NCBI GenBank assembly: GCA_902826225.1
Contig: CADEED010000001.1
Coordinates: 9,642 to 73,641, forward strand
Source: an uncultured Pseudomonadota bacterium
GTDB taxonomy: Bacteria > Pseudomonadota > Gammaproteobacteria > Steroidobacterales > Steroidobacteraceae
Length of the DNA stretch: 64,000 nt
Direction: 5' to 3'
Of the stretch, positions 1 to 64,000 are shown one piece after another. Below the pieces are notes generated by a model that was not told the DNA's origin, searched no databases, and was given only the letters and a program-made list of their open reading frames with translations. A program made the translations under genes and the position numbers. Positions within the stretch are counted from its first letter, which is position 1. Every line of letters starts with the position of its first letter.

Positions 1-192
1 GGGGTGAGCTTCGATCGCGTGAAGGATCCGGGGGAACGCGAGTATCTCGACCGGGTTCCGACGGCATTCACGATATCGTCGGAGCAGACGATCCGCCTGC
101 GCCGTGCCGCGCATCAACTCGTCGAGGAATCGGCCGAGCTACGCACGTTTCTCGAGGAGAGCGCCAAGGCCGCGCCGCAACAACGCGATTAG
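1..192 (+). CDS. Patatin-like phospholipase, C-terminal fragment (cut by window edge)
   Basis: An open frame enters from the left edge and ends with TAG at 190-192. The visible part is about 63 residues. It contains an ERxYLxxxPTAF segment followed by a charged helix (residues of the type RLRRAAHQLVEES), which matches the extreme C-terminus of bacterial patatin-like acyl hydrolases of the RssA/NTE type. The catalytic GxSxG serine and the Asp lie outside the window, so activity cannot be judged. A GTG at 4-6 could be read as a start but the family match implies that the gene extends upstream. Identification rests on a short tail and is moderate. Confidence 0.5.
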   Translation, partial: GVSFDRVKDPGEREYLDRVPTAFTISSEQTIRLRRAAHQLVEESAELRTFLEESAKAAPQQRD

Positions 193-238
193 GCGGACGC
201 CGACAGACATCGCGCCGCTCTTGCGCAACGCTCGCCCG

Positions 239-1228
239 ATGCAACCGATCCGGCGAATCCTCGTCGCCGTCAAGGATCCCGCGGCGCGCGCGCTGCCGGC
301 CGTCAACAAGGCTGCGCAGATCGCGAAGGGGCTGGGCGCGCAGCTCACGCTTTTCCACGACATCGCGGCCCCGCTGTACGCCGAGGCCTGGGCGGCGCGC
401 AACATCGATCCGCGCTCCTGGCAACGAGAAGTGCTCACCGCGCGGCGGGAGCGGCTCGAGAAGCTGGCCACGCGCGTACGCAAGCACGGCATCGACGTGG
501 ACGTCGCGGCGGACTGGGACTTCCCGCCGTACGAAGCCATCGTGCGCAAGGCGCAACGCATCAACGCGGATCTCGTCGTCGTCGAGAATCATCACGGCAC
601 CGGGCGCCACCCGGCACGCTGGCTGCTTTCCTATACGGACTGGGAGTTGCTGCGTCTCTGCCCATTGCCCGTGCTGCTCGTGAAGAACCGCCGGATGTAC
701 CATCGCCCGCGGGTCCTCGCCGCGATCGACCCCATCCACCGCCAGGCCAAAGCCACGAACCTCGACCGCCAGATCCTGCGCGCGGGCGCGCAGTTCGTGA
801 GTGCGTTGCACGGCGAGCTGCACGCGCTGCACGTGTTCTCGTCGTCGTTGCCGGTGATCGCGGCGATGCCCGACGGGCCGCTGATCGACATCGTCGATGG
901 CCATGACGAAGCGGAGCGCGCCGCGCGACGGGCGCTCGAACGCGCGGTGGACGGATTCGAGGTCAAGCGCAGTCACTGTCACCTCGCGGAAGGCCGGGCG
1001 CAGGACGTGATTCCACGCACGGCGAAGCGTGAGCGCTGCGCGATTGTCGCCATGGGCGTCGTATCGAGATCGGGCCTGAAGCGATTCTTCATCGGCCACA
1101 CGGCGGAGTACGTGATGGATGCCGTCAACGCCGACATCCTCGTCGTGAAACCCGCCAGCTTCGAATCGCGTGTCCCGCGCACCGGCCGCGGAGTGCAGGT
1201 CCTGACGATGCCCGTGCTCCCGGGTTGA
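239..1228 (+). CDS. Tandem-domain universal stress protein (UspE-like)
   Basis: The protein has 329 residues and two UspA folds in tandem. Domain one begins right at the start with the beta-strand RRILVAVKDP and ends near residue 150 after a strand of the type CPLPVLLVK. Domain two runs from about residue 155 to 310 and ends with the GxTAExVxxxxxADILVVKP signature. Length and layout match UspE, a cytosolic stress protein. The frame is open upstream to 104, but the ATG at 239 is chosen because the first Usp strand follows it immediately and upstream residues are low-complexity and Arg-rich. It follows the patatin tail by 46 bases in the same direction. The nucleotide-binding loop of domain two is altered (GVVSRSGLKRFFIG), as in UspE-type proteins, so ATP binding is uncertain. 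Confidence 0.85.
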   Translation: MQPIRRILVAVKDPAARALPAVNKAAQIAKGLGAQLTLFHDIAAPLYAEAWAARNIDPRSWQREVLTARRERLEKLATRVRKHGIDVDVAADWDFPPYEAIVRKAQRINADLVVVENHHGTGRHPARWLLSYTDWELLRLCPLPVLLVKNRRMYHRPRVLAAIDPIHRQAKATNLDRQILRAGAQFVSALHGELHALHVFSSSLPVIAAMPDGPLIDIVDGHDEAERAARRALERAVDGFEVKRSHCHLAEGRAQDVIPRTAKRERCAIVAMGVVSRSGLKRFFIGHTAEYVMDAVNADILVVKPASFESRVPRTGRGVQVLTMPVLPG

Positions 1229-1392
1229 ATCCGGGCCTGGAGAGACACTCGACGCCCCTGTCCCCTGCGTGAAATTTTTTCTCTTGACCGCCCCCGATGA
1301 CTCCGATTAGACACTTTCAACGGCCACAATTGCGCTTGTGGTTGTGCCCATCGCATTCCGACGCACCTGCAAACCCCGAGAAGGACTCTCAA

Positions 1393-1653
1393 ATGCCAGC
1401 AGACAGGACTCCCGCCAAGGTCATCATCCGGAAGCGCGCGCCGCGCAAGACGGCCGCTGCCGCCGCCAGATCCGCCACCCCCTTCACCCGCTTCGTGGGT
1501 CCCGAGAAGCGTGCGGCGCTGATCGCCGAGGCGGCCTACTACCGCGCGGAGAAGCGCGGGTTCGCGCCGGGCAGCGAGCGGGAAGATTGGCTGGCCGCGG
1601 AGGCCGAGGTGGACGCGAAGCTGCTGCGCGCGGAGTCACCGCCACGCGGCTGA
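1393..1653 (+). CDS. DUF2934-family small protein
   Basis: An 86-residue cytosolic protein. The N-terminal half is basic and Ala/Lys/Arg-rich (RKRAPRKTAAAA). The C-terminal half carries the DUF2934 pattern: a helix, then AAYYRAEKRGFAPG and EDWLAAEAEVD. The function of DUF2934 is unknown; such proteins are common in stress-associated clusters of proteobacteria. ATG 1393 is chosen because it is preceded by GAGAAGGA at 1378-1385; the frame is open further upstream to 1297 but without a ribosome site. A possible promoter, TTGACC at 1284-1289 and TTAGAC at 1307-1312 with a 17-base spacer, lies upstream. The family call is fairly sure, the role is not known. Confidence 0.8.
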   Translation: MPADRTPAKVIIRKRAPRKTAAAAARSATPFTRFVGPEKRAALIAEAAYYRAEKRGFAPGSEREDWLAAEAEVDAKLLRAESPPRG

Positions 1654-1788
1654 GGGTCTAACCACGCGCACGACACGATTGACGGACACCATGTTTCGGC
1701 GCTCATAGGATTCATCCGGATTGACGTTGGCGCCATGCGCGGCAACACTCGTTCGACCCCATCCCCGTTCGACCATCGCGGAGCGCCC

Positions 1789-2241
1789 ATGTCAGCGCAA
1801 CTCGCCGAAGTCGTCCCCCTGCCGCTTATCGAAGCGGTCTCCCACGGCCTGATCCTGCACGTCGACGATGACGAGGCGGTGCGCCGATCGACCGCGATGC
1901 TCATGCGCAGCGCGGGGTACGAGACACGCGAGGCCGCCAACGACCGGCAGGCGCTCGCGCAAGCCGACTCTCTGCGCGGCCGTCTCGACGTTCTGATTGT
2001 CGACTATCACCTGGGCGGCGATCTGACGGGCACGGAGGTCGCGGAGGAATTCGCGAGACTGTTGGGCCACGCGGTGCCGACGGTCATCCTTACCGGAGAT
2101 CCCGCGAATGCCGAAGTGCCGTGGCTGGCGGATGCGCCGGTGTGGGTGGCGCGCAAGCCGCTGGCGCCCGAGATCTTGCTCGCGGCACTGTCACCGCTGG
2201 TGGCATTCCGCCGCGCGATCGCCGCCGCCGCGGTCCGCTGA
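1789..2241 (+). CDS. Stand-alone response-regulator receiver domain protein
   Basis: About 150 residues holding only a CheY-like receiver domain. The acidic pair lies in HVDDDEAVRR, the phospho-accepting Asp in IVDYHLGG, the switch Thr in ILTGDP and the conserved Lys in ARKPL. No output domain follows, so it acts by protein contact, like CheY or the receiver of a hybrid kinase. ATG 1789 is chosen over ATG 1735 because CGGAG lies a few bases before it and the receiver fold begins about 20 residues later. No kinase gene is adjacent; its partner must lie elsewhere. The convergent M48 gene begins its stop codon 10 bases downstream. Confidence 0.85.
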   Translation: MSAQLAEVVPLPLIEAVSHGLILHVDDDEAVRRSTAMLMRSAGYETREAANDRQALAQADSLRGRLDVLIVDYHLGGDLTGTEVAEEFARLLGHAVPTVILTGDPANAEVPWLADAPVWVARKPLAPEILLAALSPLVAFRRAIAAAAVR

Positions 2242-2251
2242 CGGCGGCTGT

Positions 2252-3058
2252 CTAACGCGGCGAGTACAGCGGCAGCACGCGCGGCAGCTTCTTCTCGATA
2301 TCCTTGATGCGGTCCTTCGGCGCGGGATGCGTGCTGAGAAATTTCGGCGTACCTGCGCGCTCTGCGTTCGACATCTTTTTCCACAGCGTGAGCGCGGCAC
2401 GCGGATCGAATCCGGCGCGCGCCATGAGCTCCAGCCCGATCTCGTCGGCCTCGGACTCCTGGTCGCGGCCGAACGGCAACTGGAATGTGACTTCGGCCAC
2501 CATGTTCGCAACATTCGCCGTCGCCTCGCTGACGCCCGCCACCGCCGCGGCACCCGACAGCACGAGTTGCTGCGCATACGCGCGCGACACGCGCTCTCGC
2601 GTGTGCTCCCGCAAGGCGTGCGCCACCTCGTGGGCGAGCACCGTCGCGAGCTCGGCGTCCGTGAGATCGAGTTCCTCGATGAGCCCCGAATACACCATGA
2701 TGCGGCCGCCGGGCATGCAGTAGGCATTGAGCTCTTTCGTCTTCTGCACGTTGAACTGCCAGTTCCAGCCGCGCGCGTCGCCGCGGAACGTCGGAGTCGC
2801 GGCGACGAGACGCTGCGAGATCGAAGTCACGCGCGCCAGCTGGGCGCGGTCCGTATTGAGCACGCCCTTGTCGCGAGCGGCCTTGAGCTCCGCTTCGTAG
2901 GCCTGCGCGGCACCCTGCTCGATCGTCTCGCTCGATACGAGCATCTGCTGCTTGCGATCCACGCCAACCGCACCGGCGCTGGTCGTGCGCACGCTCTCGC
3001 AACCCGAGGGCAGCGCGACGATGCAGGCGATCATGAGTATCGGCAATGAATTTTTCAT
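2252..3058 (-). CDS. M48-family metalloprotease lipoprotein (LoiP/YggG-like)
   Basis: A 268-residue secreted lipoprotein protease. It has a signal peptide with a lipobox ending at Cys20 (ALPSGC), the zinc motif HEVAH at 143-147 and the third-ligand motif EADEIG near 203-208. This is the M48 subfamily of E. coli LoiP and BepA-like quality-control proteases, which cut misfolded outer-membrane proteins in the periplasm. The start at 3058 is chosen because the signal peptide begins there; the frame continues upstream to 3166 without a plausible N-terminus. No clear Shine-Dalgarno sequence is visible. It is transcribed away from the esterase gene at 3175. Confidence 0.9.
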   Translation of the reverse strand: MKNSLPILMIACIVALPSGCESVRTTSAGAVGVDRKQQMLVSSETIEQGAAQAYEAELKAARDKGVLNTDRAQLARVTSISQRLVAATPTFRGDARGWNWQFNVQKTKELNAYCMPGGRIMVYSGLIEELDLTDAELATVLAHEVAHALREHTRERVSRAYAQQLVLSGAAAVAGVSEATANVANMVAEVTFQLPFGRDQESEADEIGLELMARAGFDPRAALTLWKKMSNAERAGTPKFLSTHPAPKDRIKDIEKKLPRVLPLYSPR

Positions 3059-3163
3059 GGTGGGGATATCATGCCGTATCGGGCCGCCTAGCAATCGAGG
3101 ATTCCCGCAGGGGTTGTTAGGACTCCTCCTACGGCGCCGGTCCCTTTTTTCTCCGGGCGACTG

Positions 3164-3177
3164 CATACTGACGCATG
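3164..3177 (+). promoter_or_regulatory. Extended -10 box and leaderless start of the esterase gene
   Basis: CATACT at 3164-3169, preceded by TG, stands 5 bases before ATG 3175. There is no Shine-Dalgarno sequence between them. A transcript started 6-7 bases after the box would begin at the start codon itself. Confidence 0.45.
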
Positions 3178-4110
3178 CGCAGATTCCTCCTGTTGAGCCT
3201 GTTGGGCGGCTGCTCCTTCGCCGCGAACCCGGTGTCCGTGCCCGAGCCCGGCGGCGACACCGTCGAGCTGTGGCCGGGCGGCGTTCCCGGCGCGGAGCGG
3301 GTCACGGCGCAGCAGCGCATCGTCGAGCGCTCGCCGCGGGGTCCGCTGCGCGACCGGATGATCGAGCACACGACACGCCCGCTGATCACGCGATACGTGG
3401 CGAAGACGAAGCCGCTCGGCATCACGCTGCTCGTCGTGCCGGGCGGCGGCTATCAGCGCGTGGTCATCGACAAGGAGGGCTTCGAAGCCGCCGAATATTT
3501 CGCGCAGCGCGGCTTCGACGCCGCCGTACTCCGCTATCGCCTGCCGGCAGACGGCTGGGCAGCCGGACCCGATGCACCCGTGCACGACGCGATGCGGGCC
3601 CTGCGCCTGTTGCGGAGCCGCGCGTCGCCCGGCCAGCGATTTGGCGTCATCGGGTACTCTGCCGGCGGCCATCTGGTCGCGCGGCTGATCACCGAACCGC
3701 AGCTGCAGTATCCGCCGCGCGACGCGGCAGACTCATTGTCCGCGCGGCCGGATTTCGCGGTGCTCATGTATCCCGTCATCGCGACGACCGGCAAGCTCGC
3801 GCACGCCGGCTCGGCGCTGCAGTTGCGCGCGGCGGGCGTACCCGAAGACGGGCTGGAGAAGTATTCCCCCGATCTGAACGTCAGCGCGTCCGTACCGCGG
3901 ACTTTGATCGTGCACACCGCCGACGACGCGACGGTGCCCGTCGAGAACGGCATTCGCATGTACGACGCGTTGCGCCGCGCCGGCGTGCGCAGCGAACTGC
4001 ACGTTTTCGATCGCGGCGGACACGGCTTCGGACTGAGATCCATCACCGGCATGCCGGTCGCCATCTGGCCGGCGCTCGTGGAGAACTGGGCACTCGATGA
4101 AACGAAGTGA
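3175..4110 (+). CDS. Alpha/beta-hydrolase lipoprotein, carbohydrate-esterase type
   Basis: A 311-residue exported hydrolase. The N-terminus is a signal peptide with lipobox LLGGC (Cys13). The oxyanion loop is VPGGGY (residues 88-93), the nucleophile Ser162 sits in GYSAGG, the acid is probably in HTADDATVPVEN and the catalytic His in GGHGFG. This layout is that of the BD-FAE/acetyl-xylan-esterase group that deacylates plant polysaccharides in the periplasm or at the outer membrane. The neighbouring uronate genes fit a role in removing acetyl or feruloyl groups, but the substrate is inference. The start is set by the signal peptide and a -10 box 5 bases upstream. Confidence 0.8.
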   Translation: MRRFLLLSLLGGCSFAANPVSVPEPGGDTVELWPGGVPGAERVTAQQRIVERSPRGPLRDRMIEHTTRPLITRYVAKTKPLGITLLVVPGGGYQRVVIDKEGFEAAEYFAQRGFDAAVLRYRLPADGWAAGPDAPVHDAMRALRLLRSRASPGQRFGVIGYSAGGHLVARLITEPQLQYPPRDAADSLSARPDFAVLMYPVIATTGKLAHAGSALQLRAAGVPEDGLEKYSPDLNVSASVPRTLIVHTADDATVPVENGIRMYDALRRAGVRSELHVFDRGGHGFGLRSITGMPVAIWPALVENWALDETK

Positions 4111-4211
4111 TCCACCCGACCGGTTGCGCCGGAGTTCCTAACTATCAAGGTCCGCGCGGCGGGAACCGTGCACGCTGCCGCGGCGGAGGATGATGGGGCA
4201 GGACGCGGCTC

Positions 4212-4233
4212 TGCGGATCGCCAACGATCCGCA
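4212..4233. repeat. Inverted repeat, 9-bp stem with 4-base loop
   Basis: TGCGGATCG (4212-4220), loop CCAA, CGATCCGCA (4225-4233). It lies in the 290-base non-coding stretch between the esterase and the hydratase. No T-run follows on either strand, so it is not a standard terminator. Nothing else coding is visible in 4111-4340. Confidence 0.6.
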
Positions 4234-4340
4234 TGGAGTCGAGCGCGGCAAGACGCACCTCTTACAGCCGGGAAACTGTGCGTTCACCGCCAACCCGGCG
4301 CGGGCACCCTCACGCCGCGGCCCGATGTCTCGTCGAAACG

Positions 4341-4370
4341 TTGAGAATGACACCGGTTTCCCGGTATAAC
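4341..4370 (+). promoter_or_regulatory. Hydratase-lacI promoter with LacI-type operator in its spacer
   Basis: TTGAGA (-35, 4341-4346), an 18-base spacer and TATAAC (-10, 4365-4370). The spacer contains ATGACACCGGTTTCC (4347-4361), a partly palindromic CG-centred sequence typical of LacI-family operators. The same 15 bases recur at the kduI promoter (6419-6433). A repressor bound here would block RNA polymerase. The ATG inside the operator lies upstream of the predicted transcript start and cannot serve as start codon. Confidence 0.7.
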
Positions 4371-4400
4371 AGCCCTCCTCCCGAAACTAGGGTTCCTCCC

Positions 4401-5225
4401 TTGGTCCCAGCCGTTTCCGACCTCGCGTTCGACGCCCGTGCAGCCGCCGCCGAATTCGTCCGGGCGCGCCGGGCCGCAGGCTCGTTCTCGAAGTACCCCG
4501 GCACCCCGCCGCCCGACCTCGACGCGGCCTATCGCTGCCAGGACGCAGCCATCGAGCTTTGGAAGGACGCCATCGCGGGCTGGAAGGTTGGCTGGATTCC
4601 GGAGCCCCTGAGCCAGAAGTACGGCGTGAACCGCTTGGTCGGCCCGATCTTCGCGCAGGCCCTGCAGCGGTCCGTCGGCAACGAGCCCGTCGATGCCCCC
4701 GTGTTCGCCGAGGGCTTCGCCGCGGTGGAGGCCGAGTTTGTCGTGCAATTGTCCGAGGATCCCCCCGCGAATGTCGCGGAGTGGACAGCCGAGACAGCAC
4801 GCCGATTCGTGCAGACCATGTACATCGGCATCGAGATCGCGAGCAGTCCGCTGCGGAACATCAACTCTTTCGGAGCCGCAGTGGTCGCCAGCGATTTCGG
4901 CAACAACGCCGGCCTCATCCTGGGCGTCGAGATCACCGACTGGTCGCAGCGCGCGCCCGAGACCATGCATTGTGAAACCCGCATCGACGGCCACCTGGTG
5001 GGGCGTGGCACCGCCGCGAGCGTCAGCGGCGGCCCGTTGTCGGCCCTCGCGTTCGCGCTCCGGTGCAATGCGCGACGCGGCCGATCGCTGCGCGCGGGAG
5101 ATTTCGTGTCGACCGGCGCCGCGACGGGCGTCCATTCGATCAGGGCGGGCCAGAGGGCGGAAGCCATCTTCACGGGTATCGGCAGCCTGCGGTGCGTGGC
5201 CGTGCCGAAGCAGCCGATTTCGTAA
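4401..5225 (+). CDS. 2-keto-4-pentenoate hydratase-like protein (FAH superfamily)
   Basis: About 274 residues, the size of MhpD/2-oxopent-4-dienoate hydratases. It carries the family segments GWKVGW near residue 60, a P-x-x-G-P-I substrate loop, and the metal-binding acidic motif AVEAEFVV near residue 110. Members add water to 2-keto-enoates or cleave related ketones in the cytosol, using Mg or Mn. TTG 4401 is chosen: the ATG at 4347 lies inside the operator/promoter, and no ATG or GTG in frame lies between. The Shine-Dalgarno signal (AGGG) is weak. It is followed after 34 bases by the LacI-type regulator and shares an operator with kduID, so a step in uronate breakdown is likely; the exact substrate is unknown. 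Confidence 0.75.
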   Translation: MVPAVSDLAFDARAAAAEFVRARRAAGSFSKYPGTPPPDLDAAYRCQDAAIELWKDAIAGWKVGWIPEPLSQKYGVNRLVGPIFAQALQRSVGNEPVDAPVFAEGFAAVEAEFVVQLSEDPPANVAEWTAETARRFVQTMYIGIEIASSPLRNINSFGAAVVASDFGNNAGLILGVEITDWSQRAPETMHCETRIDGHLVGRGTAASVSGGPLSALAFALRCNARRGRSLRAGDFVSTGAATGVHSIRAGQRAEAIFTGIGSLRCVAVPKQPIS

Positions 5226-5247
5226 GCTCCATTGTTAGGGCCGCGCG

Positions 5248-5259
5248 TACAATCGCGCC
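5248..5259 (+). promoter_or_regulatory. -10 box of the lacI-type gene, leaderless arrangement
   Basis: TACAAT at 5248-5253 lies 6 bases before ATG 5260. No Shine-Dalgarno sequence is present and no good -35 box is seen. It gives the repressor a possible private promoter besides read-through from the hydratase. Confidence 0.4.
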
Positions 5260-6351
5260 ATGACACGCAGCCGGAAAAAGGTCGCACTCAATCGTCCCGC
5301 CGCCAAGGGTGCTTCGAAGCCCGCCGGCGTCAAGCCGGGGCGAAACGCGACCATCAACGACATCGCGAGGCTCGCGAGCGTGTCCAAGAAGACGGTCTCG
5401 CGCGTGATCAACCAGTCGCCGCTCGTCCAGGAAGCGACGCGCGCGCGTATCCAGGCGGTGATCGACAAATTCGGCTACGTGCCCGACCCCCAGGCGCGGG
5501 GGCTCGCCTTCCGGCGCGCATTCCTCATCGGTCTCGTCTACGACAATCCGAACGCGCAGTACATCGTGAACCTCATGGAAGGCGCGCTCGAGGCCGTGCG
5601 CAACACGGAGTACGAGGTCGTCGTGCACCCCTGCGACCGCATGAAGCCGGATTTCATCGCCGGCGTCCGGCGCTTCGTCGAGCGCCAGAAATTGCGCGGC
5701 GTCATCCTCATGCCCCCGATCTCCGAGAACGACGACCTCACCCACGCGCTCATGGCGGCGGATTGCGCGTATGTCCGCATCACCTACGCGCAGCTCGATG
5801 ATCCGGCGCGCATGGTCATCTCCAACGACCGGCTCGCCGTCGCGGAAGTGGCGAACTACCTCGTGTCGCTCGGCCACAGACGCATCGGCTACATCGCCGG
5901 GCCGCCGGGGTTCCGGTCGGCGATCGAGCGTCTGGCGGGATTCCGCGAGGCTCTCGCGGCGCGTGGCGTCGCGTTTCCGAGCGAACTCATCGTCGAAGGC
6001 GGTTACACGTACGAGTCCGGCGTCGCGGGCGGCGAGAAGCTGCTCGCGCTCGATCCACGGCCCACCGCGATCTTCGCCAGCAACGACGAAATGGCGGCTG
6101 GCGTATATCGCGTCGCGAACAAGCTCGGCCTGGCGATCCCCGGCGATCTGTCGATCGTGGGGTTCGACGACGGCCCGCTCGCGGCGCGCTTGCTGCCGTC
6201 GATGACGACGATCCGCTTGCCGATCCGCGAGCTCGGGCGTCTCGCGGCCAACAAGATCCTGCATCCGGAGGCGGCGGGCGGTCACGCGATGGTGACGCCG
6301 CTCGAACCTCACCTGGTCATCCGCGATTCCTGCCAGCCCCCTGCCCGCTGA
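5260..6351 (+). CDS. LacI-family transcriptional repressor of the uronate genes
   Basis: A 363-residue regulator. A basic, unstructured extension (residues 1-28) precedes the LacI helix-turn-helix (TINDIARLASVSKKTVSRV, about 31-49) and the hinge helix. The rest is a periplasmic-binding-protein-like sugar-binding domain that ends at RDSC. It lies between the hydratase gene and kduI, and identical CG-centred operators stand before both units, so it most likely represses both and is itself in the first one. The effector is probably 2-keto-3-deoxygluconate or a related uronate intermediate, by analogy with LacI-type KdgR regulators of other proteobacteria. That is inference. Confidence 0.88.
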   Translation: MTRSRKKVALNRPAAKGASKPAGVKPGRNATINDIARLASVSKKTVSRVINQSPLVQEATRARIQAVIDKFGYVPDPQARGLAFRRAFLIGLVYDNPNAQYIVNLMEGALEAVRNTEYEVVVHPCDRMKPDFIAGVRRFVERQKLRGVILMPPISENDDLTHALMAADCAYVRITYAQLDDPARMVISNDRLAVAEVANYLVSLGHRRIGYIAGPPGFRSAIERLAGFREALAARGVAFPSELIVEGGYTYESGVAGGEKLLALDPRPTAIFASNDEMAAGVYRVANKLGLAIPGDLSIVGFDDGPLAARLLPSMTTIRLPIRELGRLAANKILHPEAAGGHAMVTPLEPHLVIRDSCQPPAR

Positions 6352-6418
6352 CGCCAACGAACTTCGACGGCACTCACCAGCCGCAACCGGGCCGCCGTCC
6401 GGCTCGTCGTCGACGTTC

Positions 6419-6458
6419 ATGACACCGGTTTCCGTGCGGACGCCAGGCGGGTTAGAAT
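6419..6458 (+). promoter_or_regulatory. kduID promoter with second LacI-type operator
   Basis: ATGACACCGGTTTCC at 6419-6433 is identical to 4347-4361. A -10 box TAGAAT follows at 6453-6458, and the expected -35 position (6429-6434) falls in the operator. Transcription would start near 6465, giving a leader of about 35 bases before kduI. Confidence 0.65.
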
Positions 6459-6499
6459 CGCCACCCGAAAAAGGGCCGCGGCAAGTCGAGAGACCGGCA

Positions 6500-7336
6500 A
6501 TGAAGTTCGAAACCAGACACGCGAATCATCCTTCCATCATCCCGACCGCGGACTCGGCGCGGTTGCGCGAGCTCTTTCACATCCAGGGAATCTTCATCCC
6601 CGACGACGTGAGTCTCACGTTCAGCCACGTCGAACGCATGATCAACGGCGGCGTGATGCCGGTGACGAAGCCGATCGAACTCGACGAGGTCCCGGCGCTC
6701 AGCAAGGGGCCGTTCCTGGCGCGTCGCGAACTCGGCGTGATCAACATCGGCGGCGACGGCAAGATCGTCGTGGATGGCCGGGAGTGGTCGCTCGCCGCGC
6801 GCGAAGGCCTGTACATCCCGCAGGGAACCACCTCGCTCGTGTTCTCGTCCGTCTCGAAGGATGCGCCCGCCAAGTTCTATCTCGCGAGTACACCGGCGCA
6901 CGCGCGCTACGAGACCGTGAAGATCGACCTCAAGAAGGCGAACCCGATGCCCGTCGGCTCAGCGGCCACCGCGAACGCGCGCACCATCCACCAGTACATA
7001 AACCCCGACATCTGCAAGTCGGCGCAGCTGCTCATGGGTCTCACGTCGCTCCAGGAGGGCAGCGTGTGGAACACGATGCCCTGCCATTTGCACGAGCGTC
7101 GCGCGGAGACCTACTTCTACTTCGACCTGAAACCTGATGCGCGCGTCGTGCACATCATGGGAGAGCCGAGCGAGACCCGGCACATCTTCGTAGCCAACGA
7201 AGAAGCCGTCATCTCGCCGCCGTGGGGCATCCACACCGGTTGTGGCACCACTAACTACAGCTTCATCTGGGCGATGGGCGGCGAGAACCTGGAATACAAG
7301 GACGTCGTCTGGGTCCCGATGGATTCGCTGCGCTGA
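6500..7336 (+). CDS. kduI: 5-dehydro-4-deoxy-D-glucuronate isomerase
   Basis: A cupin isomerase that turns 5-keto-4-deoxyuronate (from unsaturated galacturonate) into 2,5-diketo-3-deoxygluconate in the cytosol. The protein has 278 residues, exactly the E. coli KduI length. The zinc ligands fall at the same positions as in E. coli: His196, His198, Glu203 and His245 (motifs CHLHERRAE and GIHTGC). ATG 6500 is chosen because the conserved N-terminus starts there; a further in-frame ATG at 6419 belongs to the operator. A GAGAG sequence about 10 bases upstream can serve as ribosome site. It overlaps kduD by one base, so the two are co-translated. Confidence 0.96.
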   Translation: MKFETRHANHPSIIPTADSARLRELFHIQGIFIPDDVSLTFSHVERMINGGVMPVTKPIELDEVPALSKGPFLARRELGVINIGGDGKIVVDGREWSLAAREGLYIPQGTTSLVFSSVSKDAPAKFYLASTPAHARYETVKIDLKKANPMPVGSAATANARTIHQYINPDICKSAQLLMGLTSLQEGSVWNTMPCHLHERRAETYFYFDLKPDARVVHIMGEPSETRHIFVANEEAVISPPWGIHTGCGTTNYSFIWAMGGENLEYKDVVWVPMDSLR

Positions 7337-8091
7337 TGGCTTCTCCATTCGACCTGTCGGGCAAGGTCGCGGCCGTCACGGGCGCGAACGCCGGATTGGG
7401 CCGCGCCATCGCGGAGGCGCTCGCCGCCGCTGGCGCGGACGTCGCCTGCATCGGGCGCAGCGAGCCCGCGGAAACGGTGGCGGCCATCCAGGCGCTGGGC
7501 CGCAAATGCGCGTGGATCGCGGCGGACCTCGGCGCACGCCCGGACCATGCGGCGATCATCGCGGGTGTCGTCGGCAAGCTGGGCGGCCTGCACATCCTCG
7601 TGAACAACGCGGGCATCATCCGCCGCGCGAACGCGATCGATTTCAGCGAGGCCGATTGGGACGCGGTCCTCGACGTGAATCTCAAGTCGGTGTTTTTCCT
7701 GTCGCAGGCCGCTGCGCGACACATGATCCCGAACGGTGGCGGCAAGATCATCAACATCGCGTCCATGCTCTCGTTCCAGGGCGGCATCCGCGTGCCCTCG
7801 TACACCGCCAGCAAGAGCGGCATCGCCGGCCTCACCAAGCTGCTCGCGAACGAATGGGCTGCGAGCGGCATCAACGTCAACGCGATCGCGCCGGGGTATT
7901 TCGCGACCAACAATACGGCCGCGCTGCAGGCCGACGTGAAGCGAAACGCCGAGATCATCGGGCGCATACCGGCCGGCCGCTGGGGCGATCCGCGGGATCT
8001 CGGTGGTGCCGCCGTTTTCCTGGCGTCCAGCGCCGCGAACTACGTGCAGGGCGTGATCCTGCCGGTCGACGGGGGCTGGCTGGCTCGCTGA
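7336..8091 (+). CDS. kduD: 2-deoxy-D-gluconate 3-dehydrogenase / 2,5-diketo-3-deoxygluconate reductase
   Basis: A 251-residue short-chain dehydrogenase. The cofactor loop TGANAGLGRA lies at about 15-24, the NNAG motif near 92, the catalytic Ser in NIASMLSF and YTASK near 155-159. It reduces the KduI product to 2-keto-3-deoxygluconate with NADH, closing the pectin uronate branch in the cytosol. The start codon overlaps the kduI stop (TGATG), the usual sign of coupled translation. KDG kinase and aldolase are not in the window. A general SDR of unknown substrate would be the alternative, but the kduI context makes KduD firm. Confidence 0.93.
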   Translation: MASPFDLSGKVAAVTGANAGLGRAIAEALAAAGADVACIGRSEPAETVAAIQALGRKCAWIAADLGARPDHAAIIAGVVGKLGGLHILVNNAGIIRRANAIDFSEADWDAVLDVNLKSVFFLSQAAARHMIPNGGGKIINIASMLSFQGGIRVPSYTASKSGIAGLTKLLANEWAASGINVNAIAPGYFATNNTAALQADVKRNAEIIGRIPAGRWGDPRDLGGAAVFLASSAANYVQGVILPVDGGWLAR

Positions 8092-8135
8092 AGCCACTGG
8101 CGCCGGCGTTCTGCCGGAGCCAGATGCTCGACTAG

Positions 8136-8561
8136 CTAGAGTACGCAGACCGGCGCGTCACCGGTGCCGACCGGCTGGACGGGATCACCGCTCGCGCTCC
8201 CATCGTCGACCACGCGCAGCAACATGCCCCACGGCGTGCTGCGGAACGTGCCAGGGGAGATGTCCGGCCCGACCACCTTCACGATCGCCGCGTCGTGCGG
8301 CTCGGGCCGCATTACGCGAACGCGCGCCGCGATGACGTTCTCCGCCGCGCGTTGCAGCTGCACGCAGATCTCGTCCTGCGCGCTCAGTCGAACGTGGCGA
8401 GGTTGATCCCCGAGTCGCACCGCGAGGCGCTGGCCCGCCGGACCGGCGTAGCGCGCCGGATCGACGTCGAGGAAATACGTGCTGCTGCTCGCTTCGACCT
8501 GTGCGAGCGCAACTCCCACTACCGCGGCGCATGCTGCCGCTCCCGAGATCAGTTTGCGCAT
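8136..8561 (-). CDS. Secreted hypothetical protein
   Basis: A 141-residue protein with a cleavable signal peptide (MRKLISGAAACAAVVGVALA) and no recognised domain. The mature part is rich in Val, Asp, Arg and Pro, has two Cys residues (EICVQL and the C-terminal PVCVL) that could form a disulfide, and is predicted to be mostly beta-strand. It probably acts in the periplasm. ATG 8561 is chosen for the signal peptide; a GTG five codons upstream (8576) is possible. It lies between kduD (convergent) and the large TSP3 gene and seems to be a single-gene unit. Confidence 0.6.
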   Translation of the reverse strand: MRKLISGAAACAAVVGVALAQVEASSSTYFLDVDPARYAGPAGQRLAVRLGDQPRHVRLSAQDEICVQLQRAAENVIAARVRVMRPEPHDAAIVKVVGPDISPGTFRSTPWGMLLRVVDDGSASGDPVQPVGTGDAPVCVL

Positions 8562-8764
8562 GGGCGTATTGAGCACCTTTTTCTGGGGAAGTTCCTCAGC
8601 ATCAGCACCTACATGCTGTCGGTGGCAACTGACAATGTTTCAAAGTGTCGTTGAATTGCGCCAAGGCACACGCGTGTTAGGCCGGCATGCGTGTCTGCCC
8701 ACGAAAGGTCACGGTTTGCGACGGAAAATCACACTCGCGGCGCGGCACGTCGGTTGTTAGAGAC

Positions 8765-8791
8765 AAAAAAAACGGGGCGCTCAGCGCCCCG
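8765..8791 (-). terminator. Rho-independent terminator of the TSP3-barrel gene
   Basis: Read on the minus strand: an 8-bp GC stem (8791-8784 with 8780-8773), a 3-base loop and eight Ts (8772-8765). It starts 37 bases after the stop codon at 8829. The rest of 8562-8828 holds no gene I can support. Confidence 0.93.
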
Positions 8792-8828
8792 TGATCGAAC
8801 GAACCGTTGCGCCGTCGGGCGTTCCCGA

Positions 8829-11800
8829 TCAGAAGTGTTTGCGAACGCCGACAGAGAGGAAGAGTTCGTCGACGTCATAGCTGACGATTTCCGCCTGGAC
8901 GATCCAAGAGTCGCCGACGCGCAGGCCCGCGCCGCCGCCGATGTAGATACCGACATCGTTCAGCTTCTCGTAATCGATGCCGGTGCTCGCGCTGTTGTCG
9001 ATCTGGACAGCGCCGAGCTTGAGGAGCGGGAAGAAACGCGCGGAGCGACCGCCCGACAGCGGCGACCACTCGACACCGACGCCCAGCATCTTGTAGTCGA
9101 TGGATCCCAGGTGTCCGACCGCCGGGTTGTCCGAGGAGATGCCGGCCTCGCCGCCATCGGCGTAGAAGGCTTCCGCGCTCCACTTCGACGACCATGAATA
9201 GCCGAACGACAGGCGCATGCCGGTGCTGCTCTTGTCGTCCACGACGTACCCGCCGTCGCGATTGCGCGGCTCGAGGCGGGAGAACCCGATGTCCGCGCCG
9301 ACGTAGAAGCCTTCGTTGATCGGAGCTTCCGCAGCACCGTCGGCCGCGTGCGCGCGCGCGCCGACGCCCGTGACGAGCAGGAGCACGAGGAACGGCGCCG
9401 CGCGCTGCGCGATTCGGCGCCTGACCAGTAGCGCCAGCATGAAGAACAATCCTCCGATCGTCAGCCCATCCACCGCGCCCGCACCGCGAATCGCAGTCTC
9501 CAGCCTGCCCGCCGCATCGAGCGAGTCCGGAATGCCGTCCTGATCGGAATCGCCGCGGCCTTCGCGCGCGTCCGTCACACCGTCGTTGTCACTATCGAGA
9601 TCCAGTGCGTCGGGCGCGCCATCACCATCCGTGTCCGGGCGCGCGAGCGGGTGGCCACCGGCCGCAGTGCCGTCCACCGTGTCGACAAGCCCGTCGTGGT
9701 CGGCATCGCTGCCGTCCTGCCGTCCGTCGTTGTTCGCATCGGTGCCGCCGCTCTCGACCACGTCGCTGGCGCCGTCGCCATCACTGTCGAGATCGCGGTG
9801 GTTGTCGATGCCGTCACCGTCGGTGTCCGGGAGGGGCAGCGCGCGGCCACCAAGCCCGGGCTCGAACTGATCCGACAGACCGTTGTGATTCGTGTCGACG
9901 AAGCCGTCGACGAGGCCGTTGCCGTTCGCATCCGTGCCGCCCGCTTCGACGATATCGGGCACACCGTCGCCGTCGCTGTCGAGATCGATGAGATTCGGCA
10001 TGCCATCACCATCGGTATCGTCGGAGCCGTCGGCATTGTTCGGGATGCCATCGTTGTCGAGATCCAGGTCGAGCGTATCGGCGACATCATCGCCGTCGCG
10101 GTCGACGAACGTGCCGAACACGAACGGTGCGGCGTCGACGACATCCCGGATGCCGTCCAGGTCGCTGTCCAGTCCCGCATCCACGCGGCCGTCGTTGTTC
10201 GCGTCGAAGGCCGTGCGCCCGGCCACGACGATGTCGCGGGTGCCGTCGTTGTTGGAGTCGAGGTCGCGGAAATCAGGAATGCCGTCGGCATCCGTATCGC
10301 GCGGACTCGCCGTGCGCACCTGGCCCGGATCCATCATCGAATCTCCGTCGGCGTCGAGGAGCCCCGCTTCGAGGACGTCCGCGAGCCCGTCGTCGTCGGA
10401 GTCGAGATCGCGCGCGTCGGGGATGCCGTCGCCATCCGTGTCCGTCAACGACACGGGTGTGCCTTCGAACGAATCGAGGATGCCGTCGTTGTCCGAATCC
10501 ACGTCGCGGAAGTCGGCGGCGCCGTCGCCGTCGGTGTCGCGCAGGGTCGCGTCGTCCGCGACGCCGTCTTGATCGAGGTCACCGCCGCCGGCCACATCCA
10601 CGTCGAACGCATCGTCGATGCCGTCGCCGTCCGTGTCGACGCCGGTCGCGTCACTCTCGAGACGGTCCGGCAGCGTATCGTTGTCGCTGTCGGTGTCCTG
10701 GTAGTCGGGCGTGCCGTCACCGTCGGTGTCGATCGGATTCGCGGGCTCACTGCCGGCTTCCAGCGCGTCGGGAATGCCGTCGCCGTCGCTGTCGCGATCG
10801 AGGTAGTCAGGAGTCCCGTCGTTGTCCGTGTCGACAGGGTGCACCGGATCCGCCCCCGCCTCGTCGGCGTCCGGAATGCCGTCATTGTCGCTGTCGAGGT
10901 CCGACGCGTCGGGGATTCCGTCGCCGTCGGTGTCCCCGCCCTCGAGCGCGTCCGGGATGCCGTCACCGTCGAAGTCCGACGGATCATTAGGATTGCCCGC
11001 TTCCGTGCCGTCGCTGATGCCGTCCCCGTCCGTGTCCGGATTGTTCCGGTCCGTCCCGAGAACATCTTCCTGGCCGTTTGTCAGGCCGTCGCCGTCGCTG
11101 TCGGTGGCGAGACAGACCGCGGAGAACGCGTTGGGCAAACAGGGATTGTTGTTGGCCGGGTCGGTCTGGTTAGGAACGCCGTCGTTGTCCGTGTCGACGA
11201 TCGACGATTCGCGCACGTTCGGGATGCCGTCACCGTCGGTGTCGACCGGGTTGCCACCGGGCGCCTCGGCGCCGTCGTTCGCGCCGTCACCATCGGTATC
11301 GGGATTGTTACGGCTCGTGCCGAGCGTGTCCTCCTGTGCATTGGTGAGACCGTCGCCATCGCTGTCGAACGCGAGACACGCGCCACTGTTGGCGTTCGGG
11401 ATGCACGGGTTGTTGTTGGCCGGGTCGAGCTGGTTGTTGACGCCGTCGGCATCGGAATCGACGAGCGTCGACTCGAGCGCATTGATGAGGCCGTCGCCGT
11501 CGGTGTCGACCGGGGCGTTCACGTTGCCGCCGACTTCGGCTGCATCGTTCACGCCGTCGCCGTCCGTGTCCGCGGCGTTGCGGTTGGTGCCCAGCGTGTT
11601 TTCCTGGCCATTCGTCAGACCGTCACCGTCGCTGTCCAGCGCCAGGCACGGTGTGCTGTTCGCGTTCGGAATGCAGGGATTGTTGTTGGCCGCGTCGTTC
11701 TGGTTGACGATGCCGTCGCCGTCGGAATCCGTGATGGCGGATTCGAGCAAGTTCGGAGTGCCGTCACCGTCGGTGTCGACCGGATTGCCGCCGGGGGCTT

Positions 11801-13025
11801 CCGCACCGTCGTTGAAGCCGTCTCCGTCGGTGTCCGCGTTGCCCGGATTCGAACCCAGCGTGGCTTCCTGCGAGTTCGTGAGACCGTCGCCGTCCGTGTC
11901 GCCCGACGGGCACGCGAGTGCGTTCGCGTTCGGGAGGCAGGGATTGTTGTTGGCCGGGTCGTTCTGGTTCGAGACTCCGTCACCGTCCGTGTCCGTGACC
12001 AGGGATTCGAGCGCATCGTGGGTGCCGTCGCCGTCCGTGTCGAGCGGAGAGCCAGGATTCGGGCCGACTTCGGCGCCGTCGTTCACACCATCGTTGTCGG
12101 TGTCGGCGTCATTCGGGTCCGTGCCGGCCGCCGTCTCCTGGCTGGTCGTGAGACCGTCGCCGTCCGCATCGTTGTCGAAGCTCGCAGGACCCACGCCCGC
12201 GGTGTGCTCGAAGTTCGCAGTCGCGATGTCCTGCTGCACCGGGAAATTTCCTGAATTGGGATCGAGCCAGAAGAGCTGGGCCAGCACGGTGTACGTGCCA
12301 GATCCGCTGTTGAGCGGATAAACCGGGTTCGCCGTGCGAGTGACATCCGTGCCGGCCGCGACCGCGAAGTCCTGCGTCAGCACCGTGACCGCGTTGCCAT
12401 TGGGGGCCACGAGACTGATCTGCAGGCGATAGTTGCCGCCCGTGATGGCGTTGACCGTGGTCGCCGTGTCGATGGTGACGTTGCTGACCGGGACGTTCGG
12501 ATGCGCCCCGGTGATGACGACCGACGACGTATCGCCGTTCGCATTGCCGCCGCCGTCGTGCAGGTCCTGCGCCCAGTCGATCGTCGTCACCCACGCGGTA
12601 GCGTCGCCGCTCGCGTCGACGTTGATCTGAACGAGATTGTTGCCGACGACCAGAAAGGCCGGATCGATATTGAGCGCGGTGACGCTCCACACGTTGTTCG
12701 CGCCGGTGAGGCGGCCGATGTAGTGCCCGTTGATGCGCACTTCGTCGACTTCGCCCTCTTCTTCGTCGACGTCGAGCGCGCGGATCGTCAGGACGGCCGA
12801 ACTCGTCGGCAAAGCCGGCACGTCGATGTTGAATTCGATCGGATGGATACCGGCCGCGTTGCCGAGCGACACGTCCATGTCGTTGTCCGCAACGCCGGCG
12901 AGCGCGTTGTTCTCGTTGTCGGAGTTCGTGTAGTAGGTTCCCTGGGCGAGCGCGACCGCCGCGAAAGTGGTGGCGAACACGAAGAGCGCCGTGCGGCGCA
13001 GCGCGGACTTGAAGACATGATGCAT
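8829..13025 (-). CDS. Giant TSP3-repeat calcium-binding surface protein fused to an outer-membrane beta-barrel
   Basis: A 1398-residue exported protein. A signal peptide ends near residue 28 (AVALA). Residues 30-285 form a beta-rich N-terminal domain. From about 290 to 1175 come dozens of thrombospondin type-3 repeats with DxDxDG calcium loops; the first four are 88-91-residue super-repeats, each with a Cys pair (NNNPCxPN, then Cys). Residues 1181-1227 hold GAGAVDG, a hydrophobic stretch, RRR, and then what looks like a second signal peptide ([15 protein letters not shown]). The last 171 residues read as an eight-stranded OmpA/OmpW-like barrel ending in Phe, as outer-membrane proteins do. ATG 13025 has AGGGAG at about 10 bases. 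The two halves look like a sorting-tagged surface protein and a barrel protein joined in frame. Whether they stay one chain is unclear. Confidence 0.85.
11090..12175 (-). repeat. Four tandem ~265-270-bp coding super-repeats in the TSP3 gene
   Basis: The near-identical core GGATTGTTGTTGGCCG recurs at about 11144, 11410, 11681 and 11943 (plus-strand numbering), a period of roughly 262-271 bases. Each copy encodes one 88-91-residue unit with a Cys pair. Such long homologous repeats can expand or contract by recombination. Confidence 0.8.
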
Positions 13026-13172
13026 TGCAAAACTCCCTGATCGACCGACGTTCCGCCAAACCGGTGGCGGTGGCCACCGTGCATTGCGGTAGACATTTCT
13101 CTCGGTGGGGGATCGGCCTAGCCGGATTCCCCTGCACTTCTCCTAGGAAAGCTGGTTCTCATAATGCCTGCA

Positions 13173-13187
13173 AACGCGAATCGCGTT
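13173..13187. promoter_or_regulatory. Perfect 7-1-7 palindrome upstream of the TSP3 gene
   Basis: AACGCGA-A-TCGCGTT, about 150 bases before the TSP3 start. It lies in the 212-base spacer between the TSP3 and DUF885 genes and has the form of a dimeric-regulator operator. The leader also has a 7-bp stem, CGGTGGC (13062-13068) with GCCACCG (13073-13079). No regulator gene is adjacent. Confidence 0.4.
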
Positions 13188-13237
13188 ATGTTCAAACAGT
13201 GACCGGCGTCCCGCCCGCCGCGTTGATCAAGTATGGA

Positions 13238-14971
13238 CTACAGAACAGCTCCCAAGGTACCCAGCATTTCCTGCCGCACGAGCGGGACCGGCGGCGCCCC
13301 GTACGAGAGGAGTTTGTCGTGGAACTGTCGAGGGGTCGACTGCGGGTTGGCGCCTAGCCAGTCGGTGCGCAGCTTGCGGATCATGAGTTTCCCGAGCGTG
13401 TACGCGAGGTAGCCCGGGTCGTAGGTGCCGCGCAATGCCTGCTGGCGCGCGTTTCCGGCGTCCGCGAACGCCAGTTCGCGGAACATCTTTTCGGACTCCT
13501 CGAGCGTCATGCACCCCGTGTGCAGGCAGATCGCCGAGAGGAAGCGCACGTCGCGCAGCAGCGCGTTCGTGAGCATGCCGATGCGCATTTCGGGATCGTC
13601 CTTGCCGAGTCCGGCATCGAACATCATCTCCTCGGTGTAGTGGGCCCAGCCTTCACCGAACGAATAATTCCACCACAATGCCGCGGCGCGAGACGGGTTC
13701 GCATTCATGAACTGCGATTGCAGGTAGTGGCCCGGCCAGACCTCGTGCACCGAAACATAGAGTAGATAGGCCCTGCCCGGCAGGTACGCATTGCGTTCCG
13801 CCGCGCTCCACTTCGCGTCGGGCGGCGCCACGTAGTAAGTCACCTTCACGGCCGGGTTTTCGTACGGCCCCGGGATGCTGATGTACGCGAAGTTGCCACG
13901 ATTGTACGGCGGCGACTCGGCGACGAGCGCCTGCTCGGGATTCGGGATCGTCACGATATCGTGTTGGCTGACGAACTGCTGCAGCTCGGCGAGCTGCGCA
14001 CGCGCGCCCTCGACTGTGCCGCCCGCGGGCTTCCTGGCGCGCATCTTGTCGACGCACGCGGCGAGCGCCGCCCGGGGCGCGTACGCGCCGCAGGCCTGCC
14101 GGAGCGCCGCGAGATTGCGCTCGAGGTCCTGGCGCCCGACGAGTTCCAGCTCTTCGAGCGGAATGTCGAGCCGCTCCGTGGCGCGCAGCATCTCGGCGAA
14201 CTTCGGCGCGCCGAGCGCGAACTGGTCGGTCCCCTGCGGGCGCTGCGCCTCGAGCCACGCGGTGAGATCCTGCATTGCCTTCGCGGCCGCCGCGGTCGCC
14301 TCGCCGAGCTCGGCCTTCAGCTTCGGATCCGCCAGGTCCGCGAAGATCTTCGGCATCTCGTCGCGGAAGAAAGTCGCGTAGCCGCTGAATCCGGCCGTGC
14401 CCCGCTCGATGAACGCTTTCGGCAACGGCGCGCGCAGGTTGTCGCGGATGTTCCGGGTCAGGCCGGGTACCGCGCGCGCGTACCCGAGAAAACCTGCGAG
14501 ACGCTTGGGCAGCGGCGCGTACTCGCGCGTCAGGTACATCGACGGATCGAGACGTTCGAGGTACCACGTGGGATTCCTGTACGGCTGTTCGGCGCTCGTA
14601 ATCCAGAAGATCTGTGCGTCCATGACCCAATGCAGGACCTCGCGCTCGAACTTCTGCTGTGCATCGAGCTTCGCGGGGTCGAAGGCCTCGAGCTCGGCCA
14701 GGAGCTTGCGTGTCTGCGCGAGATCGGCATCGATCGCAGAGCGGCTCAGGTCCGGCATCTTGCCGTCGAACTCGTGGCGGCCCGCATTGACCGCGAAGTA
14801 CGGGTCGGCCTGCATGCGCGCCTCGATGAAGCGGTCCACGAAGCCGGGCCAGCTCGTGTCGATGGCGGCCGCGTGTGGCGGTGTGGCAGCTGGCCTGGCC
14901 GGTTCCTTCGAGCAGCCCGCGATGAAGGCGATCAGGACGACGATCGACGCGTGACGAATCGATGCGGGCAT
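13238..14971 (-). CDS. DUF885-family lipoprotein (putative metallo-hydrolase)
   Basis: A 577-residue lipoprotein. The signal peptide has the lipobox FIAGC. The mature chain is mostly helical and fits DUF885, a family related to M32/M2-like zinc peptidases. The motif HEVWPGH (about residue 415) is its probable zinc site, and a conserved GEGWAHYTEEMM segment follows about 35 residues later. Members are taken to be secreted or periplasmic dipeptidases or carboxypeptidases, but few have been tested. The start at 14971 is set by the signal peptide and GGAG 11 bases upstream; the frame continues upstream to 15139 without sense. It is a single-gene unit between the TSP3 gene and hemP. Confidence 0.85.
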   Translation of the reverse strand: MPASIRHASIVVLIAFIAGCSKEPARPAATPPHAAAIDTSWPGFVDRFIEARMQADPYFAVNAGRHEFDGKMPDLSRSAIDADLAQTRKLLAELEAFDPAKLDAQQKFEREVLHWVMDAQIFWITSAEQPYRNPTWYLERLDPSMYLTREYAPLPKRLAGFLGYARAVPGLTRNIRDNLRAPLPKAFIERGTAGFSGYATFFRDEMPKIFADLADPKLKAELGEATAAAAKAMQDLTAWLEAQRPQGTDQFALGAPKFAEMLRATERLDIPLEELELVGRQDLERNLAALRQACGAYAPRAALAACVDKMRARKPAGGTVEGARAQLAELQQFVSQHDIVTIPNPEQALVAESPPYNRGNFAYISIPGPYENPAVKVTYYVAPPDAKWSAAERNAYLPGRAYLLYVSVHEVWPGHYLQSQFMNANPSRAAALWWNYSFGEGWAHYTEEMMFDAGLGKDDPEMRIGMLTNALLRDVRFLSAICLHTGCMTLEESEKMFRELAFADAGNARQQALRGTYDPGYLAYTLGKLMIRKLRTDWLGANPQSTPRQFHDKLLSYGAPPVPLVRQEMLGTLGAVL

Positions 14972-15227
14972 CTGCGGCTCCGGGCAATGACGAACGGCGC
15001 GATCGTAGCCGAATTCGCCGAGCAGCGAGGTCGGCTCGCATGCGGGGTGCGTGCGCGAGCGCGGCGCGGGAAGTCGTGGTCGATCGCCCGGCTGCGCCGC
15101 AGTCGGGCGTGGCGGAAGCGGAGAACCCGGAACTGGCAACCTCGTGTGTCGCCCATCGCGCAGGGCCGGCTGCCTGGAACAGTCCCTGGGTGGCTGACCG
15201 GTCGTGAAAGTAGCTAGGCGATCCGGG

Positions 15228-15425
15228 TTACTTCGTCAGGATCAATTTACCGCTGCGGGTGACCTGCAGCAGGTAGCGCTCGGCCGCGTGCTCGATCCAG
15301 ATGCGGTGCGCTCCGGCGAGCAGTTCCCGCGTCGTCACGACTCGCTCGGAAGACCGGGGATCATTCTCCGTCGCCTTCGCGGCCTCCGGGCCCGGGGTAC
15401 TGTCCTTAATAGGAACGCTTCTCAT
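15228..15425 (-). CDS. hemP: Hemin-uptake protein HemP
   Basis: A 65-residue protein ending in the HemP signature: LLAGAHRIWIEHAAERYLLQVTR, then SGKLILTK at the C-terminus. HemP/HmuP is a small cytosolic factor of heme-uptake loci in beta- and gammaproteobacteria, where it is needed for expression of heme transport genes; its mechanism is not settled. ATG 15425 is chosen since the frame upstream to 15479 has no family match. No heme receptor lies beside it; instead it is next to hemJ, hemH and hemF. The region just upstream has repeated TTCTCA elements resembling half Fur boxes. Confidence 0.85.
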   Translation of the reverse strand: MRSVPIKDSTPGPEAAKATENDPRSSERVVTTRELLAGAHRIWIEHAAERYLLQVTRSGKLILTK

Positions 15426-15464
15426 TTGCGAAAGAGAATAGAGCCGGTCCGTTCTCAATGCAAG
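15419..15464 (-). promoter_or_regulatory. Candidate iron-responsive (Fur-like) elements before hemP
   Basis: TTCTCATTTGCG at 15419-15430 and TTCTCAATGCAAG at 15452-15464 are near-direct repeats. GAGAA (15434-15438) and TTCTC (15452-15456) form an inverted pair. On the minus strand they read as AATGAGAA-type Fur half-sites. One overlaps the start codon. The match to a full 19-bp Fur box is partial. Confidence 0.3.
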
Positions 15465-15485
15465 CCTGAGTGCGCTCAAGGGTCC

Positions 15486-15917
15486 TCAAAACGGTTTCAC
15501 GACCGCGAGGATGACGATGCCGATCAGCAGGAGCGCAGGCACCTCGTTGAAGACTCGGTACCACCGCTCGGTGCGGGCGTTGCGGTCCGCCGCGAAATCC
15601 TGGAGCAGCGCGTAACAGGCGCCGTGGTACGCGACGAGCAGCATCACGAGCAGCAGCTTGACCTGCAGCCAGCGCATCAGTAGATAGTCCGGCGCGAACA
15701 CGAACATGGACACGCCGAAGCCGATCGCGAGCACGGCGGCGAACGTCATGAGCTTGAAGAGTTTGCGCTCCATGATCTTGAAACGCGCGTTGCCCGGTTC
15801 GTCGTCCACGGCGCCGTGCTGGATCTGCGCGTGGTAGACGAACAGGCGCGGCAGATAGAACAGCGCCGCGAACCAGGCGACGACCCCCGTGACGTGAAAC
15901 GCCTTCAGCCAGAGCAC
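15486..15917 (-). CDS. hemJ: Protoporphyrinogen IX oxidase, HemJ type
   Basis: A 143-residue inner-membrane protein with four predicted helices. The family's His sits in the first helix ([27 protein letters not shown]) and the conserved RW-x-QVK segment is in LMRWLQVKLLLV. HemJ oxidises protoporphyrinogen IX to protoporphyrin IX, the step before ferrochelatase, passing electrons to the respiratory chain. GTG 15917 is chosen, with GGGG about 10 bases before it. The frame is open far upstream, but that part is the shadow of hemH. It overlaps the end of hemH by 13 bases, so it is the last gene of the heme operon. Confidence 0.92.
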   Translation of the reverse strand: MLWLKAFHVTGVVAWFAALFYLPRLFVYHAQIQHGAVDDEPGNARFKIMERKLFKLMTFAAVLAIGFGVSMFVFAPDYLLMRWLQVKLLLVMLLVAYHGACYALLQDFAADRNARTERWYRVFNEVPALLLIGIVILAVVKPF

Positions 15918-16912
15918 GCGAGTGCCCCGGTGCCGTCGGCCACCGCCGTGGGCGCGCTCGCCGACCGTGACACGACGGCGCGCAGCGCGAGGACGTGATC
16001 GGTCCGCGCGTTGAGCGCCGGGATGTAGCTGTACGCCTTGCCGCCGGCCGCGCGGAAGATGTCGCGGTTCTCCATGCCGATCTCCTCGAGAGTCTCGAGG
16101 CAATCGGCAGCGAAGCCGGGGCACATGATGGTCACGCTGTCGACGCCACGCTGCGCGAGCGCGGCCAGAGTCTCGCTCGTGTACGGCTGCAACCAGCGCG
16201 CGCGTCCGAACCGCGACTGGAACGACAGGGTCCACGATTCCCGCGCGAGCCCCAGCCTTTGCGCCAGCAGGTGCGCGGTGCGCTCGCACTGCGCGCGGTA
16301 CGGATCGCCCTTGCGCACGAACTGTTCCGGGATTCCATGGAACGACATGACGAGATGCCGGGTCGCGCCTTGATGAGCCTCGTGATCGCGCACGCTGGCG
16401 GCGAGCGCTTCGATGTAGCCCGGTTCCTCGTGGTAGCCGGAAACGAATTCGAGGGCCGGAACGTCGCGCAGCTCGCGAAATGCCGCGCTCACCTGGTCGA
16501 ACACCGCGCCCGTGGTCGCGCCACAGGATTGCGGGAACATGGGGATGACGAGGATGCGCTGACAGCTGATGCGCAGCGCATCGATGGCGTCGCGCACGCT
16601 GGTCCCGCCGGTGTAGAGCATGGCGAGCGCGACCGGCACGTCGCTGCCGAGCGCCTGCTGGAGTCCGCGGCGCAGGGCCTCGCTCTGCACGGCGAGCGGC
16701 GAACCCTGCCTGGTCCAGATCGCCGCGTACTTCTTCGCGCTCGCCGCGGGGCGCACGCGCAGGATGATGCCGTGCAGGATCGGCCACCACAGGAGGCGCG
16801 GAATCTCGACGACCCGCGGATCGCCCAACAACCCGGCGAGGAACGCGCGCACGTCGCGGGTCTCGAGTGACGCCGGCGTACCGGAGTTCACGAGCAGGAC
16901 GCCGGTTCTCAT
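15905..16912 (-). CDS. hemH: Ferrochelatase
   Basis: A 335-residue protein that inserts Fe2+ into protoporphyrin IX, the last step of heme synthesis. It opens with [11 protein letters not shown], the family N-terminus. The metal-binding His192 is in [10 protein letters not shown], and the second active-site acidic region is in [16 protein letters not shown]. The chain is typical in length. ATG 16912 overlaps the hemF stop (ATGA). The coupling hemF-hemH-hemJ places the three last steps of the pathway together. The enzyme is probably peripheral to the inner membrane, next to HemJ. Confidence 0.95.
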
Positions 16913-17853
16913 GAAACCCAATCGCGCGGCTTGAGGTACTCGCCCAGACGCGCCTCCGGCGTTCCCGGCGCCGGCTGGTAGTCGTAACGCCATTCCGCAC
17001 GCGGCGGCAGCGACATGAGCAGCGATTCGGTACGCGCCTGCGATTGCAGGCCGAATCGGGTGCCGCGGTCGAAGGCGAGATTGAACTCGACATAGCGTCC
17101 GCGACGCACTCGCTGGAAGTCACGTTCGCGTTCGCCGAACGGCGTCGCCGCGCGTGCCTTGACGATCTGCACGTAGGAATCGAGATAAGCGTCACCGATG
17201 CGGCGGATCAGCGCGAAACAGTGTTCGAAACCGCCGCCGATCACCGGCGTCGCGTCGTTGAGATCGTCGGCGAACAACCCGCCGACCCCGCGGGTCTCGC
17301 CGCGATGGGGCAGCCAGAAATACCGGTCGCATGCATCCTTGAGCACCGCGTAGACGCGCGGCCCGGCGGGAGCGCAGGCGGCCCGGGCCGCTTCGTGCCA
17401 GGCGCGGGCGTCTTCGTCGAAGGGATAGACGGGCGTCAGGTCGAAGCCGCCGCCGAACCACCAGACTTCGCCACCGCGCGCGGTGAACAAACGCACGTTC
17501 GCGTGCGAGGTCGGCGCGTAGGGATTGACCGGGTGCACGACGACGCTGGTGCCCATCGCGCGAAACGGCTGCCCCGCAAGCTCCGTGTGCCGCTCGCTCG
17601 CGGCGGCCGGTAGTTTGGCGCCGGTCACATCGCTGAGCGCGACGCCCGCGCGGTCGAACGTCGCGCCGTTTTCGATGAGCGACAGCCGCCCCTCGCCCGT
17701 CAGCGCGTCTCCCGGCGGGCGCGACCACCCATCCCGGCGCTGCGCCGCGGTCGGGTCGAGGGCCGCCCAGGCGTCGCTGAGCCGCGTATGCAGGCCGACG
17801 AAATACTCTCGCGCCGCTTCGATCTCGGCGGCTCCGATCGGCACGCCGCTCAC
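16909..17853 (-). CDS. hemF: Oxygen-dependent coproporphyrinogen III oxidase
   Basis: A 314-residue cytosolic enzyme that decarboxylates two propionates of coproporphyrinogen III with O2. Family segments are [29 protein letters not shown], the FGGGFDLTP block near residue 155 and a [18 protein letters not shown] block near the end. Its use of O2 indicates an aerobic life style. GTG 17853 is preferred, with CCGGAG 8 bases ahead and a GTGA overlap with the regulator stop; GTG 17844 is an alternative. It is translationally coupled to the response regulator upstream and to hemH downstream. Confidence 0.95.
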
Positions 17854-18542
17854 GGCGAACTCCGGAAGAGATAACCGCGGCCGCGCAACGTCACGATGTG
17901 CACGGGATTCTCCGGGTCGGGCTCGAAGAGCTTCCGCAGCCGCAGGATGAAGTTGTCGACGGTGCGATCCGTCGGGAACTGGTCCATGCCCCACACTTCC
18001 TCGAGCAGGTCCGTGCGAGTGAGCGCGCGGTTCTCGTTCGCCGAGAACACTTCCATCAGACGCAGCTCCTTGTCCGAGAGAGATACCTCGCCCTCGTTGG
18101 TCAGCGCTTGCCCCGTGTCGAACCGCACCCAGAAGCCCGCGAACGCCAGGCGCGGAGGCGCGGTCGCGGGCCGCCCGCTGGCTCGACGCAGGAGCGCGCG
18201 GACGCGCGCCAGCAGCTCGTTGACGTCGAACGGCTTCGGTAGATAGTCATCGGCGCCAGCGTCGAGGCCACGCACCTTGGACTGCGTATCCGTCCGGGCG
18301 GTAAGCATGAGGATCGGGACGTTGCAGCCGAGATCGCGTGCGTGCCGCGTGAGCGCGAAGCCGTCGCCGCCCGGCAGCATCACGTCGAGGATGGCGAGCT
18401 GGAAATCCTGTTTGGCGAGGAGCGCGCGGCCCTCCTCGTAATTGTCGGCCGAGACGATTTCATAGCCCGCGTGCCGCAGGTTCACGGCCACGAGCTCTCG
18501 CACGAGGCGCTCGTCCTCGACGATGGCGATGCGGTCAGCCAA
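17850..18542 (-). CDS. OmpR-family response regulator in the heme operon
   Basis: A 230-residue DNA-binding regulator. The receiver domain (1-120) has the acidic pocket IVEDE, phospho-acceptor Asp in ILDVMLPGG, Thr in MLTARTD and Lys in LPKPFD. The winged helix (130-230) includes the recognition segment [17 protein letters not shown] and the wing [13 protein letters not shown]. The start is TTG 18542, which overlaps the kinase gene by 8 bases, and the stop overlaps hemF. It should act with the adjoining kinase and probably controls the surrounding heme genes; no such two-component pair is standard in heme operons. Confidence 0.9.
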
Positions 18543-19557
18543 CGACGGTCTCCGCCAGCGCGGCCTCGGGCGGCGCGACCTCGAGCCGCACGGTGAAGAC
18601 GGCGCCCGTGCCGGGACCGGAGCTGCGCGCGGTGATGTCGCCGCCCATGCGCCGCGCGAGCTGGCGCGCGATCGCGAGGCCGAGACCGGCGCCGTGCGTC
18701 ATGCCATCGCCGCTGCCGCGGTTGTGCAGGTCGAACAGCCGCTCGGCCGCGTCGGGCGCGAAGCCCCGCCCGTGGTCGCTGATGTCGAGCCGCCATTCCT
18801 GGCCGTCGACGACAGTTGCGAGCCGGATCTCGGCACCGCCGTACTTGTGAGCGTTGTCGAGGAGGTTCTCCAGGATGACGCGCAGCGCGTCGCGATCGGC
18901 GAGCACATGCGCCGCGGCCACCGAGCCGACGACGACTTCACCGCCGGTCGCCGTTCGCGCGCGATGCGCGATCAGATCGGCGATGAACCGGGCCGCATCG
19001 ACCCGCTGCACGCCTTCACGCGGCTCGCGCGACATCGCGCGCTGATAGGCGAGAATCGTCTCCGCCAAGTGCTCGAGCCGGTCGCACTCGACCTGGCCCA
19101 GACGAATGAGGTCCGCGCGCTGTGCGTCGGGAATGCTGCCCAGCGCGAGACTCTGCAGGAGGCCCTTCACGCCGGCGACCGGCGTCTTGAACTCGTGACT
19201 CGTGAACTGCAGCAGTTTCTCCATGTCCGCGCGCTGCTGCTTGCGACGCTGCGCGAGCAAGAACAGGACGACGAGGCTGCCCGACAGTAGCAATGCCAGC
19301 AGCGTCGACTCGCCGACGAGCATCACGTTCCGCCGCTGGTGCCGTTCCGCGATCTCCGTTTGCCGCAGATCGAGCTCCTGGATGCTGAGATCCGTGCGGC
19401 TTGCGAGCTGCGCACGTTCGAGCATCTCCTTGTCGCGCATTTCGCCGCGCAGCAGGATCGTCCACCAGGCGACGAGCAACGCCACGGTGACGAGCGTGAC
19501 CCCGAGCCCGATCAGCTCGATACGCTCCGCGAACCATTGGCGAAATCCACTGCGCAT
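18535..19557 (-). CDS. Sensor histidine kinase in the heme operon
   Basis: A 340-residue inner-membrane kinase. Transmembrane helix one is at about 14-36, helix two at about 82-101, with a short periplasmic coiled segment of roughly 45 residues between. The phospho-accepting His is in TSHEFKTPVAG (about 118-128), an H-box variant with EFKTP in place of ELRTP. ATP-site boxes are NLLDNAHKYG, DHGRGFAP and GAGLGLAIARQ. There is no HAMP or PAS domain, so the small periplasmic loop or the membrane itself must sense the signal. Start TGATG-overlaps the hemL stop. The position between hemL and hemF suggests a signal linked to heme, porphyrin or oxygen; this is inference. Confidence 0.9.
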   Translation of the reverse strand: MRSGFRQWFAERIELIGLGVTLVTVALLVAWWTILLRGEMRDKEMLERAQLASRTDLSIQELDLRQTEIAERHQRRNVMLVGESTLLALLLSGSLVVLFLLAQRRKQQRADMEKLLQFTSHEFKTPVAGVKGLLQSLALGSIPDAQRADLIRLGQVECDRLEHLAETILAYQRAMSREPREGVQRVDAARFIADLIAHRARTATGGEVVVGSVAAAHVLADRDALRVILENLLDNAHKYGGAEIRLATVVDGQEWRLDISDHGRGFAPDAAERLFDLHNRGSGDGMTHGAGLGLAIARQLARRMGGDITARSSGPGTGAVFTVRLEVAPPEAALAETVVG

Positions 19558-20888
19558 CAGCTACCCGTGTTCAACACGTCGAGCAGTGTATCGACATCCG
19601 CGGTCGTATGAGCCGCGGACAGGAAGCAGACTTCGTACGCCGACGGCGGCAGGTAGACGCCACGATCGAGCCACGACCGGTAATTTCGATGGTAGGTCTC
19701 GACGGCGTTCGCCGTGATCGCGGATGCCGCCCTGGGCAGAGCCGCGTTCACGTCGAAATATGGCCAGACGATCGGGCCGATTCGTGGCAGCTGCGCCTTG
19801 GCCTTGAGCGCGTGACGCGCAAGAGCCGCGTCGAGATGCCGGCCGAGTGCCTCGATGTGCTCGTACACCCGGCCCTCAGCCAGTTCGGCGAGCGTCGCGA
19901 TGCCCGCGGCGAGACATACCGGGTTGCCCGCCATCGTGCCCGCCTGATAGACGGGCCCCAGCGGCGCGAGCTGATCCAGCAGCGCGCGCCTGCCGAGCAC
20001 CGCGGCGACGGGCAGGCCGCCGCCCACGATCTTGCCCAGCGTCGTGAGATCGGGCTCGATGCCGACCACCTTGTCGTAGCCGTGGAACCCGAACCTGAAA
20101 CCCGTGATCACTTCGTCGAAGATGAGCACGGTGCCGTGCTGGCGAGTCAGCTCGCGCAGGCGTTGCAGGTACTCGCGCGACTGGACGAGCAGGCCGTTGT
20201 TCGCCGGCACCGGCTCGATGATCGCAGCGGCGAGCGAGTCGCCCTGATCGCGGAAAGCCTGCTCGAGCGCGTCCATGTCGCCGAGCGGAATCACCAGCGT
20301 GTCCGCTGCCACCTGCGCGGGCACCCCCGCGCTATCGGCGAGACCCTGGGTGATGACGCCGCTGCCGGCTTTCACCATCAGCGAATCGACGTGGCCGTGG
20401 TAGCAGCCGTCGAACTTGAGGATGCGGTGGCGGCCATTGCTGCCGCGCGCGAGTCGGACCGCGGTCGCGACCGCCTCGGTGCCGCTGACGACGAAGCGGA
20501 TCCGCTCGGCATACGAGTACGCGCAGAGCACTCGCTCCGCGAGCTCGCCTTCGCCACGGTGCGCCGTGCCGAAAGCGAGCCCGTCGCGCACCGCCTTCTC
20601 GACCGCCTCGATGACGCGCGGATGCGCGTGACCCAGGATCAACGGACCCCACGCCATGCAGAAGTCGAGGTAGCGGTTTCCATCCTCGTCGACGGCGTGC
20701 GCGCCGCGCGCCTCCTTGAAGAAGATGGGCGTGCCGCCGACCTTGCGGAAAGCACGCACCGGGCTCGAGACGCCCGCCGGAATCAGCGCCTCAGCGCGCG
20801 CGTAGAGAGCGGCTGAGCGTGAAAGTGATCGCTTCTGAGAGGTCGACGGGCTTGCAGCCGGCGACGGCGCCGCGGATGAATGAGTCAC
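19557..20888 (-). CDS. hemL: Glutamate-1-semialdehyde 2,1-aminomutase
   Basis: A 443-residue PLP enzyme that makes 5-aminolevulinate from glutamate-1-semialdehyde. The family N-terminal segment (ALYARAEALIPAGVSSPVRAF), the PLP pocket (IFDEVITGFRFG) and the Schiff-base Lys in TTLGKIVGGGLP are clear. GTG 20888 has GGAGG 9 bases ahead. No ATG, GTG or TTG lies between it and the conserved fold, so the gene must overlap hemC by about 98 bases, an unusually long overlap. The next gene, the sensor kinase, starts on its stop codon. Confidence 0.95.
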   Translation of the reverse strand: MTHSSAAPSPAASPSTSQKRSLSRSAALYARAEALIPAGVSSPVRAFRKVGGTPIFFKEARGAHAVDEDGNRYLDFCMAWGPLILGHAHPRVIEAVEKAVRDGLAFGTAHRGEGELAERVLCAYSYAERIRFVVSGTEAVATAVRLARGSNGRHRILKFDGCYHGHVDSLMVKAGSGVITQGLADSAGVPAQVAADTLVIPLGDMDALEQAFRDQGDSLAAAIIEPVPANNGLLVQSREYLQRLRELTRQHGTVLIFDEVITGFRFGFHGYDKVVGIEPDLTTLGKIVGGGLPVAAVLGRRALLDQLAPLGPVYQAGTMAGNPVCLAAGIATLAELAEGRVYEHIEALGRHLDAALARHALKAKAQLPRIGPIVWPYFDVNAALPRAASAITANAVETYHRNYRSWLDRGVYLPPSAYEVCFLSAAHTTADVDTLLDVLNTGS

Positions 20889-21759
20889 GTTGAGAAGCCT
20901 CCAACAAATCTTCGGGTAGTTCGATGCTGCGCGCGGCCCAGCCGCGCTCCGTGGCGATTCCGATGTGCGCCCGCTGGCCGAGCACGTAGCAGCCGAATGG
21001 AGTGGAACAGCCCCCCTCGATGACACGCAGGAATTCTCGTTCCCAGTGCGTGGATTGGCTGCACCGGGAGTCCACGAGCAATTGCAGGTGCCGGTCGATC
21101 TCGGCGTCGCCGGCGCGGCATTGTGCGGCCAGCGCGCCCTGCCCCGGCGCCGGGATCCACCATTCTGGCGGAAGCTCGACGACGGAGAAAGCGGACAGAT
21201 CGAGGGCGAGCCGCGTCAGGCCCGCGGCAGCGAGGATGATGGCGTCGACGCTCTCGCCTTCGCCCAGCTTGCGCAGTCGCGTGGGCACGTTGCCGCGCAG
21301 CGGCACCGACTTGGCCTGTGGAGCGAAACGCCCGAGCAGCGCGGCACGGCGCAGCGACGAAGCGCCGACCCGCGCGTTCTCCCGCAGGGGCAGCAGTCCA
21401 TCCTCTCGTGGCACATAGAACTCGCGGCGCACGAGCAGCCAGTCCGCCGGCGTCGCGCGCGGCAGGATCGTGCGCACCGCAAGCCCGGTGACCGATGCGG
21501 TCGGCAGGTCCTTGAGAGAATGGACGACGAGGTCGATCTGTCGATCGAGCAGCGCGATCTCGAGCTCCTTCGTAAAGAAGCCCTTGTCGACGCCGCCCTG
21601 CAGGTACGGCGAGGGATCGACGTCACCCCGGGTCGTCACCACGGTGATATCCGATTTCCATGCCGGCGCGGGCGCCGCGCCGCGCAGCGCCGACAGCACC
21701 GTACGGGATTGCCACAACGCGAGATCGCTGCCGCGGCTGCCGATGACGCGCTCGGTCAC
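20791..21759 (-). CDS. hemC: Porphobilinogen deaminase (hydroxymethylbilane synthase)
   Basis: A 322-residue cytosolic enzyme that polymerises four porphobilinogens. It starts with the family motif RVIGSRGSDLALWQ. The active-site Asp region is VVHSLKDLPT, the phosphate-binding arginines are in RVGASSLRRAALL, and the Cys that carries the dipyrromethane cofactor is in EGGCSTPFG. GTG 21759 overlaps the hemA stop (GTGA). The chain is slightly longer than E. coli HemC because the C-terminal tail runs 98 bases into hemL. Confidence 0.95.
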   Translation of the reverse strand: MTERVIGSRGSDLALWQSRTVLSALRGAAPAPAWKSDITVVTTRGDVDPSPYLQGGVDKGFFTKELEIALLDRQIDLVVHSLKDLPTASVTGLAVRTILPRATPADWLLVRREFYVPREDGLLPLRENARVGASSLRRAALLGRFAPQAKSVPLRGNVPTRLRKLGEGESVDAIILAAAGLTRLALDLSAFSVVELPPEWWIPAPGQGALAAQCRAGDAEIDRHLQLLVDSRCSQSTHWEREFLRVIEGGCSTPFGCYVLGQRAHIGIATERGWAARSIELPEDLLEASQRDSFIRGAVAGCKPVDLSEAITFTLSRSLRAR

Positions 21760-22832
21760 TGGGTTTCCTTGCGTGCGGTGGAGATGAACTGGTGGAGCAT
21801 CGCGTTCACCTCCGACGTGACCTTGCGCGCGTGCTGCGGCGTCAGGCCCTCGAGGAGCGCGGGTAGTTTGTTCTGCATGAACTCCGTGCGCATCGCGGTC
21901 ATCGCCGCGAGCGTGTCGCTCGGCGGCGGCGCGAGCAACGCCTGGCAGACACGTTCGGCGCTGGCCGTACACTCGGCGTCGAGCGCCGCGTATTCCGACT
22001 CGGTCAGGACCGCGCCCTGCGCGTCGAGCAGCTGGTCGAGCGTGGTGAGATTCCAGCCCCGCGACGCGGCGATCTGCAGCGGGCTGCCGAGATCGAAGGC
22101 GCGTCTTCCAACGCCGTCCGGCAGCGACAGCCACGCGTGCGGCGCGCCCGATGCGACGATCACCGTTCCCGCGCGCTGCATCGCGCCTTCGAATGCACGC
22201 ATGCTCGCGCGGTTGAAGCTCTCGACCGCCGTGAATCCGGCGTCACTCAACGCGCGCAGCATTGCGCGGCCGATCTCACCGAGCCCGAAGACGGCGACGG
22301 GAACGTCGCGCGGCGTATCCACGAGGCGCTGCATGACGAGCGCCTGTACACCGCCCGTGCGTCCCTGCGGCAGGATGCGGCGCGCGCGGTTGAGCATCTC
22401 GCCGACGCCGCGCCAGGCGACGTGCAGATTGCGGCACACGGTGCCCGCCTCATGAGCGCGCTCGAACGAACGCAGAACCTGGTTCCCGATGGCATGCTCG
22501 CCCTGCGCGACGGAATCGAGTCCGGCCGCCATGCGCAGCAGACCGCCGACCGCCGCCGCGCCGTGTCGCGCGCGGGGCCGCAGCCGGTCCGTGTTGTCCG
22601 CGGCGCTGATGAGCGCCGCGCTGAAGAGATCCGCGGCCCAGGACGGACGCGGCGAGGCGAGCAGCCACTCGACGCGCGCGCAGCTCTCGATGCGGACGAT
22701 ACCGGTGATCTCGCCGGACTCGAGCATCTGCCTCGAGGGCCCGGTCGCGCCGTCGTCGAGCGCCGCCAGCGCCGCCCTTACGACCGACGGCGCCTCGCGA
22801 TAGCTCATGCCGACCAATGCCAGCGGGATCAT
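21756..22832 (-). CDS. hemA: Glutamyl-tRNA reductase, short and divergent
   Basis: The first enzyme of C5 tetrapyrrole synthesis, which reduces glutamyl-tRNA to glutamate-1-semialdehyde with NADPH. The N-terminal catalytic region LVGMSYREAP and the catalytic Cys (ESCARVEW, usually STCNRTE) are recognisable, followed by QGEHAIGNQV (usually GExQIxGQ), a Rossmann motif FGLGEIGRAM and a helical C-terminus. The chain has 358 residues where about 415-420 is usual, and the residues after the catalytic Cys differ (ARV for NRT). The C-terminal dimer domain is shortened. Context between hemE and hemC, with a 7-base gap and a 4-base overlap, supports the call. Confidence 0.88.
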   Translation of the reverse strand: MIPLALVGMSYREAPSVVRAALAALDDGATGPSRQMLESGEITGIVRIESCARVEWLLASPRPSWAADLFSAALISAADNTDRLRPRARHGAAAVGGLLRMAAGLDSVAQGEHAIGNQVLRSFERAHEAGTVCRNLHVAWRGVGEMLNRARRILPQGRTGGVQALVMQRLVDTPRDVPVAVFGLGEIGRAMLRALSDAGFTAVESFNRASMRAFEGAMQRAGTVIVASGAPHAWLSLPDGVGRRAFDLGSPLQIAASRGWNLTTLDQLLDAQGAVLTESEYAALDAECTASAERVCQALLAPPPSDTLAAMTAMRTEFMQNKLPALLEGLTPQHARKVTSEVNAMLHQFISTARKETQ

Positions 22833-22839
22833 TGCGGAC

Positions 22840-23871
22840 CTAGCTGAACTCCGCCGCGGTGTCGCAGAGCGCGGCGACGTTCTCGGGAGGTGTGCCCGGC
22901 AGAATGCCGTGCCCCAGGTTTAGGATGCAGTGACGGCCCTCGCTCGTCCGTTTCATCGTCTCGAGCAGTTCGCGCGTGCGCTTGCGCACGGATTCCGCGT
23001 TGCCCAACAACAGGATCGGGTCGACGTTGCCCTGCAGAAGGTGGTCCGGATACATCTTCCGCGCGACCTCCCACTCCGTGCGCCAATCGAGCGAGAAGCC
23101 CGTGACGCCGGACTCCCCGAGCAGCGGCATCAGGTGATGCCCGCCGCGCACGAACAGCAGTGTCGGCACCTGCTTGCCGATCTTCGCCGTGATCCTCTGC
23201 AGCGCGGGCAACGCGAAATCGCGGTACTCGTCGGGCGCGAGCAGCCCGCCCCAGGAGTCGAACAACTGCACCGCGTCGGCGCCTGCCTGGATCTCGGCGA
23301 GCAGCAGGTCCGCGACGACGTCGGCGATCGTGTTCAACGCGCGCCGTGCGAGCGCGGGGTCGCGATGCATGAGCGTGCGGGCTTCGCGGAAATCATCGCT
23401 GCCGCCGCCTTCGACGCAGTACGCGAACAGCGTGAACGGCGCCCCGGCGAATCCCAGGATTCCGTATCGTTCCTTCAACGTCAGCTTGAGATGCGAGATC
23501 GCGCGCGGCAGATAGTCGATGCGCGACACGGCGCCGTCCACGTTCCACGCGTCGAGGTCGGCGCCCGTGCGCAGCGGCTTTGCGATGCGCGGCCCTTCGC
23601 CGGGGCCGAAGCTCACGCCCAGGCCCAGCGCGAGCGGGACGACGAGAATGTCGGAGAACACGATGGCCGCATCGAGCTTGAACTTGTCGAGCGGTTCGAG
23701 CGCGGCACGTGTCGAGAGCTCCGCGTTCTGGCACACGTCCCAGAAGCTGTGTTCGGCGCGCAGCTGTCGATAGCCCGGAAGATAGCGGCCGGCCTGGCGC
23801 ATGAGCCACACCGGGGGCCGGTCCACCGCGTCTCCACGCAGCGCAGCCATGAATCGCTCACGCGGATGCAT
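22840..23871 (-). CDS. hemE: Uroporphyrinogen III decarboxylase
   Basis: A 343-residue cytosolic TIM-barrel enzyme that makes coproporphyrinogen III. The N-terminal signature PPVWLMRQAGRYLPGYR is intact, as are the substrate Asp in VFSDILVVPLALG and the Tyr/His segments (GFAGAPFTL, GHGILPGTPPENV). It is the first gene of the minus-strand heme operon hemE-A-C-L-kinase-regulator-F-H-J. The start at 23871 has CGGGAG 13 bases before it. It is divergent from hemD, with a palindrome in the spacer. Confidence 0.96.
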   Translation of the reverse strand: MHPRERFMAALRGDAVDRPPVWLMRQAGRYLPGYRQLRAEHSFWDVCQNAELSTRAALEPLDKFKLDAAIVFSDILVVPLALGLGVSFGPGEGPRIAKPLRTGADLDAWNVDGAVSRIDYLPRAISHLKLTLKERYGILGFAGAPFTLFAYCVEGGGSDDFREARTLMHRDPALARRALNTIADVVADLLLAEIQAGADAVQLFDSWGGLLAPDEYRDFALPALQRITAKIGKQVPTLLFVRGGHHLMPLLGESGVTGFSLDWRTEWEVARKMYPDHLLQGNVDPILLLGNAESVRKRTRELLETMKRTSEGRHCILNLGHGILPGTPPENVAALCDTAAEFS

Positions 23872-23928
23872 CGTCGATAAACTCCCGTGAAATCAAGCGA
23901 AAAGCGTATGCCGGGGGAGACTCGCGTC

Positions 23929-23944
23929 TGTCACAGCTGTGTCA
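23929..23944. promoter_or_regulatory. Palindrome in the hemE-hemD divergent spacer
   Basis: TGTCACAGCTGTGTCA at 23929-23944. The centre CACAGCTGTG (23932-23941) is a perfect 10-bp palindrome, and 14 of 16 bases pair overall; it can also be read as TGTCA-N6-TGTCA. It lies 57 bases from the hemE start and 52 from hemD, so one bound regulator could control both. Confidence 0.45.
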
Positions 23945-23996
23945 TACCGCGCCCGCGCACCGGCGGGGGGCGCTAACATTCTCGACGGAGTTCACC

Positions 23997-24731
23997 TTGC
24001 TCAACTGGGTCGTCACGAAATCGCAGCCGCATGCGGACAGCGTGGTCATCCAGCTGCGTCGCCAGGGGTTCAGCGCGCGCGCGGTTCCGTGCATCGAACA
24101 CCACTGGCATGACTGGCCGGAGCTCGAGCGCATCGGCGCCACCGGGCCGGCGTTGTTGTTCGTGACGAGCCGCGCCGCGGCGGCGCGCATCGAAGTGCCG
24201 CGCGGCACTATGGTGGCGGCCATCGCGCCAACGACCTGCCAGACGCTCGAGGCGCGCGGCATTCGCGTATCGCTCGCCGTTCACGGCGGCGTGCGGGAAC
24301 TCGCGCAGGCGGTGAGCGATTCGTCAGCCGTTCCGGACGGCACGCAAGTTTTCTATCCGACGAGCGACGCGGCGCTGCGGCAGCCCGAACACCATGCCGC
24401 GGTGGCAACACTGGGCATGCGCCTCGAGGTGCGCACGCGCGCGGTGTATTCGACCATTGCTCCCGCGAATCTCGCGGCGCAGATCGCCGACCTCCGCGAT
24501 CGTGGTCCGTTGGGATTCACGTTCTGGAGTCCGTCGGCGGTCGAGAACTTTGCGCGGGCGGCCGGGTTCGATCTCCCACACGGCCCGGTCGTGCTGGTCG
24601 GGGGATCGACGATGCGGAGCTGGGGCGAGCAGGCGCCGTCGCCATGGCGGCGCGCATTCAAGCACGATGCGGAAACGCCGCTGGAATGGTCGCTGCGGTT
24701 CCTGGAACGTGGCACGCAGAGCGGTAGCTAG
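23997..24731 (+). CDS. hemD: Uroporphyrinogen III synthase
   Basis: A 244-residue two-domain protein of the HemD fold, which cyclises hydroxymethylbilane with inversion of ring D. The family is poorly conserved; visible features are the opening WVVTKSQPHADSVVIQLRRQGF, LLFVTSRAAAARI, and FTFWSPSAVENFA (usual form: FTSxSAVxxF). TTG 23997 has CGGAG 8 bases ahead. It is the only heme gene on the plus strand here. The usual hemX/hemY partners do not follow; tandem repeats do. Confidence 0.85.
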   Translation: MLNWVVTKSQPHADSVVIQLRRQGFSARAVPCIEHHWHDWPELERIGATGPALLFVTSRAAAARIEVPRGTMVAAIAPTTCQTLEARGIRVSLAVHGGVRELAQAVSDSSAVPDGTQVFYPTSDAALRQPEHHAAVATLGMRLEVRTRAVYSTIAPANLAAQIADLRDRGPLGFTFWSPSAVENFARAAGFDLPHGPVVLVGGSTMRSWGEQAPSPWRRAFKHDAETPLEWSLRFLERGTQSGS

Positions 24732-24733
24732 GT

Positions 24734-24923
24734 TGCGGTCGCACCACTCAGGGAAGTCACGAGGACAGGCTGAAGGCCTGTCCCCACAGGAGCGTGCGGC
24801 CGCACCACTCAGGGAAGTCACGAGGACAGGCTGAAGGCCTGTCCCCACGGGAGCGTGCGGCCGCACCACTCAGGGAAGTAACGAGGACAGGCTGAAGGCC
24901 TGTCCCCACAGGAGCGTGCGGCC
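24734..24923. repeat. Three tandem 61-bp repeats, each with an internal hairpin
   Basis: The unit begins at GCACCACTCA at 24741, 24802 and 24863, a period of exactly 61 bases; copies differ at only a few positions. Each holds GGACAGGC, a 5-base loop and GCCTGTCC, an 8-bp hairpin. The array fills the space between hemD and the bacterioferritin gene. It is non-coding and resembles REP/BIME-type elements, not a CRISPR, since there are no unique spacers. Confidence 0.95.
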
Positions 24924-24945
24924 GGACGGCCGCACTCTCTTATTT
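24917..24945. terminator. Hairpin between hemD repeats and bacterioferritin gene
   Basis: TGCGGCCG (24917-24924), GA, CGGCCGCA (24927-24934), followed on the plus strand by CTCTCTTATTT. It could end hemD transcription, and it also sits right after the stop codon (24940) of the minus-strand bacterioferritin gene. The T-run is interrupted, so the call is moderate. Confidence 0.5.
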
Positions 24946-25398
24946 AATGGAGCCGGGCTTCCTCATCATCTTCCGGATATCGGCTAGGTGCATTTCTTCC
25001 GCTGCAATCTGATCGCGCGCATATTCCTCGAGCAGGATGCTGGTGCCAGTCGCGAGCTTCAGCAATTCGTAGTACGCATCGAGGCCTTCCTTCTCGTGCT
25101 CGTGCGCTTCGATCAGGATTTCGTTGACGTCGTGCTGATGCGTCTCGAGCAGCGGTCCGATTTTCAGCGACGGGTGGCCGCCGAAGGTCGTGATGTGTTC
25201 TCCGGCGAGGATCGCGTGGGCATTCGACTCGTTGGCCTGTTCGCGCAGCCACGCGACGATCGGAATGCGGTTGTGGCCGAAGATCATGAAGCTGTAGTGC
25301 ATGTAGCGAACGACACCCGCGAGCTCCAGCTCGAGGATGCGGTTCAGGCTCGCGACAACCTGTTTGGTGAGCTTGGCGTCCAGTGGCGAATCGACCAT
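24940..25398 (-). CDS. bfr: Bacterioferritin-like di-iron protein
   Basis: A 152-residue four-helix-bundle protein of the ferritin-like superfamily. Helix A carries the LELELAGVVRYMHYSF pattern with a Glu ligand, helix B has ANESNAHAILAGEHITTFGGHP, helix D has EEYARDQIAAEEMHLADI; the Glu/His spacing fits a di-iron ferroxidase centre. It would store iron as a 24-mer or act as a mini-ferritin in the cytosol. The heme-binding Met of classical Bfr cannot be assigned with certainty. Its position beside the heme cluster fits iron handling. The start at 25398 is set by the conserved helix A. Confidence 0.85.
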   Translation of the reverse strand: MVDSPLDAKLTKQVVASLNRILELELAGVVRYMHYSFMIFGHNRIPIVAWLREQANESNAHAILAGEHITTFGGHPSLKIGPLLETHQHDVNEILIEAHEHEKEGLDAYYELLKLATGTSILLEEYARDQIAAEEMHLADIRKMMRKPGSIK

Positions 25399-25473
25399 GG
25401 TGAGATCCTCGGTGGTGACCGGGACGCATGGTAAAGAACTGATTCGCGGATTTCAGCCTTGCGATGCGCATGC

Positions 25474-25513
25474 GAACGGGTCGCATCCGGCCCCGACCGG
25501 ATGCGACCCGTTC
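25474..25513. repeat. Perfect 17-bp inverted repeat with 6-base loop
   Basis: GAACGGGTCGCATCCGG (25474-25490), loop CCCCGA, and its exact complement at 25497-25513. It lies 17 bases downstream of the small minus-strand gene at 25531 and may stop its transcript, although no T-run follows. It could also shield transcripts from nucleases. Confidence 0.85.
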
Positions 25514-25530
25514 TCAGGATCGAGGGGTTG

Positions 25531-25812
25531 TTAGAGCCGGATGAGGCGTACGCCGGGCATGTTCACGGCGTCACCATGAACGCTCATGGGCACGGCCTCG
25601 AAACTCTCACGCGAGAAGCTGCTAGCGGGCATGACGTCGCGCAAGAATTCCGGATCGAGCGCGAATGCCTTGATCATGTCCGCATCGTCGAGCGCGGCGC
25701 GATTCAATTCCTGGATGCCGATCATCGCCATGAGCAGTCCTCCATCGTTGAGCTGGACGAAGCAATCCTCGTGCCATCCGAGAGTCGCCAACCGGCGACC
25801 CGGTTGTCGCAT
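25531..25812 (-). CDS. Small hypothetical protein
   Basis: A 93-residue reading frame with no recognised domain and no signal peptide. It contains a short amphipathic helix (IGIQELNRAALDDADMIKAF) and a C-terminal strand-rich end (VNMPGVRLIRL). The strong hairpin 17 bases after its stop supports a real gene, but no ribosome site is visible before ATG 25812. It stands alone between the bacterioferritin and GH39 genes. The function is unknown. Confidence 0.4.
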   Translation of the reverse strand: MRQPGRRLATLGWHEDCFVQLNDGGLLMAMIGIQELNRAALDDADMIKAFALDPEFLRDVMPASSFSRESFEAVPMSVHGDAVNMPGVRLIRL

Positions 25813-25947
25813 AGTGACGACGAAATGGAAATATTTACAAGATCTGCGGGAAGATTGTTCGTGAATGGCGACGGTCAGGGCGCGAGCCGCGCGTAGATGG
25901 GGCGAGCATCGTGACGATGTCGGCGACGACGAGGGGCGCCGCGATCT

Positions 25948-27618
25948 TCATTCTCCCACGACCACGAGCGCGACACCCTGCCGCGGTAATCCGACCTCGA
26001 TCCGGGCGGCACGTCCGTGGCGCGCGAGTGGTAGTGGTTCGGCGACGAGCCGCGACGCCTGCTCGAGCGCCGCATACTGCGTGGCATCGGGCGCGATTGG
26101 CGAACCCATCGCCTTCCACGCCGCGAACGAATTCGCGTGCGCGCCATCGACGCGCCACAACGAGACGCGCGCGGCTTTCTTCGGCAGGCCCGCGATGTCG
26201 ATTCGCACCGCGGCGTCGGGCCCCGCCACATCGTCATCGTGGTAGTGCCAGAGCAGGATGGCGATCTTCGTGCCGGCTCGGGTCGCGATGACGCCGACAT
26301 CCGGCTCGCCGCGAATTCCATCCGCGATGACCGTCGCGAGCGGGATCTGCGCACTGCTGGTCGCGCGCAGTTTTTCGCGTCCGAGTTGCGCGAACAGGCG
26401 GAATACATTGAGAACCGGCAGATCGACGCCGTTCGTCGCGAGCTGGCGGTACCCGGCGAACCATGGCTGGCTCTCGAACGTGAACGACCACGAGAGCACT
26501 CCCTCGAGATTCACCCTGCGCTGCTCGGCGAGCTCCCAGATCCGCGCGAAACTCGCGGCGGTGTAACTCGAATACATCGTGCCGTTGCGATAGGCGTTCT
26601 GGGGTCCCGGGCAGGCCGCACAGCCTTCCGGGTCGCTCTCTCCAATGACGACGGGCTTGTTCGCCAGGGCCGGCACCGATAGCACCTTCGTAAACCCGCC
26701 ATCCACCTCCTTGAGATGCTGCGAGATGCCCATGCGCACGTGGCCGTCGACGAATGCCGGGCGTCCCTTCGCATGAAACGCGAGGAAGTCGGTGGGCGTG
26801 CCGGTCTGCCCAGTCGCGTGATTCTTCCCGGAGGTGACGTGCTGCAGGAAGCCGTCCATGAACTCGCCGCCGGGTCCGGCGGTATCCGGCCCACCCACGC
26901 GCGCCGTCGGCAGGGCGCGGCGCACGCCGGCGATCGCGAAGTCGTGCAGCTTGTAGAAGTCGGCCGGCGTGCCCTGCCAGTAGAAACGCAAGTTGGCTTC
27001 GTTCCATACCTCGAAATACCAGCGCTCGACCTCCGCCCGGCCGTAGCGCTCGACGTTGTGTTTCGTCCATTGGTAGACGAGTTCGCCCCACTTCTCGTAG
27101 CTCTTCGGCGGCCAGGTCCAGCCGGTCGCGATGAGCTTGTAATCGAAACCGGGGCGCCACGCGTGCTGATAGAGCGTGCCCGTGGGCGCGGTGCTCATCG
27201 CCTCGGGGGTGAATCCGATCTGTAGATAGGGCCGGACGCCGCGCGCCAGATAGGTATCGATGATGCGATCGACGACCGTGAAGTCGTAGACCGGCTGGCC
27301 GTCCGCCGTCTCGGTGTACAGGTTCGTGCTGCCCCACTTGAACGCCGGCGTGCCGTCGCCTGAAGTCATGAGATTGTGTGCGCGGAAGTAGACCTCGCCG
27401 GGCCGCAGCTCGCCGAGTTCCGCGAGCAGCTTGCGGCCGTCTTTCATGGTGGCGTAGTTGGGTTCGTCGGCGCCGAAGAAGCGCCACACGGGCGGCAACG
27501 AACCGACGGCGCGCGATGCGTCCACCGTGACGTCGACCGGGCGCGGCGCGGCGGCTTGCGAGAACCCGGCCACGCCCGCGAACGACAACATCAGCAGCAT
27601 GACGCGAATGCAATTCAT
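25948..27618 (-). CDS. Secreted GH39-family glycoside hydrolase
   Basis: A 556-residue exported enzyme. A signal peptide (ends near GFSQA) is followed by a TIM barrel with the GH39 features: acid/base Glu in WYFEVWNEANL (about residue 190) and nucleophile Glu in VVIGESDPEG (about 310), then a C-terminal beta-sandwich. GH39 includes beta-xylosidases and enzymes acting on other plant or exopolysaccharide side chains. The neighbouring oligogalacturonate lyase suggests pectin or xylan side chains as substrate. ATG 27618 is chosen for the signal peptide, with a GGGGGTG ribosome site. It is divergent from the lyase, with 136 bases between. Confidence 0.85.
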   Translation of the reverse strand: MNCIRVMLLMLSFAGVAGFSQAAAPRPVDVTVDASRAVGSLPPVWRFFGADEPNYATMKDGRKLLAELGELRPGEVYFRAHNLMTSGDGTPAFKWGSTNLYTETADGQPVYDFTVVDRIIDTYLARGVRPYLQIGFTPEAMSTAPTGTLYQHAWRPGFDYKLIATGWTWPPKSYEKWGELVYQWTKHNVERYGRAEVERWYFEVWNEANLRFYWQGTPADFYKLHDFAIAGVRRALPTARVGGPDTAGPGGEFMDGFLQHVTSGKNHATGQTGTPTDFLAFHAKGRPAFVDGHVRMGISQHLKEVDGGFTKVLSVPALANKPVVIGESDPEGCAACPGPQNAYRNGTMYSSYTAASFARIWELAEQRRVNLEGVLSWSFTFESQPWFAGYRQLATNGVDLPVLNVFRLFAQLGREKLRATSSAQIPLATVIADGIRGEPDVGVIATRAGTKIAILLWHYHDDDVAGPDAAVRIDIAGLPKKAARVSLWRVDGAHANSFAAWKAMGSPIAPDATQYAALEQASRLVAEPLPLARHGRAARIEVGLPRQGVALVVVGE

Positions 27619-27754
27619 GACACCCCCACGGACGAGTCGAAATCGTACTCCGCAGCCGTCTCGCGCATGATCCCGATTGCGGCGCGAGCGATCACCTTTT
27701 GCGCGATCACGGCGCATTGTGCATATTCCCCGCGCACGACCCGCGCGCGACGAC

Positions 27755-29044
27755 GTGAACACGACGACCCGGGCTATTTCATGTGCCTTGCTGTGCTGCG
27801 GCCACTCGCTCGCCGCGCCGCCGGTCGATTGGCTGGATCCGGACACCGGTCACCGCGTCGTCCGCCTCTCGAGCGAGGCCGGCACGCGCTCGCTGTACTT
27901 CCATCAGAACAGCGTCACGCCCGACGGCCGCTTCGTCATCGTCGACTCCGACCGTGGCATCAAGGCGATCGAACTCGCCACGCGCAAGAACACGCTCGTC
28001 GTTCCGGGTAGGTTCCGGACCCTGTTCGTGGGACGCAAGACGGGCCTCATCTACTACTCTGCGGGCACGGCCACCACGGGCGCCGACCCGAGCGCGGGCC
28101 GCGAGATCTTCACGGTGAAGCCCTCGGGCGGAAAGCCGAAGAAGATCGCAACGGTGGAGCGCGGCACGATCGGCTCCGTGAACGCAGATGAAACGCTGTT
28201 GCTGGGCGTGTACGCCGAACGTGAATGGCAACTCGAACAGGGACCGCGCGATCCGCGATTCGACGCCAACTACCAGGCGACGGACAAGGACGGAAAGCCG
28301 CTCTCGTTCGCGGAGGCGAAAGAGGTTCGACTCCTGCAGCGCGAGCAGGCGCGCATCCCCATGGCGCTGTTCACCATCGACACTCGGACCGGCGAACGGA
28401 AGATCATTCACGAGTCGACGGACTGGTTGAATCACCTGCAGTTTTCACCCACCGTTCCGGACGAGCTGATGTTCTGCCACGAAGGCCCGTGGCACCGCGT
28501 CGACCGTATCTGGCGCAAGAAGCTCGGCGGCAAGCCCCAGCTCGTTTACAAGCGCGCGATGAACATGGAGATCGCCGGACATGAATTCTTCGACGTCGAT
28601 GGACGGACCATCTGGTACGACCTGCAGACGCCGCGTGGCGAGGATTTCTGGCTGGCATCGTCGACGTCCGAGGGCCGTCGCACCTGGTACCACCTGGAAC
28701 GCGACATGTGGTCCGTGCACTTCAACATCTCTCCGGACGGCCGACTGTTCTCCGGCGACGGTGGCGACGAGGAAATGGTCGCCCACGCGAAGAACGGCAA
28801 GTGGCTCTATCTATTCCGCCCGCGGATGATCCCGGATGTCGCCGGCATCTCGGCGCCGAACTCGGAGTCGCTGATCCATCCCGGCACGCTCGCTCCCGAG
28901 AAACTCGTCAACATGAAGGCGCACGACTACCGTCTCGAGCCAAACATGTTCTTCACGATCGACGGGAAGTGGATCATCTTCCGTTCGAACATGCACGGAG
29001 AGGTGCACACCTACATGGTCGAAGTCGCGAAGGCCGCGGGCTGA
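27755..29044 (+). CDS. ogl: Oligogalacturonate lyase (PL22)
   Basis: A 429-residue beta-propeller lyase that splits unsaturated di- and oligogalacturonates to 5-keto-4-deoxyuronate, the KduI substrate. Family segments include TGHRVVRLS, SLYFHQNSVTPDGR, the metal-binding His residues in HLQFSPTVPDELMFCHEGPW and WYDLQTPRGEDFWLA. GTG 27755 is chosen; the first 20 residues (AISCALLCCGHSLAA) look like a weak signal peptide, so a periplasmic place is possible, unlike the cytosolic Dickeya enzyme. No Shine-Dalgarno sequence is visible. The convergent rhaB gene ends 12 bases downstream. Confidence 0.92.
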   Translation: MNTTTRAISCALLCCGHSLAAPPVDWLDPDTGHRVVRLSSEAGTRSLYFHQNSVTPDGRFVIVDSDRGIKAIELATRKNTLVVPGRFRTLFVGRKTGLIYYSAGTATTGADPSAGREIFTVKPSGGKPKKIATVERGTIGSVNADETLLLGVYAEREWQLEQGPRDPRFDANYQATDKDGKPLSFAEAKEVRLLQREQARIPMALFTIDTRTGERKIIHESTDWLNHLQFSPTVPDELMFCHEGPWHRVDRIWRKKLGGKPQLVYKRAMNMEIAGHEFFDVDGRTIWYDLQTPRGEDFWLASSTSEGRRTWYHLERDMWSVHFNISPDGRLFSGDGGDEEMVAHAKNGKWLYLFRPRMIPDVAGISAPNSESLIHPGTLAPEKLVNMKAHDYRLEPNMFFTIDGKWIIFRSNMHGEVHTYMVEVAKAAG

Positions 29045-29056
29045 CGGTGCCGGCCA

Positions 29057-30409
29057 TCAGGCCTTCTCTTCGAGCCGGTGCCGCCACAGCGCCTGGTAGT
29101 CGGGCAACCCGGGCAGTCTGAGTGGAATGACGGAGTGCGGCGTTCCGGAGGGCGGCGACGCGACGCCCGCCAGATAGGCGGCGACGCGCGTCCCGCCGCC
29201 ATCGGGATACGTGCGCACGGCGCCCACCGGCACGCAGGCGGCGAGCAGCCCCGCGAACAAGGGATTTCGCGCGAGCGGTCCGTCGACGAAGATCTCGCCC
29301 GCGGCGCCGAGCGACTCGATGAGCAGCGCCGTCATCATTGCGGAGTAGAGGGTCGCCAACGAGGCGCGTTGCGCGCCGTCGAGTTCCCCGCGGTCGAGGG
29401 TGCCGACACGGCCTGCGTACGGCCCGCCGCTCGCGAACGCCGGCAGCGCCATCGCGCCGCGCGCGAGCACGTCGCCCACGGCCTCGATGGTCGGCACGCC
29501 GGATCCCCGCGCGATCGCTTCGTACTCGCGCCCTCCCATGTACCGGGCCGTCGCGATCGGCGCGCCGAACGCATTGACGTTCGCGAGCATGTCCCGATCC
29601 TCACGCAGTCGCCGCAGATCGCCGCGATTGGCCATGACGATGGTCCAGGTGCCGCTGGAAACGACGGTGAACGCCTCGCGCTCGCGGTCGAGCAGGAACC
29701 GCAGGTAGGACGCGTTCGAGTCGTGGATGCCGCACGCAACCGCGCACGTCGGGTCGATCCCCGTCGTCGCGGCAACCGCCGGCCGGATGGGGCCGAGCCG
29801 TTCCGCGGCCCTGCGCATCGGCGGCAGGAGCCGCGCCCACCCCTGCTTCCGCGCGAGCACGGAATACGTCTGGTCGATCGGCCGCCAAAGATCGGTGTGC
29901 GTGCCGAGTGACGTGACCTCCGTGGACATGACACCCGAAAGGCGCCACGACCAGTATTGCGGGTACAACAGGAGTTGCGCGGCGCGCTCGAACAGCTGCG
30001 GGCGCCGCTGCTGTAGATAGAAGAGCTGCCGGCCGAGGTTGAGACCCTGCGGCAGGTTCGGAGAAAAGGTGTGGGAATACGCGTCACGCAGGCCGGAATA
30101 CTCCGCGGCCACCTCGTCGAACGCCGTGTCTTCGTAGTCGGGCGCCGCGAGGATCCCGCCGGCATGGTCCACCAGCACGGCGGCGGCGCCGTGCGCGATG
30201 GGTACGATCACCGTGACGCGCTCGCGGCCCGGCGCCTGGCGCAGCGCATCGAGCAGCCAGGCTTCGATCCCGACCACGTCGAGCTCGAGTCCGTTGGGGC
30301 CGCGCACGAGCTCATTCGCGCGCCGCAGGCTCCAGATTTCCTGCCCGCGACCGGGATCGACGATCGCGATCTTCGCGTTCGTCTTGCCGATGTCGAGCAC
30401 CGCGATCAT
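29057..30409 (-). CDS. rhaB: L-rhamnulokinase (FGGY family)
   Basis: A 450-residue sugar kinase of the ASKHA fold. It opens with the phosphate-1 motif VLDIGKTNAKIAIVD, and has the catalytic Asp region CGIHDSNASYLRFL and the adenosine/phosphate-2 motif VSSGTWTIVMA. Its place after the RhaSTPQ transporter and opposite the rhamnose isomerase and aldolase identifies L-rhamnulose as the substrate, although the sequence alone would also allow fuculose. ATG 30409 overlaps the rhaQ stop (ATGA). It is the last gene of the minus-strand rhamnose operon. Confidence 0.88.
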   Translation of the reverse strand: MIAVLDIGKTNAKIAIVDPGRGQEIWSLRRANELVRGPNGLELDVVGIEAWLLDALRQAPGRERVTVIVPIAHGAAAVLVDHAGGILAAPDYEDTAFDEVAAEYSGLRDAYSHTFSPNLPQGLNLGRQLFYLQQRRPQLFERAAQLLLYPQYWSWRLSGVMSTEVTSLGTHTDLWRPIDQTYSVLARKQGWARLLPPMRRAAERLGPIRPAVAATTGIDPTCAVACGIHDSNASYLRFLLDREREAFTVVSSGTWTIVMANRGDLRRLREDRDMLANVNAFGAPIATARYMGGREYEAIARGSGVPTIEAVGDVLARGAMALPAFASGGPYAGRVGTLDRGELDGAQRASLATLYSAMMTALLIESLGAAGEIFVDGPLARNPLFAGLLAACVPVGAVRTYPDGGGTRVAAYLAGVASPPSGTPHSVIPLRLPGLPDYQALWRHRLEEKA

Positions 30410-31341
30410 CTGCGCTGCAGCCACGCCGGTACTGCGACCACGAGGATCAGCAGCGCACCCGTGAAGATCGACATGACGATGCCGGGAATGTTCATGAGTC
30501 CCAGGCCGAACGTGACCAGACCGAACACCAGCGCCGCGAGCACCACGCCCATGATCGTGCCCTTTCCGCCCCAGACGGATACGCCGCCCAGGATGACGAT
30601 GCCGATGACCTCGAGCTCCCAGCCCTGCGCGATGGACGGGCGCGTGGACCCGAGGCGCGAGGTGAGGAGCACGGCCGCGAGACCGGCGAACAGACCGGTC
30701 AGCGCGAACAGCGCGAACTTGTAGCGGTTCACGTCGAGACCCGCGAACCGGCTCGCCACCGGGTTCGCGCCGATCGCGTAGATCGCGCGGCCCCAGCGCG
30801 TGCGATGCAGAAACAGGCCGAACGCCAGCGCGAACACCGCGAACAGCGCGAGCTCGATGGAGACGGGGCCGGCGAGATAGCCTTGCCCGAAAACGGCGAA
30901 CGACCCGGGATATTCCTTGAGCACGCGATTGCCCAGGATCGCGTACGCGGCGCCGCGGAACAGCGTCATCGTGCCGATGGTCGCGACGATCGACGGTACA
31001 CGGCCGACCGTCACGAGCGCGCCATTCACGCATCCGGCCAGCAACCCGGTCGCCAGGCCCAGACCCAACAAACCCGGCGTTCCGACGCCGTGCGCTGCGC
31101 CGAGGCCCATCGTCACCGAAGCGAGCGCGATGATCGCGGCGACCGAGATGTCGATCTCCCCGGCGATGATGAGCAGCGCCAGCGGCAACGCGATCAGCGC
31201 GCGCTCGGTGAAATTGAAGCTCGCGTCCGAGAGGGTGTCGACGTTCAGGAAGTACGGCGACAGCGATGAGAACAGCACGACTTCGGCGACGAGCACGAGG
31301 CCGAGCATCGACTCCCAGCGCATCAACTTCACGAGTGTCAT
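30406..31341 (-). CDS. rhaQ: Rhamnose ABC transporter permease
   Basis: A 311-residue inner-membrane permease of the RbsC/BPD_transp_2 family, with about 8-10 hydrophobic helices. Family motifs are IAGEIDISVAAIIALAS near residue 60 and IVILGGVSVWGGKGTIMG near 245. It forms a heterodimeric channel with RhaP. ATG 31341 overlaps the rhaP stop, and its own stop overlaps rhaB. The set S-T-P-Q is the layout of the rhizobial rhamnose transporter. Confidence 0.9.
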   Translation of the reverse strand: MTLVKLMRWESMLGLVLVAEVVLFSSLSPYFLNVDTLSDASFNFTERALIALPLALLIIAGEIDISVAAIIALASVTMGLGAAHGVGTPGLLGLGLATGLLAGCVNGALVTVGRVPSIVATIGTMTLFRGAAYAILGNRVLKEYPGSFAVFGQGYLAGPVSIELALFAVFALAFGLFLHRTRWGRAIYAIGANPVASRFAGLDVNRYKFALFALTGLFAGLAAVLLTSRLGSTRPSIAQGWELEVIGIVILGGVSVWGGKGTIMGVVLAALVFGLVTFGLGLMNIPGIVMSIFTGALLILVVAVPAWLQRR

Positions 31342-32320
31342 GCGGCGCGGGACTCGAGGATGGTGCGGACGTGCGCACGGTTGCGCGCGCTCAGCAGCAC
31401 GGCGGCGATGATCACCACGCCGTTGATGAACATCTGCCAGAACGCGGAGATACCGACGAGCGGCAGACTGTTGCGGATGATGCCGATGAACAGGCAGCCG
31501 ATGACCACGCCGAGTGCCGTCCCGCTGCCGCCGGCGATGGCCACGCCACCGATGAGACAGGCCGCGATCACCTGCAGCTCGAAGCCCAGCGCGATGTCGG
31601 TGTAGGCAACCGCGAACTTCGCCACCCACAGATAGCCGCACAGCCCCGCGATCGCGCCGCATGCCAGGTAGGCGAGGAATTGCATGCGCCCGGGATCGAT
31701 TCCCGAACAGGCCGCCGCCTCGGGGTTCCCGCCGGCCGCGTACAGTGCACGCGCGACGCGCAGATACCGGAGGCCGAGGACGAAGGCGATCGCGGCCACG
31801 ATCGCGAACCAGGACAGCGTCGACAGCCCGAGGAACCCGGCGCGCGTGAAGGCGACGAACGCCGGCGACATCTCGTTCTCGTTGACCCAGGCGCCGCCCG
31901 ACAGTGGATAGATGACGCCGCCGTAGATGGACAGAGTGCCGAGCGTCACGACGATCGGCGGCAACCGCAGTTTCCAGACCAGCAGGCCGTTGATCGCCCC
32001 CAGCACGGCGCCGGCCACGCTGGCGATGCCGATCGCGACCGCAACCCCCAGACCCGGGAACGCGCGGTCGACGAGCGCCGCGAGCATTCCGCACAGCGCG
32101 AGGTTCGCGGCGACCGAGAGGTCGATGCCGCGCGCGAGAATCACCAGCATCTGCCCGAGCGCAAGCAGGATGAGGATGGCCGTGTCGTCGAGAAGGCCCG
32201 CGAGGCTGCGCGGCGCCGCGAAGCCCGGGAAGGCCACGGTGACGGCGAGGAAGACCGCGAGCGTGAGCCCGCCGAGCACGAGGTCGCGCCGCGCGGCGTC
32301 CGACAGGTCGCGGAGCCCCT

Positions 32321-32324
<4 letters not shown>
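31338..32324 (-). CDS. rhaP: Rhamnose ABC transporter permease
   Basis: A 328-residue inner-membrane permease of the same family as RhaQ. The motif ILARGIDLSVAANLALCG lies near residue 65 and ACLIGGVAIAGGSGTALG near 265. About ten hydrophobic helices are visible. It pairs with RhaQ and the ATPase RhaT. ATG 32324 overlaps the rhaT stop and its own stop overlaps the rhaQ start, so translation of the operon is coupled throughout. Confidence 0.9.
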
Positions 32325-33772
<1,448 letters not shown>

Positions 33773-33774
33773 GG

Positions 33775-34767
33775 TCAGAAGATCTGCGCGAATTCCGCCA
33801 CGTTCGATGCGTCGTAGACGAACGGCTTGCTCATCGCCCCGACGCCGTCCGCGGCGAACGTCACCTCGCCCATGCGACCCATCGATAACGGCTTGCCGGC
33901 ATCGCCGCCACGCGCGAGCTGCACCGCGATCTGCATCGCGGAGTAACCCAGGTCGATCGGATTCCAGATCGCGAACTTGGGCACGACGCCCTTCTGCACG
34001 TAGCCCGCGAGCTCCGAAGGCAGACCGAGTCCCGTGACCTTCACCCTTCCTGTGAGCCCCTGGTCCTCGACGGCACGCGCCGACGCGACGATACCGATGG
34101 AGCTGATGCTCACGAGCACCGCGAGATCGGGGTGCTGCTTGAGCAGCGCGACGGCCTCGCGATATGACTTGTCGGAAACGTCGTCACCATAGGCGACGCC
34201 CACCAGGTCCAGCCCCGGACGCGCGACCAGCGCCTTGCGCATCTGGTCGAGCCACGAGTTCTGGTTGGTCGACGTTGGAGTTGCCGACACCACGGCGAAC
34301 TTCCCCCGACCTTCTGACGCCAATTCAGCCGTCAGGGCGATCACTGTTTCACCGATGAGCTGATCCGACGAGGGCGCCAGGTGCGCATCGCGGCCCGCCT
34401 GGGCCACCGCGGAGTCGTACGACACCACCTTGATGCCACGGTCGCGCGCACGCGTGAGCGTGGGCACGAGCGCGTCCGGATCGTTGGCGGAAACCGCGAT
34501 GGCGTCGACGCGTTGCGCGATCAGCGCGTTCAGCACTTCGATCTGCCCTTCCGCCGTCGGCGTCGTGGGTCCGGTGAATATCACCTCCGCGCCGAGTTCC
34601 TTCGCGGCCTCGTCCGCACCCTTGCGCACGGCGTCGAAGAACCCGTTTCCCAGCGATTTCGCCACGACACCCACGCGCGTGGCCCCGGACCTCGGCGCTT
34701 CCGACTTGCCACAACCAGCCAGCGCGAGGATCGCGCACAGCATCGAGAGGAGTGTGGCGCGCGTCAT
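33775..34767 (-). CDS. rhaS: Rhamnose-binding periplasmic lipoprotein
   Basis: A 330-residue substrate-binding protein of the Peripla_BP_4 (RbsB-like) class. A signal peptide with lipobox LALAGC anchors it to the inner membrane. Binding-site segments are GVVAKSLGNGFFDAVRKGADEAA, AVSANDPDALVP and the Asp/Arg residues in VSYDSAVAQAGRDAHL. It delivers rhamnose to RhaPQT. The start overlaps the stop of the DeoR-family gene (ATGA). The name follows the rhizobial transporter, not the E. coli AraC-type RhaS. Confidence 0.9.
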   Translation of the reverse strand: MTRATLLSMLCAILALAGCGKSEAPRSGATRVGVVAKSLGNGFFDAVRKGADEAAKELGAEVIFTGPTTPTAEGQIEVLNALIAQRVDAIAVSANDPDALVPTLTRARDRGIKVVSYDSAVAQAGRDAHLAPSSDQLIGETVIALTAELASEGRGKFAVVSATPTSTNQNSWLDQMRKALVARPGLDLVGVAYGDDVSDKSYREAVALLKQHPDLAVLVSISSIGIVASARAVEDQGLTGRVKVTGLGLPSELAGYVQKGVVPKFAIWNPIDLGYSAMQIAVQLARGGDAGKPLSMGRMGEVTFAADGVGAMSKPFVYDASNVAEFAQIF

Positions 34768-35567
34768 GCGAGCTTTTTCATCTCGTCTTCGTCGGTGACC
34801 CTGGCGACGATCACCTTGATGCCCGCGGCCTGGAAATCCTCCAGCTCCTCGGGCCGCGCGCCGTCGTCGGTGACGATGGTGTTGATGCGATCGAGGCCCG
34901 CGACGATCATCGCGGACTTGCGGCGCAGCTTGGAGCTGTCCGCCATCACGATCACGTGTTCGCTGCGCTTCAGCAGCTTGGTCTGTGCCTGCACGATGAG
35001 CGGATCGGCTTCCATCATGCCGAAGCGGTTGAGTCCGTAGCAGCCCACGAACAGCTTGTTGCCCCAGAAGCTCTCGATGGTGTCGTTCTCGAACGGCGAC
35101 AGCACGATGTTCTGTTCGCGGAAGATCGTTCCGCCAGGCAGGGTGATGCGGTTGCGGCTCGTCGCGAGTAGTTTGGCCGCGATCGGGAACGAGTTCGTGA
35201 GGATGTCGAGATCGGAGTTCTGCAGGAACTCGACCAGCGCGAAGGTCGTCGTTCCGCCATTGATGATGATGCTCTCGCCGGGCTCGATGAGTTCGGCGGC
35301 CGCCCGCGCGATCGCGCGCTTCTGCGGCACGCTCACGTCCTGGCTCATCGCGAACGGCATGCCGACGAGATGCGGCTGGTTGCGCGGCCGAACAGCTTCG
35401 GCGCCGCCGCGGATGCGCTTCACCTCGCCCTTCTCCGCGAGCGCATTGATGTCGCGACGGATGGTCGCTTCGGAGGCGCCCAGCAGGTCCAACAGGTCCC
35501 CAACACTGACGATCGAGCGCTCGTCGACGAGCTTCAAAATCAGGTTGTGGCGTTCTTTTTCCAGCAT
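34764..35567 (-). CDS. rhaR: DeoR-family regulator of rhamnose genes
   Basis: A 267-residue repressor. The N-terminal winged helix has the DeoR signature SVGDLLDLLGASEATIRRDINALAEKG. The C-terminal DeoRC sensor domain (about 75-250) has the phosphosugar-binding residues INGGTTTFAL and the segment VMADSSKL. By analogy with rhizobial RhaR, it should respond to a phosphorylated rhamnose intermediate and control both divergent operons. ATG 35567 is chosen, with AAGGGG ahead; the frame continues upstream through the promoter. It is the first gene of the minus-strand operon. Confidence 0.9.
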   Translation of the reverse strand: MLEKERHNLILKLVDERSIVSVGDLLDLLGASEATIRRDINALAEKGEVKRIRGGAEAVRPRNQPHLVGMPFAMSQDVSVPQKRAIARAAAELIEPGESIIINGGTTTFALVEFLQNSDLDILTNSFPIAAKLLATSRNRITLPGGTIFREQNIVLSPFENDTIESFWGNKLFVGCYGLNRFGMMEADPLIVQAQTKLLKRSEHVIVMADSSKLRRKSAMIVAGLDRINTIVTDDGARPEELEDFQAAGIKVIVARVTDEDEMKKLA

Positions 35568-35608
35568 GCCGTACCCCTTAGCCGAGCCGTGATCGATTCT
35601 GAACGGGA

Positions 35609-35640
35609 TTGATTGTATATGACGGCTTCGTATGATAAAC
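35609..35640. promoter_or_regulatory. Divergent rhamnose promoters
   Basis: On the plus strand TTGATT (35609-35614), 16 bases and TATGAT (35631-35636) precede the aldolase gene. On the minus strand TACAAT (35617-35612) is a good -10 for the regulator operon. TATGA recurs at 35618 and 35631, 13 bases apart, possibly as direct half-sites for the DeoR-family regulator. The two promoters overlap face to face. Confidence 0.55.
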
Positions 35641-35703
35641 AGCCTCCCCATCAAGAGGAGGCCGCGCCGCGTACTGTAACGCCCGGCCGGACCGGAGACA
35701 TCG

Positions 35704-37842
35704 ATGAGTGTGGTCAAGACCGCGGCGCTCGCGCCCGTGGAAATCGTGAACCGCTGGGACGATGTCCACGCGGGCAGGTTGTCTCCTGCCGAACTCCTTT
35801 TGTATCGCTCGAACCTGCTGGGCGGCGACAAGCGCATCACCAATTTCGGCGGCGGCAACACGTCCGCGAAGATCAAGGAGAAGGACCCGCTGACCGGACA
35901 GGAAGTCGACGTCCTGTGGGTGAAGGGATCGGGCGGCGACCTCGGGACGATGAAGATCGACGGCTTCTCCACTCTCTATATGGAGAAGTTTCTCGGGCTC
36001 GAGAAGTTCTACGAGGCCGGCGCCGACAACGACGCCATCATGGTGCCGCTGTACTCGCACAGCGCCTTCAACCTGAATCCGCGCGCCGCCTCGATCGACA
36101 CGCCGCTGCATGGACTCATTTCGCGGGCGCACGTCGATCACATGCATCCCGATGCGTTGATCGCCATCGCGGCGTCCGCGGACTCGAAGAGGCTGACCGA
36201 AGAGATCTTCGGCGGCGAGATCGGCTGGCTGCCCTGGATCCGCCCCGGCTACGAGCTGGGCCTCGCGTTGCGTGAGCTCACGCGCAAGAATCCGGGGCTG
36301 AAGGGCGCGGTCCTCGAAGCGCACGGCTTGTTCACGTGGGCAGATACCTCGAAGGCGTGCTACGAAAACACCCTCGACATCATCAATCGCGCCACGTCGT
36401 GGCTGTCGGATCGATCCAAGGGCAAGCGGCCTTTCGGCCCGGTGGCCGTTCCGGCGCTGACGATCGACCGCCGCCGCGAGATCGCCGCCGGCATCATGCC
36501 CACGATCCGTGGCGTGATCTCCGCAGCCGTGCGCGACGATGTCGGCGCGCATCCGAAGGTGGGCCACTTCGACGATTCCGAAACAGTGCTCGACTTCGTC
36601 GGCGGCGAGAAGCTCGCCGCGCTCGCGGCGCTCGGCACGTCCTGCCCCGATCACTTCCTGCGCACGAAGATCTGGCCGCTCGTGCTGCCCTTCGATCCCG
36701 CGAAGGACACGGTGGACGAGCTCGCCGCGCGCATCAAGCCCGCGATCGAGACGTACCGCCAGAAATACGCGGGGTATTACGACCGCTGCAAGCGGCCTGA
36801 TTCCCCGAAGATGCGCGATGCGAACCCCGTGGTTTACCTGGTGCCCGGCGTCGGCATGATCACGTTCGCGGCGGACAAGGCCACGGCCCGGATCGCGGGC
36901 GAGTTCTACATCAACGCCATCAACGTGATGCGCGGCGCGGCCAGCGTGTCGACCTACCGTGGGCTGCCCGAGCAGGAGGCCTTCGACATCGAGTACTGGC
37001 TGCTGGAGGAAGCGAAGCTGCAGCGAATGCCGCGCCCGAAGCCGCTCGCGGGCCGCGTGGCGCTCATCACCGGCGGCGCTGGCGGCATCGGCCTCGCCAC
37101 TGCGCGGCGGCTCATGGACGACGGTGCCTGCGTCGTCATCTGCGACATCGACCGTGATGCGCTGGGCCTCGCGGAATCCGATCTCAGGAAAAAGTACGGC
37201 AACGACGTCGTCTCCAGTGCGTGGATCGACGTCACGCGGGAGGACGCCGTGGTGGCGGGCTTTCGTGACAGCGCCTGGAAATTCGGTGGCGTCGACATCT
37301 GCATTTCCAACGCCGGCATCGCGTCCGCCGCACCCGTCGAAGACACCTCGCTCGCTCTCTGGCAGCGGAACATGGACATCCTTTCCACCGGCTATTTCCT
37401 GATCTCGCGCCAGGCTTTCCAGCTCTTCAAGGCGCAGGGGATCGGCGGCTCGATCGTTTTCATCGGTTCGAAGAACGCCCTCGCCGCCTCGTCAGGCGCG
37501 GCCGCCTATTGCACCGCGAAGGCCGCCGAGCTGCACCTCGCGCGTTGCCTCGCGCTCGAGGGCGCTCCGCACGCCATTCGCGTGAACGTCGTGAACCCGG
37601 ACGCCGTGCTGCGCGGGTCGCGTATCTGGCAGGGCGAGTGGGCCACGCAGCGTGCCGCGCAGAACAAGACCAGTGTCGACAATCTCGAAAGCGTGTACCG
37701 GGAGCGGTCGCTGCTGAAGCGCAGCGTCTACCCCGAAGATGTCGCGGAGGCCGTGGCATTCTTCGCCTCAGAGCGGTCCGCCAAGTCGACCGGCAACATC
37801 GTGAACGTCGACGCCGGAAACGCCGGCGCATTCACGCGTTAG
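35704..37842 (+). CDS. rhaEW: Bifunctional rhamnulose-1-phosphate aldolase / lactaldehyde dehydrogenase
   Basis: A 712-residue fusion. Residues 1-430 are a class II zinc aldolase, with metal-binding His residues at 143, 146 and 148 (AHVDHMHPD) and a phosphate-binding region near NFGGGNTSAK. Residues 447-712 are a short-chain dehydrogenase with the cofactor loop TGGAGGIG, an NAG motif and the catalytic Tyr/Lys in AAYCTAKAAE (about 600-605). It splits rhamnulose-1-phosphate to dihydroxyacetone phosphate and L-lactaldehyde and oxidises the latter to L-lactate, as shown for homologues. CGGAG lies 10 bases before ATG 35704. The rhamnose isomerase follows after 12 bases. Confidence 0.95.
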   Translation: MSVVKTAALAPVEIVNRWDDVHAGRLSPAELLLYRSNLLGGDKRITNFGGGNTSAKIKEKDPLTGQEVDVLWVKGSGGDLGTMKIDGFSTLYMEKFLGLEKFYEAGADNDAIMVPLYSHSAFNLNPRAASIDTPLHGLISRAHVDHMHPDALIAIAASADSKRLTEEIFGGEIGWLPWIRPGYELGLALRELTRKNPGLKGAVLEAHGLFTWADTSKACYENTLDIINRATSWLSDRSKGKRPFGPVAVPALTIDRRREIAAGIMPTIRGVISAAVRDDVGAHPKVGHFDDSETVLDFVGGEKLAALAALGTSCPDHFLRTKIWPLVLPFDPAKDTVDELAARIKPAIETYRQKYAGYYDRCKRPDSPKMRDANPVVYLVPGVGMITFAADKATARIAGEFYINAINVMRGAASVSTYRGLPEQEAFDIEYWLLEEAKLQRMPRPKPLAGRVALITGGAGGIGLATARRLMDDGACVVICDIDRDALGLAESDLRKKYGNDVVSSAWIDVTREDAVVAGFRDSAWKFGGVDICISNAGIASAAPVEDTSLALWQRNMDILSTGYFLISRQAFQLFKAQGIGGSIVFIGSKNALAASSGAAAYCTAKAAELHLARCLALEGAPHAIRVNVVNPDAVLRGSRIWQGEWATQRAAQNKTSVDNLESVYRERSLLKRSVYPEDVAEAVAFFASERSAKSTGNIVNVDAGNAGAFTR

Positions 37843-37854
37843 CGAGAGGGCACC

Positions 37855-39153
37855 ATGGGTTTCGCCGATCCGCGCGATGCGAACTACATCGCGTCGGCCA
37901 ATCAGCCGCACGGCGCGAATCTCGCGTCGGACTACCAACATCTCGGCGAACTACTCGCCCGTCGCGGCATTCGTATCGACGAAGTCACCCGGGCCGTCTC
38001 GCAGTTCAAGGTGGCGATCCCGTCCTGGGGCGTCGGTACCGGTGGTACCCGCTTCGGCCGCTTCCCCGGTCCCGGCGAACCGCGCAATGTCTTCGAGAAA
38101 CTCGAGGATTGCAGCGTCATCTCGAAGCTGACGGGCGCCACGCCGACCGTCTCGCTGCACCTTCCCTGGGACAAGATTGACGACTACCCGGCGCTGCGCG
38201 AGCACGGCGCCGCGCTCGGACTCGGGTTCGACGCGATGAACTCGAACACGTTCCAGGACCAGGCCGACCAGAAGCATTCGTACAAGTACGGCTCTCTGAC
38301 GCACACCGACGCCGCAACGCGCGCTCAGGCCGTGGCGCACAACATCGACTGCATCGACGCCGGCAGGAAGCTCGGCTCGAAGGCGCTCACGGTGTGGATC
38401 GGCGACGGGGCGAACTTCCCCGGCCAGTCGCACCTCGGCCGCACGTTCGAGCGCTACCTGGAGTCACAGAGGCAGATCTACGCGGCGTTGCCGGACGATT
38501 GGCGGATGTTCATCGAACACAAGATGTACGAGCCGGCGTTCTATGCCACCGTCATCCAGGACTGGGGCAGCTCGCTCATGGCGGCGAAAGAACTGGGGCC
38601 GAAAGCCTTCTGCCTCGTGGATCTCGGCCACCACGCGCCGAACGTGAACATCGAGATGATCGTCGCGCGCCTGGTCCATGCGCAGCGGCTCGGCGGCTTC
38701 CATTTCAACGACTCCAAGTATGGAGACGACGACCTGGACGCCGGATCGATAGAGCCGTTCCGACTGTTCCTGGTGTTCAACGAACTGGTCGAAGCCGAAC
38801 TCGCGAAGGCGCCGAACTTCGATCCCGCGCACATGCTCGACCAGTCGCACAACGTGACGGACCCGATCGAGAGCCTCATGACGAGCGCCATCGAGCTGCA
38901 GCGCGCCTACGCCCAGGCGTTGATCGTCGACCGTCCGGCGTTGCACGAGCACCGTCTCGGCAACGACGTGCTGATGGCGGCGCAGACGCTCAAGCGCGGC
39001 TTCACGACCGACGTTTCGCCGATCCTCGCCCAGGCGCGCTCGCTCAAAGGCGCGGCCGTCGACCCGATCGCTGCGTACCGCAAGAGCGGCTACCGCGCCC
39101 GCTGCGCCCAGTCGCGGCCGGGCAAACAAAGTCTCGGAGGTGGCATAGTCTGA
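37855..39153 (+). CDS. rhaI: L-rhamnose catabolism isomerase
   Basis: A 432-residue TIM-barrel isomerase of the rhizobial/Pseudomonas RhaI group, which is distant from E. coli RhaA. It turns L-rhamnose into L-rhamnulose with a divalent metal. Metal ligands are likely in MFIEHKMYEPAFY (Glu), VDLGHHAPNVN (Asp/His) and FHFNDSKYGDDDLDAGS (His/Asp). AGCGAGAGG before ATG 37855 serves as ribosome site. It is co-transcribed with the aldolase gene. Rhamnose mutarotase is not in the window. Confidence 0.93.
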   Translation: MGFADPRDANYIASANQPHGANLASDYQHLGELLARRGIRIDEVTRAVSQFKVAIPSWGVGTGGTRFGRFPGPGEPRNVFEKLEDCSVISKLTGATPTVSLHLPWDKIDDYPALREHGAALGLGFDAMNSNTFQDQADQKHSYKYGSLTHTDAATRAQAVAHNIDCIDAGRKLGSKALTVWIGDGANFPGQSHLGRTFERYLESQRQIYAALPDDWRMFIEHKMYEPAFYATVIQDWGSSLMAAKELGPKAFCLVDLGHHAPNVNIEMIVARLVHAQRLGGFHFNDSKYGDDDLDAGSIEPFRLFLVFNELVEAELAKAPNFDPAHMLDQSHNVTDPIESLMTSAIELQRAYAQALIVDRPALHEHRLGNDVLMAAQTLKRGFTTDVSPILAQARSLKGAAVDPIAAYRKSGYRARCAQSRPGKQSLGGGIV

Positions 39154-39184
39154 GAGTTTCTTCCCAGGGGCGCGCGCCCCGCTC

Positions 39185-39224
39185 TTGACGCCGTCGAAGC
39201 GGCGGCATACGTGATAATGGGTTC
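39185..39224 (+). promoter_or_regulatory. Possible lldD promoter, leaderless
   Basis: GATAAT at 39213-39218 stands 6 bases before ATG 39225, preceded by an extended GTG. TTGACG occurs at 39185-39190 but 22 bases away, too far for a normal -35. No Shine-Dalgarno sequence is seen. It would let lldD be expressed without the rhamnose operon. Confidence 0.4.
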
Positions 39225-40364
39225 ATGCCAGTACTGAACAGCATCGAAGACCTCCGCCAGGAGGCCCGCCGCCGCGTCCCCCGCGCCATCTTCGACTACG
39301 CCGACCGTGGGTCGTACGACGAAGTCACGTTCAACCGGAATCTCGCCGACCTCGCCGCCCTGGAATTCCGTCAGCGGGTCATGGTGGACGTCTCGAAGCA
39401 GCAGCTCTCGACGACGGTCCTCGGCGAGGAATGGTCCATTCCCTGCGGTATCGGCCCGACCGGACTGACCGGCCTCTTCCATGCGAACGGCGAGATGCTG
39501 GGCGCGCGCGCCGCGCAGGAGTTCGGCGTTCCGTTCTGTCTCTCGACGATGAGCATCTGTTCCATCGAGGACGTCCGCAGCGCCGTCCAGAAGCCGTTCT
39601 GGTTCCAGGTCTACCTGATGCGCGATCGCGGGTTCAACGTGGAGTTGCTCGAGCGCGCGAAAGCCGCGAACTGCTCGGCCATCATGCTCACCGTGGACAT
39701 GCCCGTGCAGGGATTGCGACGCCGGGATCCGAAGAACGGCCTTTCGATCCCGCCGAAGCTCACGCTCCACAACCTGTTCGAAGTCGCGATGCGGCCGACC
39801 TGGGCACTGAAGGTGCTCACGGGACGGCGGCGCAGCTTCGGCAATCTCGAGGCCCGCATGAAAGGCACGGGGGGCCTGAAGACGCTGTCTGAGTGGATCG
39901 CGCAGCAGTTCGATGCGACGGTGACCTGGAAGGATCTCGCGTGGCTGCGCGAGCAATGGCCGCGCAAGATCATCATCAAGGGCATCCTCGATCCGGACGA
40001 CGCACGGCTCGCTGTCGAACATGGCGTGGACGCGATGGTGGTGTTGAACCATGGCGGCCGTCAGCTCGATGGCGCGCGCTCCACGATCTCCGCGCTGCCT
40101 GGCGTCGTCGATGCGGTCGAAGGTCGCGCCGATATCCTGTTCGACGGTGGTGTTCGCTCGGGACAGGATGTCCTGAAAGCCCTCGCGCTCGGCGCCAAAG
40201 GCTGCCTCATCGGCAAAGCATTCCTGTACGCCCTCGCCGCGCGCGGAGAAGCCGGCGTCTCACTCGCGCTCGACATCATCCGCAAAGAACTCGCGGTGAG
40301 CCTGGCCCTGACCGGCGCGAACGACGTACGCAGCGTGACCCGCGACATCCTGGTCACGAGATGA
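39225..40364 (+). CDS. lldD: FMN-dependent L-lactate dehydrogenase
   Basis: A 379-residue alpha-hydroxy-acid dehydrogenase. The N-terminal FDYADRGSYDE region, FMN-binding GPTGLTGLFHANGE and STMSICSIED, and the active-site block VLNHGGRQLDGARSTI with the catalytic His and Arg are all present, followed by the phosphate-binding ILFDGGVRSGQDVLKALALGA. It oxidises L-lactate to pyruvate at the inner membrane and passes electrons to quinones. Its place 71 bases after rhaI fits clearance of the lactate made from lactaldehyde. The start is set by the family N-terminus. Confidence 0.92.
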   Translation: MPVLNSIEDLRQEARRRVPRAIFDYADRGSYDEVTFNRNLADLAALEFRQRVMVDVSKQQLSTTVLGEEWSIPCGIGPTGLTGLFHANGEMLGARAAQEFGVPFCLSTMSICSIEDVRSAVQKPFWFQVYLMRDRGFNVELLERAKAANCSAIMLTVDMPVQGLRRRDPKNGLSIPPKLTLHNLFEVAMRPTWALKVLTGRRRSFGNLEARMKGTGGLKTLSEWIAQQFDATVTWKDLAWLREQWPRKIIIKGILDPDDARLAVEHGVDAMVVLNHGGRQLDGARSTISALPGVVDAVEGRADILFDGGVRSGQDVLKALALGAKGCLIGKAFLYALAARGEAGVSLALDIIRKELAVSLALTGANDVRSVTRDILVTR

Positions 40365-40879
40365 GCCGGGATCATTCTTGCGACGTGGGGCGTCCCCAGA
40401 AGAAGAAGCGCCGCCAGCGAAGGGGTGCCGGCGGCGCTCCGATTGTCGAAAAGCACACAGAGCGCGGACAAGGTGTACTTCTCGGACTCGACTGGGACCC
40501 AAGTCCCGAAACTCGGATCGCTGGTACGAAGTTCCACTGAGGGCGGTCAGAGCCACTCATTACTGCGCACTAACGATCAAAACAGCGCGTTTTCTCTCAC
40601 AATCAGATCCATGACACGCCAAAATAGTACAAATTGGCCGAGAAATCGCGGAATCGGACGTTACACGTGTGATAACGCTACCGGCTAGCAATCTTTCGCG
40701 AGCGCTTCAAAACTTGATCAATGAACGGCCAGCGCTTTCCCGCGGGACGATGGGACGCGCCCGCCGCCCCTGCGACCCGGGCTCCGGGATCCTATCTACC
40801 CGCGCCACGATCAAAGGGGGAGGCGGCCATCGGCGTGGCTCGATTGCCATCCACGGTGTGCGCGGGTACGTTGCGCGCC
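40365..40879. other. 515-base stretch without a supported gene
   Basis: Two weak hairpins follow lldD: TGGGG/CCCCA at 40386-40398, and GCGCCGCC (40408-40415) with GGCGGCGC (40430-40437); either might help end transcription, but no T-run follows. Bases 40560-40720 are more AT-rich than their surroundings. A LacI-type palindrome lies at 40670-40683. A reading frame at 40425-40688 has no coding features. Otherwise I see nothing. Confidence 0.6.
40661..40683. promoter_or_regulatory. LacI-type palindrome with adjoining inverted repeat
   Basis: TGATAACGCTACCG at 40670-40683 fits the CG-centred LacI-family pattern TGNTANCGNTANCA at all but the last base. CGTTA (40659-40663) and TAACG (40673-40677) form an overlapping inverted repeat around CACGTG. 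The sequence differs from the operator at 4347 and 6419, so another LacI-family protein would bind. The nearest downstream gene starts at 40880. Confidence 0.4.
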
Positions 40880-41320
40880 ATGAACAAACACCGCCTCACC
40901 TCCGCCTTCGCCTCGCTGATCGTCGCGGCGATTTGCTCTCAGGCCCAGGCCGCCGGCCCGGTGGACTGCAAACTCAAGTTCGACATCAGCGGATGGTCCG
41001 CCTTCTACAAGCGCTCCGATGGCACCGGCCGCATCACCTGCACGAATGGCCAGTCGATGGCCGTCCGGCTGCGGGCACGCGGCGGCGGCCCGTCGGTCGG
41101 CCGCTCGAAGATCACGGACGGCACCGGCGAGTTCTCGGGCGTGGACAACATCAAGCAGTTGCTGGGCACGTACGCGAGCGCCGAGGCAGAGGCTGGCGCG
41201 GTCAAATCCGCGAAGGCCCACATCGTCACGAAGGGCGACATCTCGCTCGCGCTCGCCGGCACCGGCGAAGGCTGGGAGATCGGTATCGCCTTCGGGAAAT
41301 TCCAGATCCTGCGTCGTTAG
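40880..41320 (+). CDS. Secreted hypothetical protein, Gly-rich, conserved-looking
   Basis: A 146-residue exported protein with a clear signal peptide ending near SQAQA. The mature part starts GPVDCKLKFDISGWSAFYK, has two Cys residues (DCKL and ITCTNG) likely to form a disulfide, Gly-rich strands (RARGGGPSVGRSKITDGTG) and ends in a strand-rich IGIAFGKFQI. It looks like a small periplasmic beta-fold. I do not recognise a named family. ATG 40880 is set by the signal peptide; TACGTT about 9 bases upstream may be a -10 box. Its stop codon overlaps the stop of the convergent YihY gene. Confidence 0.65.
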   Translation: MNKHRLTSAFASLIVAAICSQAQAAGPVDCKLKFDISGWSAFYKRSDGTGRITCTNGQSMAVRLRARGGGPSVGRSKITDGTGEFSGVDNIKQLLGTYASAEAEAGAVKSAKAHIVTKGDISLALAGTGEGWEIGIAFGKFQILRR

Positions 41321-42180
41321 GCCTTCGCGGCCGGCGCAATGGCCTGCGGCTTGCGTGATCGGCCCAGGCACGCGGTGAACTCCGCGCCGAAGAGGAAGAT
41401 CTGCGCGGAGTAATACAGCCAGAGCAGGAGCGCCGCGAATGACGCCGCCGCTCCATAGGCCGTCGGCTGCGTGGCGCGTCCGAGGTAGAGCCCGATCGCC
41501 CAGCGCCCGATGTGAAAGAGAAACGCCGTCACCGCCGCACCGATGAGGACGTGCCGCCACGCCAGGCGGCGCTTCGGCAGGTAGCGGTAGATCAGCGCAA
41601 CCAGTGCGGTTCCGAGGGCAATCGAGATCACGAAATCCAGCGCGGCCAGCATTCCGACGAAGCCCTCGAAGTGCCGCAAGACGTAGCCCCGCAGCGCGGC
41701 GAGCGCCGTCGTCAGTGTCAGCGACACGAGCAGCAGGAAGCCGATCGCGAGGATGAAGCCGAAGGACATGAGGCGCCCGCGGAAGAAAGCCCACAGACCG
41801 CTCGACAACGACTCGCGGCCACCCCAGATCTGCTGCAGCGCGCTCTCCAGCGCGGAAAAGACGGTGGTCGCGCCGATCAACAGCATGATGACGCTGACAG
41901 TCGTCGCCCAGATCCCGTCCGTGCTCTGCGCGCTCTCCATGGCCTGCAGGATCAACTCGGCGCTCTGCCGCCCGAAGAGCATCGTGACCTGCGTGTCTAG
42001 ATAGGAGTACGCGAGATCGTCGCCGACGATCCAGCCCGCGATTGAAACCGTGATGATCAGCAGCGGCGCCAGCGAGAATGCGCAGTAGAACGCGAGTGCC
42101 GCGCTGATGCTCGAGGCCTGGTCCTCGAGCCAGTTGTCGGTCGTCCCCCTGAGGATGTCCCAGAGACTGCGCGGCTTCAC
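41317..42180 (-). CDS. YihY/BrkB-family inner-membrane protein
   Basis: A 287-residue protein with six or seven hydrophobic helices. The family's opening (ISAALAFYCAFSLAPLLIITV) and the conserved GATTVFSALESALQQIWG region are clear, as is the late segment AYGAAASFAALLLWLYYSAQIFLFGAEFT. Members were once annotated as ribonuclease BN but are membrane proteins of unknown transport or export function. GTG 42180 is the start. It seems to be a one-gene unit and ends tail to tail with the secreted protein at 41320. Confidence 0.88.
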   Translation of the reverse strand: MKPRSLWDILRGTTDNWLEDQASSISAALAFYCAFSLAPLLIITVSIAGWIVGDDLAYSYLDTQVTMLFGRQSAELILQAMESAQSTDGIWATTVSVIMLLIGATTVFSALESALQQIWGGRESLSSGLWAFFRGRLMSFGFILAIGFLLLVSLTLTTALAALRGYVLRHFEGFVGMLAALDFVISIALGTALVALIYRYLPKRRLAWRHVLIGAAVTAFLFHIGRWAIGLYLGRATQPTAYGAAASFAALLLWLYYSAQIFLFGAEFTACLGRSRKPQAIAPAAKA

Positions 42181-42261
42181 GCCGCCGATTCTGCAGCAGC
42201 CCGCACCCTAACAACTCATCCGCCCTGTCGGCGGGTACGGCGGATAACTGCCAGTGTCTGC

Positions 42262-43278
42262 CTACAGCGCCGGACCGCCCGGCCAGTCGGCGCTGGGATC
42301 GAGCACGAAGCCGGCCGCTTCGCGGCGGATGAGCAGCGCCGGCGTTCCGGACTCGGCGGACAACCGCAACGCGGCGTCGCCCGGCATCGTCATGAAGACC
42401 GTGGCGAGCGCATCTGCCGTCATGCAGTCGCGCGCCAGCGCGGTCGCGGACACGGTCGTGTGCGTCACGGGGAATCCGCTGCGCGGGTCGATGATGTGCG
42501 AGTAGTGCCGGCCATCGACCTCGAAGTAACGGCGGTAGTCGCCGGCCGTCGCGATGCTCATGCCGTCGAGCGGCACGACCGCGGGTATCACGCTGGCGCG
42601 CCCGGAGGGATCGTCCGCCCCCGGCCTTTCGACCGCCACGCGCCACGGTACCCCGGCCGCATTGCGCCCGCGCGCGCGCAGCTTGCCCGAGAGGTCGATG
42701 AGATAGTTGGTGACGCCCTGCGCGTCGAGGTACTCCGCCACGCGGTCGACGCCGCGCCCCTTGCCGAGCGATGACAGATCGACGCGCACGCCCGGTGGCT
42801 TGCGCGCGCGCTGGCGGCCGGAGTCGACTTCGACTTTGCGCCAGCCGACACGAGCTCTTGCCGCCTCGATCGCCGCCACATCGGGCACACGGTTCATGGC
42901 GGGATCCGGTCCGAAACCCCACAGGTCGACGAGCGGTCCCACGGTCACGTCGTATGCGCCGCCGCTGCGCTCCGCGAGCGACAGCGCGTAACCCATCACC
43001 GCCGCGAGTTCGGGGTCGATGTCGACCCAGTCTCCCGTGGTGTCGTCGTTGAATCGGCTGAGCGCCGACGTCGCGCGATAGGTGCTCAGCGCCTGGTTGA
43101 CGGCCTCGAACCGCTGTTGCGCACCGGCCTCGAGCCCGGCCGCCGGCTGCGTCAACGCTCCTGCGATGACGATCGTCCAGGCGCTGCCCATCGTCTCGCC
43201 GGCGAGGCGCGTCTCGCGCGGCTGCGTGGCGCAGCCGGTAAGCGCAATCGCCAGCAGGAGGTGGAGACCGCGCGCCAA
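42262..43278 (-). CDS. apbE: FAD:protein FMN transferase lipoprotein (ApbE)
   Basis: A 338-residue periplasmic enzyme that attaches FMN covalently to threonine or serine of target proteins. The signal peptide has the lipobox LTGC. Family motifs are GSAWTIVI near residue 30, DVTVGPLVDLWGFGP, VDLSSLGKGRGVDRVAEYL, the flavin-binding SGKLRARG (usually GGxxRxxG) and HIIDPRSGFPV with the metal-binding Asp region downstream. TTG 43278 follows the DUF4198 stop directly. It closes a four-gene operon with PepSY, DUF2271 and DUF4198 proteins, so a flavinylated partner in this system is likely, though none has an obvious FMN-binding domain. Confidence 0.92.
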   Translation of the reverse strand: MARGLHLLLAIALTGCATQPRETRLAGETMGSAWTIVIAGALTQPAAGLEAGAQQRFEAVNQALSTYRATSALSRFNDDTTGDWVDIDPELAAVMGYALSLAERSGGAYDVTVGPLVDLWGFGPDPAMNRVPDVAAIEAARARVGWRKVEVDSGRQRARKPPGVRVDLSSLGKGRGVDRVAEYLDAQGVTNYLIDLSGKLRARGRNAAGVPWRVAVERPGADDPSGRASVIPAVVPLDGMSIATAGDYRRYFEVDGRHYSHIIDPRSGFPVTHTTVSATALARDCMTADALATVFMTMPGDAALRLSAESGTPALLIRREAAGFVLDPSADWPGGPAL

Positions 43279-43279
43279 A

Positions 43280-44098
43280 CTACTGTGGCAGGACTTCGAA
43301 AGTGCCGTTATAGGTGGAGCGGCGCTTCTTCACGCCCGGCACCGTGGCGCTCTCGTCCTCTATGGCGGCGTCGAGCCAGTACAACCCCGTCGCGGGCCAG
43401 GTGATGGAGACGACGCCGTCCTTGTCGGTCTTCAGGCGGATCTCGTCCGGCGAATCGCGGTAACGCGTGCCGCCCGCGACGATCTCCACTTCGAGATCCT
43501 TCGCCGGCCTCCCGTCGAGCAGGAACTTGAAACGCGCGGCCTCGCCGGCGTAGAGATCGTTCGGGTGACGCAGCGGGACGAGCTCGAGTCCCGCGCCGCC
43601 CGGCTTCACGTCCGACGGCGCACCGACGGTCACGTAGGTTTCGATGCGCCGCTGCATCTGCTCAACCTCGAGTTTCGCGGCATTTGCGGGAACGTTCGCC
43701 GCCATTTCCGCCGGCGTGCCGCGCCAGCGCTTCGGCTTGCCGTCCTCTTCCCAGCGCGCCATGACCGTGTCACCGGCGACGGCGATGCGATACGTGCCCG
43801 TCTTGCGCAGTTCGAGATCGAACGTCGAGCGCGAGCGGCCCTTCGCCGGATTCTGGGCCTCGAGGGGCGCGCCGTCGGGCGTGGTGATCACGAGCTGATC
43901 GATCGGAAGAATCGCCTGGTTCACGGAGAACAGGTCGTCCGCCTGCGCCGCATCGAAGGCGACCCAACCGCCCGAGTTCGCGACGATGGTCTGCGACGGC
44001 AGGATCCAGGCGCGCGCCGCCTGACCGACGCCGGGCGCGATCGCGACCAGCAACATCGAGACGCCGAGAGCCGAGTTTCGCAACAACGAATGTTTCAT
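43280..44098 (-). CDS. DUF4198 periplasmic protein
   Basis: A 272-residue exported protein of the DUF4198/NikM-like family, mostly beta-strand with two immunoglobulin-like domains. A signal peptide ends near VGQAARA. The family segments are AWILPSQTIVANSGGWVAFDAAQAD and, near the C-terminus, DKDGVVSITWPATGLYWLDA. Relatives sit next to metal-uptake receptors and may bind metal or guide it in the periplasm. ATG 44098 has GGGGAG ahead. It lies in the PepSY-DUF2271-DUF4198-ApbE operon, 14 bases after DUF2271. Confidence 0.82.
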   Translation of the reverse strand: MKHSLLRNSALGVSMLLVAIAPGVGQAARAWILPSQTIVANSGGWVAFDAAQADDLFSVNQAILPIDQLVITTPDGAPLEAQNPAKGRSRSTFDLELRKTGTYRIAVAGDTVMARWEEDGKPKRWRGTPAEMAANVPANAAKLEVEQMQRRIETYVTVGAPSDVKPGGAGLELVPLRHPNDLYAGEAARFKFLLDGRPAKDLEVEIVAGGTRYRDSPDEIRLKTDKDGVVSITWPATGLYWLDAAIEDESATVPGVKKRRSTYNGTFEVLPQ

Positions 44099-44112
44099 GA
44101 CGTTCTCCCCGA

Positions 44113-44622
44113 TCAAGGACTGAGCGTCAGCGCGACGGCGCCGAGCTCCTTGGTGCCTTTCGCGCTGCCGCTCTTCGCGGCCTTGATGGGCCAGTCGAAC
44201 GGGATGCGCACCGCTTCGCGCCCGCCGATCTCGCGCACGGCTTCGACCACCAGCGCGTACTGGCCGGGCTTGAGCTGCGCCAGCGGCGCCTGTTGCGCGT
44301 CAAATCTGAGAATGTGCTGCCCCACCGGCCGCGTCGCCCCGGTGAGTCCATCGACGGGCACCTTCACGTCGCGACCGCCGCGTCGCCACCACTGCCGCAA
44401 ATCGGGCAACCACTTCGTGTGATCGCCGCGGACCTGGTACCAGACCGCGAGGTTCGCCGCGATCGCCTGATCGGCACCTTCGATCCACACGGCGACATAC
44501 GGCTTGTGATACTCGGCGACCGGGATGTTGGGAATCTCGAGATTCACGGTGAGCTCTGCGGCCCCCGCGCTCCCGGCGCCGAACGCCAGCAACACCGACG
44601 CGGCATACGACTTGAATGTCAT
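44113..44622 (-). CDS. DUF2271 periplasmic protein
   Basis: A 169-residue exported protein with a signal peptide ending near SAGAAE. DUF2271 segments are ELTVNLEIPNIPVAEYHKPYVAVWIEGAD, the Trp-rich WLPDLRQWWRRGGRD, and GQYALVVEAVREIGGREAVRIPF. The family has an immunoglobulin-like fold and no proven role, but is regularly found with PepSY membrane proteins and ApbE. The start at 44622 is fixed by the signal peptide. It follows the PepSY gene by 23 bases. Confidence 0.85.
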   Translation of the reverse strand: MTFKSYAASVLLAFGAGSAGAAELTVNLEIPNIPVAEYHKPYVAVWIEGADQAIAANLAVWYQVRGDHTKWLPDLRQWWRRGGRDVKVPVDGLTGATRPVGQHILRFDAQQAPLAQLKPGQYALVVEAVREIGGREAVRIPFDWPIKAAKSGSAKGTKELGAVALTLSP

Positions 44623-44645
44623 TGCGAAAGACTCCGTCTGACTGT

Positions 44646-45263
44646 TCAGTGGATGAAGAAGATCATGAGCACGAGCACCAGCACCGTTCCACCGGCGACC
44701 AGCGGCCACGTGGATCTGCGCTGACGCGCCTGGATCTGCAGCAGGATCAGGCCGGTTACCGAGAAGAACACGAATGCCGCGGCGGTGATGTCGATGAAAA
44801 TCGTCCAGGCGAGACCGGTATTCCGGCCCTTGTGCAGGTCGTTGAAATAGGCAACCCAGCCGCGGTCGGTGAACTCGGCTTTCGCATCGCCGGTGGTGCG
44901 ATCGATGGACACCCAGGCATCGCGGCCGGGACCCGGCGCCGCGAGATACAGCTCCTCTTCCGACCACTCTGCGTTCGCTCGCGCCACCGCGATACCGAAT
45001 TCGCGCTCGATCCATTGCGAGAGCTCCGGACTGAGCGACCCCTGGTCGGCTTCGGCGCCCAGTCCTGCGCGCAATGCTTCCGGCACCGTCGCGTCGTGCT
45101 TCGACACGATGGGGTTCGCGCCGATCGCAGCGGCGTGATTGAGCGTGATGCCGGTGATCGTGAATAGCAGCAGGACCGCGAAGCACACCGCGGCGCTCAT
45201 CCAGTGCAGGGTGTGCGTGGTGCGATACACCTGCATGCGCGAGCGCGAAGGAACTCTCGACAT
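44646..45263 (-). CDS. PepSY-associated transmembrane protein
   Basis: A 205-residue inner-membrane protein, with one helix at about 22-42 (FAVLLLFTITGITLNHA), a periplasmic PepSY-like domain of roughly 110 residues, and two C-terminal helices (IFIDITAAAFVFFSVTGLILL and LVAGGTVLVLVLMIFF). It has the HTLHW and ITLNH motifs of the PiuB/PepSY-TM group, whose His residues are thought to bind heme and pass electrons across the membrane. It is much shorter than full-length PepSY reductases. ATG 45263 is chosen; ATG 45236 is also possible. It is the first gene of the operon and has a Fur-like box 36 bases upstream. Confidence 0.85.
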   Translation of the reverse strand: MSRVPSRSRMQVYRTTHTLHWMSAAVCFAVLLLFTITGITLNHAAAIGANPIVSKHDATVPEALRAGLGAEADQGSLSPELSQWIEREFGIAVARANAEWSEEELYLAAPGPGRDAWVSIDRTTGDAKAEFTDRGWVAYFNDLHKGRNTGLAWTIFIDITAAAFVFFSVTGLILLQIQARQRRSTWPLVAGGTVLVLVLMIFFIH

Positions 45264-45298
45264 TCGGCCATCCGACGAATGGGGAGCGCGAACGCTAC

Positions 45299-45315
45299 AT
45301 GAGAAGGATTCTTAT
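45299..45315 (-). promoter_or_regulatory. Fur-box-like palindrome before the PepSY operon
   Basis: ATGAGAA-GGA-TTCTTAT: the arms pair at 6 of 7 positions and resemble the Fur 7-1-7 consensus. On the minus strand it lies just before the PepSY start, with TTGCAG (45321-45316) as a possible -35. Iron control would suit the predicted electron-transfer operon. Confidence 0.5.
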
Positions 45316-45345
45316 CTGCAACCCATCTCTTATATAGGGGGTCTC

Positions 45346-45368
45346 GGGGGGGAGTCTGCCCCCCCCCC
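45346..45368 (-). terminator. G/C-homopolymer hairpin after the VWA gene
   Basis: Seven Gs (45346-45352), AGTCTG, and ten Cs (45359-45368). It follows the VWA stop (45383) on the minus strand and could end transcription, although no clean T-run follows. Such runs are prone to slippage and sequencing error. Confidence 0.4.
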
Positions 45369-45382
45369 GGGCCCCGCCCGGG

Positions 45383-47677
45383 CTACATGCCGCGCGCAGT
45401 CTTCGCCTTGCGCACCAGTTGCACGAACTCCGTGCGATAGCCAAATTCGTCGCCGCCCTTGGCCGCCTGCGCCTGCTTGAGAACGTCATCGAACGTCAAA
45501 CTACCCGTGTGCGTGCCGCCGCGCAGGATCTGCGCGAAGCCCGCGACCGCGGTCGAGAATTGCACTTCCCGCTGAACCAGCGCTGAGACGCGATCCGTCT
45601 CGAGTGGAATCGGCCGCGACATGAGACGCGACGACTCCTCGCCGGGCAGCTTGTAGCGGATCTTGAGGAACCCGTATTCATCACGGCTGCCGGCCACCCT
45701 CGGCGCGGCGGCGGACGAGTAACGCAGGGGGTCGACGCTCGTCGCCCCCGAATCCGCCGGCGCGATTTCGTAGATCGCGGTGACCGTGTGACCCGAACCG
45801 ACGTCACCCGCGTCGACCGCGTCATTGTTGAAATCCTCGCGCTTGAGCGCGCGGGTCTCGTAGCCGACGAGGCGATACTCCGCGACGGTCGCCGGGTTGA
45901 ACTCCACCTGGATCTTCACGTCCTTCGCGATCGTGAACAGGGAACCCGACGACTCCTGCACGAGCACCTTCTGCGCCTCGCTCAGCGTGTCGATGTAGGC
46001 CGCGACGCCATTGCCGTTCTGCGCCAGCGCCTGCGCGAGCTCGTCGCGGTAGTTGCCCTGGCCGAAGCCGAGCACGGACAACATGATGCCGTTCTTGCGC
46101 TTGCGTTCGACGAAGCCCTTGAGCTCCTGCGTGTTGTGGATGCCCACGTTGAAGTCGCCGTCGGTGGCCAGCAGGATCCGGTTCACACCGCCCTTGCGGA
46201 AGTGCTTTTCCGCGAGTTGATAGGCGAGCTCGATGCCCTCGGCGCCCGCGGTCGAGCCGCCGGGTGTGAGTTCGCGCAGCGCGCCGATGATCTTCTGCTT
46301 GTCGGCGACGCGAGTCGGTTCGAGCACCATGCCGGCCGCGCCGGCGTAGACGACGATGCCCACCGTGTCGTCGGGCTTGAGGCTCGACAGCAGCAGCTCC
46401 ATCGACTGCACGGCGAGCGGCAGTTTGTCCGGAGAATCCATCGAGCCGCTGACGTCGAGCAGGAGCACAAGGTTCACGTCCGGCGCCTTGTCGCGCGGCA
46501 CGTCGTAGCCCTTGATGCCGACGTGCACGAGCTTGCGTCCCTTGTTCCACGGGGAATCGCTCACGACGATCGTGGGCTCGAAGGGCAGATCGCGCTTCCC
46601 GGCCTGCGGCCACGCATAGTCGAAGTAGTTGACCATCTCCTCGACGCGCACCGAGTCCTTCTGCGGCAGTCGCGCGGCATTCAGCTGGCGGCGCACGAAC
46701 GAGTACGATGCCGTGTCGACGTCGACGGAGAACGTGGACACCGGTTCGCTCGCTGCGAGCTTGATCGGGTTGATCTCGAAGGACTGGAAGCGGTCGTCGC
46801 CTTCGGCTTCGAAACCCGTAGCCCCCTTCCTCTCGAGGCGACCGGCCACGATGCCCGGCGGCGGCGCGGACGGTGGAGTCGACGCCTGCGCAAACACGCC
46901 GCTCAGGCCATTCTCGCGACCGCGCGCGGCGGCGGCGTTCTTGGGAGACGAAGCGCTTCCCCCGGACACCCTGCGCGAGCCGGTCACGATGACTTCATCG
47001 GCCTCCACGCGCGCTTCGCTGGGCGAGGCGGACGCAGGCATCGTGGCCATCGGCTCGGGCCCGTTGGTGAAGACGAGCGATTCCACGGGTTTGAGCTCCG
47101 GCAGCGGCATCACGTCCGCGAGTACCGGCTCCGGCTGCGCGGCCATCGCGGCCTCGAGTTTCGCGAGATCGTCCTTGGTGAGCTTCGGCCTCTCCTGCGA
47201 CGTGCCGCGAGAGTCCACGACGCGCGACTCGTGGCTCGGCACGGTCGTGACCGTCGAAGGGCGCGCGTCGCCTGCAGGCCCAGGATGCGCGGGTTCGGGG
47301 GTTGCGCGCTCAGTACCCGACGGCGCTTCGCCGACCGACGCCGTCGGCACCGGGTCGAGCACCACGCGTCCGTTCTCCACCGGCACCCGGTTCGTGAAGA
47401 TCGGCCACAACAGCGCGGTCGCCATCACGACCACGCATGCGCTCGCGAATCCGCCGAACACGCTCCGCGGAACCAACCACTTCAGATTCCATTTCATCGT
47501 CTCTCTCCCGCCAGTTGCCTGACGAGAGAGACGCGGCGATGCGTCCGTTTCTTGGTTCGCCGCGTGCACGCGCGTGAATTCCGCGAGCGCCGCCTGCTTC
47601 GCGCGCAGGCGTGCCGCCGGATCCGGCGCGGGCGCCGACATGTCCTGCAAGCGGGCTTCGTTCGATCGTTCCTTCAT
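45383..47677 (-). CDS. Membrane-anchored VWA-domain protein (YfbK-like) paired with an ECF sigma factor
   Basis: A 764-residue protein. Residues 1-70 are cytosolic, basic and helical (ARLRAKQAALAEFTRV); a transmembrane helix spans about 72-93. A Pro/Ser-rich periplasmic linker (95-290) contains DEVIVTGSRR at 227-236, which looks like the TonB-box/plug start of TonB-dependent receptors. Then come a YfbK-type N-terminal domain (about 295-395), a VWA domain with an intact MIDAS (DVSGSMD, 408-414), and the DUF3520-like C-terminus. It overlaps the sigma gene by 4 bases (ATGA), so the cytosolic segment may hold the sigma factor as an anti-sigma would. M61 could be an alternative start. The role is unproven. 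Confidence 0.85.
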   Translation of the reverse strand: MKERSNEARLQDMSAPAPDPAARLRAKQAALAEFTRVHAANQETDASPRLSRQATGGRETMKWNLKWLVPRSVFGGFASACVVVMATALLWPIFTNRVPVENGRVVLDPVPTASVGEAPSGTERATPEPAHPGPAGDARPSTVTTVPSHESRVVDSRGTSQERPKLTKDDLAKLEAAMAAQPEPVLADVMPLPELKPVESLVFTNGPEPMATMPASASPSEARVEADEVIVTGSRRVSGGSASSPKNAAAARGRENGLSGVFAQASTPPSAPPPGIVAGRLERKGATGFEAEGDDRFQSFEINPIKLAASEPVSTFSVDVDTASYSFVRRQLNAARLPQKDSVRVEEMVNYFDYAWPQAGKRDLPFEPTIVVSDSPWNKGRKLVHVGIKGYDVPRDKAPDVNLVLLLDVSGSMDSPDKLPLAVQSMELLLSSLKPDDTVGIVVYAGAAGMVLEPTRVADKQKIIGALRELTPGGSTAGAEGIELAYQLAEKHFRKGGVNRILLATDGDFNVGIHNTQELKGFVERKRKNGIMLSVLGFGQGNYRDELAQALAQNGNGVAAYIDTLSEAQKVLVQESSGSLFTIAKDVKIQVEFNPATVAEYRLVGYETRALKREDFNNDAVDAGDVGSGHTVTAIYEIAPADSGATSVDPLRYSSAAAPRVAGSRDEYGFLKIRYKLPGEESSRLMSRPIPLETDRVSALVQREVQFSTAVAGFAQILRGGTHTGSLTFDDVLKQAQAAKGGDEFGYRTEFVQLVRKAKTARGM

Positions 47678-48216
47678 GCCACCACACTCGACCTGGCCTC
47701 GGGACGATTCAGGTGTTTGCGAATCGTGTGGATGCGCCAGGAAATCGTCGATTCCGAAACTCCGAGGATCTGCCCCGCTTCCGCGTGGCTCAGTCCTTCG
47801 GCGTGCACGAGCAGCGCCGTCTCCTTCATGCCCTCGCCGAGCGTGGCGAGTTGCTCCAGCAACTGCATGAGGTAGATGTGATCCTCGGTCCTCGAGGCAT
47901 CGTCCGCCGCTTCCTCGTCGGCGAGTTCCTCGTGTTCATGGCGCTGCTGGCCGCGATGCCAGTCCTGCGCACAGCTGATCACCAGGCGGTACAGCCAGCT
48001 GGTGAATGCCGCCTGGAACCGGTATTGCGCGAGACTGCCGGCGAGCTTGATGCACGCGAGCTGCGCGATGTCGGCGGCATTGGCTTCGTTGCCGCACCAC
48101 TTCCAGGCAAACCGGTAGATGGTGTCGTAATGCAGGTCCAGCAGCAGGGCAAAAGACTCCGCGTCCCCTGCCTGGGCCTTCCTGATCAGCTCCCGATTGT
48201 TTGAGAGGTCGTCCAT
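47674..48216 (-). CDS. ECF-type RNA polymerase sigma factor
   Basis: A 180-residue extracytoplasmic-function sigma factor. Region 2 (about 10-75) has FALLLDLHYDTIYRFAWKWCGNEANAADIAQ; a short acidic linker with EHEELADEEAADD follows; region 4 (about 120-175) has a helix-turn-helix AEGLSHAEAGQILGVSESTISWRIHTIRKHL. It would direct RNA polymerase to a small regulon of envelope genes. The VWA membrane protein starts on its stop codon and is the probable partner. An 8-bp inverted repeat lies in its leader, which may be structural or regulatory. Confidence 0.93.
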   Translation of the reverse strand: MDDLSNNRELIRKAQAGDAESFALLLDLHYDTIYRFAWKWCGNEANAADIAQLACIKLAGSLAQYRFQAAFTSWLYRLVISCAQDWHRGQQRHEHEELADEEAADDASRTEDHIYLMQLLEQLATLGEGMKETALLVHAEGLSHAEAGQILGVSESTISWRIHTIRKHLNRPEARSSVVA

Positions 48217-48242
48217 CCCGGTCCGTCACGAGTGAGACGGTT

Positions 48243-48276
48243 CGAATCTCCGATTCCTTGGAAACGAAGAGATTCG
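48243..48276 (-). repeat. Inverted repeat in the sigma-factor leader
   Basis: CGAATCTC (48243-48250) pairs with GAGATTCG (48269-48276); the loop contains a further TTCC/GGAA pair. It lies 27-60 bases before the sigma-factor start and 20 bases after the DUF1080 stop. No T-run follows on the minus strand, so it is more likely an RNA structure or operator than a terminator. Confidence 0.5.
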
Positions 48277-48295
48277 CGCGCGGGGGTCGACGGTT

Positions 48296-49075
48296 TTACT
48301 TATCCAGCGGCCGAATGCGGATGTTGCGGAACCAGATGGGCTGACTCTCCGCCTGCAGCGCAATGTGCCCGAACGTCAGCTGCAGAGGCGCGCCCGCCGC
48401 ACGCAGCGCCTTGGCGCCGTCGTCGCGCGGATCGAGCTGCGGATGCTGGTAGCGCAGCACCTCGACACCGTCGACCCGGTGGATGACTTCCGCGTTGCCG
48501 TGGACCTCGACTTCGACCGGGATCCACTCGTCGAGGGGCGTGAGTTTCGACGAGGAATCGATGATGTGGTCGAGGCGCAGCTTGCCACCCATCTCGAGGT
48601 TCGTGCCGGGCGTGCAGACATTGCCCGTCTGCCTGCCGGCGGTCGCGCCGACGGCCAGGAACTGGAATTCCATGCTCGTCGGGAATTCCTGCTCGAGTGT
48701 CATCGAGAGCGGCGACTGCGAGTGGATCATGACGCCGCTGTTCAGCTTGGCCCAGTGCGGCGAGTCGTCGATCGCCTTGGCGGTGATCCGGTACTCCAGG
48801 CGCAGGATGTAGCTCGAGTAGGCCTGGTTCGTGAAGAGGTGACCGAACTGGCGGTCGAACTTGCCGTAGCCGTCGTAGCCGACCTTGAGGATGCCGTCCT
48901 CGACGCGGAACGTGTTCGCGTAGTTTTCACCAGCCTTGTGCCGGGCGATCTTGGGCGTCCAGCCGCTCAGGTCGCGTCCATTGAACAAAGAGTGCCATTC
49001 GGCGGGGTCTTCCGCAGCGCCCGCGACAGCCAGTGGGGCGAGAAGCACGAGCGCGACGGTAACTAACTGTTTCAT
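48296..49075 (-). CDS. Secreted DUF1080 (3-keto-disaccharide hydrolase-like) protein
   Basis: A 259-residue exported protein with a signal peptide ending near VAGAAE and a concanavalin-like jelly roll. DUF1080 segments are WHSLFNGRDLSGWTPK, VEDGILKVGYDGYGKFDRQFGHLFT, NSGVMIHSQ and the C-terminal PIWFRNIRIRPL. Recent members hydrolyse 3-keto-glycosides or bind sugars. ATG 49075 has AGAGGGG ahead. It stands between the ECF gene (same strand) and the divergent adenylate-forming gene and has no clear functional partner here. Confidence 0.87.
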   Translation of the reverse strand: MKQLVTVALVLLAPLAVAGAAEDPAEWHSLFNGRDLSGWTPKIARHKAGENYANTFRVEDGILKVGYDGYGKFDRQFGHLFTNQAYSSYILRLEYRITAKAIDDSPHWAKLNSGVMIHSQSPLSMTLEQEFPTSMEFQFLAVGATAGRQTGNVCTPGTNLEMGGKLRLDHIIDSSSKLTPLDEWIPVEVEVHGNAEVIHRVDGVEVLRYQHPQLDPRDDGAKALRAAGAPLQLTFGHIALQAESQPIWFRNIRIRPLDK

Positions 49076-49205
49076 AAACCCCTCTTATGACAGCTGCAGT
49101 CTAGCATCGCTGCGCACTGCAGGAATCCTCTGACGAGTCGGGTATCGCATTCGTACTTACGCCGCGGGGAAAACCTCAGAAGATCGACGTCCACCGGAGG
49201 TCCGA

Positions 49206-50597
49206 TTGCCGCTCTCGCAGACGCTCAAGTACACGCTACGCCACGTGGCGAAGCGCAATCCCTGGGTCCTGCGCCGGTGCGCGGAACTCATCAGCCGGGA
49301 GCGCGCGCACCCCGCGATGCACCGGGTCCGGCAGGAGCGGTTGCTCGCCAACATCCTCGCGCACGCGCGTTCGGTTCCGGCCTATGCGCGCGCGGCCGCC
49401 GCGGCGCCGGCGCGTGATGGGCTCGCCTATCTGCGCGACGCCTTTCCCATCATCGACAAGTTGTCGCTGCGCGCGGAACCCGAACGCTACCTGACCGGCG
49501 GTCGATTGCCCGGCCGCCACGCCGCGCTGCTGGCGGAGACCAGCGGGACGACCGGCACTCCGCTCGACGTCTATCGAAGCTTCGGTTCAGCGTTGGTCGA
49601 GGAGGCGTTTCACCTGCAGAGCTGGCATTGGGCGGGATGGCGGCCGGGCGAGAAACAGGCGGTGCTGCGCGGCGAGCGTGTCGTCCCGATCGCGCAGCGT
49701 TCGGCGCCCTTCTGGTTCGAGGATCCTGCGGGCGCGCAATTGTTCCTGTCGACCCGGCATCTCGACCCCGACACCGTGGCGCAACTCGCCGCGCGCGTCC
49801 TCAGCTATGGGGCGAGGCAACTCCGCGCCTATCCGTCGGCCGCCTACGATTTCGCAACCCTGCTCACCGAGGCTGACATCGAGCTGCGCTTCGACACGGT
49901 GATCACCGGCTCGGAGATGCTGTACGACTTCCAGCGCGAACGCATCGAGTCGGTGTTTGGCGCACGCGTCTTCGATCACTACGGCATGGCGGAGCGCGTC
50001 GCGTTCGCCGCCGAGTGCGAACTCGGCCGCATGCACGTGAATCCCGAGTACGGCGTGCTCGAGATCGTCGACGAGGACGGCAACCCCACGGACGACGAGG
50101 GCACGATCGTCGGCACGTCGTTCTTCAATCGAGTGATGCCGTTCATCCGCTACAAGATGAACGACTCGGCGCGCTGGAACCACGAGCCCTGCGCCTGCGG
50201 ACGCACGTACCCGGTCATCGAAGGCATCGGCGGCCGCCTCGCCGACCAGCTCTACGACATCGATGGCCGCGCCGTGAACGGCACGGTCATCGGATTTGCG
50301 TTCGACGGCATGCGCAACGTACACAAGGGCCAGGTGATCCAGACCGCGGTGGATCGCTGGACGATCCGGATCGTGCCGACGTCGAACTACCGCGCGATCG
50401 ATGGCGAGCGCGTGCTCGCCAAGCTCGCCGAGCAGGTATCCGCGCGCGTGCGCGCGCACATCGAGGTGGTGAGGGACATCCCGTCCCTGCCGAGCGGCAA
50501 GTACAAGTGGGTAGTGCAGACGCTGGACCGGCGTCCGGCGGCGCCGAAACGCCGCGCGCAATCCCGGCCGGCGCTCACCGCCGGCCTCGCGGTGTGA
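49206..50597 (+). CDS. PaaK/CapK-type adenylate-forming enzyme
   Basis: A 463-residue protein of the phenylacetate-CoA-ligase-like branch of the ANL superfamily. The phosphate loop AETSGTTGTPLDVYRS (about 118-133), the ATP motif DHYGMAERVAFAAEC and a Cys-containing WNHEPCACGRTYPVIEG block near residue 325 are clear, and a small C-terminal domain ends with a Lys in SGKYKWV. Members of this CapK-like branch activate acids for polysaccharide, lipid or small-molecule modification. TTG 49206 has GGAGG 8 bases ahead. It overlaps the FemAB-like gene (GTGTGA), so the two act together. The substrate is unknown. Confidence 0.82.
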   Translation: MPLSQTLKYTLRHVAKRNPWVLRRCAELISRERAHPAMHRVRQERLLANILAHARSVPAYARAAAAAPARDGLAYLRDAFPIIDKLSLRAEPERYLTGGRLPGRHAALLAETSGTTGTPLDVYRSFGSALVEEAFHLQSWHWAGWRPGEKQAVLRGERVVPIAQRSAPFWFEDPAGAQLFLSTRHLDPDTVAQLAARVLSYGARQLRAYPSAAYDFATLLTEADIELRFDTVITGSEMLYDFQRERIESVFGARVFDHYGMAERVAFAAECELGRMHVNPEYGVLEIVDEDGNPTDDEGTIVGTSFFNRVMPFIRYKMNDSARWNHEPCACGRTYPVIEGIGGRLADQLYDIDGRAVNGTVIGFAFDGMRNVHKGQVIQTAVDRWTIRIVPTSNYRAIDGERVLAKLAEQVSARVRAHIEVVRDIPSLPSGKYKWVVQTLDRRPAAPKRRAQSRPALTAGLAV

Positions 50598-51559
50598 ACG
50601 ACGCGCGCGCACACGCCCCCATCCTGTCGCAAGTTGCAATGCCCGACGTGTCGACGGTGTCCGCGCGCGCCGAATGGGAGCCACTCTTCGACCGCGCGGC
50701 GCGGCCACACTTTCCGCAGTCCTGGATTTACGGCGAGGCGAAGCGCTCGCAGGGCTGGGACGTCGAGCGCCTGGTATTCCGCGCTGGCGAGCCGCTCGCG
50801 ATCGCGCAGGTGCTGACGAAGCGCGCGGCGGGAATCCCGGTGGTCTCGCGCATCAATCGTGGGCCGCTGTTCCTAGGAACGCCGGCCCCCGACGCGCGGA
50901 CCGCCGTGCTGCGCGCACTGCGTCGGCGCTGGAGCTTCCTGCGCCGCGGCGTGCTGCTGCTGGCGCCGGCTCTCGACGCCGGCGACGACGGTGCCCGTGC
51001 GTTGCGCGCGGCGGGCTTCTGGCAACGCGGGGACTTCGGGTGGGGCTCGTCGCTCATCGATCTCACGCGGCCGCTCGACGAATTGCAGCGGCGCCTGATT
51101 CCCCAATGGCGCAACAAGCTGCGCAAGGCGGCTGGCAGCGTGACGCTGCGCATCCGCACCGATCCCGCGGACTGCGAGTGGATGATCGAGCGGCACGTCG
51201 AGAACATGCGCGCCAAGGGATTCCGTGATCCGTCCCCCGGGTTCGTGCGCGCTGCGATCTCGGCGAGCCCGCGCGACTTCATGCTGCTGCAGGCGCTGGT
51301 CGACGGCGAGCCGCACGGGGCGGCGCTGATCGCGCGCTTCGGCCGCCACGCGGAGTACTGGCTGGGATGGTTCGACGAGACGGCGCGACGGGCCGCCGCC
51401 GGCAACTTTCTCCTCTGGCACACCGTCATGGAAATGCAGCGCGCCGGCTGTCGCGCGCTCGACCTCGGCGGTTTCACCGTCGCGGATCGATACGGTCAGT
51501 TCAAGCGCGGCATGCGCGGCGAGGAATACCGGCTCGCGGGTGAGTGGTTGGCGCTCTGA
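50594..51559 (+). CDS. FemAB/GNAT-like acyl- or aminoacyl-transferase
   Basis: About 321 residues with two GNAT-like halves of the FemAB type. The first half has FPQSWIYGEAKRSQGWDVERLVF, the second MLLQALVDGEPHGAALIARFGRHAEYWLGWFDE and GCRALDLGGFTVADRYGQFKRGMRGEEYRL near the end. Such enzymes transfer aminoacyl groups to peptidoglycan or acyl groups to surface glycans. GTG 50594 overlaps the stop of the adenylate-forming gene; ATG 50639 is an alternative, but neither has a good ribosome site. The pair looks like activate-and-transfer machinery for a surface polymer or metabolite. Confidence 0.72.
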   Translation: MNDARAHAPILSQVAMPDVSTVSARAEWEPLFDRAARPHFPQSWIYGEAKRSQGWDVERLVFRAGEPLAIAQVLTKRAAGIPVVSRINRGPLFLGTPAPDARTAVLRALRRRWSFLRRGVLLLAPALDAGDDGARALRAAGFWQRGDFGWGSSLIDLTRPLDELQRRLIPQWRNKLRKAAGSVTLRIRTDPADCEWMIERHVENMRAKGFRDPSPGFVRAAISASPRDFMLLQALVDGEPHGAALIARFGRHAEYWLGWFDETARRAAAGNFLLWHTVMEMQRAGCRALDLGGFTVADRYGQFKRGMRGEEYRLAGEWLAL

Positions 51560-51605
51560 CTCCCTGCGGCGCCAGTCTGCTCGCGCCACACAATCAGGGG
51601 GAATC

Positions 51606-51830
51606 ATGGGTTTCAAATCCTCCGCCACGGGCGTCGTGGTCGCGCTGCTGACGGCGAGGGCAAGCTCGTGAAGCTCTCGAATACCGGCTGGACACAGGTG
51701 GAAGTGCCGCTCGCCACGCTCGCGTCGGAGGACGAGGTGGTCGACGGCCTGTGGGTGCAGAACGCGTCGGGGACCGACCTGCCCAAGTTCTACGTCACCG
51801 AGATCCGGTTGCAGCAGGCCGCAGCAGGCT
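51606..51830 (+). pseudogene. Broken gene: signal peptide joined out of frame to a C-terminal fragment
   Basis: ATG 51606, with GGGGGA just ahead, encodes MGFKSSATGVVVALLTA, a signal peptide, then stops at 51669-51671. From about 51650, another frame reads DGEGKLVKL, SNTGWTQVEVPLATLA and GLWVQNASGTDLPKFYVTEI, the end of a secreted beta-sandwich domain. An internal deletion seems to have removed the middle. The fragment runs into the 3' end of the convergent permease gene, so its own stop is lost or lies near 51830. The original function cannot be named. Confidence 0.6.
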
Positions 51831-53228
51831 GCGTACGCGCCCGTAGAGCAGGTAGACGATCAGGCCGATGAGGTTCCACAGCGCGAATCGGATCAGCGTC
51901 TTGTCGGGCAGGCTGAAGATCAGGTAGATGCAGCCCAGGATCGCGATCGAGCCGACCCACATCGGCTGCGGGCAGCGGAACACGCGCGGCAGATCCGGCG
52001 AGCGCCGCCGCAGGATCATCATGCAGGCCGCGACGGAGATGAACGCCAGCAGCGTGCCGGCATTCGCGAGCTCCGCGATCTCGTCGAGACGAAAAAATCC
52101 GGCCACCGCGGCTACCGCTACGCCCGTGATCGCGGTGATCAGCGCGGGCGTGCCGGTGCGCGGCGACACCGCCGAGAGCTTCTGCGGCAGCAGTCCGTCG
52201 CGCGACATCACGAAGAAGATGCGGCTCTGGCCGTACATCATCACGAGGATCACGGAGGGCAGCGCGATGAGCGCGGCGAGACCGATGAGCCGCGCGGCCA
52301 GCGGATGCTCGAGCGTGCGCATCACGAACGCGAGCGGCTCGGCGGAGTCGCCCACCTGTTCGTGACTCACCGAGCCGACCGCGGAGATCGCCACCAGCAT
52401 GTAGATGACCGTGCAGATGGCCATGGAGCCGATGATGCCGATCTTGAGATCGCGGCCCGGATTCTTCGCTTCTTCCGCGGACGTCGCGACGGCGTCGAAA
52501 CCGTAGAACGCGAAGAAGACGATCGCCGCCGCCGCCATGACGCCGCGCTTCACCCCGTCGGGGTCGACGTGGCTGCCGAATCCGTACGGCATGAAGGGCG
52601 CAAGCTTGCCGGCATCGAAAGACGGCAGTGCGATCAGCACGAACGCCGCGAGCGCCGTCATCTTGATGACGACGAGGATGATGTTGAGCGTCGCGCTCTC
52701 GCGCGTGCCGGCCACGAGCATGCCCGCGATGGTCAGCGCCACGAGCACGGCGGGCAGATTGACGATGCCGCCCGCGTGCGGGCCGGCGAGCAATGCGGGT
52801 GGGAGGTGCAATCCCGCCGACTGCAGCCAGCCGACGAGATACGCTGACCAGCCGACCGCAACGGTGCTGCAGGCGAGCGAATACTCGAGGATCAGGCTCC
52901 AGCCGACGATCCAGGCGACCGTCTCGCCGACGACGGTGTACGTATAGGTGTAGGCACTGCCGGAAGTCGGGATCAGCGTTGCGAGTTCGGTGTACGCGAG
53001 CGCCGCCGCGACGCAGACGATGCCGCACACGGCGAACGCGAGGATGACGGCGGGGCCCGCCCGATCCGCGCCGACGCCCGTCAGCGTGTAGATCCCGGTG
53101 CCGACGATCGACCCGACGCCCAAGGCCACGAGGTGCGGCCAGCTCAGCGTCTTGCGCAGCGACTTGTCGCCGGCACGGTCGCCGCTGAGCTGCGCGAGCG
53201 GCTTGCGCGGGCCTGACAGCCAGCCCAT
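51795..53228 (-). CDS. APC-family amino-acid permease
   Basis: A 477-residue inner-membrane transporter with 12 or more helices. The opening VALGVGSIVGTGIYTLTGVGA is the substrate-binding helix of cationic-amino-acid-type APC permeases; FFAFYGFDAVATSAEEAKNPGRD in helix 6 is also typical. ATG 53228 overlaps the stop of the DapA-family gene (TGATG), so it is translated with it. With the FAD oxidase and the GntR regulator it suggests uptake of an imino or D-amino acid such as hydroxyproline. The substrate is inferred from context. Confidence 0.88.
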   Translation of the reverse strand: MGWLSGPRKPLAQLSGDRAGDKSLRKTLSWPHLVALGVGSIVGTGIYTLTGVGADRAGPAVILAFAVCGIVCVAAALAYTELATLIPTSGSAYTYTYTVVGETVAWIVGWSLILEYSLACSTVAVGWSAYLVGWLQSAGLHLPPALLAGPHAGGIVNLPAVLVALTIAGMLVAGTRESATLNIILVVIKMTALAAFVLIALPSFDAGKLAPFMPYGFGSHVDPDGVKRGVMAAAAIVFFAFYGFDAVATSAEEAKNPGRDLKIGIIGSMAICTVIYMLVAISAVGSVSHEQVGDSAEPLAFVMRTLEHPLAARLIGLAALIALPSVILVMMYGQSRIFFVMSRDGLLPQKLSAVSPRTGTPALITAITGVAVAAVAGFFRLDEIAELANAGTLLAFISVAACMMILRRRSPDLPRVFRCPQPMWVGSIAILGCIYLIFSLPDKTLIRFALWNLIGLIVYLLYGRVRSLLRPAATGSR

Positions 53229-54139
53229 CAGGCTGCCGCCGCGGCGACGGGACGCGTCGCGCGACACTCCTCGACGCGCGCGATCACGTCGGCGCGTCGC
53301 GCGCCGGACAGCGGCAGGCGCGGCATGCGCACCCGTTCGGAACCGCGGCCCATCACCTGCTCCGCGAGCTTGATGGATTGCACGAGATCGTGATCGGCGT
53401 CGAGATGCAGCAGCGGCATGAACCAGCGGTAGATGCGGCGCGCCTCGGTCCAGTCGCCCCGCCGGGCGGCCGCGACCATCGCGACAGACTCGCGCGGGAA
53501 CGCGCTCGTGAGACCGGAAACCCAGCCGCTCGCACCGAGCATGAGGCCCTCGAGCGCGACGTCGTCGAGACCGGCGAGCATCGTGTAGCGCTCGCCGAAG
53601 CGGTTCGCGATGTCGGTGAAGCGGCGCGGATCCGGCGCGCTCTCCTTGATGGCGACGATGTTCTCGATCGGCTGCAGGCGCTCGAGCGTCCCGAGTTCGA
53701 TGGAGACCCGGTACGCGGGCGGATTGTTGTACAGCATGATCGGCAGCTTCGTCGCCTCGGCGACGGCGCGAAAGTGCGCCACCAGCTCGTCCGGCGTCGG
53801 CACGTAGACCATTGCCGGCAGGAGCATGAGCGCATCGACACCGATTTTTTCCGCGTCCCGCGCGTACTCGATGGCGCGGTCGGTGGTCAGCTCGGAGACG
53901 CCGGCAACCAGGGGCACGCGGCCGCCGACCGACTCGACCGCCGCGCGCAACGCCAGCCGCTTCTCCTCGGGACGCAGCGAATTGTTCTCACCCACGGTGC
54001 CGAGCAGGATGAGTCCGTCGACGCCGTCGGCCACGAGTGCGGTCAAGGTCTTGCGGCAAGCGGGCAGATCGAGCGAGAGATCGGCGGCAAACTGGGTGGT
54101 GGCGGCCGGGTACACGCCATGCCAGAGCGGCTGCGACAA
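53228..54139 (-). CDS. DapA-family lyase (candidate pyrroline-hydroxycarboxylate deaminase)
   Basis: A 303-residue TIM-barrel enzyme of the DHDPS/NAL superfamily. The carboxylate-binding GTVGENNSLRPEEK loop and the Tyr in PIMLYNNPPAYRV are present; the Schiff-base Lys is in NIVAIKESAPD (about 164). True DapA is less likely, because the gene sits between an amino-acid permease and a divergent FAD amine oxidase under one GntR-type site. This layout matches hydroxyproline catabolism, where a DapA homologue deaminates 1-pyrroline-4-hydroxy-2-carboxylate to alpha-ketoglutarate semialdehyde. TTG 54139 has AAGGAG 7 bases ahead. Confidence 0.82.
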   Translation of the reverse strand: MSQPLWHGVYPAATTQFAADLSLDLPACRKTLTALVADGVDGLILLGTVGENNSLRPEEKRLALRAAVESVGGRVPLVAGVSELTTDRAIEYARDAEKIGVDALMLLPAMVYVPTPDELVAHFRAVAEATKLPIMLYNNPPAYRVSIELGTLERLQPIENIVAIKESAPDPRRFTDIANRFGERYTMLAGLDDVALEGLMLGASGWVSGLTSAFPRESVAMVAAARRGDWTEARRIYRWFMPLLHLDADHDLVQSIKLAEQVMGRGSERVRMPRLPLSGARRADVIARVEECRATRPVAAAAA

Positions 54140-54155
54140 GAGCTTCTCCTTACAA

Positions 54156-54173
54156 ACGTATACGATATATTAT
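54156..54173. promoter_or_regulatory. GntR-type operator and -10 box between the DapA-like and oxidase genes
   Basis: ACGTATACGA at 54156-54165 has a perfect CGTATACG core. TATATT (54166-54171) or TATTAT (54168-54173) follows and lies 5-7 bases before ATG 54179, so the oxidase mRNA is probably leaderless. The same core is at 56158-56165, before the GntR-family gene. Confidence 0.6.
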
Positions 54174-54178
54174 CGGCA

Positions 54179-55432
54179 ATGAATCAGGGTGAGAAGGCTC
54201 CGGCCGATGCGATCGTCGTCGGTGGGGGCATCGTCGGACTCGCCTGCGCATTCGAACTGCAATCGCGCGGACTGGCAACCGTTCTCGTGGATCCAGACCG
54301 GGTCCGCCGCGGCGCCTCGTGGGGAAACGCCGGGCATCTCGCGGTCGAACAGGTGGAACCGCTCGCCTCGTTCGCGACCCTCGCGAGCGTGCCGCGGCGG
54401 CTGTTCTGGCGTGGTGGCGCGGTCGCCCTGCCCCCGCGGGACATCGGCACCTGGCTGCCGTTCGCGTGGCGGCTGTTCGGCGCCAGCGGGGCTCACCGAT
54501 TCACGGCCGGGAAGACGGCACTCAAGTCGCTCGTCGATCTGGCATTGCCCGCGTGGCGGCGGCTGTCCGCCAACGCCGGCGCGGCGCCGGCGATCGTCGA
54601 GGACGGACATTACGTCGTCTGGGAAACGCCGGGCGGCGCGCGCGCCGGCCGCGATTTCTGGCGCAACGCGGACACCGGCACCGCGTCCACGCGCGACGCG
54701 ACGCGCGCGGAAATCGGCGCGATCGCCGCCCTCATCGGCCGCGAGCCGGCGGGCGTTCTCCGGTTCGTCGGAACCGGACGGGTTCGCGATCCCGGCGCGC
54801 TCAACGACCGGATCGCCGCTGCATTCTCCGCGGCCGGCGGCCGGGAACAACTCGCGCAAGTTCGCAGACTGCGGGTCTCGAAGGGCCGCGCGTCCGTCGA
54901 TCTCGAGGATGGCGATCGCCTCGACGCGGATGTCGTCGTGATCGCGGCGGGGGTGGGCTCGGGCGGGCTGATGCACAGTCTCGGGGTGCGAACGCCGATC
55001 ATCGCGGAGCGCGGTTATCACCTCCAGGCGCCGGCGGCCGCGTGGCCGGACATGCCGCCCATCGTGTTCGAAGAGCGGTCGATGATCGTGAGCCGGTTCG
55101 AATCCGGGCTGCGCGCCGCGAGCTTCGTCGAGTTCGGCCGCGAGGCGGGCCCGCCGGATGCGCGAAAGTGGCGGCGATTGCAGTCACATGCGGCAGATCT
55201 GCGCCTGCCATTCGACACGGCGCCGCGCGAGTGGATGGGTGCGCGCCCCACGCTTCCGGACTATCTACCGGCGCTGGGCCGCAGCAGCCGTGCGGACAAC
55301 CTGATCTGCGCGTTCGGACACCAGCACCTGGGAATGACGCTGGCGGCCGCGAGCGCGGAGATCGTGGCGGCGACGGCGTTCGGCATCGTGCCGCCGCTGG
55401 ATCTGCGGCCCTTCTCGCCCGACCGGTTCTAG
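54179..55432 (+). CDS. FAD-dependent D-amino-acid/hydroxyproline oxidase-like protein (DadA family)
   Basis: A 417-residue flavoprotein of the DAO family. The FAD dinucleotide motif VVGGGIVGLACAFEL is at about 14-28, with the second strand VLVDPDRVRRGASWGNAGH. The C-terminal FAD segment is CAFGHQHLGMTLAAASAE. It would oxidise a D-amino or imino acid; with the DapA-like enzyme, D-hydroxyproline is the best guess, as in LhpBEF/HypO routes. There is no Shine-Dalgarno sequence before ATG 54179, but a -10 box is close. It is divergent from the permease/lyase unit. Confidence 0.82.
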   Translation: MNQGEKAPADAIVVGGGIVGLACAFELQSRGLATVLVDPDRVRRGASWGNAGHLAVEQVEPLASFATLASVPRRLFWRGGAVALPPRDIGTWLPFAWRLFGASGAHRFTAGKTALKSLVDLALPAWRRLSANAGAAPAIVEDGHYVVWETPGGARAGRDFWRNADTGTASTRDATRAEIGAIAALIGREPAGVLRFVGTGRVRDPGALNDRIAAAFSAAGGREQLAQVRRLRVSKGRASVDLEDGDRLDADVVVIAAGVGSGGLMHSLGVRTPIIAERGYHLQAPAAAWPDMPPIVFEERSMIVSRFESGLRAASFVEFGREAGPPDARKWRRLQSHAADLRLPFDTAPREWMGARPTLPDYLPALGRSSRADNLICAFGHQHLGMTLAAASAEIVAATAFGIVPPLDLRPFSPDRF

Positions 55433-55440
55433 CGGGTGTG

Positions 55441-56148
55441 TCAGGCGCGCTTGCGCGCGCGCTTCGCGGGCGCTTTCGCGGCGCGCGTGACGGGATGAAC
55501 GCGCAGGACTCTGCGCAGATCGCCGAGCGTATGCTCGAGGTGCGCCGTGATCAGCTTGCGCACGCGGGCATCGCGCCGCTTGCTCCACGCCTCGAGCATC
55601 TCATGGTGCTCGCCTTCCGCGCGCAGCACGCGTCCCTTGGGTTCGAGATGCTTGCGCACGTAGCGATCCGCGAGGATGTGCAGGCGCGCCACGATGTCGG
55701 TGGTCAGGCGCATCCCGCAAGGCTGGACGAGCGCGAGATGAAACGCGCGATTCGCCGCCCCGACCGTCGGCTTGTGCGCCACCGCCTCGCTGTCGAAGTG
55801 CGCCAGCGCGAGCCGCGCCCGTTCGTGGTCGACGTCGGTCGCCTTCAGTGAAGCCAGCGCGGCGGCATCCGGCTCGATCTTCAGGCGCAACGCGTAGACC
55901 TCCTCCGCTTCCTCCGGCGACATCGGCCGCACGAAGAACCCGCGATTCGGATGCGAGACGACAAGCCCGTCTTGTTCGAGGCGGGCCAGGGCTTCGCGCA
56001 GCGGGATCTTGCTGACGCGCAGTTCGGCCGCGAGCGCGTCCTGCCGGATCGGCAGATCGGCCTCGATCGTTCCCGACAGGATGAAGTCGCGCAGGACGTC
56101 GACGAGCCGGTCGGACAGGGTCCGGATCTCGAGATGGATGGGACGCAC
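55441..56148 (-). CDS. GntR-family (FCD) regulator
   Basis: A 235-residue repressor. The winged helix (about 8-72) includes IRQDALAAELRVSKIPLREALARLEQDGLV. The FCD domain (about 85-215) has the metal/ligand residues in YALRLKIEPDAAAL, NRAFHLALVQPCG and EHHEMLEAW. The basic tail (RAAKAPAKRARKRA) is unusual and may add DNA contacts. GTG 56148 is the start; a perfect palindrome TCGTATACGA lies 8 bases upstream, and a near copy lies in the oxidase/lyase promoter, so it probably regulates itself and that divergent unit. Its stop faces the oxidase gene, 8 bases away. Confidence 0.88.
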   Translation of the reverse strand: MRPIHLEIRTLSDRLVDVLRDFILSGTIEADLPIRQDALAAELRVSKIPLREALARLEQDGLVVSHPNRGFFVRPMSPEEAEEVYALRLKIEPDAAALASLKATDVDHERARLALAHFDSEAVAHKPTVGAANRAFHLALVQPCGMRLTTDIVARLHILADRYVRKHLEPKGRVLRAEGEHHEMLEAWSKRRDARVRKLITAHLEHTLGDLRRVLRVHPVTRAAKAPAKRARKRA

Positions 56149-56155
56149 GAAATCG

Positions 56156-56166
56156 ATCGTATACGA
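56156..56166 (-). promoter_or_regulatory. GntR autoregulatory palindrome overlapping its -10 box
   Basis: TCGTATACGA at 56157-56166 is a perfect 10-bp palindrome. On the minus strand TACGAT (56161-56156) can act as -10, 7 bases before GTG 56148, which again suggests a leaderless mRNA. Binding would block the promoter. Confidence 0.6.
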
Positions 56167-56189
56167 AGGCCCCGACCGGGAAGAAGGAA

Positions 56190-57704
56190 TCAGCGCGGCG
56201 GTTTTTGCGCCTGCTCGAACGCGTGACCGAGCGCAAGCAAGGTCTGCTCGTCCCAGGCCTTGCCGAAGAACGAGAGTCCCACGGGCAGACCCGCGGCCTC
56301 GCCCATCGGCACCGTGAGGTGCGGATACCCGGCGACGGCGGCCAGGCTCGACGACGAGCCCACGTCGCGATCGCCATTGACCAGGTCGATCATCCACGCG
56401 GGCCCGGCGGTGGGCGCGATCAAGGCGACGACCTTGTGTTCGGCGAGCAAGCGGTCGATCCCGCCGCGCGCGAGCGCGCGCGCTTTCGGCAGGGACCACG
56501 TGTATGGCGCGGCGTCGAGACCCGCCGCGGACTCGGCCTGTTCGAAGATCTCCTGCCCGAAGTGCGCGAGCTCGCGCGGCTCCGCGGCGTTGAACGCGAT
56601 GAGTTGCTCGAGCGTGCGCGCCTGCACCTCGGGAGGTGTCGTCGCGAGATAGGCATTCAGCGCCGGCTTGAACTCCGCCAGCAGCACGTTCAACTCGACT
56701 TCGTAGAGATCGGCGAAGTCGAACTCGTTCACGTCGACGAGCTCCGCGCCCTGCGCGCGCAGCACCGCCAGCGCGGACTCGAACACCGCGTCGGTCGAGC
56801 CGCGGAATCCCTTGATGAAGCGTGCCACGCCGAGCCGTGCGCCTTTCAATGCATCGGGGCGCAACGCGTCCGTGTAGTTTGATGGCGCGCCCTCGCGCGT
56901 GACCATGCCGCCGAGCAGGATCGCCGCGTCGCGCACGCTCGCCGTCATCGGGCCGGCCGTGTCCTGCGAGGGGCTTATCGGCACGATGCCATCCTGGGAC
57001 ACCAGTCCGACCGTCGGCTTGAGACCGACCACGCCGTTGATCGAAGCCGGGCACACGATGGAACCATCCGTCTCGGTGCCGACCGCGAGCGGCGCCATGT
57101 GCGCCGCGATGGCGGTCGCGGAGCCGGAGCTCGAGCCGCAGGCGCTGCGGCGCGGATCGTGCGGATTGACCGCGAGGCCACCCACCGCGCTCCAGCCGCT
57201 CGACGACTCGAACGAGCGGAAATTGGCCCACTCGGAGAGGTTTGCCTTGGCGATCACGATGGCGCCCGCCTCGCGCAGTTTCGCGACGAGCGGCGCGTCC
57301 TGCTCGCGCAGGTTCCGCTCGAGCGCGAGCGACCCGGCGGTCGTCACCCACCCGGCGGCGTCGATGTTGTCCTTCAGGATGACCGGGATGCCATGCAGCG
57401 GGCCGCGCAGGCGCGCGACGCGGCGGGCGGCATCCCGTTCGCGTGCCTCATCGAGCGCGCGCGGATTCACCGCGATGACGGCGCGCAACTCGCCGTTGCA
57501 CTCGGCGATGCGCGCCAGGTAGGCGCGCACCAGTGCAACGGACGTCGTGCGATTGGAGTCGAGCGCGGCGCGCAGGTCGTCGACGGTCGCGGTGGCGAGA
57601 TCGAGACTGCCGGCGCGGACTTTCTTCGCGCAGGACCACGCCGGCGACCCGAGCGAGACGGCGGCGAGCGCCGCGAGTATCGATGCGAGTTGGGCGGGCT
57701 TCAT
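56190..57704 (-). CDS. Secreted amidase (amidase-signature family)
   Basis: A 504-residue exported hydrolase. The signal peptide ends near SPAWS. The Ser-cisSer-Lys triad is complete: Lys in IPVILKDNIDAAG (about 108), cis-Ser in SACGSSSGSATAIA (about 188) and nucleophile Ser in GTETDGSIVCPAS (about 212). Such enzymes cut amide bonds of peptides, nitrile-derived amides or amidated sugars; the substrate is unknown. ATG 57704 is set by the signal peptide. The GntR-family gene follows 41 bases downstream on the same strand, so they may be co-transcribed. Confidence 0.9.
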   Translation of the reverse strand: MKPAQLASILAALAAVSLGSPAWSCAKKVRAGSLDLATATVDDLRAALDSNRTTSVALVRAYLARIAECNGELRAVIAVNPRALDEARERDAARRVARLRGPLHGIPVILKDNIDAAGWVTTAGSLALERNLREQDAPLVAKLREAGAIVIAKANLSEWANFRSFESSSGWSAVGGLAVNPHDPRRSACGSSSGSATAIAAHMAPLAVGTETDGSIVCPASINGVVGLKPTVGLVSQDGIVPISPSQDTAGPMTASVRDAAILLGGMVTREGAPSNYTDALRPDALKGARLGVARFIKGFRGSTDAVFESALAVLRAQGAELVDVNEFDFADLYEVELNVLLAEFKPALNAYLATTPPEVQARTLEQLIAFNAAEPRELAHFGQEIFEQAESAAGLDAAPYTWSLPKARALARGGIDRLLAEHKVVALIAPTAGPAWMIDLVNGDRDVGSSSSLAAVAGYPHLTVPMGEAAGLPVGLSFFGKAWDEQTLLALGHAFEQAQKPPR

Positions 57705-57741
57705 CCGCGCATGGTACGCGGCCCCGCGCGTCCCGCGAAGC

Positions 57742-57921
57742 TCAGGCGGGTGCGGCGAGCGCCCCGCGCGGCATCGCCGGGCCGCGCGGGAACATGAGCG
57801 ACAGCAGCACGACGGCGCCGCCGATCGTCGCGGCGCTGATGTACATCCACGCATACCTGCCGAAGCGGTCGAACACCCAGCCGCCCGCGAGCGGGCCTAT
57901 CGCCATGCCGAGGGCAGTGTC
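57742..57921 (-). pseudogene. C-terminal remnant of an MFS transporter
   Basis: The frame reads DTALGMAIGPLAGGWVFDRF, then GRYAWMYISAATIGGAVVLL, ending AAPA before TGA at 57744-57742. This is the typical last-two-helix segment of a major-facilitator transporter. The frame runs into the 3' end of the sensor kinase gene in another phase, so the first ten or so helices are missing. A deletion joined it to the kinase gene. ATG 57906 could start a 54-residue peptide, but this is probably not functional. Confidence 0.7.
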
Positions 57922-59153
57922 ACGACGAAGCGGCTGCCACCACCCACGCGCGGCTCGTACTCGACTTGGCCGCGATGCGCGGCCGCGATCTGCCGGACGA
58001 TCGACAGGCCCAAACCTGCACCGGTCGCGGCCGCACCGCCGGCCGGCGACGTCGCACGCTGGAAGGGCTCGAAGATGCGCGTGCGATCCGGATCCGCTAC
58101 GCCCGGGCCCGCGTCTTCGACCACGATGCGCGCCGCGGTTAACGAACGCTCGAGCCGCACCGTCGTGGCGCCACCGCCGTGCACGCGCGCGTTCTCCAGC
58201 AGGTTGCGCACGAGCCGGCGAAGCAGGCCGGCATCGCCATTGACGATCACCGCCTCGCCGATCACTTCGCGGTCGTAGTACGAGGCCTCCTCCGCCACCA
58301 GCGCGAGCAGGTCGACGGGTTCGGCGCGTTCGAGCTTCTGCGCCGCGTCGAGCCGGCTGGCGAGCAGCATCTCGCCGATGAGCGCGTCGAGCTCGGCGAT
58401 GTTCCGCGTGAGTTCGGCATGCGCCGAAGCGTCGGCGCCGGACAGCTTCTCGATGGCCATGCGGATCCGCGCGAGCGGCGTGCGCAGCTCGTGCGAGCAG
58501 TTCGCGAGCAACAGTTGGTGCGAGCGGACCAGCGTCTCGATGCGCGCCGCGGAGTCGTTGAAGCTCGACGCGAGCGATGCAACCTCGTCGCGCCCCTCGA
58601 CGCGCACGCGCGCGGCGAGATCGCCGCCACCGAACCGGCGCACGCCCTCTTCCAGCCGGCCGAGCCGCGCCGTGAGCCGGCGCGTGACCGGATAGGTGAT
58701 CAGCGCGAGCGTCGCGGCGATGGCGACGAGAATCAGGCCCACGTGCAGCCCATGCATCAGCAGGCGGCGATAGGGATAGACGACGATCCGCCGGCCGTCG
58801 CTCATCGACTGGTTGAACACCGCCCCATCACGCGTGAACGTCCAGCCGTGGCGCGACAGCTGCTGCGCGTCGAGCTCGGGAAGTCTTCCCCGGGAGTACT
58901 CGGCGACCCCATCCGCCCCCAGCAGGCGCACGCTCGCGTGGACCTGGGCGGCGAGCGCATCGACGATCGCGCGCTCCTGATCGGGCGTGTCGGGCGCGGT
59001 CAGTAGATGGGCGGAGAGGCCCGACGCGGTCTCGACGCCCCAGATCGCACCGCGTGGCGCCGAGAAGTAGTGCCAGACGCCCATGCCCGCGACCACGAAT
59101 GCGACGAGCGTGCCGATGATGGCGACATAGAGCTGCAGGTGCAGGCGGCGCAT
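57897..59153 (-). CDS. Sensor histidine kinase (envelope/metal-type)
   Basis: A 418-residue inner-membrane kinase. Helix one is at about 8-30, a periplasmic sensor of roughly 100 residues follows, helix two is at about 133-155, then HAMP (156-210), the phospho-accepting His in NCSHELRTPLARIRM (about 240) and ATP boxes NLLENARVHGGG, EDAGPGV and GAGLGLSIVRQ. It is CpxA/RstB-like in plan. The gene overlaps its regulator by one base. Its last residues (after FVVTLP) come from sequence shared with the MFS remnant, so the normal end was replaced by a deletion junction; the catalytic core is whole. Confidence 0.9.
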   Translation of the reverse strand: MRRLHLQLYVAIIGTLVAFVVAGMGVWHYFSAPRGAIWGVETASGLSAHLLTAPDTPDQERAIVDALAAQVHASVRLLGADGVAEYSRGRLPELDAQQLSRHGWTFTRDGAVFNQSMSDGRRIVVYPYRRLLMHGLHVGLILVAIAATLALITYPVTRRLTARLGRLEEGVRRFGGGDLAARVRVEGRDEVASLASSFNDSAARIETLVRSHQLLLANCSHELRTPLARIRMAIEKLSGADASAHAELTRNIAELDALIGEMLLASRLDAAQKLERAEPVDLLALVAEEASYYDREVIGEAVIVNGDAGLLRRLVRNLLENARVHGGGATTVRLERSLTAARIVVEDAGPGVADPDRTRIFEPFQRATSPAGGAAATGAGLGLSIVRQIAAAHRGQVEYEPRVGGGSRFVVTLPSAWR

Positions 59154-59842
59154 CAGCGGTCCTGCTCCTTCGCGAACACGTAGCCCGCGCCGCGCAGCGT
59201 GAGGATGCGTCTCGGCCGCTTCGGATCCTCCTCGATCGCGGCGCGCAGCCGGGAGATCTGCACGTCGATCGACCGGTCGAAGTCCTCGAGCGCCGCACCC
59301 TTGGTCACGTCCATCAGCGCTTCCCGCGACAGCACCCGGCCCGCCCTCTCGGCGAGCGCGAGCAGCAGCGTGAACTGCTGGCCCGTCAGCGTGCGCCGCT
59401 GGCCGTCCACCCGCACCTCGCGTGCGCCGCGATCGATCTCGAGCCGGCCGAATCGCAGGACATCGGAGGCGGCGCCCGCGGCCCGGCGGCGCAGGATGGC
59501 CCGCAGCCGGGCGAGCAGCTCGCGCGGCTCGAAGGGCTTCGGTAGATAGTCGTCGGCGCCGAGCTCGAGCCCAACGACGCGGTCCAGCGGATCACCGCGT
59601 GCGGTCAGCATGAGGAGCGGCACGTCAGACCTGGCGCGGATCGCGCGGCACAGGTCGAGGCCGTCCGCGTCGGGCAGCATGAGGTCGAGGATCACGGCAT
59701 CGAAATCCACCGCGCCGATCTGCCGGGTCGCGGCGGCGCCATCCGCCGCGATCACGAGTCGAAAACCCGCCTCGCCGAGATAGTCGCAGACCATCGCGGC
59801 GAGGCGGGTGTCGTCTTCGACGAGCAGGATGCGCTGGCTCAC
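59153..59842 (-). CDS. OmpR-family response regulator
   Basis: A 229-residue regulator. The receiver has LVEDDTRLAAM, the phospho-accepting Asp in VILDLMLPDADG, Thr in MLTARGDP and Lys in YLPKPFEPREL. The winged helix has DFDRSIDVQISRLRAAI and RILTLRGAGYVFA. It is RstA/CpxR-like. It lies between the Spy/CpxP-like gene, 15 bases upstream, and the kinase gene on the same strand, a layout typical of envelope-stress systems in which the periplasmic protein is both a target and a modulator. Confidence 0.92.
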   Translation of the reverse strand: MSQRILLVEDDTRLAAMVCDYLGEAGFRLVIAADGAAATRQIGAVDFDAVILDLMLPDADGLDLCRAIRARSDVPLLMLTARGDPLDRVVGLELGADDYLPKPFEPRELLARLRAILRRRAAGAASDVLRFGRLEIDRGAREVRVDGQRRTLTGQQFTLLLALAERAGRVLSREALMDVTKGAALEDFDRSIDVQISRLRAAIEEDPKRPRRILTLRGAGYVFAKEQDR

Positions 59843-59857
59843 CGCCGCATCTTGCCG

Positions 59858-60361
59858 TCAGTGCCTGGCCTTATCCATTCGCGCGGCCATCCTTGCGCCG
59901 AGCTGCTCGCGCTGTTCCGGCGTCAGCACTTCCGCCGCGTCCGCGAGCGCAGCCGCACAGCGCTTCGACGCCGCGTCCAGGGCTGCCACGTGTCCGGCAC
60001 GCAGGCCTTCCAGGCGCGCCCGGTCGATGGTCGGCGCGACGAAGATTTCGTGCAGCTGGGCGTGGACGCCGCCGTGCTGCTGGCGCAGCGCTTTCAGATC
60101 GGCGACGGCGGCCGCGACGATCGACCGGACCTGCGCCTGTTGTTCGGGCGTCGCGTCGACGTCCTTCAGCACGTGTTCGACGTGGACCTGGAGGTGATCG
60201 CCGATCTCATCGAAACCCATGCCGCCGCCGTGCATGACATGCATGCCGCCCCCGCCGGCATGGGCGAATACGAGCGCACCGGCCCCCGCGAGCGCGAGCG
60301 CACCGGCAGCGATGGATCCGATGAGGAAGCGTCGTTTGCGGGGGGAATTGGCTTCTGACAT
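59858..60361 (-). CDS. Spy/CpxP-like periplasmic protein with His/Met-rich segment
   Basis: A 167-residue protein with one N-terminal helix or uncleaved signal (residues 14-35, IGSIAAGALALAGAGALVFA). A His/Met/Gly-rich stretch follows, HAGGGGMHVMHGGG, suited to copper or other soft metals. The rest is a helical LTxxQ-type domain: two copies of TPEQ (ATPEQQAQV and LTPEQREQL). Spy and CpxP chaperones have the same pattern. ATG 60361 has CGGAG ahead. It leads the operon with the response regulator and kinase, so the kinase probably senses metal or envelope stress. Confidence 0.82.
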   Translation of the reverse strand: MSEANSPRKRRFLIGSIAAGALALAGAGALVFAHAGGGGMHVMHGGGMGFDEIGDHLQVHVEHVLKDVDATPEQQAQVRSIVAAAVADLKALRQQHGGVHAQLHEIFVAPTIDRARLEGLRAGHVAALDAASKRCAAALADAAEVLTPEQREQLGARMAARMDKARH

Positions 60362-60487
60362 GACTGGCTCCGTTGGTTGTTGGACGGAACCAGCCTGGGT
60401 CGCGCCGGTTTCGCGGATTTCGCGGCCGTGTAAAGTTATGTAACGGACGGCTGGCCGCTCCAACTACTGCGGGCATGCCCGAGCCGC

Positions 60488-60499
60488 TATGCTCGGCTG
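60488..60499 (+). promoter_or_regulatory. -10 box of the GH5 gene, leaderless
   Basis: TATGCT at 60488-60493 lies 6 bases before ATG 60500. There is no Shine-Dalgarno sequence. The spacing is the same as at lacI (5248) and lldD (39213). Confidence 0.45.
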
Positions 60500-61585
60500 A
60501 TGCTCCGGCCGATCGTCCGCATCCTCCTGCTCTGCCTGTGGATCGTTGCACCCGTCCGCGGCGAGGCGCCGGCCGGTCCGCCGAAAGGGCTCACCGCCCG
60601 CGATGCGGTGGGGCTCATGGGCCGCGGCATCAACATCGGAAACACGCTCGAGAACACGACCACGTGGGAAACGGGTTGGGGCAATCCGCCGATCACCAGG
60701 GCGTTCGTCGAACAACTCGCGCGACTGGGATTCCGCACGGTGCGCCTCCCGGTCGCCTGGGACACCTACGCGGCGGACGGCCGGATCCCGGAGGCCCGGA
60801 TGGCGCGCGTCCGCGAAGTCGCCGGCTGGATCACGGGCGCCGGCATGTTCTGCGTCATCAACATCCACTGGGACGGCGGCTGGATCGACTCGAGCAACAA
60901 GGAGCGGTTCGCAGCGACGCACGCGACGTTCAGCCCGGTAGCGGAGCGGAAGTTCCGCGACTACTGGCGGCAGATCGCCACCGCGTTCGCAAGCGAGGAC
61001 GAGAAAGTGATCTTCGAGGCCCTCAACGAGGAGACGGATTTCTCGGGAGAAGGTTCGCAGGCGTCGGCGTACGCGACGCTGACGCGCGTGAACCAGCTGT
61101 TCGTCGACACCGTGCGCGCATCCGGAGGCAACAATGCACGGCGCCTGCTGATCGTCACCGGGTATGCGACCGACATCGAGAAGACGGCGAACCCGCTCTA
61201 CCAACTACCCGTGGATCCCGCGCCGCACCGCCTGCTGCTGTCCGTGCACTACTACACCCCGTGGCAGTTCGCCGGCCTCGAGCAGGACGCGAGCTGGGGC
61301 AAGGTGCAGCCGGCGTGGGGATCGAAGGCCGACGTCGAGATGCTCGAGCGCCTGTTCGACCGGCTGCGCGATTTTTGCGCGGCGCAGGACATCCCCGCGT
61401 TCATCGGCGAGTTCAACGTCACCGAGAAGCGCGACAAGGATTCACGCATTCGCTGGCTGACGGCGGTGTCTCGCGCGGCCACTGCACGCGGCATGGTGCC
61501 GGTGCTCTGGGACACGGGTGGCGAGGTGTCGCGGCGGCCTCCCCACGCGCCGAGCGCGGTGCTGCGCGCGGTGCTGGAGCGATAG
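60500..61585 (+). CDS. Secreted GH5-family glycoside hydrolase (endoglucanase-like)
   Basis: A 361-residue exported enzyme. The signal peptide ends near APVRGEA. The GH5 barrel shows GINIGNTLENTTTWETGWGN (about 43-62), FRTVRLPVAW, INIHWDGG, the acid/base Glu in IFEALNEETD and the nucleophile Glu in AFIGEFNVTE. It most resembles bacterial endo-beta-1,4-glucanases (EglA type), acting outside the cell or in the periplasm on cellulose or other beta-glucans. The start is fixed by the signal peptide and the -10 box close upstream. The rhamnosidase gene ends on the next base on the opposite strand. Confidence 0.9.
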   Translation: MLRPIVRILLLCLWIVAPVRGEAPAGPPKGLTARDAVGLMGRGINIGNTLENTTTWETGWGNPPITRAFVEQLARLGFRTVRLPVAWDTYAADGRIPEARMARVREVAGWITGAGMFCVINIHWDGGWIDSSNKERFAATHATFSPVAERKFRDYWRQIATAFASEDEKVIFEALNEETDFSGEGSQASAYATLTRVNQLFVDTVRASGGNNARRLLIVTGYATDIEKTANPLYQLPVDPAPHRLLLSVHYYTPWQFAGLEQDASWGKVQPAWGSKADVEMLERLFDRLRDFCAAQDIPAFIGEFNVTEKRDKDSRIRWLTAVSRAATARGMVPVLWDTGGEVSRRPPHAPSAVLRAVLER

Positions 61586-63901
61586 TCAGTACGCGGGCAG
61601 CGTGAAGAACGTGCGCGGCTGGCTCAGCGGATAGACTTTCCCACGCCAGTGGAATTCGCCGGGCAGAGCGGCCGGACGATCGATGTCGGCGTTGAGCATG
61701 CCGTTCGCCACGCGATAGCGCACGCGCACCGGGCCCCGGGGCGTCGCCGCCGTCGCCTCCAGCCATTCGAGCGAACCCAGGTTGGGCGCAATGCGGACGC
61801 GCGCGTATCCCGTCGCGCCCGGCCGGATTCCGGCCACGAGTCCGAGCAGATCCGCCGTCGGGTGCGCGCTCCAGGCATGAGTGTCCGAGCGCGTTTCACC
61901 GCGCGACTCGGGCCAGGTCGTGTAATTGAACGCCAGCAGGTCTCGCCAGGTCCTCAACAGGTCGAAGTACCGTTCTCCGTGGCCGGCATGCTCGAAGGCG
62001 CGCACCAGGTACCACGCGAAGTAGTAAGTCGGCGCGTACATCCCCTCCGGTGCGTCGATGCCGGCACCCGGCTTCACGATCCTGTCGAGGATCGCGTGCG
62101 CCTCCTCGCGCGTCGCAATGTCGTAGAGCACGGCGAACACATTCATGTGCTGGCTGAAGACCTGCTTCACGGCGTCGTCCGCGAAGAGCCCGCGCGACTC
62201 GTCCCAGCAGTTTGCGCGGATCGCCGTGCGCGCCTTCTCCGCGCTGGCCGTGTACTCCGCGGCGCGTGCGCGATCGCCCAGGTCCGCTTCGAGCGCGGCG
62301 CCCTGGCGCAGTGCGCCGAGCCACAGGGCGGTCATGAGGCAACTCCCGTTGTCCTGCCCCCAAGAAGGAAACGAATCGCGGTCATCCCAGCGCTGGCCGG
62401 ACCAGTCGATGAAGTTCCAGTGCGGGTTCTTCCCCACCAGTCCGCGGCCGTTCAGAAACGGCTCGAAGTAGGCGAGCACGCGGCGCATCCGCGGCAGGTG
62501 CCGGGCAGGCAGCTCCCGATCGGGTTGTTCCTGCGACCAGTCCGCCAGCATGCCGATCCACGCGAAGGAGAACGTGGCGATGATGTTGTTCAGGCGCGAT
62601 GGATAGGCCCCCTGCTGCACTCCTCCATCGACGTCGGATTCCGCGAATGCGTCGATGGCCTGCCGCGCCAGTCGCGAATCGCCTGAGACGGCGTACGAGA
62701 TGAGCATCTGCAGGCGCGTATCGCCGGTGTACTGCAGCTGCTCCCAATACGAGCTGTCCATGAAGGTTTCGTGCGCATCGACGCGCAGCGTGCGCCAGCC
62801 GATGTCCCAGATGCGGTCGAGTTCGGCGTCGCTGCTGCGAAACGACCCTACTTGTTCGAACGGGTAGCCGGTCTCGTGCACTCGAAGCGCGCGCAAGGTG
62901 AGTGGCCGCGACCGCGTGGTCACGGCGATCTCCACGAAGCGAAAGGTTCGCCACCACAACGGCGCGAACGTGCGCGGCTGGCCATCGGCGATGAACGTGT
63001 CGTGGAAGCCGCGCAGCTTTCGATCGCCCACGAGGTCACGGTCTGCCTTGAGGTTGGCGGAGTCGTACAGCGCTTCGCCGTACTGCATCTCGATGCGTGC
63101 TCCGCGGCCGCCATCGACGTCGAGTTCCGGATAGGCCGAGATCATCGCATCGCGCCGGATCAGTAGTTTGGCGACCGTATGGGCCGGAATCGTGATGGGC
63201 ACCGCCGGAAAAGCCCCGAGGCCCGGGCTCGAGCTGCGTACCACGACGCCGGGCTCCGCCGGCGCGAAGGTCTGTGGCGGCAAGGGATCGTCGATGAGCG
63301 GCCGGACGGCGGCAGGAGCCGGAACGGCATCGACCCATCCGGCCGCGGAAATCTCGGGATCGTCCCGGTCCCACGTCGCATCGGCGGCATCGATGACTTC
63401 CGGAGTGCTCGCGACGTAGTAAGTCCACGGGATCTGCTTCTTGCCGTCGCTCGCGCCGTGTCCGGCATCGCGCCGTACCCGCCACCCCGGCTGCGATGTC
63501 GCAATCGGGTCGCCGGTGACGCGAAGGCCCGTCGCGACGCTCTGCTGGTGCGCGGGTGCGATGTCGCCGAAGTTCCAGACCACCGCGGCGACCACATTTC
63601 GCCCCTTCGCGAGGTGCGGCGCCAGGTCGAGGGCGGACGTCCGCCAGCGCTCAAGCGTGCCCGTCGAGGGCCCGCGCGCCACGGGCTTTCCGTTCACGTA
63701 GAGGACGAAGCGGTTGTCCGCCGTGACGGTGATGCGCAGCGTCTCCGGCAAGTCGTCGAGATCCAGCTCGCGTCGGAAGTGCAGCACGACGGGCGTCGCG
63801 CTCGCTTCCGGATGCGTGATCCATCCCTGCGCGTCCCCGGCGCCCGGGGCCGCGCCGCAGAACGCGAGCATTGTCAGGAATATCAGTGGGCTGCGCGGCA
63901 T
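61586..63901 (-). CDS. Secreted alpha-L-rhamnosidase (GH78)
   Basis: A 771-residue exported enzyme. The signal peptide ends near GAGDA. N-terminal beta-sandwich domains (25-330) include a lectin-like NRFVLYVNGKPVARGPS. The (alpha/alpha)6 barrel (about 360-690) has the GH78 acid motif FMDSSYWEQLQYTGDTRLQM and the C-terminal catalytic Glu region in WPESRGETRSDTHAWSAHPT. It frees L-rhamnose from rhamnogalacturonan, glycosides or gums, and so feeds the rhamnose cassette at 29057-40364. The start overlaps the end of the trehalase gene by 19 bases, so the two are one operon. Confidence 0.93.
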   Translation of the reverse strand: MPRSPLIFLTMLAFCGAAPGAGDAQGWITHPEASATPVVLHFRRELDLDDLPETLRITVTADNRFVLYVNGKPVARGPSTGTLERWRTSALDLAPHLAKGRNVVAAVVWNFGDIAPAHQQSVATGLRVTGDPIATSQPGWRVRRDAGHGASDGKKQIPWTYYVASTPEVIDAADATWDRDDPEISAAGWVDAVPAPAAVRPLIDDPLPPQTFAPAEPGVVVRSSSPGLGAFPAVPITIPAHTVAKLLIRRDAMISAYPELDVDGGRGARIEMQYGEALYDSANLKADRDLVGDRKLRGFHDTFIADGQPRTFAPLWWRTFRFVEIAVTTRSRPLTLRALRVHETGYPFEQVGSFRSSDAELDRIWDIGWRTLRVDAHETFMDSSYWEQLQYTGDTRLQMLISYAVSGDSRLARQAIDAFAESDVDGGVQQGAYPSRLNNIIATFSFAWIGMLADWSQEQPDRELPARHLPRMRRVLAYFEPFLNGRGLVGKNPHWNFIDWSGQRWDDRDSFPSWGQDNGSCLMTALWLGALRQGAALEADLGDRARAAEYTASAEKARTAIRANCWDESRGLFADDAVKQVFSQHMNVFAVLYDIATREEAHAILDRIVKPGAGIDAPEGMYAPTYYFAWYLVRAFEHAGHGERYFDLLRTWRDLLAFNYTTWPESRGETRSDTHAWSAHPTADLLGLVAGIRPGATGYARVRIAPNLGSLEWLEATAATPRGPVRVRYRVANGMLNADIDRPAALPGEFHWRGKVYPLSQPRTFFTLPAY

Positions 63902-64000
63902 TCGCCGCCAGTGTACTCGTATCGCTGCGCCGCGAGCTTCGGATAGATCGCCAGCAACTTGACGAGCACGGCGTTGGTCCAGCCGAACCCGTCCTGCACC
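63883..64000 (-). CDS. Trehalase (GH37), C-terminal fragment cut by window edge
   Basis: The frame enters from the right edge and ends with TGA at 63885-63883. The visible 38 residues contain VQDGFGWTNAVLVKLLAIYP, which matches the conserved end of periplasmic/cytosolic trehalases (usual form QEGFGWTNGV). The catalytic residues lie outside the window. The reading frame overlaps the rhamnosidase start by 19 bases. Trehalase splits trehalose to glucose. Confidence 0.72.
   Translation of the reverse strand, partial: VQDGFGWTNAVLVKLLAIYPKLAAQRYEYTGGECRAAH

Follow-up and report, generated by a model that had tools for sequence, protein, structure and literature searches.

A predicted HypR-type regulon for 4-hydroxy-L-proline use in a member of the Steroidobacteraceae, with an operator motif that also precedes β-L-arabinofuranosidase genes in Alphaproteobacteria

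The window, i.e. the whole stretch of 64,000 nucleotides that was analysed, corresponds to C1:9642-73641 of the genome assembly of an uncultured member of the Steroidobacteraceae. It carries a locus of four genes and two predicted operators (Table 1). A GntR-family regulator with an FCD domain, one of five FCD matches in the genome, is encoded alongside genes for an oxidase, a lyase of the DHDPS family and a permease. The lyase gene starts with TTG, with AAGGAG immediately upstream. The permease gene has no operator of its own and, because its start codon overlaps the lyase stop codon, it should share the lyase transcript. Gene debris, named by eye, was observed at either end of the locus.

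Table 1. Genes and predicted operators of the locus (positions in the window).
Feature	Coordinates	Strand	Evidence
APC-family amino acid permease	51795..53228	-	Pfam AA_permease_2 1.3e-56; ATG overlaps lyase stop (TGATG)
DHDPS-family lyase, probable pyrroline-4-hydroxy-2-carboxylate deaminase (HypD step)	53228..54139	-	PF00701 2.1e-53
Operator 1, predicted	54154..54167	.	core CGTATACG 54157-54164; divergent lyase/oxidase promoter; model score 26.7
FAD-dependent D-amino-acid oxidase/dehydrogenase, probable cis-4-hydroxy-D-proline oxidase (HypO step)	54179..55432	+	PF01266 DAO 1.2e-42
GntR/FCD regulator (HypR-like), probable GTG start	55441..56148	-	PF00392 + PF07729
Operator 2, predicted	56155..56168	.	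core CGTATACG 56158-56165; directly before regulator gene; model score 15.1

To identify relatives of these genes, we searched plasmid records with the lyase sequence. The 30 matches listed, of 1655, belonged to Sphingomonas, Niveispirillum and Rhizobium, with identities of up to 79%. On a first Sphingomonas plasmid, the lyase, an annotated 4-hydroxyproline epimerase, a permease, a GntR regulator, an FAD oxidase and an Xaa-Pro peptidase are encoded consecutively; a second Sphingomonas plasmid carries the same set minus the peptidase, and a Niveispirillum plasmid carries the lyase, the epimerase, the oxidase and the Xaa-Pro peptidase. In two Rhizobium records, the lyase (74% identity) lies near an Xaa-Pro peptidase and a β-L-arabinofuranosidase, with no epimerase nearby and with another GntR regulator (30% identity in the one measured). 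Overall, the window lyase was 73-79% identical to lyases adjoining annotated 4-hydroxyproline epimerases, and the permease was 73-78% identical to those of the two Sphingomonas clusters with an annotated epimerase. The oxidase shared 49-52% identity with the Sphingomonas and Niveispirillum cluster oxidases, 33% with one in a Sinorhizobium meliloti pSymB stretch, and just 31-44% with its relatives within its own family. The regulator was 56% identical to those of the two Sphingomonas clusters and 71% identical to that of Amphiplicatus; it is also related to the regulator of the Shewanella fodinae hyp cluster (182 bits), and a regulator of the S. meliloti stretch aligned with it over 59 residues only.

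A scan of genome contigs gave 577 lyase loci, of which the best 80, with lyases 64-79% identical to that of the window, were used. Among these 80 loci, an epimerase was present in 61, an oxidase in 48, a prolidase in 40 and a GntR relative of the window regulator, weak ones counted, in 59. The initial annotation had proposed hydroxyproline as the most likely substrate. The comparative evidence supports this prediction, with relatives of the lyase often found together with a 4-hydroxyproline epimerase, an FAD oxidase, a GntR regulator and a permease.

The same annotation had reported two copies of a CGTATACG core. Both were confirmed, and the window holds no other copy. The first indeed lies in the divergent lyase/oxidase promoter region, with the TTG of the lyase (54139, -) on one side and the ATG of the oxidase (54179, +) on the other. 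The second had been placed on the -10 box of the regulator gene; it does lie 10-17 bases before the probable GTG at 56148 (-), but no sigma-70 consensus was seen there. Indeed, a consensus scan of 53150-56300 found no sigma-70 consensus promoter, and thus none overlapping either site. By itself the pair of cores is only mildly unusual, since the 8-mer was expected 0.28 times per shuffled window and 4 of 100 shuffles held two or more copies. The genome (3.99 Mb, 194 contigs) contains 28 copies, versus 5 for the reversed control, with the majority falling within predicted reading frames; the bare 8-mer count was therefore discarded as too weak to serve as evidence.

A wider site model of 22 columns was trained on 50 lyase-upstream sites of other genomes, with the window excluded. 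The two predicted operators were the top two places in the window, the third place scoring 9.3. The score of operator 2 was just under the lowest training score (16.2), and the model threshold of 14 was chosen after the training scores had been inspected. In random sequence generated from the base-triplet statistics of the window, 0.04 places scoring at least 15 were found per 64 kb, and zero places scoring at least 26 in 20 Mb. The wider operator is thus far more specific than the bare 8-mer. Its symmetric consensus core is TATCGTATACGATA, for which the own genome has 18 places with at most 3 mismatches (reversed control, 5), operator 1 being the sole place with at most 2. The TNGTATACNA pattern fits at C10, C16 and C97 of the own genome; the C10 and C97 places were rejected as further sites, both lying within frames, as was a place on C23 (model score 13.7), which falls in a 947-residue frame.

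We then determined how the operator is conserved in the best 80 of the 577 lyase loci, one of which (L095) was excluded because the visible sequence extended 23 bases before the match. Of the 79 remaining loci, 59 carried a GTATAC no more than 200 bp ahead of the lyase, versus 27 of 781 control genes, which were other genes of the same loci (Fisher 2e-52); its usual distance from the matched lyase start was 40-60 bases. Where the locus had a window-type regulator (at least 80 bits against the window regulator), the motif preceded the lyase in 43 of 49 cases, versus 16 of 30 for the other loci. Of the 20 loci lacking an upstream GTATAC, 10 nonetheless hold an epimerase. Nine of the 59 sites, from loci lacking a window-type regulator or an epimerase, were kept out of model training. 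For the counts given here and below, genes were called by a home-made method based on third-position GC, so that some starts are wrong. Model-based counts for lyases are circular because the lyase sites themselves form the training set; the GTATAC count, as well as the model counts for GH127 genes and TonB receptors given below, are free of this circularity.

Among the genome of origin and 58 relatives, 45 of the 59 have a TATCGTATACGATA match with at most 2 mismatches, which indicates that loose matches are common. The sole exact TATCGTATACGATA among the matches listed for these 59 genomes was located in the oxidase/lyase promoter of relative G020. Strong sites (scores of 25 to 35) were observed at the oxidase/lyase loci of relatives G012, G013, G020 and G034, and no strong site (best scores of 2 to 9) was found in the stretches fetched for the loci of G003, G005 and G015. 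The suggestion that one GntR regulon covers the lyase, oxidase, permease and regulator genes is thus favoured, as a prediction, by both the gene neighbourhoods and the conserved operator.

The epimerase and the semialdehyde dehydrogenase of the pathway had been described as missing. Both are absent from the window, as stated, but candidates were found elsewhere in the genome, on contigs C46 and C29. The gene at C46:26676-27587 is the genome's one match to the proline racemase family (PF05544, 3e-95). Its product has the catalytic Cys88/Cys233 pair, and its two best NCBIfam families are 4-hydroxyproline epimerases, both with scores below the cut-offs (391/450 and 381/442). A motif scan had been put forward as a way of finding the missing genes; the C46 gene is not preceded by the operator, with a best model score around it of 3.3. 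Among the epimerases of the best 80 of the 577 loci, 4 out of 62 had a site of their own. Divergent from the C46 epimerase gene, we observed a remnant of a second oxidase gene. Its match to the oxidase of G003 is limited to some 70 codons, split over two alignments that overlap and that cover residues 27-92 and 135-162 of the G003 protein. This pattern points to the loss of an inner segment; no further part of the second oxidase was found there. In G003, a member of the same genus, an oxidase frame without interruption is oriented divergently to an epimerase that shares 69% identity with that of C46.

Eleven aldehyde dehydrogenase matches were identified in the genome. The C29 gene product was 53% identical to the dehydrogenase of the S. 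fodinae cluster, the runner-up among the own genes reaching 36%. In NCBIfam, against which it alone was scanned (the others being compared by blastp), it fits alpha-ketoglutaric semialdehyde dehydrogenase best, with 500 bits against a cut-off of 770. None of the aldehyde dehydrogenases of this genome was closely related to the other dehydrogenase type of hyp loci, that of Amphiplicatus, Gluconobacter and Blastomonas (local identities of 27-38% at best, 70-83 bits). The C29 gene, a candidate for the semialdehyde dehydrogenase, belongs to a sugar-acid gene set and has a gene of the dihydroxy-acid dehydratase family near it.

Taken with the protein families, the gene neighbourhoods, and the conservation and placement of the operator, the locus is very probably a HypR-type regulon for 4-hydroxy-L-proline use. 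It combines a GntR/FCD regulator, oxidase and DHDPS-family deaminase genes flanking operator 1, and a palindromic operator shared by the catabolic genes and the regulator gene; a 4-hydroxyproline epimerase gene is present in the genome. When no inducer is present, a dimer of the regulator would bind the TATCGTATACGATA-like palindromes over the lyase/oxidase promoters and its own promoter and repress transcription, and in the presence of hydroxyproline or a pathway intermediate it would release the DNA. Hydroxyproline would be imported by the permease and converted to cis-4-hydroxy-D-proline by the C46-encoded epimerase, which the FAD oxidase would then convert to pyrroline-4-hydroxy-2-carboxylate. 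The DHDPS-family lyase is predicted to deaminate this compound to ketoglutarate semialdehyde, from which a dehydrogenase, with the C29 gene as candidate, would form 2-oxoglutarate.

Genes of the same kinds could serve another substrate, either a cyclic or D-amino acid or, with the lyase acting as a 2-keto-3-deoxypentonate dehydratase that also yields ketoglutarate semialdehyde, a pathway with arabinose as its main theme. DAO and DHDPS are broad families; the lyase of the two Rhizobium records lies by a β-L-arabinofuranosidase and sugar transporters with the epimerase not nearby; and C29 houses a sugar-acid-type dehydratase together with the candidate semialdehyde dehydrogenase. However, the window lyase shares its promoter region with a D-amino-acid oxidase gene and is followed by an amino acid permease gene, and the epimerase, the oxidase and the prolidase (61, 48 and 40 of the best 80 of 577 loci) were the enzymes most often encoded with it, of those looked for. 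We therefore consider a different substrate improbable.

A role of the lyase in lysine synthesis only had been named as a finding that would overturn the initial reading; the lyase would then be the dihydrodipicolinate synthase, in a neighbourhood formed by chance. Although dapA is its top NCBIfam family, the window lyase, with 176 bits, falls below the curated DapA cut-off of 206, whereas a separate gene on C12 exceeds it (300 bits) and is a true DapA. Moreover, close relatives of the window lyase adjoin 4-hydroxyproline epimerases. The lysine-synthesis role was thus rejected and has very little probability left. An equally small one is assigned to the palindromes being due to chance, or being a property of an unrelated GntR regulator: the bare 8-mer does occur 28 times in the genome and twice or more in 4 of 100 window shuffles, but the placement of the operator before the lyase is conserved in dozens of genomes and tracks the regulator type (43/49 with, 16/30 without).

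In the lyase tree, the window lyase fell in a clade of 20 rows (support 100/98), and its nearest relatives among the tree rows listed belonged to the Sphingomonadales. Of the six lyases from its own family among these rows, five branched apart from it, the remaining one (L046) being a misfit row; the lyases of family relatives grouped with gammaproteobacterial MAGs. The sister of the regulator was that of Amphiplicatus (100/99, among the tree rows listed), in a tree that includes two rows with little sequence (L123 and L129). These trees suggest that the locus was likely acquired laterally from an alphaproteobacterium, provided that the host itself is not one. The base composition of the locus, considered as a sign of transfer, showed no contrast.

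Among the 28 genomic CGTATACG copies, the second-best model score (18.4) was that of C141:6275, a place outside the window. It precedes a GH127 gene by about 20 bases and a gene of the metallo-beta-lactamase fold by 8. In random sequence, the expected number of scores of at least 18.3 is 0.4 per 4 Mb. The C141 GH127 gene encodes the catalytic and middle domains of the family (PF07944, 3.8e-62; PF20736; PF20737); the best PDB matches of its product were chains of the 6ex6, 4qjy and 3wkw type, and its cysteine motifs align with those of 6ex6 and 4qjy. It thus has both the domains and the conserved cysteine motifs of a GH127-type β-L-arabinofuranosidase.

Stronger evidence for the same arrangement came from other genomes. 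Among the best 80 of the 577 loci, a site scoring at least 14 preceded 10 of 13 GH127-domain genes versus 20 of 515 controls (Fisher 2e-11); this count covers genes within 10 kb of the lyase, 4 of 17 having been dropped because their 5' end was not visible. The ten site-bearing genes span the Sphingomonadaceae, Parvularculaceae, Caulobacteraceae and Azospirillaceae, and the three without a site belong to two Rhizobium loci and one Niveispirillum locus. In the same loci, the site was found before 12 of 16 TonB receptors, 29 of 48 oxidases, 7 of 40 prolidases, 7 of 50 regulators and 4 of 28 DUF885 genes, and none of the 25 permeases had a site of its own. A Pfam scan covered 20 hand-picked proteins encoded downstream of sites. 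Ten of these comprised one GH2 protein of the β-galactosidase type, two sortilin/BNR proteins, one Ldh_2 protein, three DUF885 proteins, an aldehyde dehydrogenase, a TonB receptor and one protein without a family; a DPP-IV-type S9 peptidase was also among the 20. In Amphiplicatus, the site separates an arabinofuranosidase gene from a dehydrogenase gene. The best PDB matches of this arabinofuranosidase were 5opj, which we take to be a GH146 enzyme, and 8k7x.

The own genome has further GH127 genes on C3 and C53, neither with an operator site, and the GH127 genes of two relatives with a hyp cluster, G012 (two genes) and G020 (one gene), had no site within the sequence fetched around them (best score 0.0); these siteless genes count against the C141 link. 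Two other places were not counted as sites: at the GH127 locus of G031, a place scoring 18.1 falls inside the matched gene, and at that of G008, a place scoring 14.7 precedes the matched domain by about 860 bases. No oxidase match came from either genome. Overall, the presence of the predicted operator before β-L-arabinofuranosidase genes is well supported in Alphaproteobacteria and suggestive in this genome. That the window regulator also controls the C141 enzyme is a weaker inference; if so, plant wall proteins with arabinosylated hydroxyproline could supply the substrate.

The S. meliloti stretch (L164) is presumably the hyp locus on pSymB, as backed by its oxidase and epimerase matches; this locus was reportedly described by White et al. 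in 2012. Relatives of the oxidase and of the epimerase are shared with the system described here, and GTATAC places occur before and just beyond the S. meliloti dehydrogenase gene. In contrast, the window lyase shares only 25% identity with the DHDPS protein of S. meliloti, so the activity of the clade of the window lyase was deduced from its gene neighbours. Moreover, in S. meliloti an ABC transporter (PMC5343134) takes the place of the APC permease.

HypR-type hydroxyproline regulons have already been predicted for Proteobacteria (Leyn et al. 2016, PMC5343134); HypR, a GntR repressor, controls its own gene in 32 of the 46 genomes covered there. The regulon core described there consists of the epimerase, oxidase, deaminase and semialdehyde dehydrogenase, to which the Alteromonadales add upstream genes for collagenases, proline peptidases and a TonB receptor. 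The pathway and the enzyme superfamilies (4HypE, DAAO, DHDPS and aldehyde dehydrogenase) are as given in PMC4113996. Unlike in the regulons of PMC5343134, the epimerase gene lies here outside the operon and is not under the operator, and the operator is also found before genes for β-L-arabinofuranosidases with a GH127-type domain. In the main text of that paper, 'glycosid' occurs 0 times, and the single 'arabino' belongs to a compound of aromatic synthesis. HypR of Streptomyces coelicolor is likewise a GntR/FCD protein, which represses its own gene, the hydroxyproline genes and a collagenase gene, and at its own promoter the site spans the -10 region (PMC6608401); it differs by its operator, CTNTGC(A/C)ATGTCAC, and by a three-subunit dehydrogenase (PMC6608401).

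HypBA1-type β-L-arabinofuranosidases (PDB 3wkw, 4qjy and 6ex6), to which the C141 gene product is related, strip arabinose from arabinosyl-hydroxyproline in Bifidobacterium and Xanthomonas (PMC6085000). The Xanthomonas enzyme of this type is XeHypBA1, and in Xanthomonas a related hypBA2-hypAA operon is under the control of HrpX (PMC6085000). The action of XeHypBA1 would leave free hydroxyproline. The operator preceding β-L-arabinofuranosidase genes extends the published picture as far as it was found here: among the papers listed by a literature search that covered few subscription journals, none was recognised as a report of such enzymes under a hydroxyproline regulator.

This placement of the operator points to a regulon devoted to the hydroxyproline-rich glycoproteins of plants. 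We consider it an evenly balanced proposition that a HypR-type regulator commands the scavenging of these glycoproteins, from a TonB receptor, peptidases and a hydroxyproline-freeing β-L-arabinofuranosidase to import and catabolism, in several alphaproteobacterial families and, by lateral acquisition, in the bacterium described here. In that case, arabinose and hydroxyproline catabolism would converge on ketoglutarate semialdehyde, which would explain the location of the candidate dehydrogenase gene in a sugar-acid gene set. Candidates for the pathway genes first described as missing were found by searching the remainder of the genome. The TATCGTATACGATA motif provides a sequence signature useful for recognising hydroxyproline genes in Proteobacteria, and links glycosidases and outer-membrane receptors without a known substrate to extensin-like glycoproteins of the plant wall. 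If the proposal is true, the substrates predicted for these enzymes could be put to a direct test with a single repressor and a single inducer.

The predicted operator on contig C141 of the same genome ranks second-best among the genome's 28 CGTATACG copies. On contig C29 (L161), the candidate semialdehyde dehydrogenase sits within a sugar-acid gene set, alongside a dihydroxy-acid-dehydratase-family gene and a fructuronate-reductase-type dehydrogenase. Two genes named by eye, one as a sugar transporter and the other as a LacI-type regulator, also belong to this set.

Among lyase loci of other genomes, DUF885 (PF05960) genes were common neighbours (n = 31 across the best 80 of 577 loci, L081-L160), with an operator at 4 of the 28 whose 5' end is visible; these proteins are possibly peptidases acting on hydroxyproline peptides. 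A beta-L-arabinofuranosidase gene was found near the lyase in four Rhizobium stretches (L065, L066, L098 and L108), where it had no operator and the epimerase was absent from the lyase vicinity. Judged from the GTATAC places around the dehydrogenase frame of S. meliloti pSymB, the operator of this species may be of the same type as that of the window.

Coordinates of operator-like sites, gene debris and the oxidase remnant (operator model threshold, 14)
Feature	Position	Strand	Setting	Score
Operator copy	G000:C141:6275 (L067)		between GH127 gene and metallo-beta-lactamase-fold gene
GTATAC	L164 4626 (S. meliloti pSymB)		before dehydrogenase frame	8.8
GTATAC	L164 4669 (S. meliloti pSymB)		before dehydrogenase frame	5.2
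GTATAC	L164 6414 (S. meliloti pSymB)		just past dehydrogenase frame	16.4
Carbohydrate-binding-like fragment (debris, named by eye)	window 51563-51850	+
Apparent transporter 3' end (debris, named by eye)	window 57742-57921	-
D-amino-acid oxidase remnant (second in genome)	G000:C46, L030 about 11399-11611	-	divergent from epimerase

Both edges of the window's hydroxyproline locus carry gene debris, which is compatible with the locus being an inserted segment.

The oxidase remnant beside the candidate epimerase on contig C46 was recognized by two overlapping alignments, with about 70 codons matched in total, and no remainder of this second oxidase was found at the site. The corresponding frame is uninterrupted in the same-genus relative G003 (L048). 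This suggests that a decaying native locus gave way to the one in the window, which was probably acquired.
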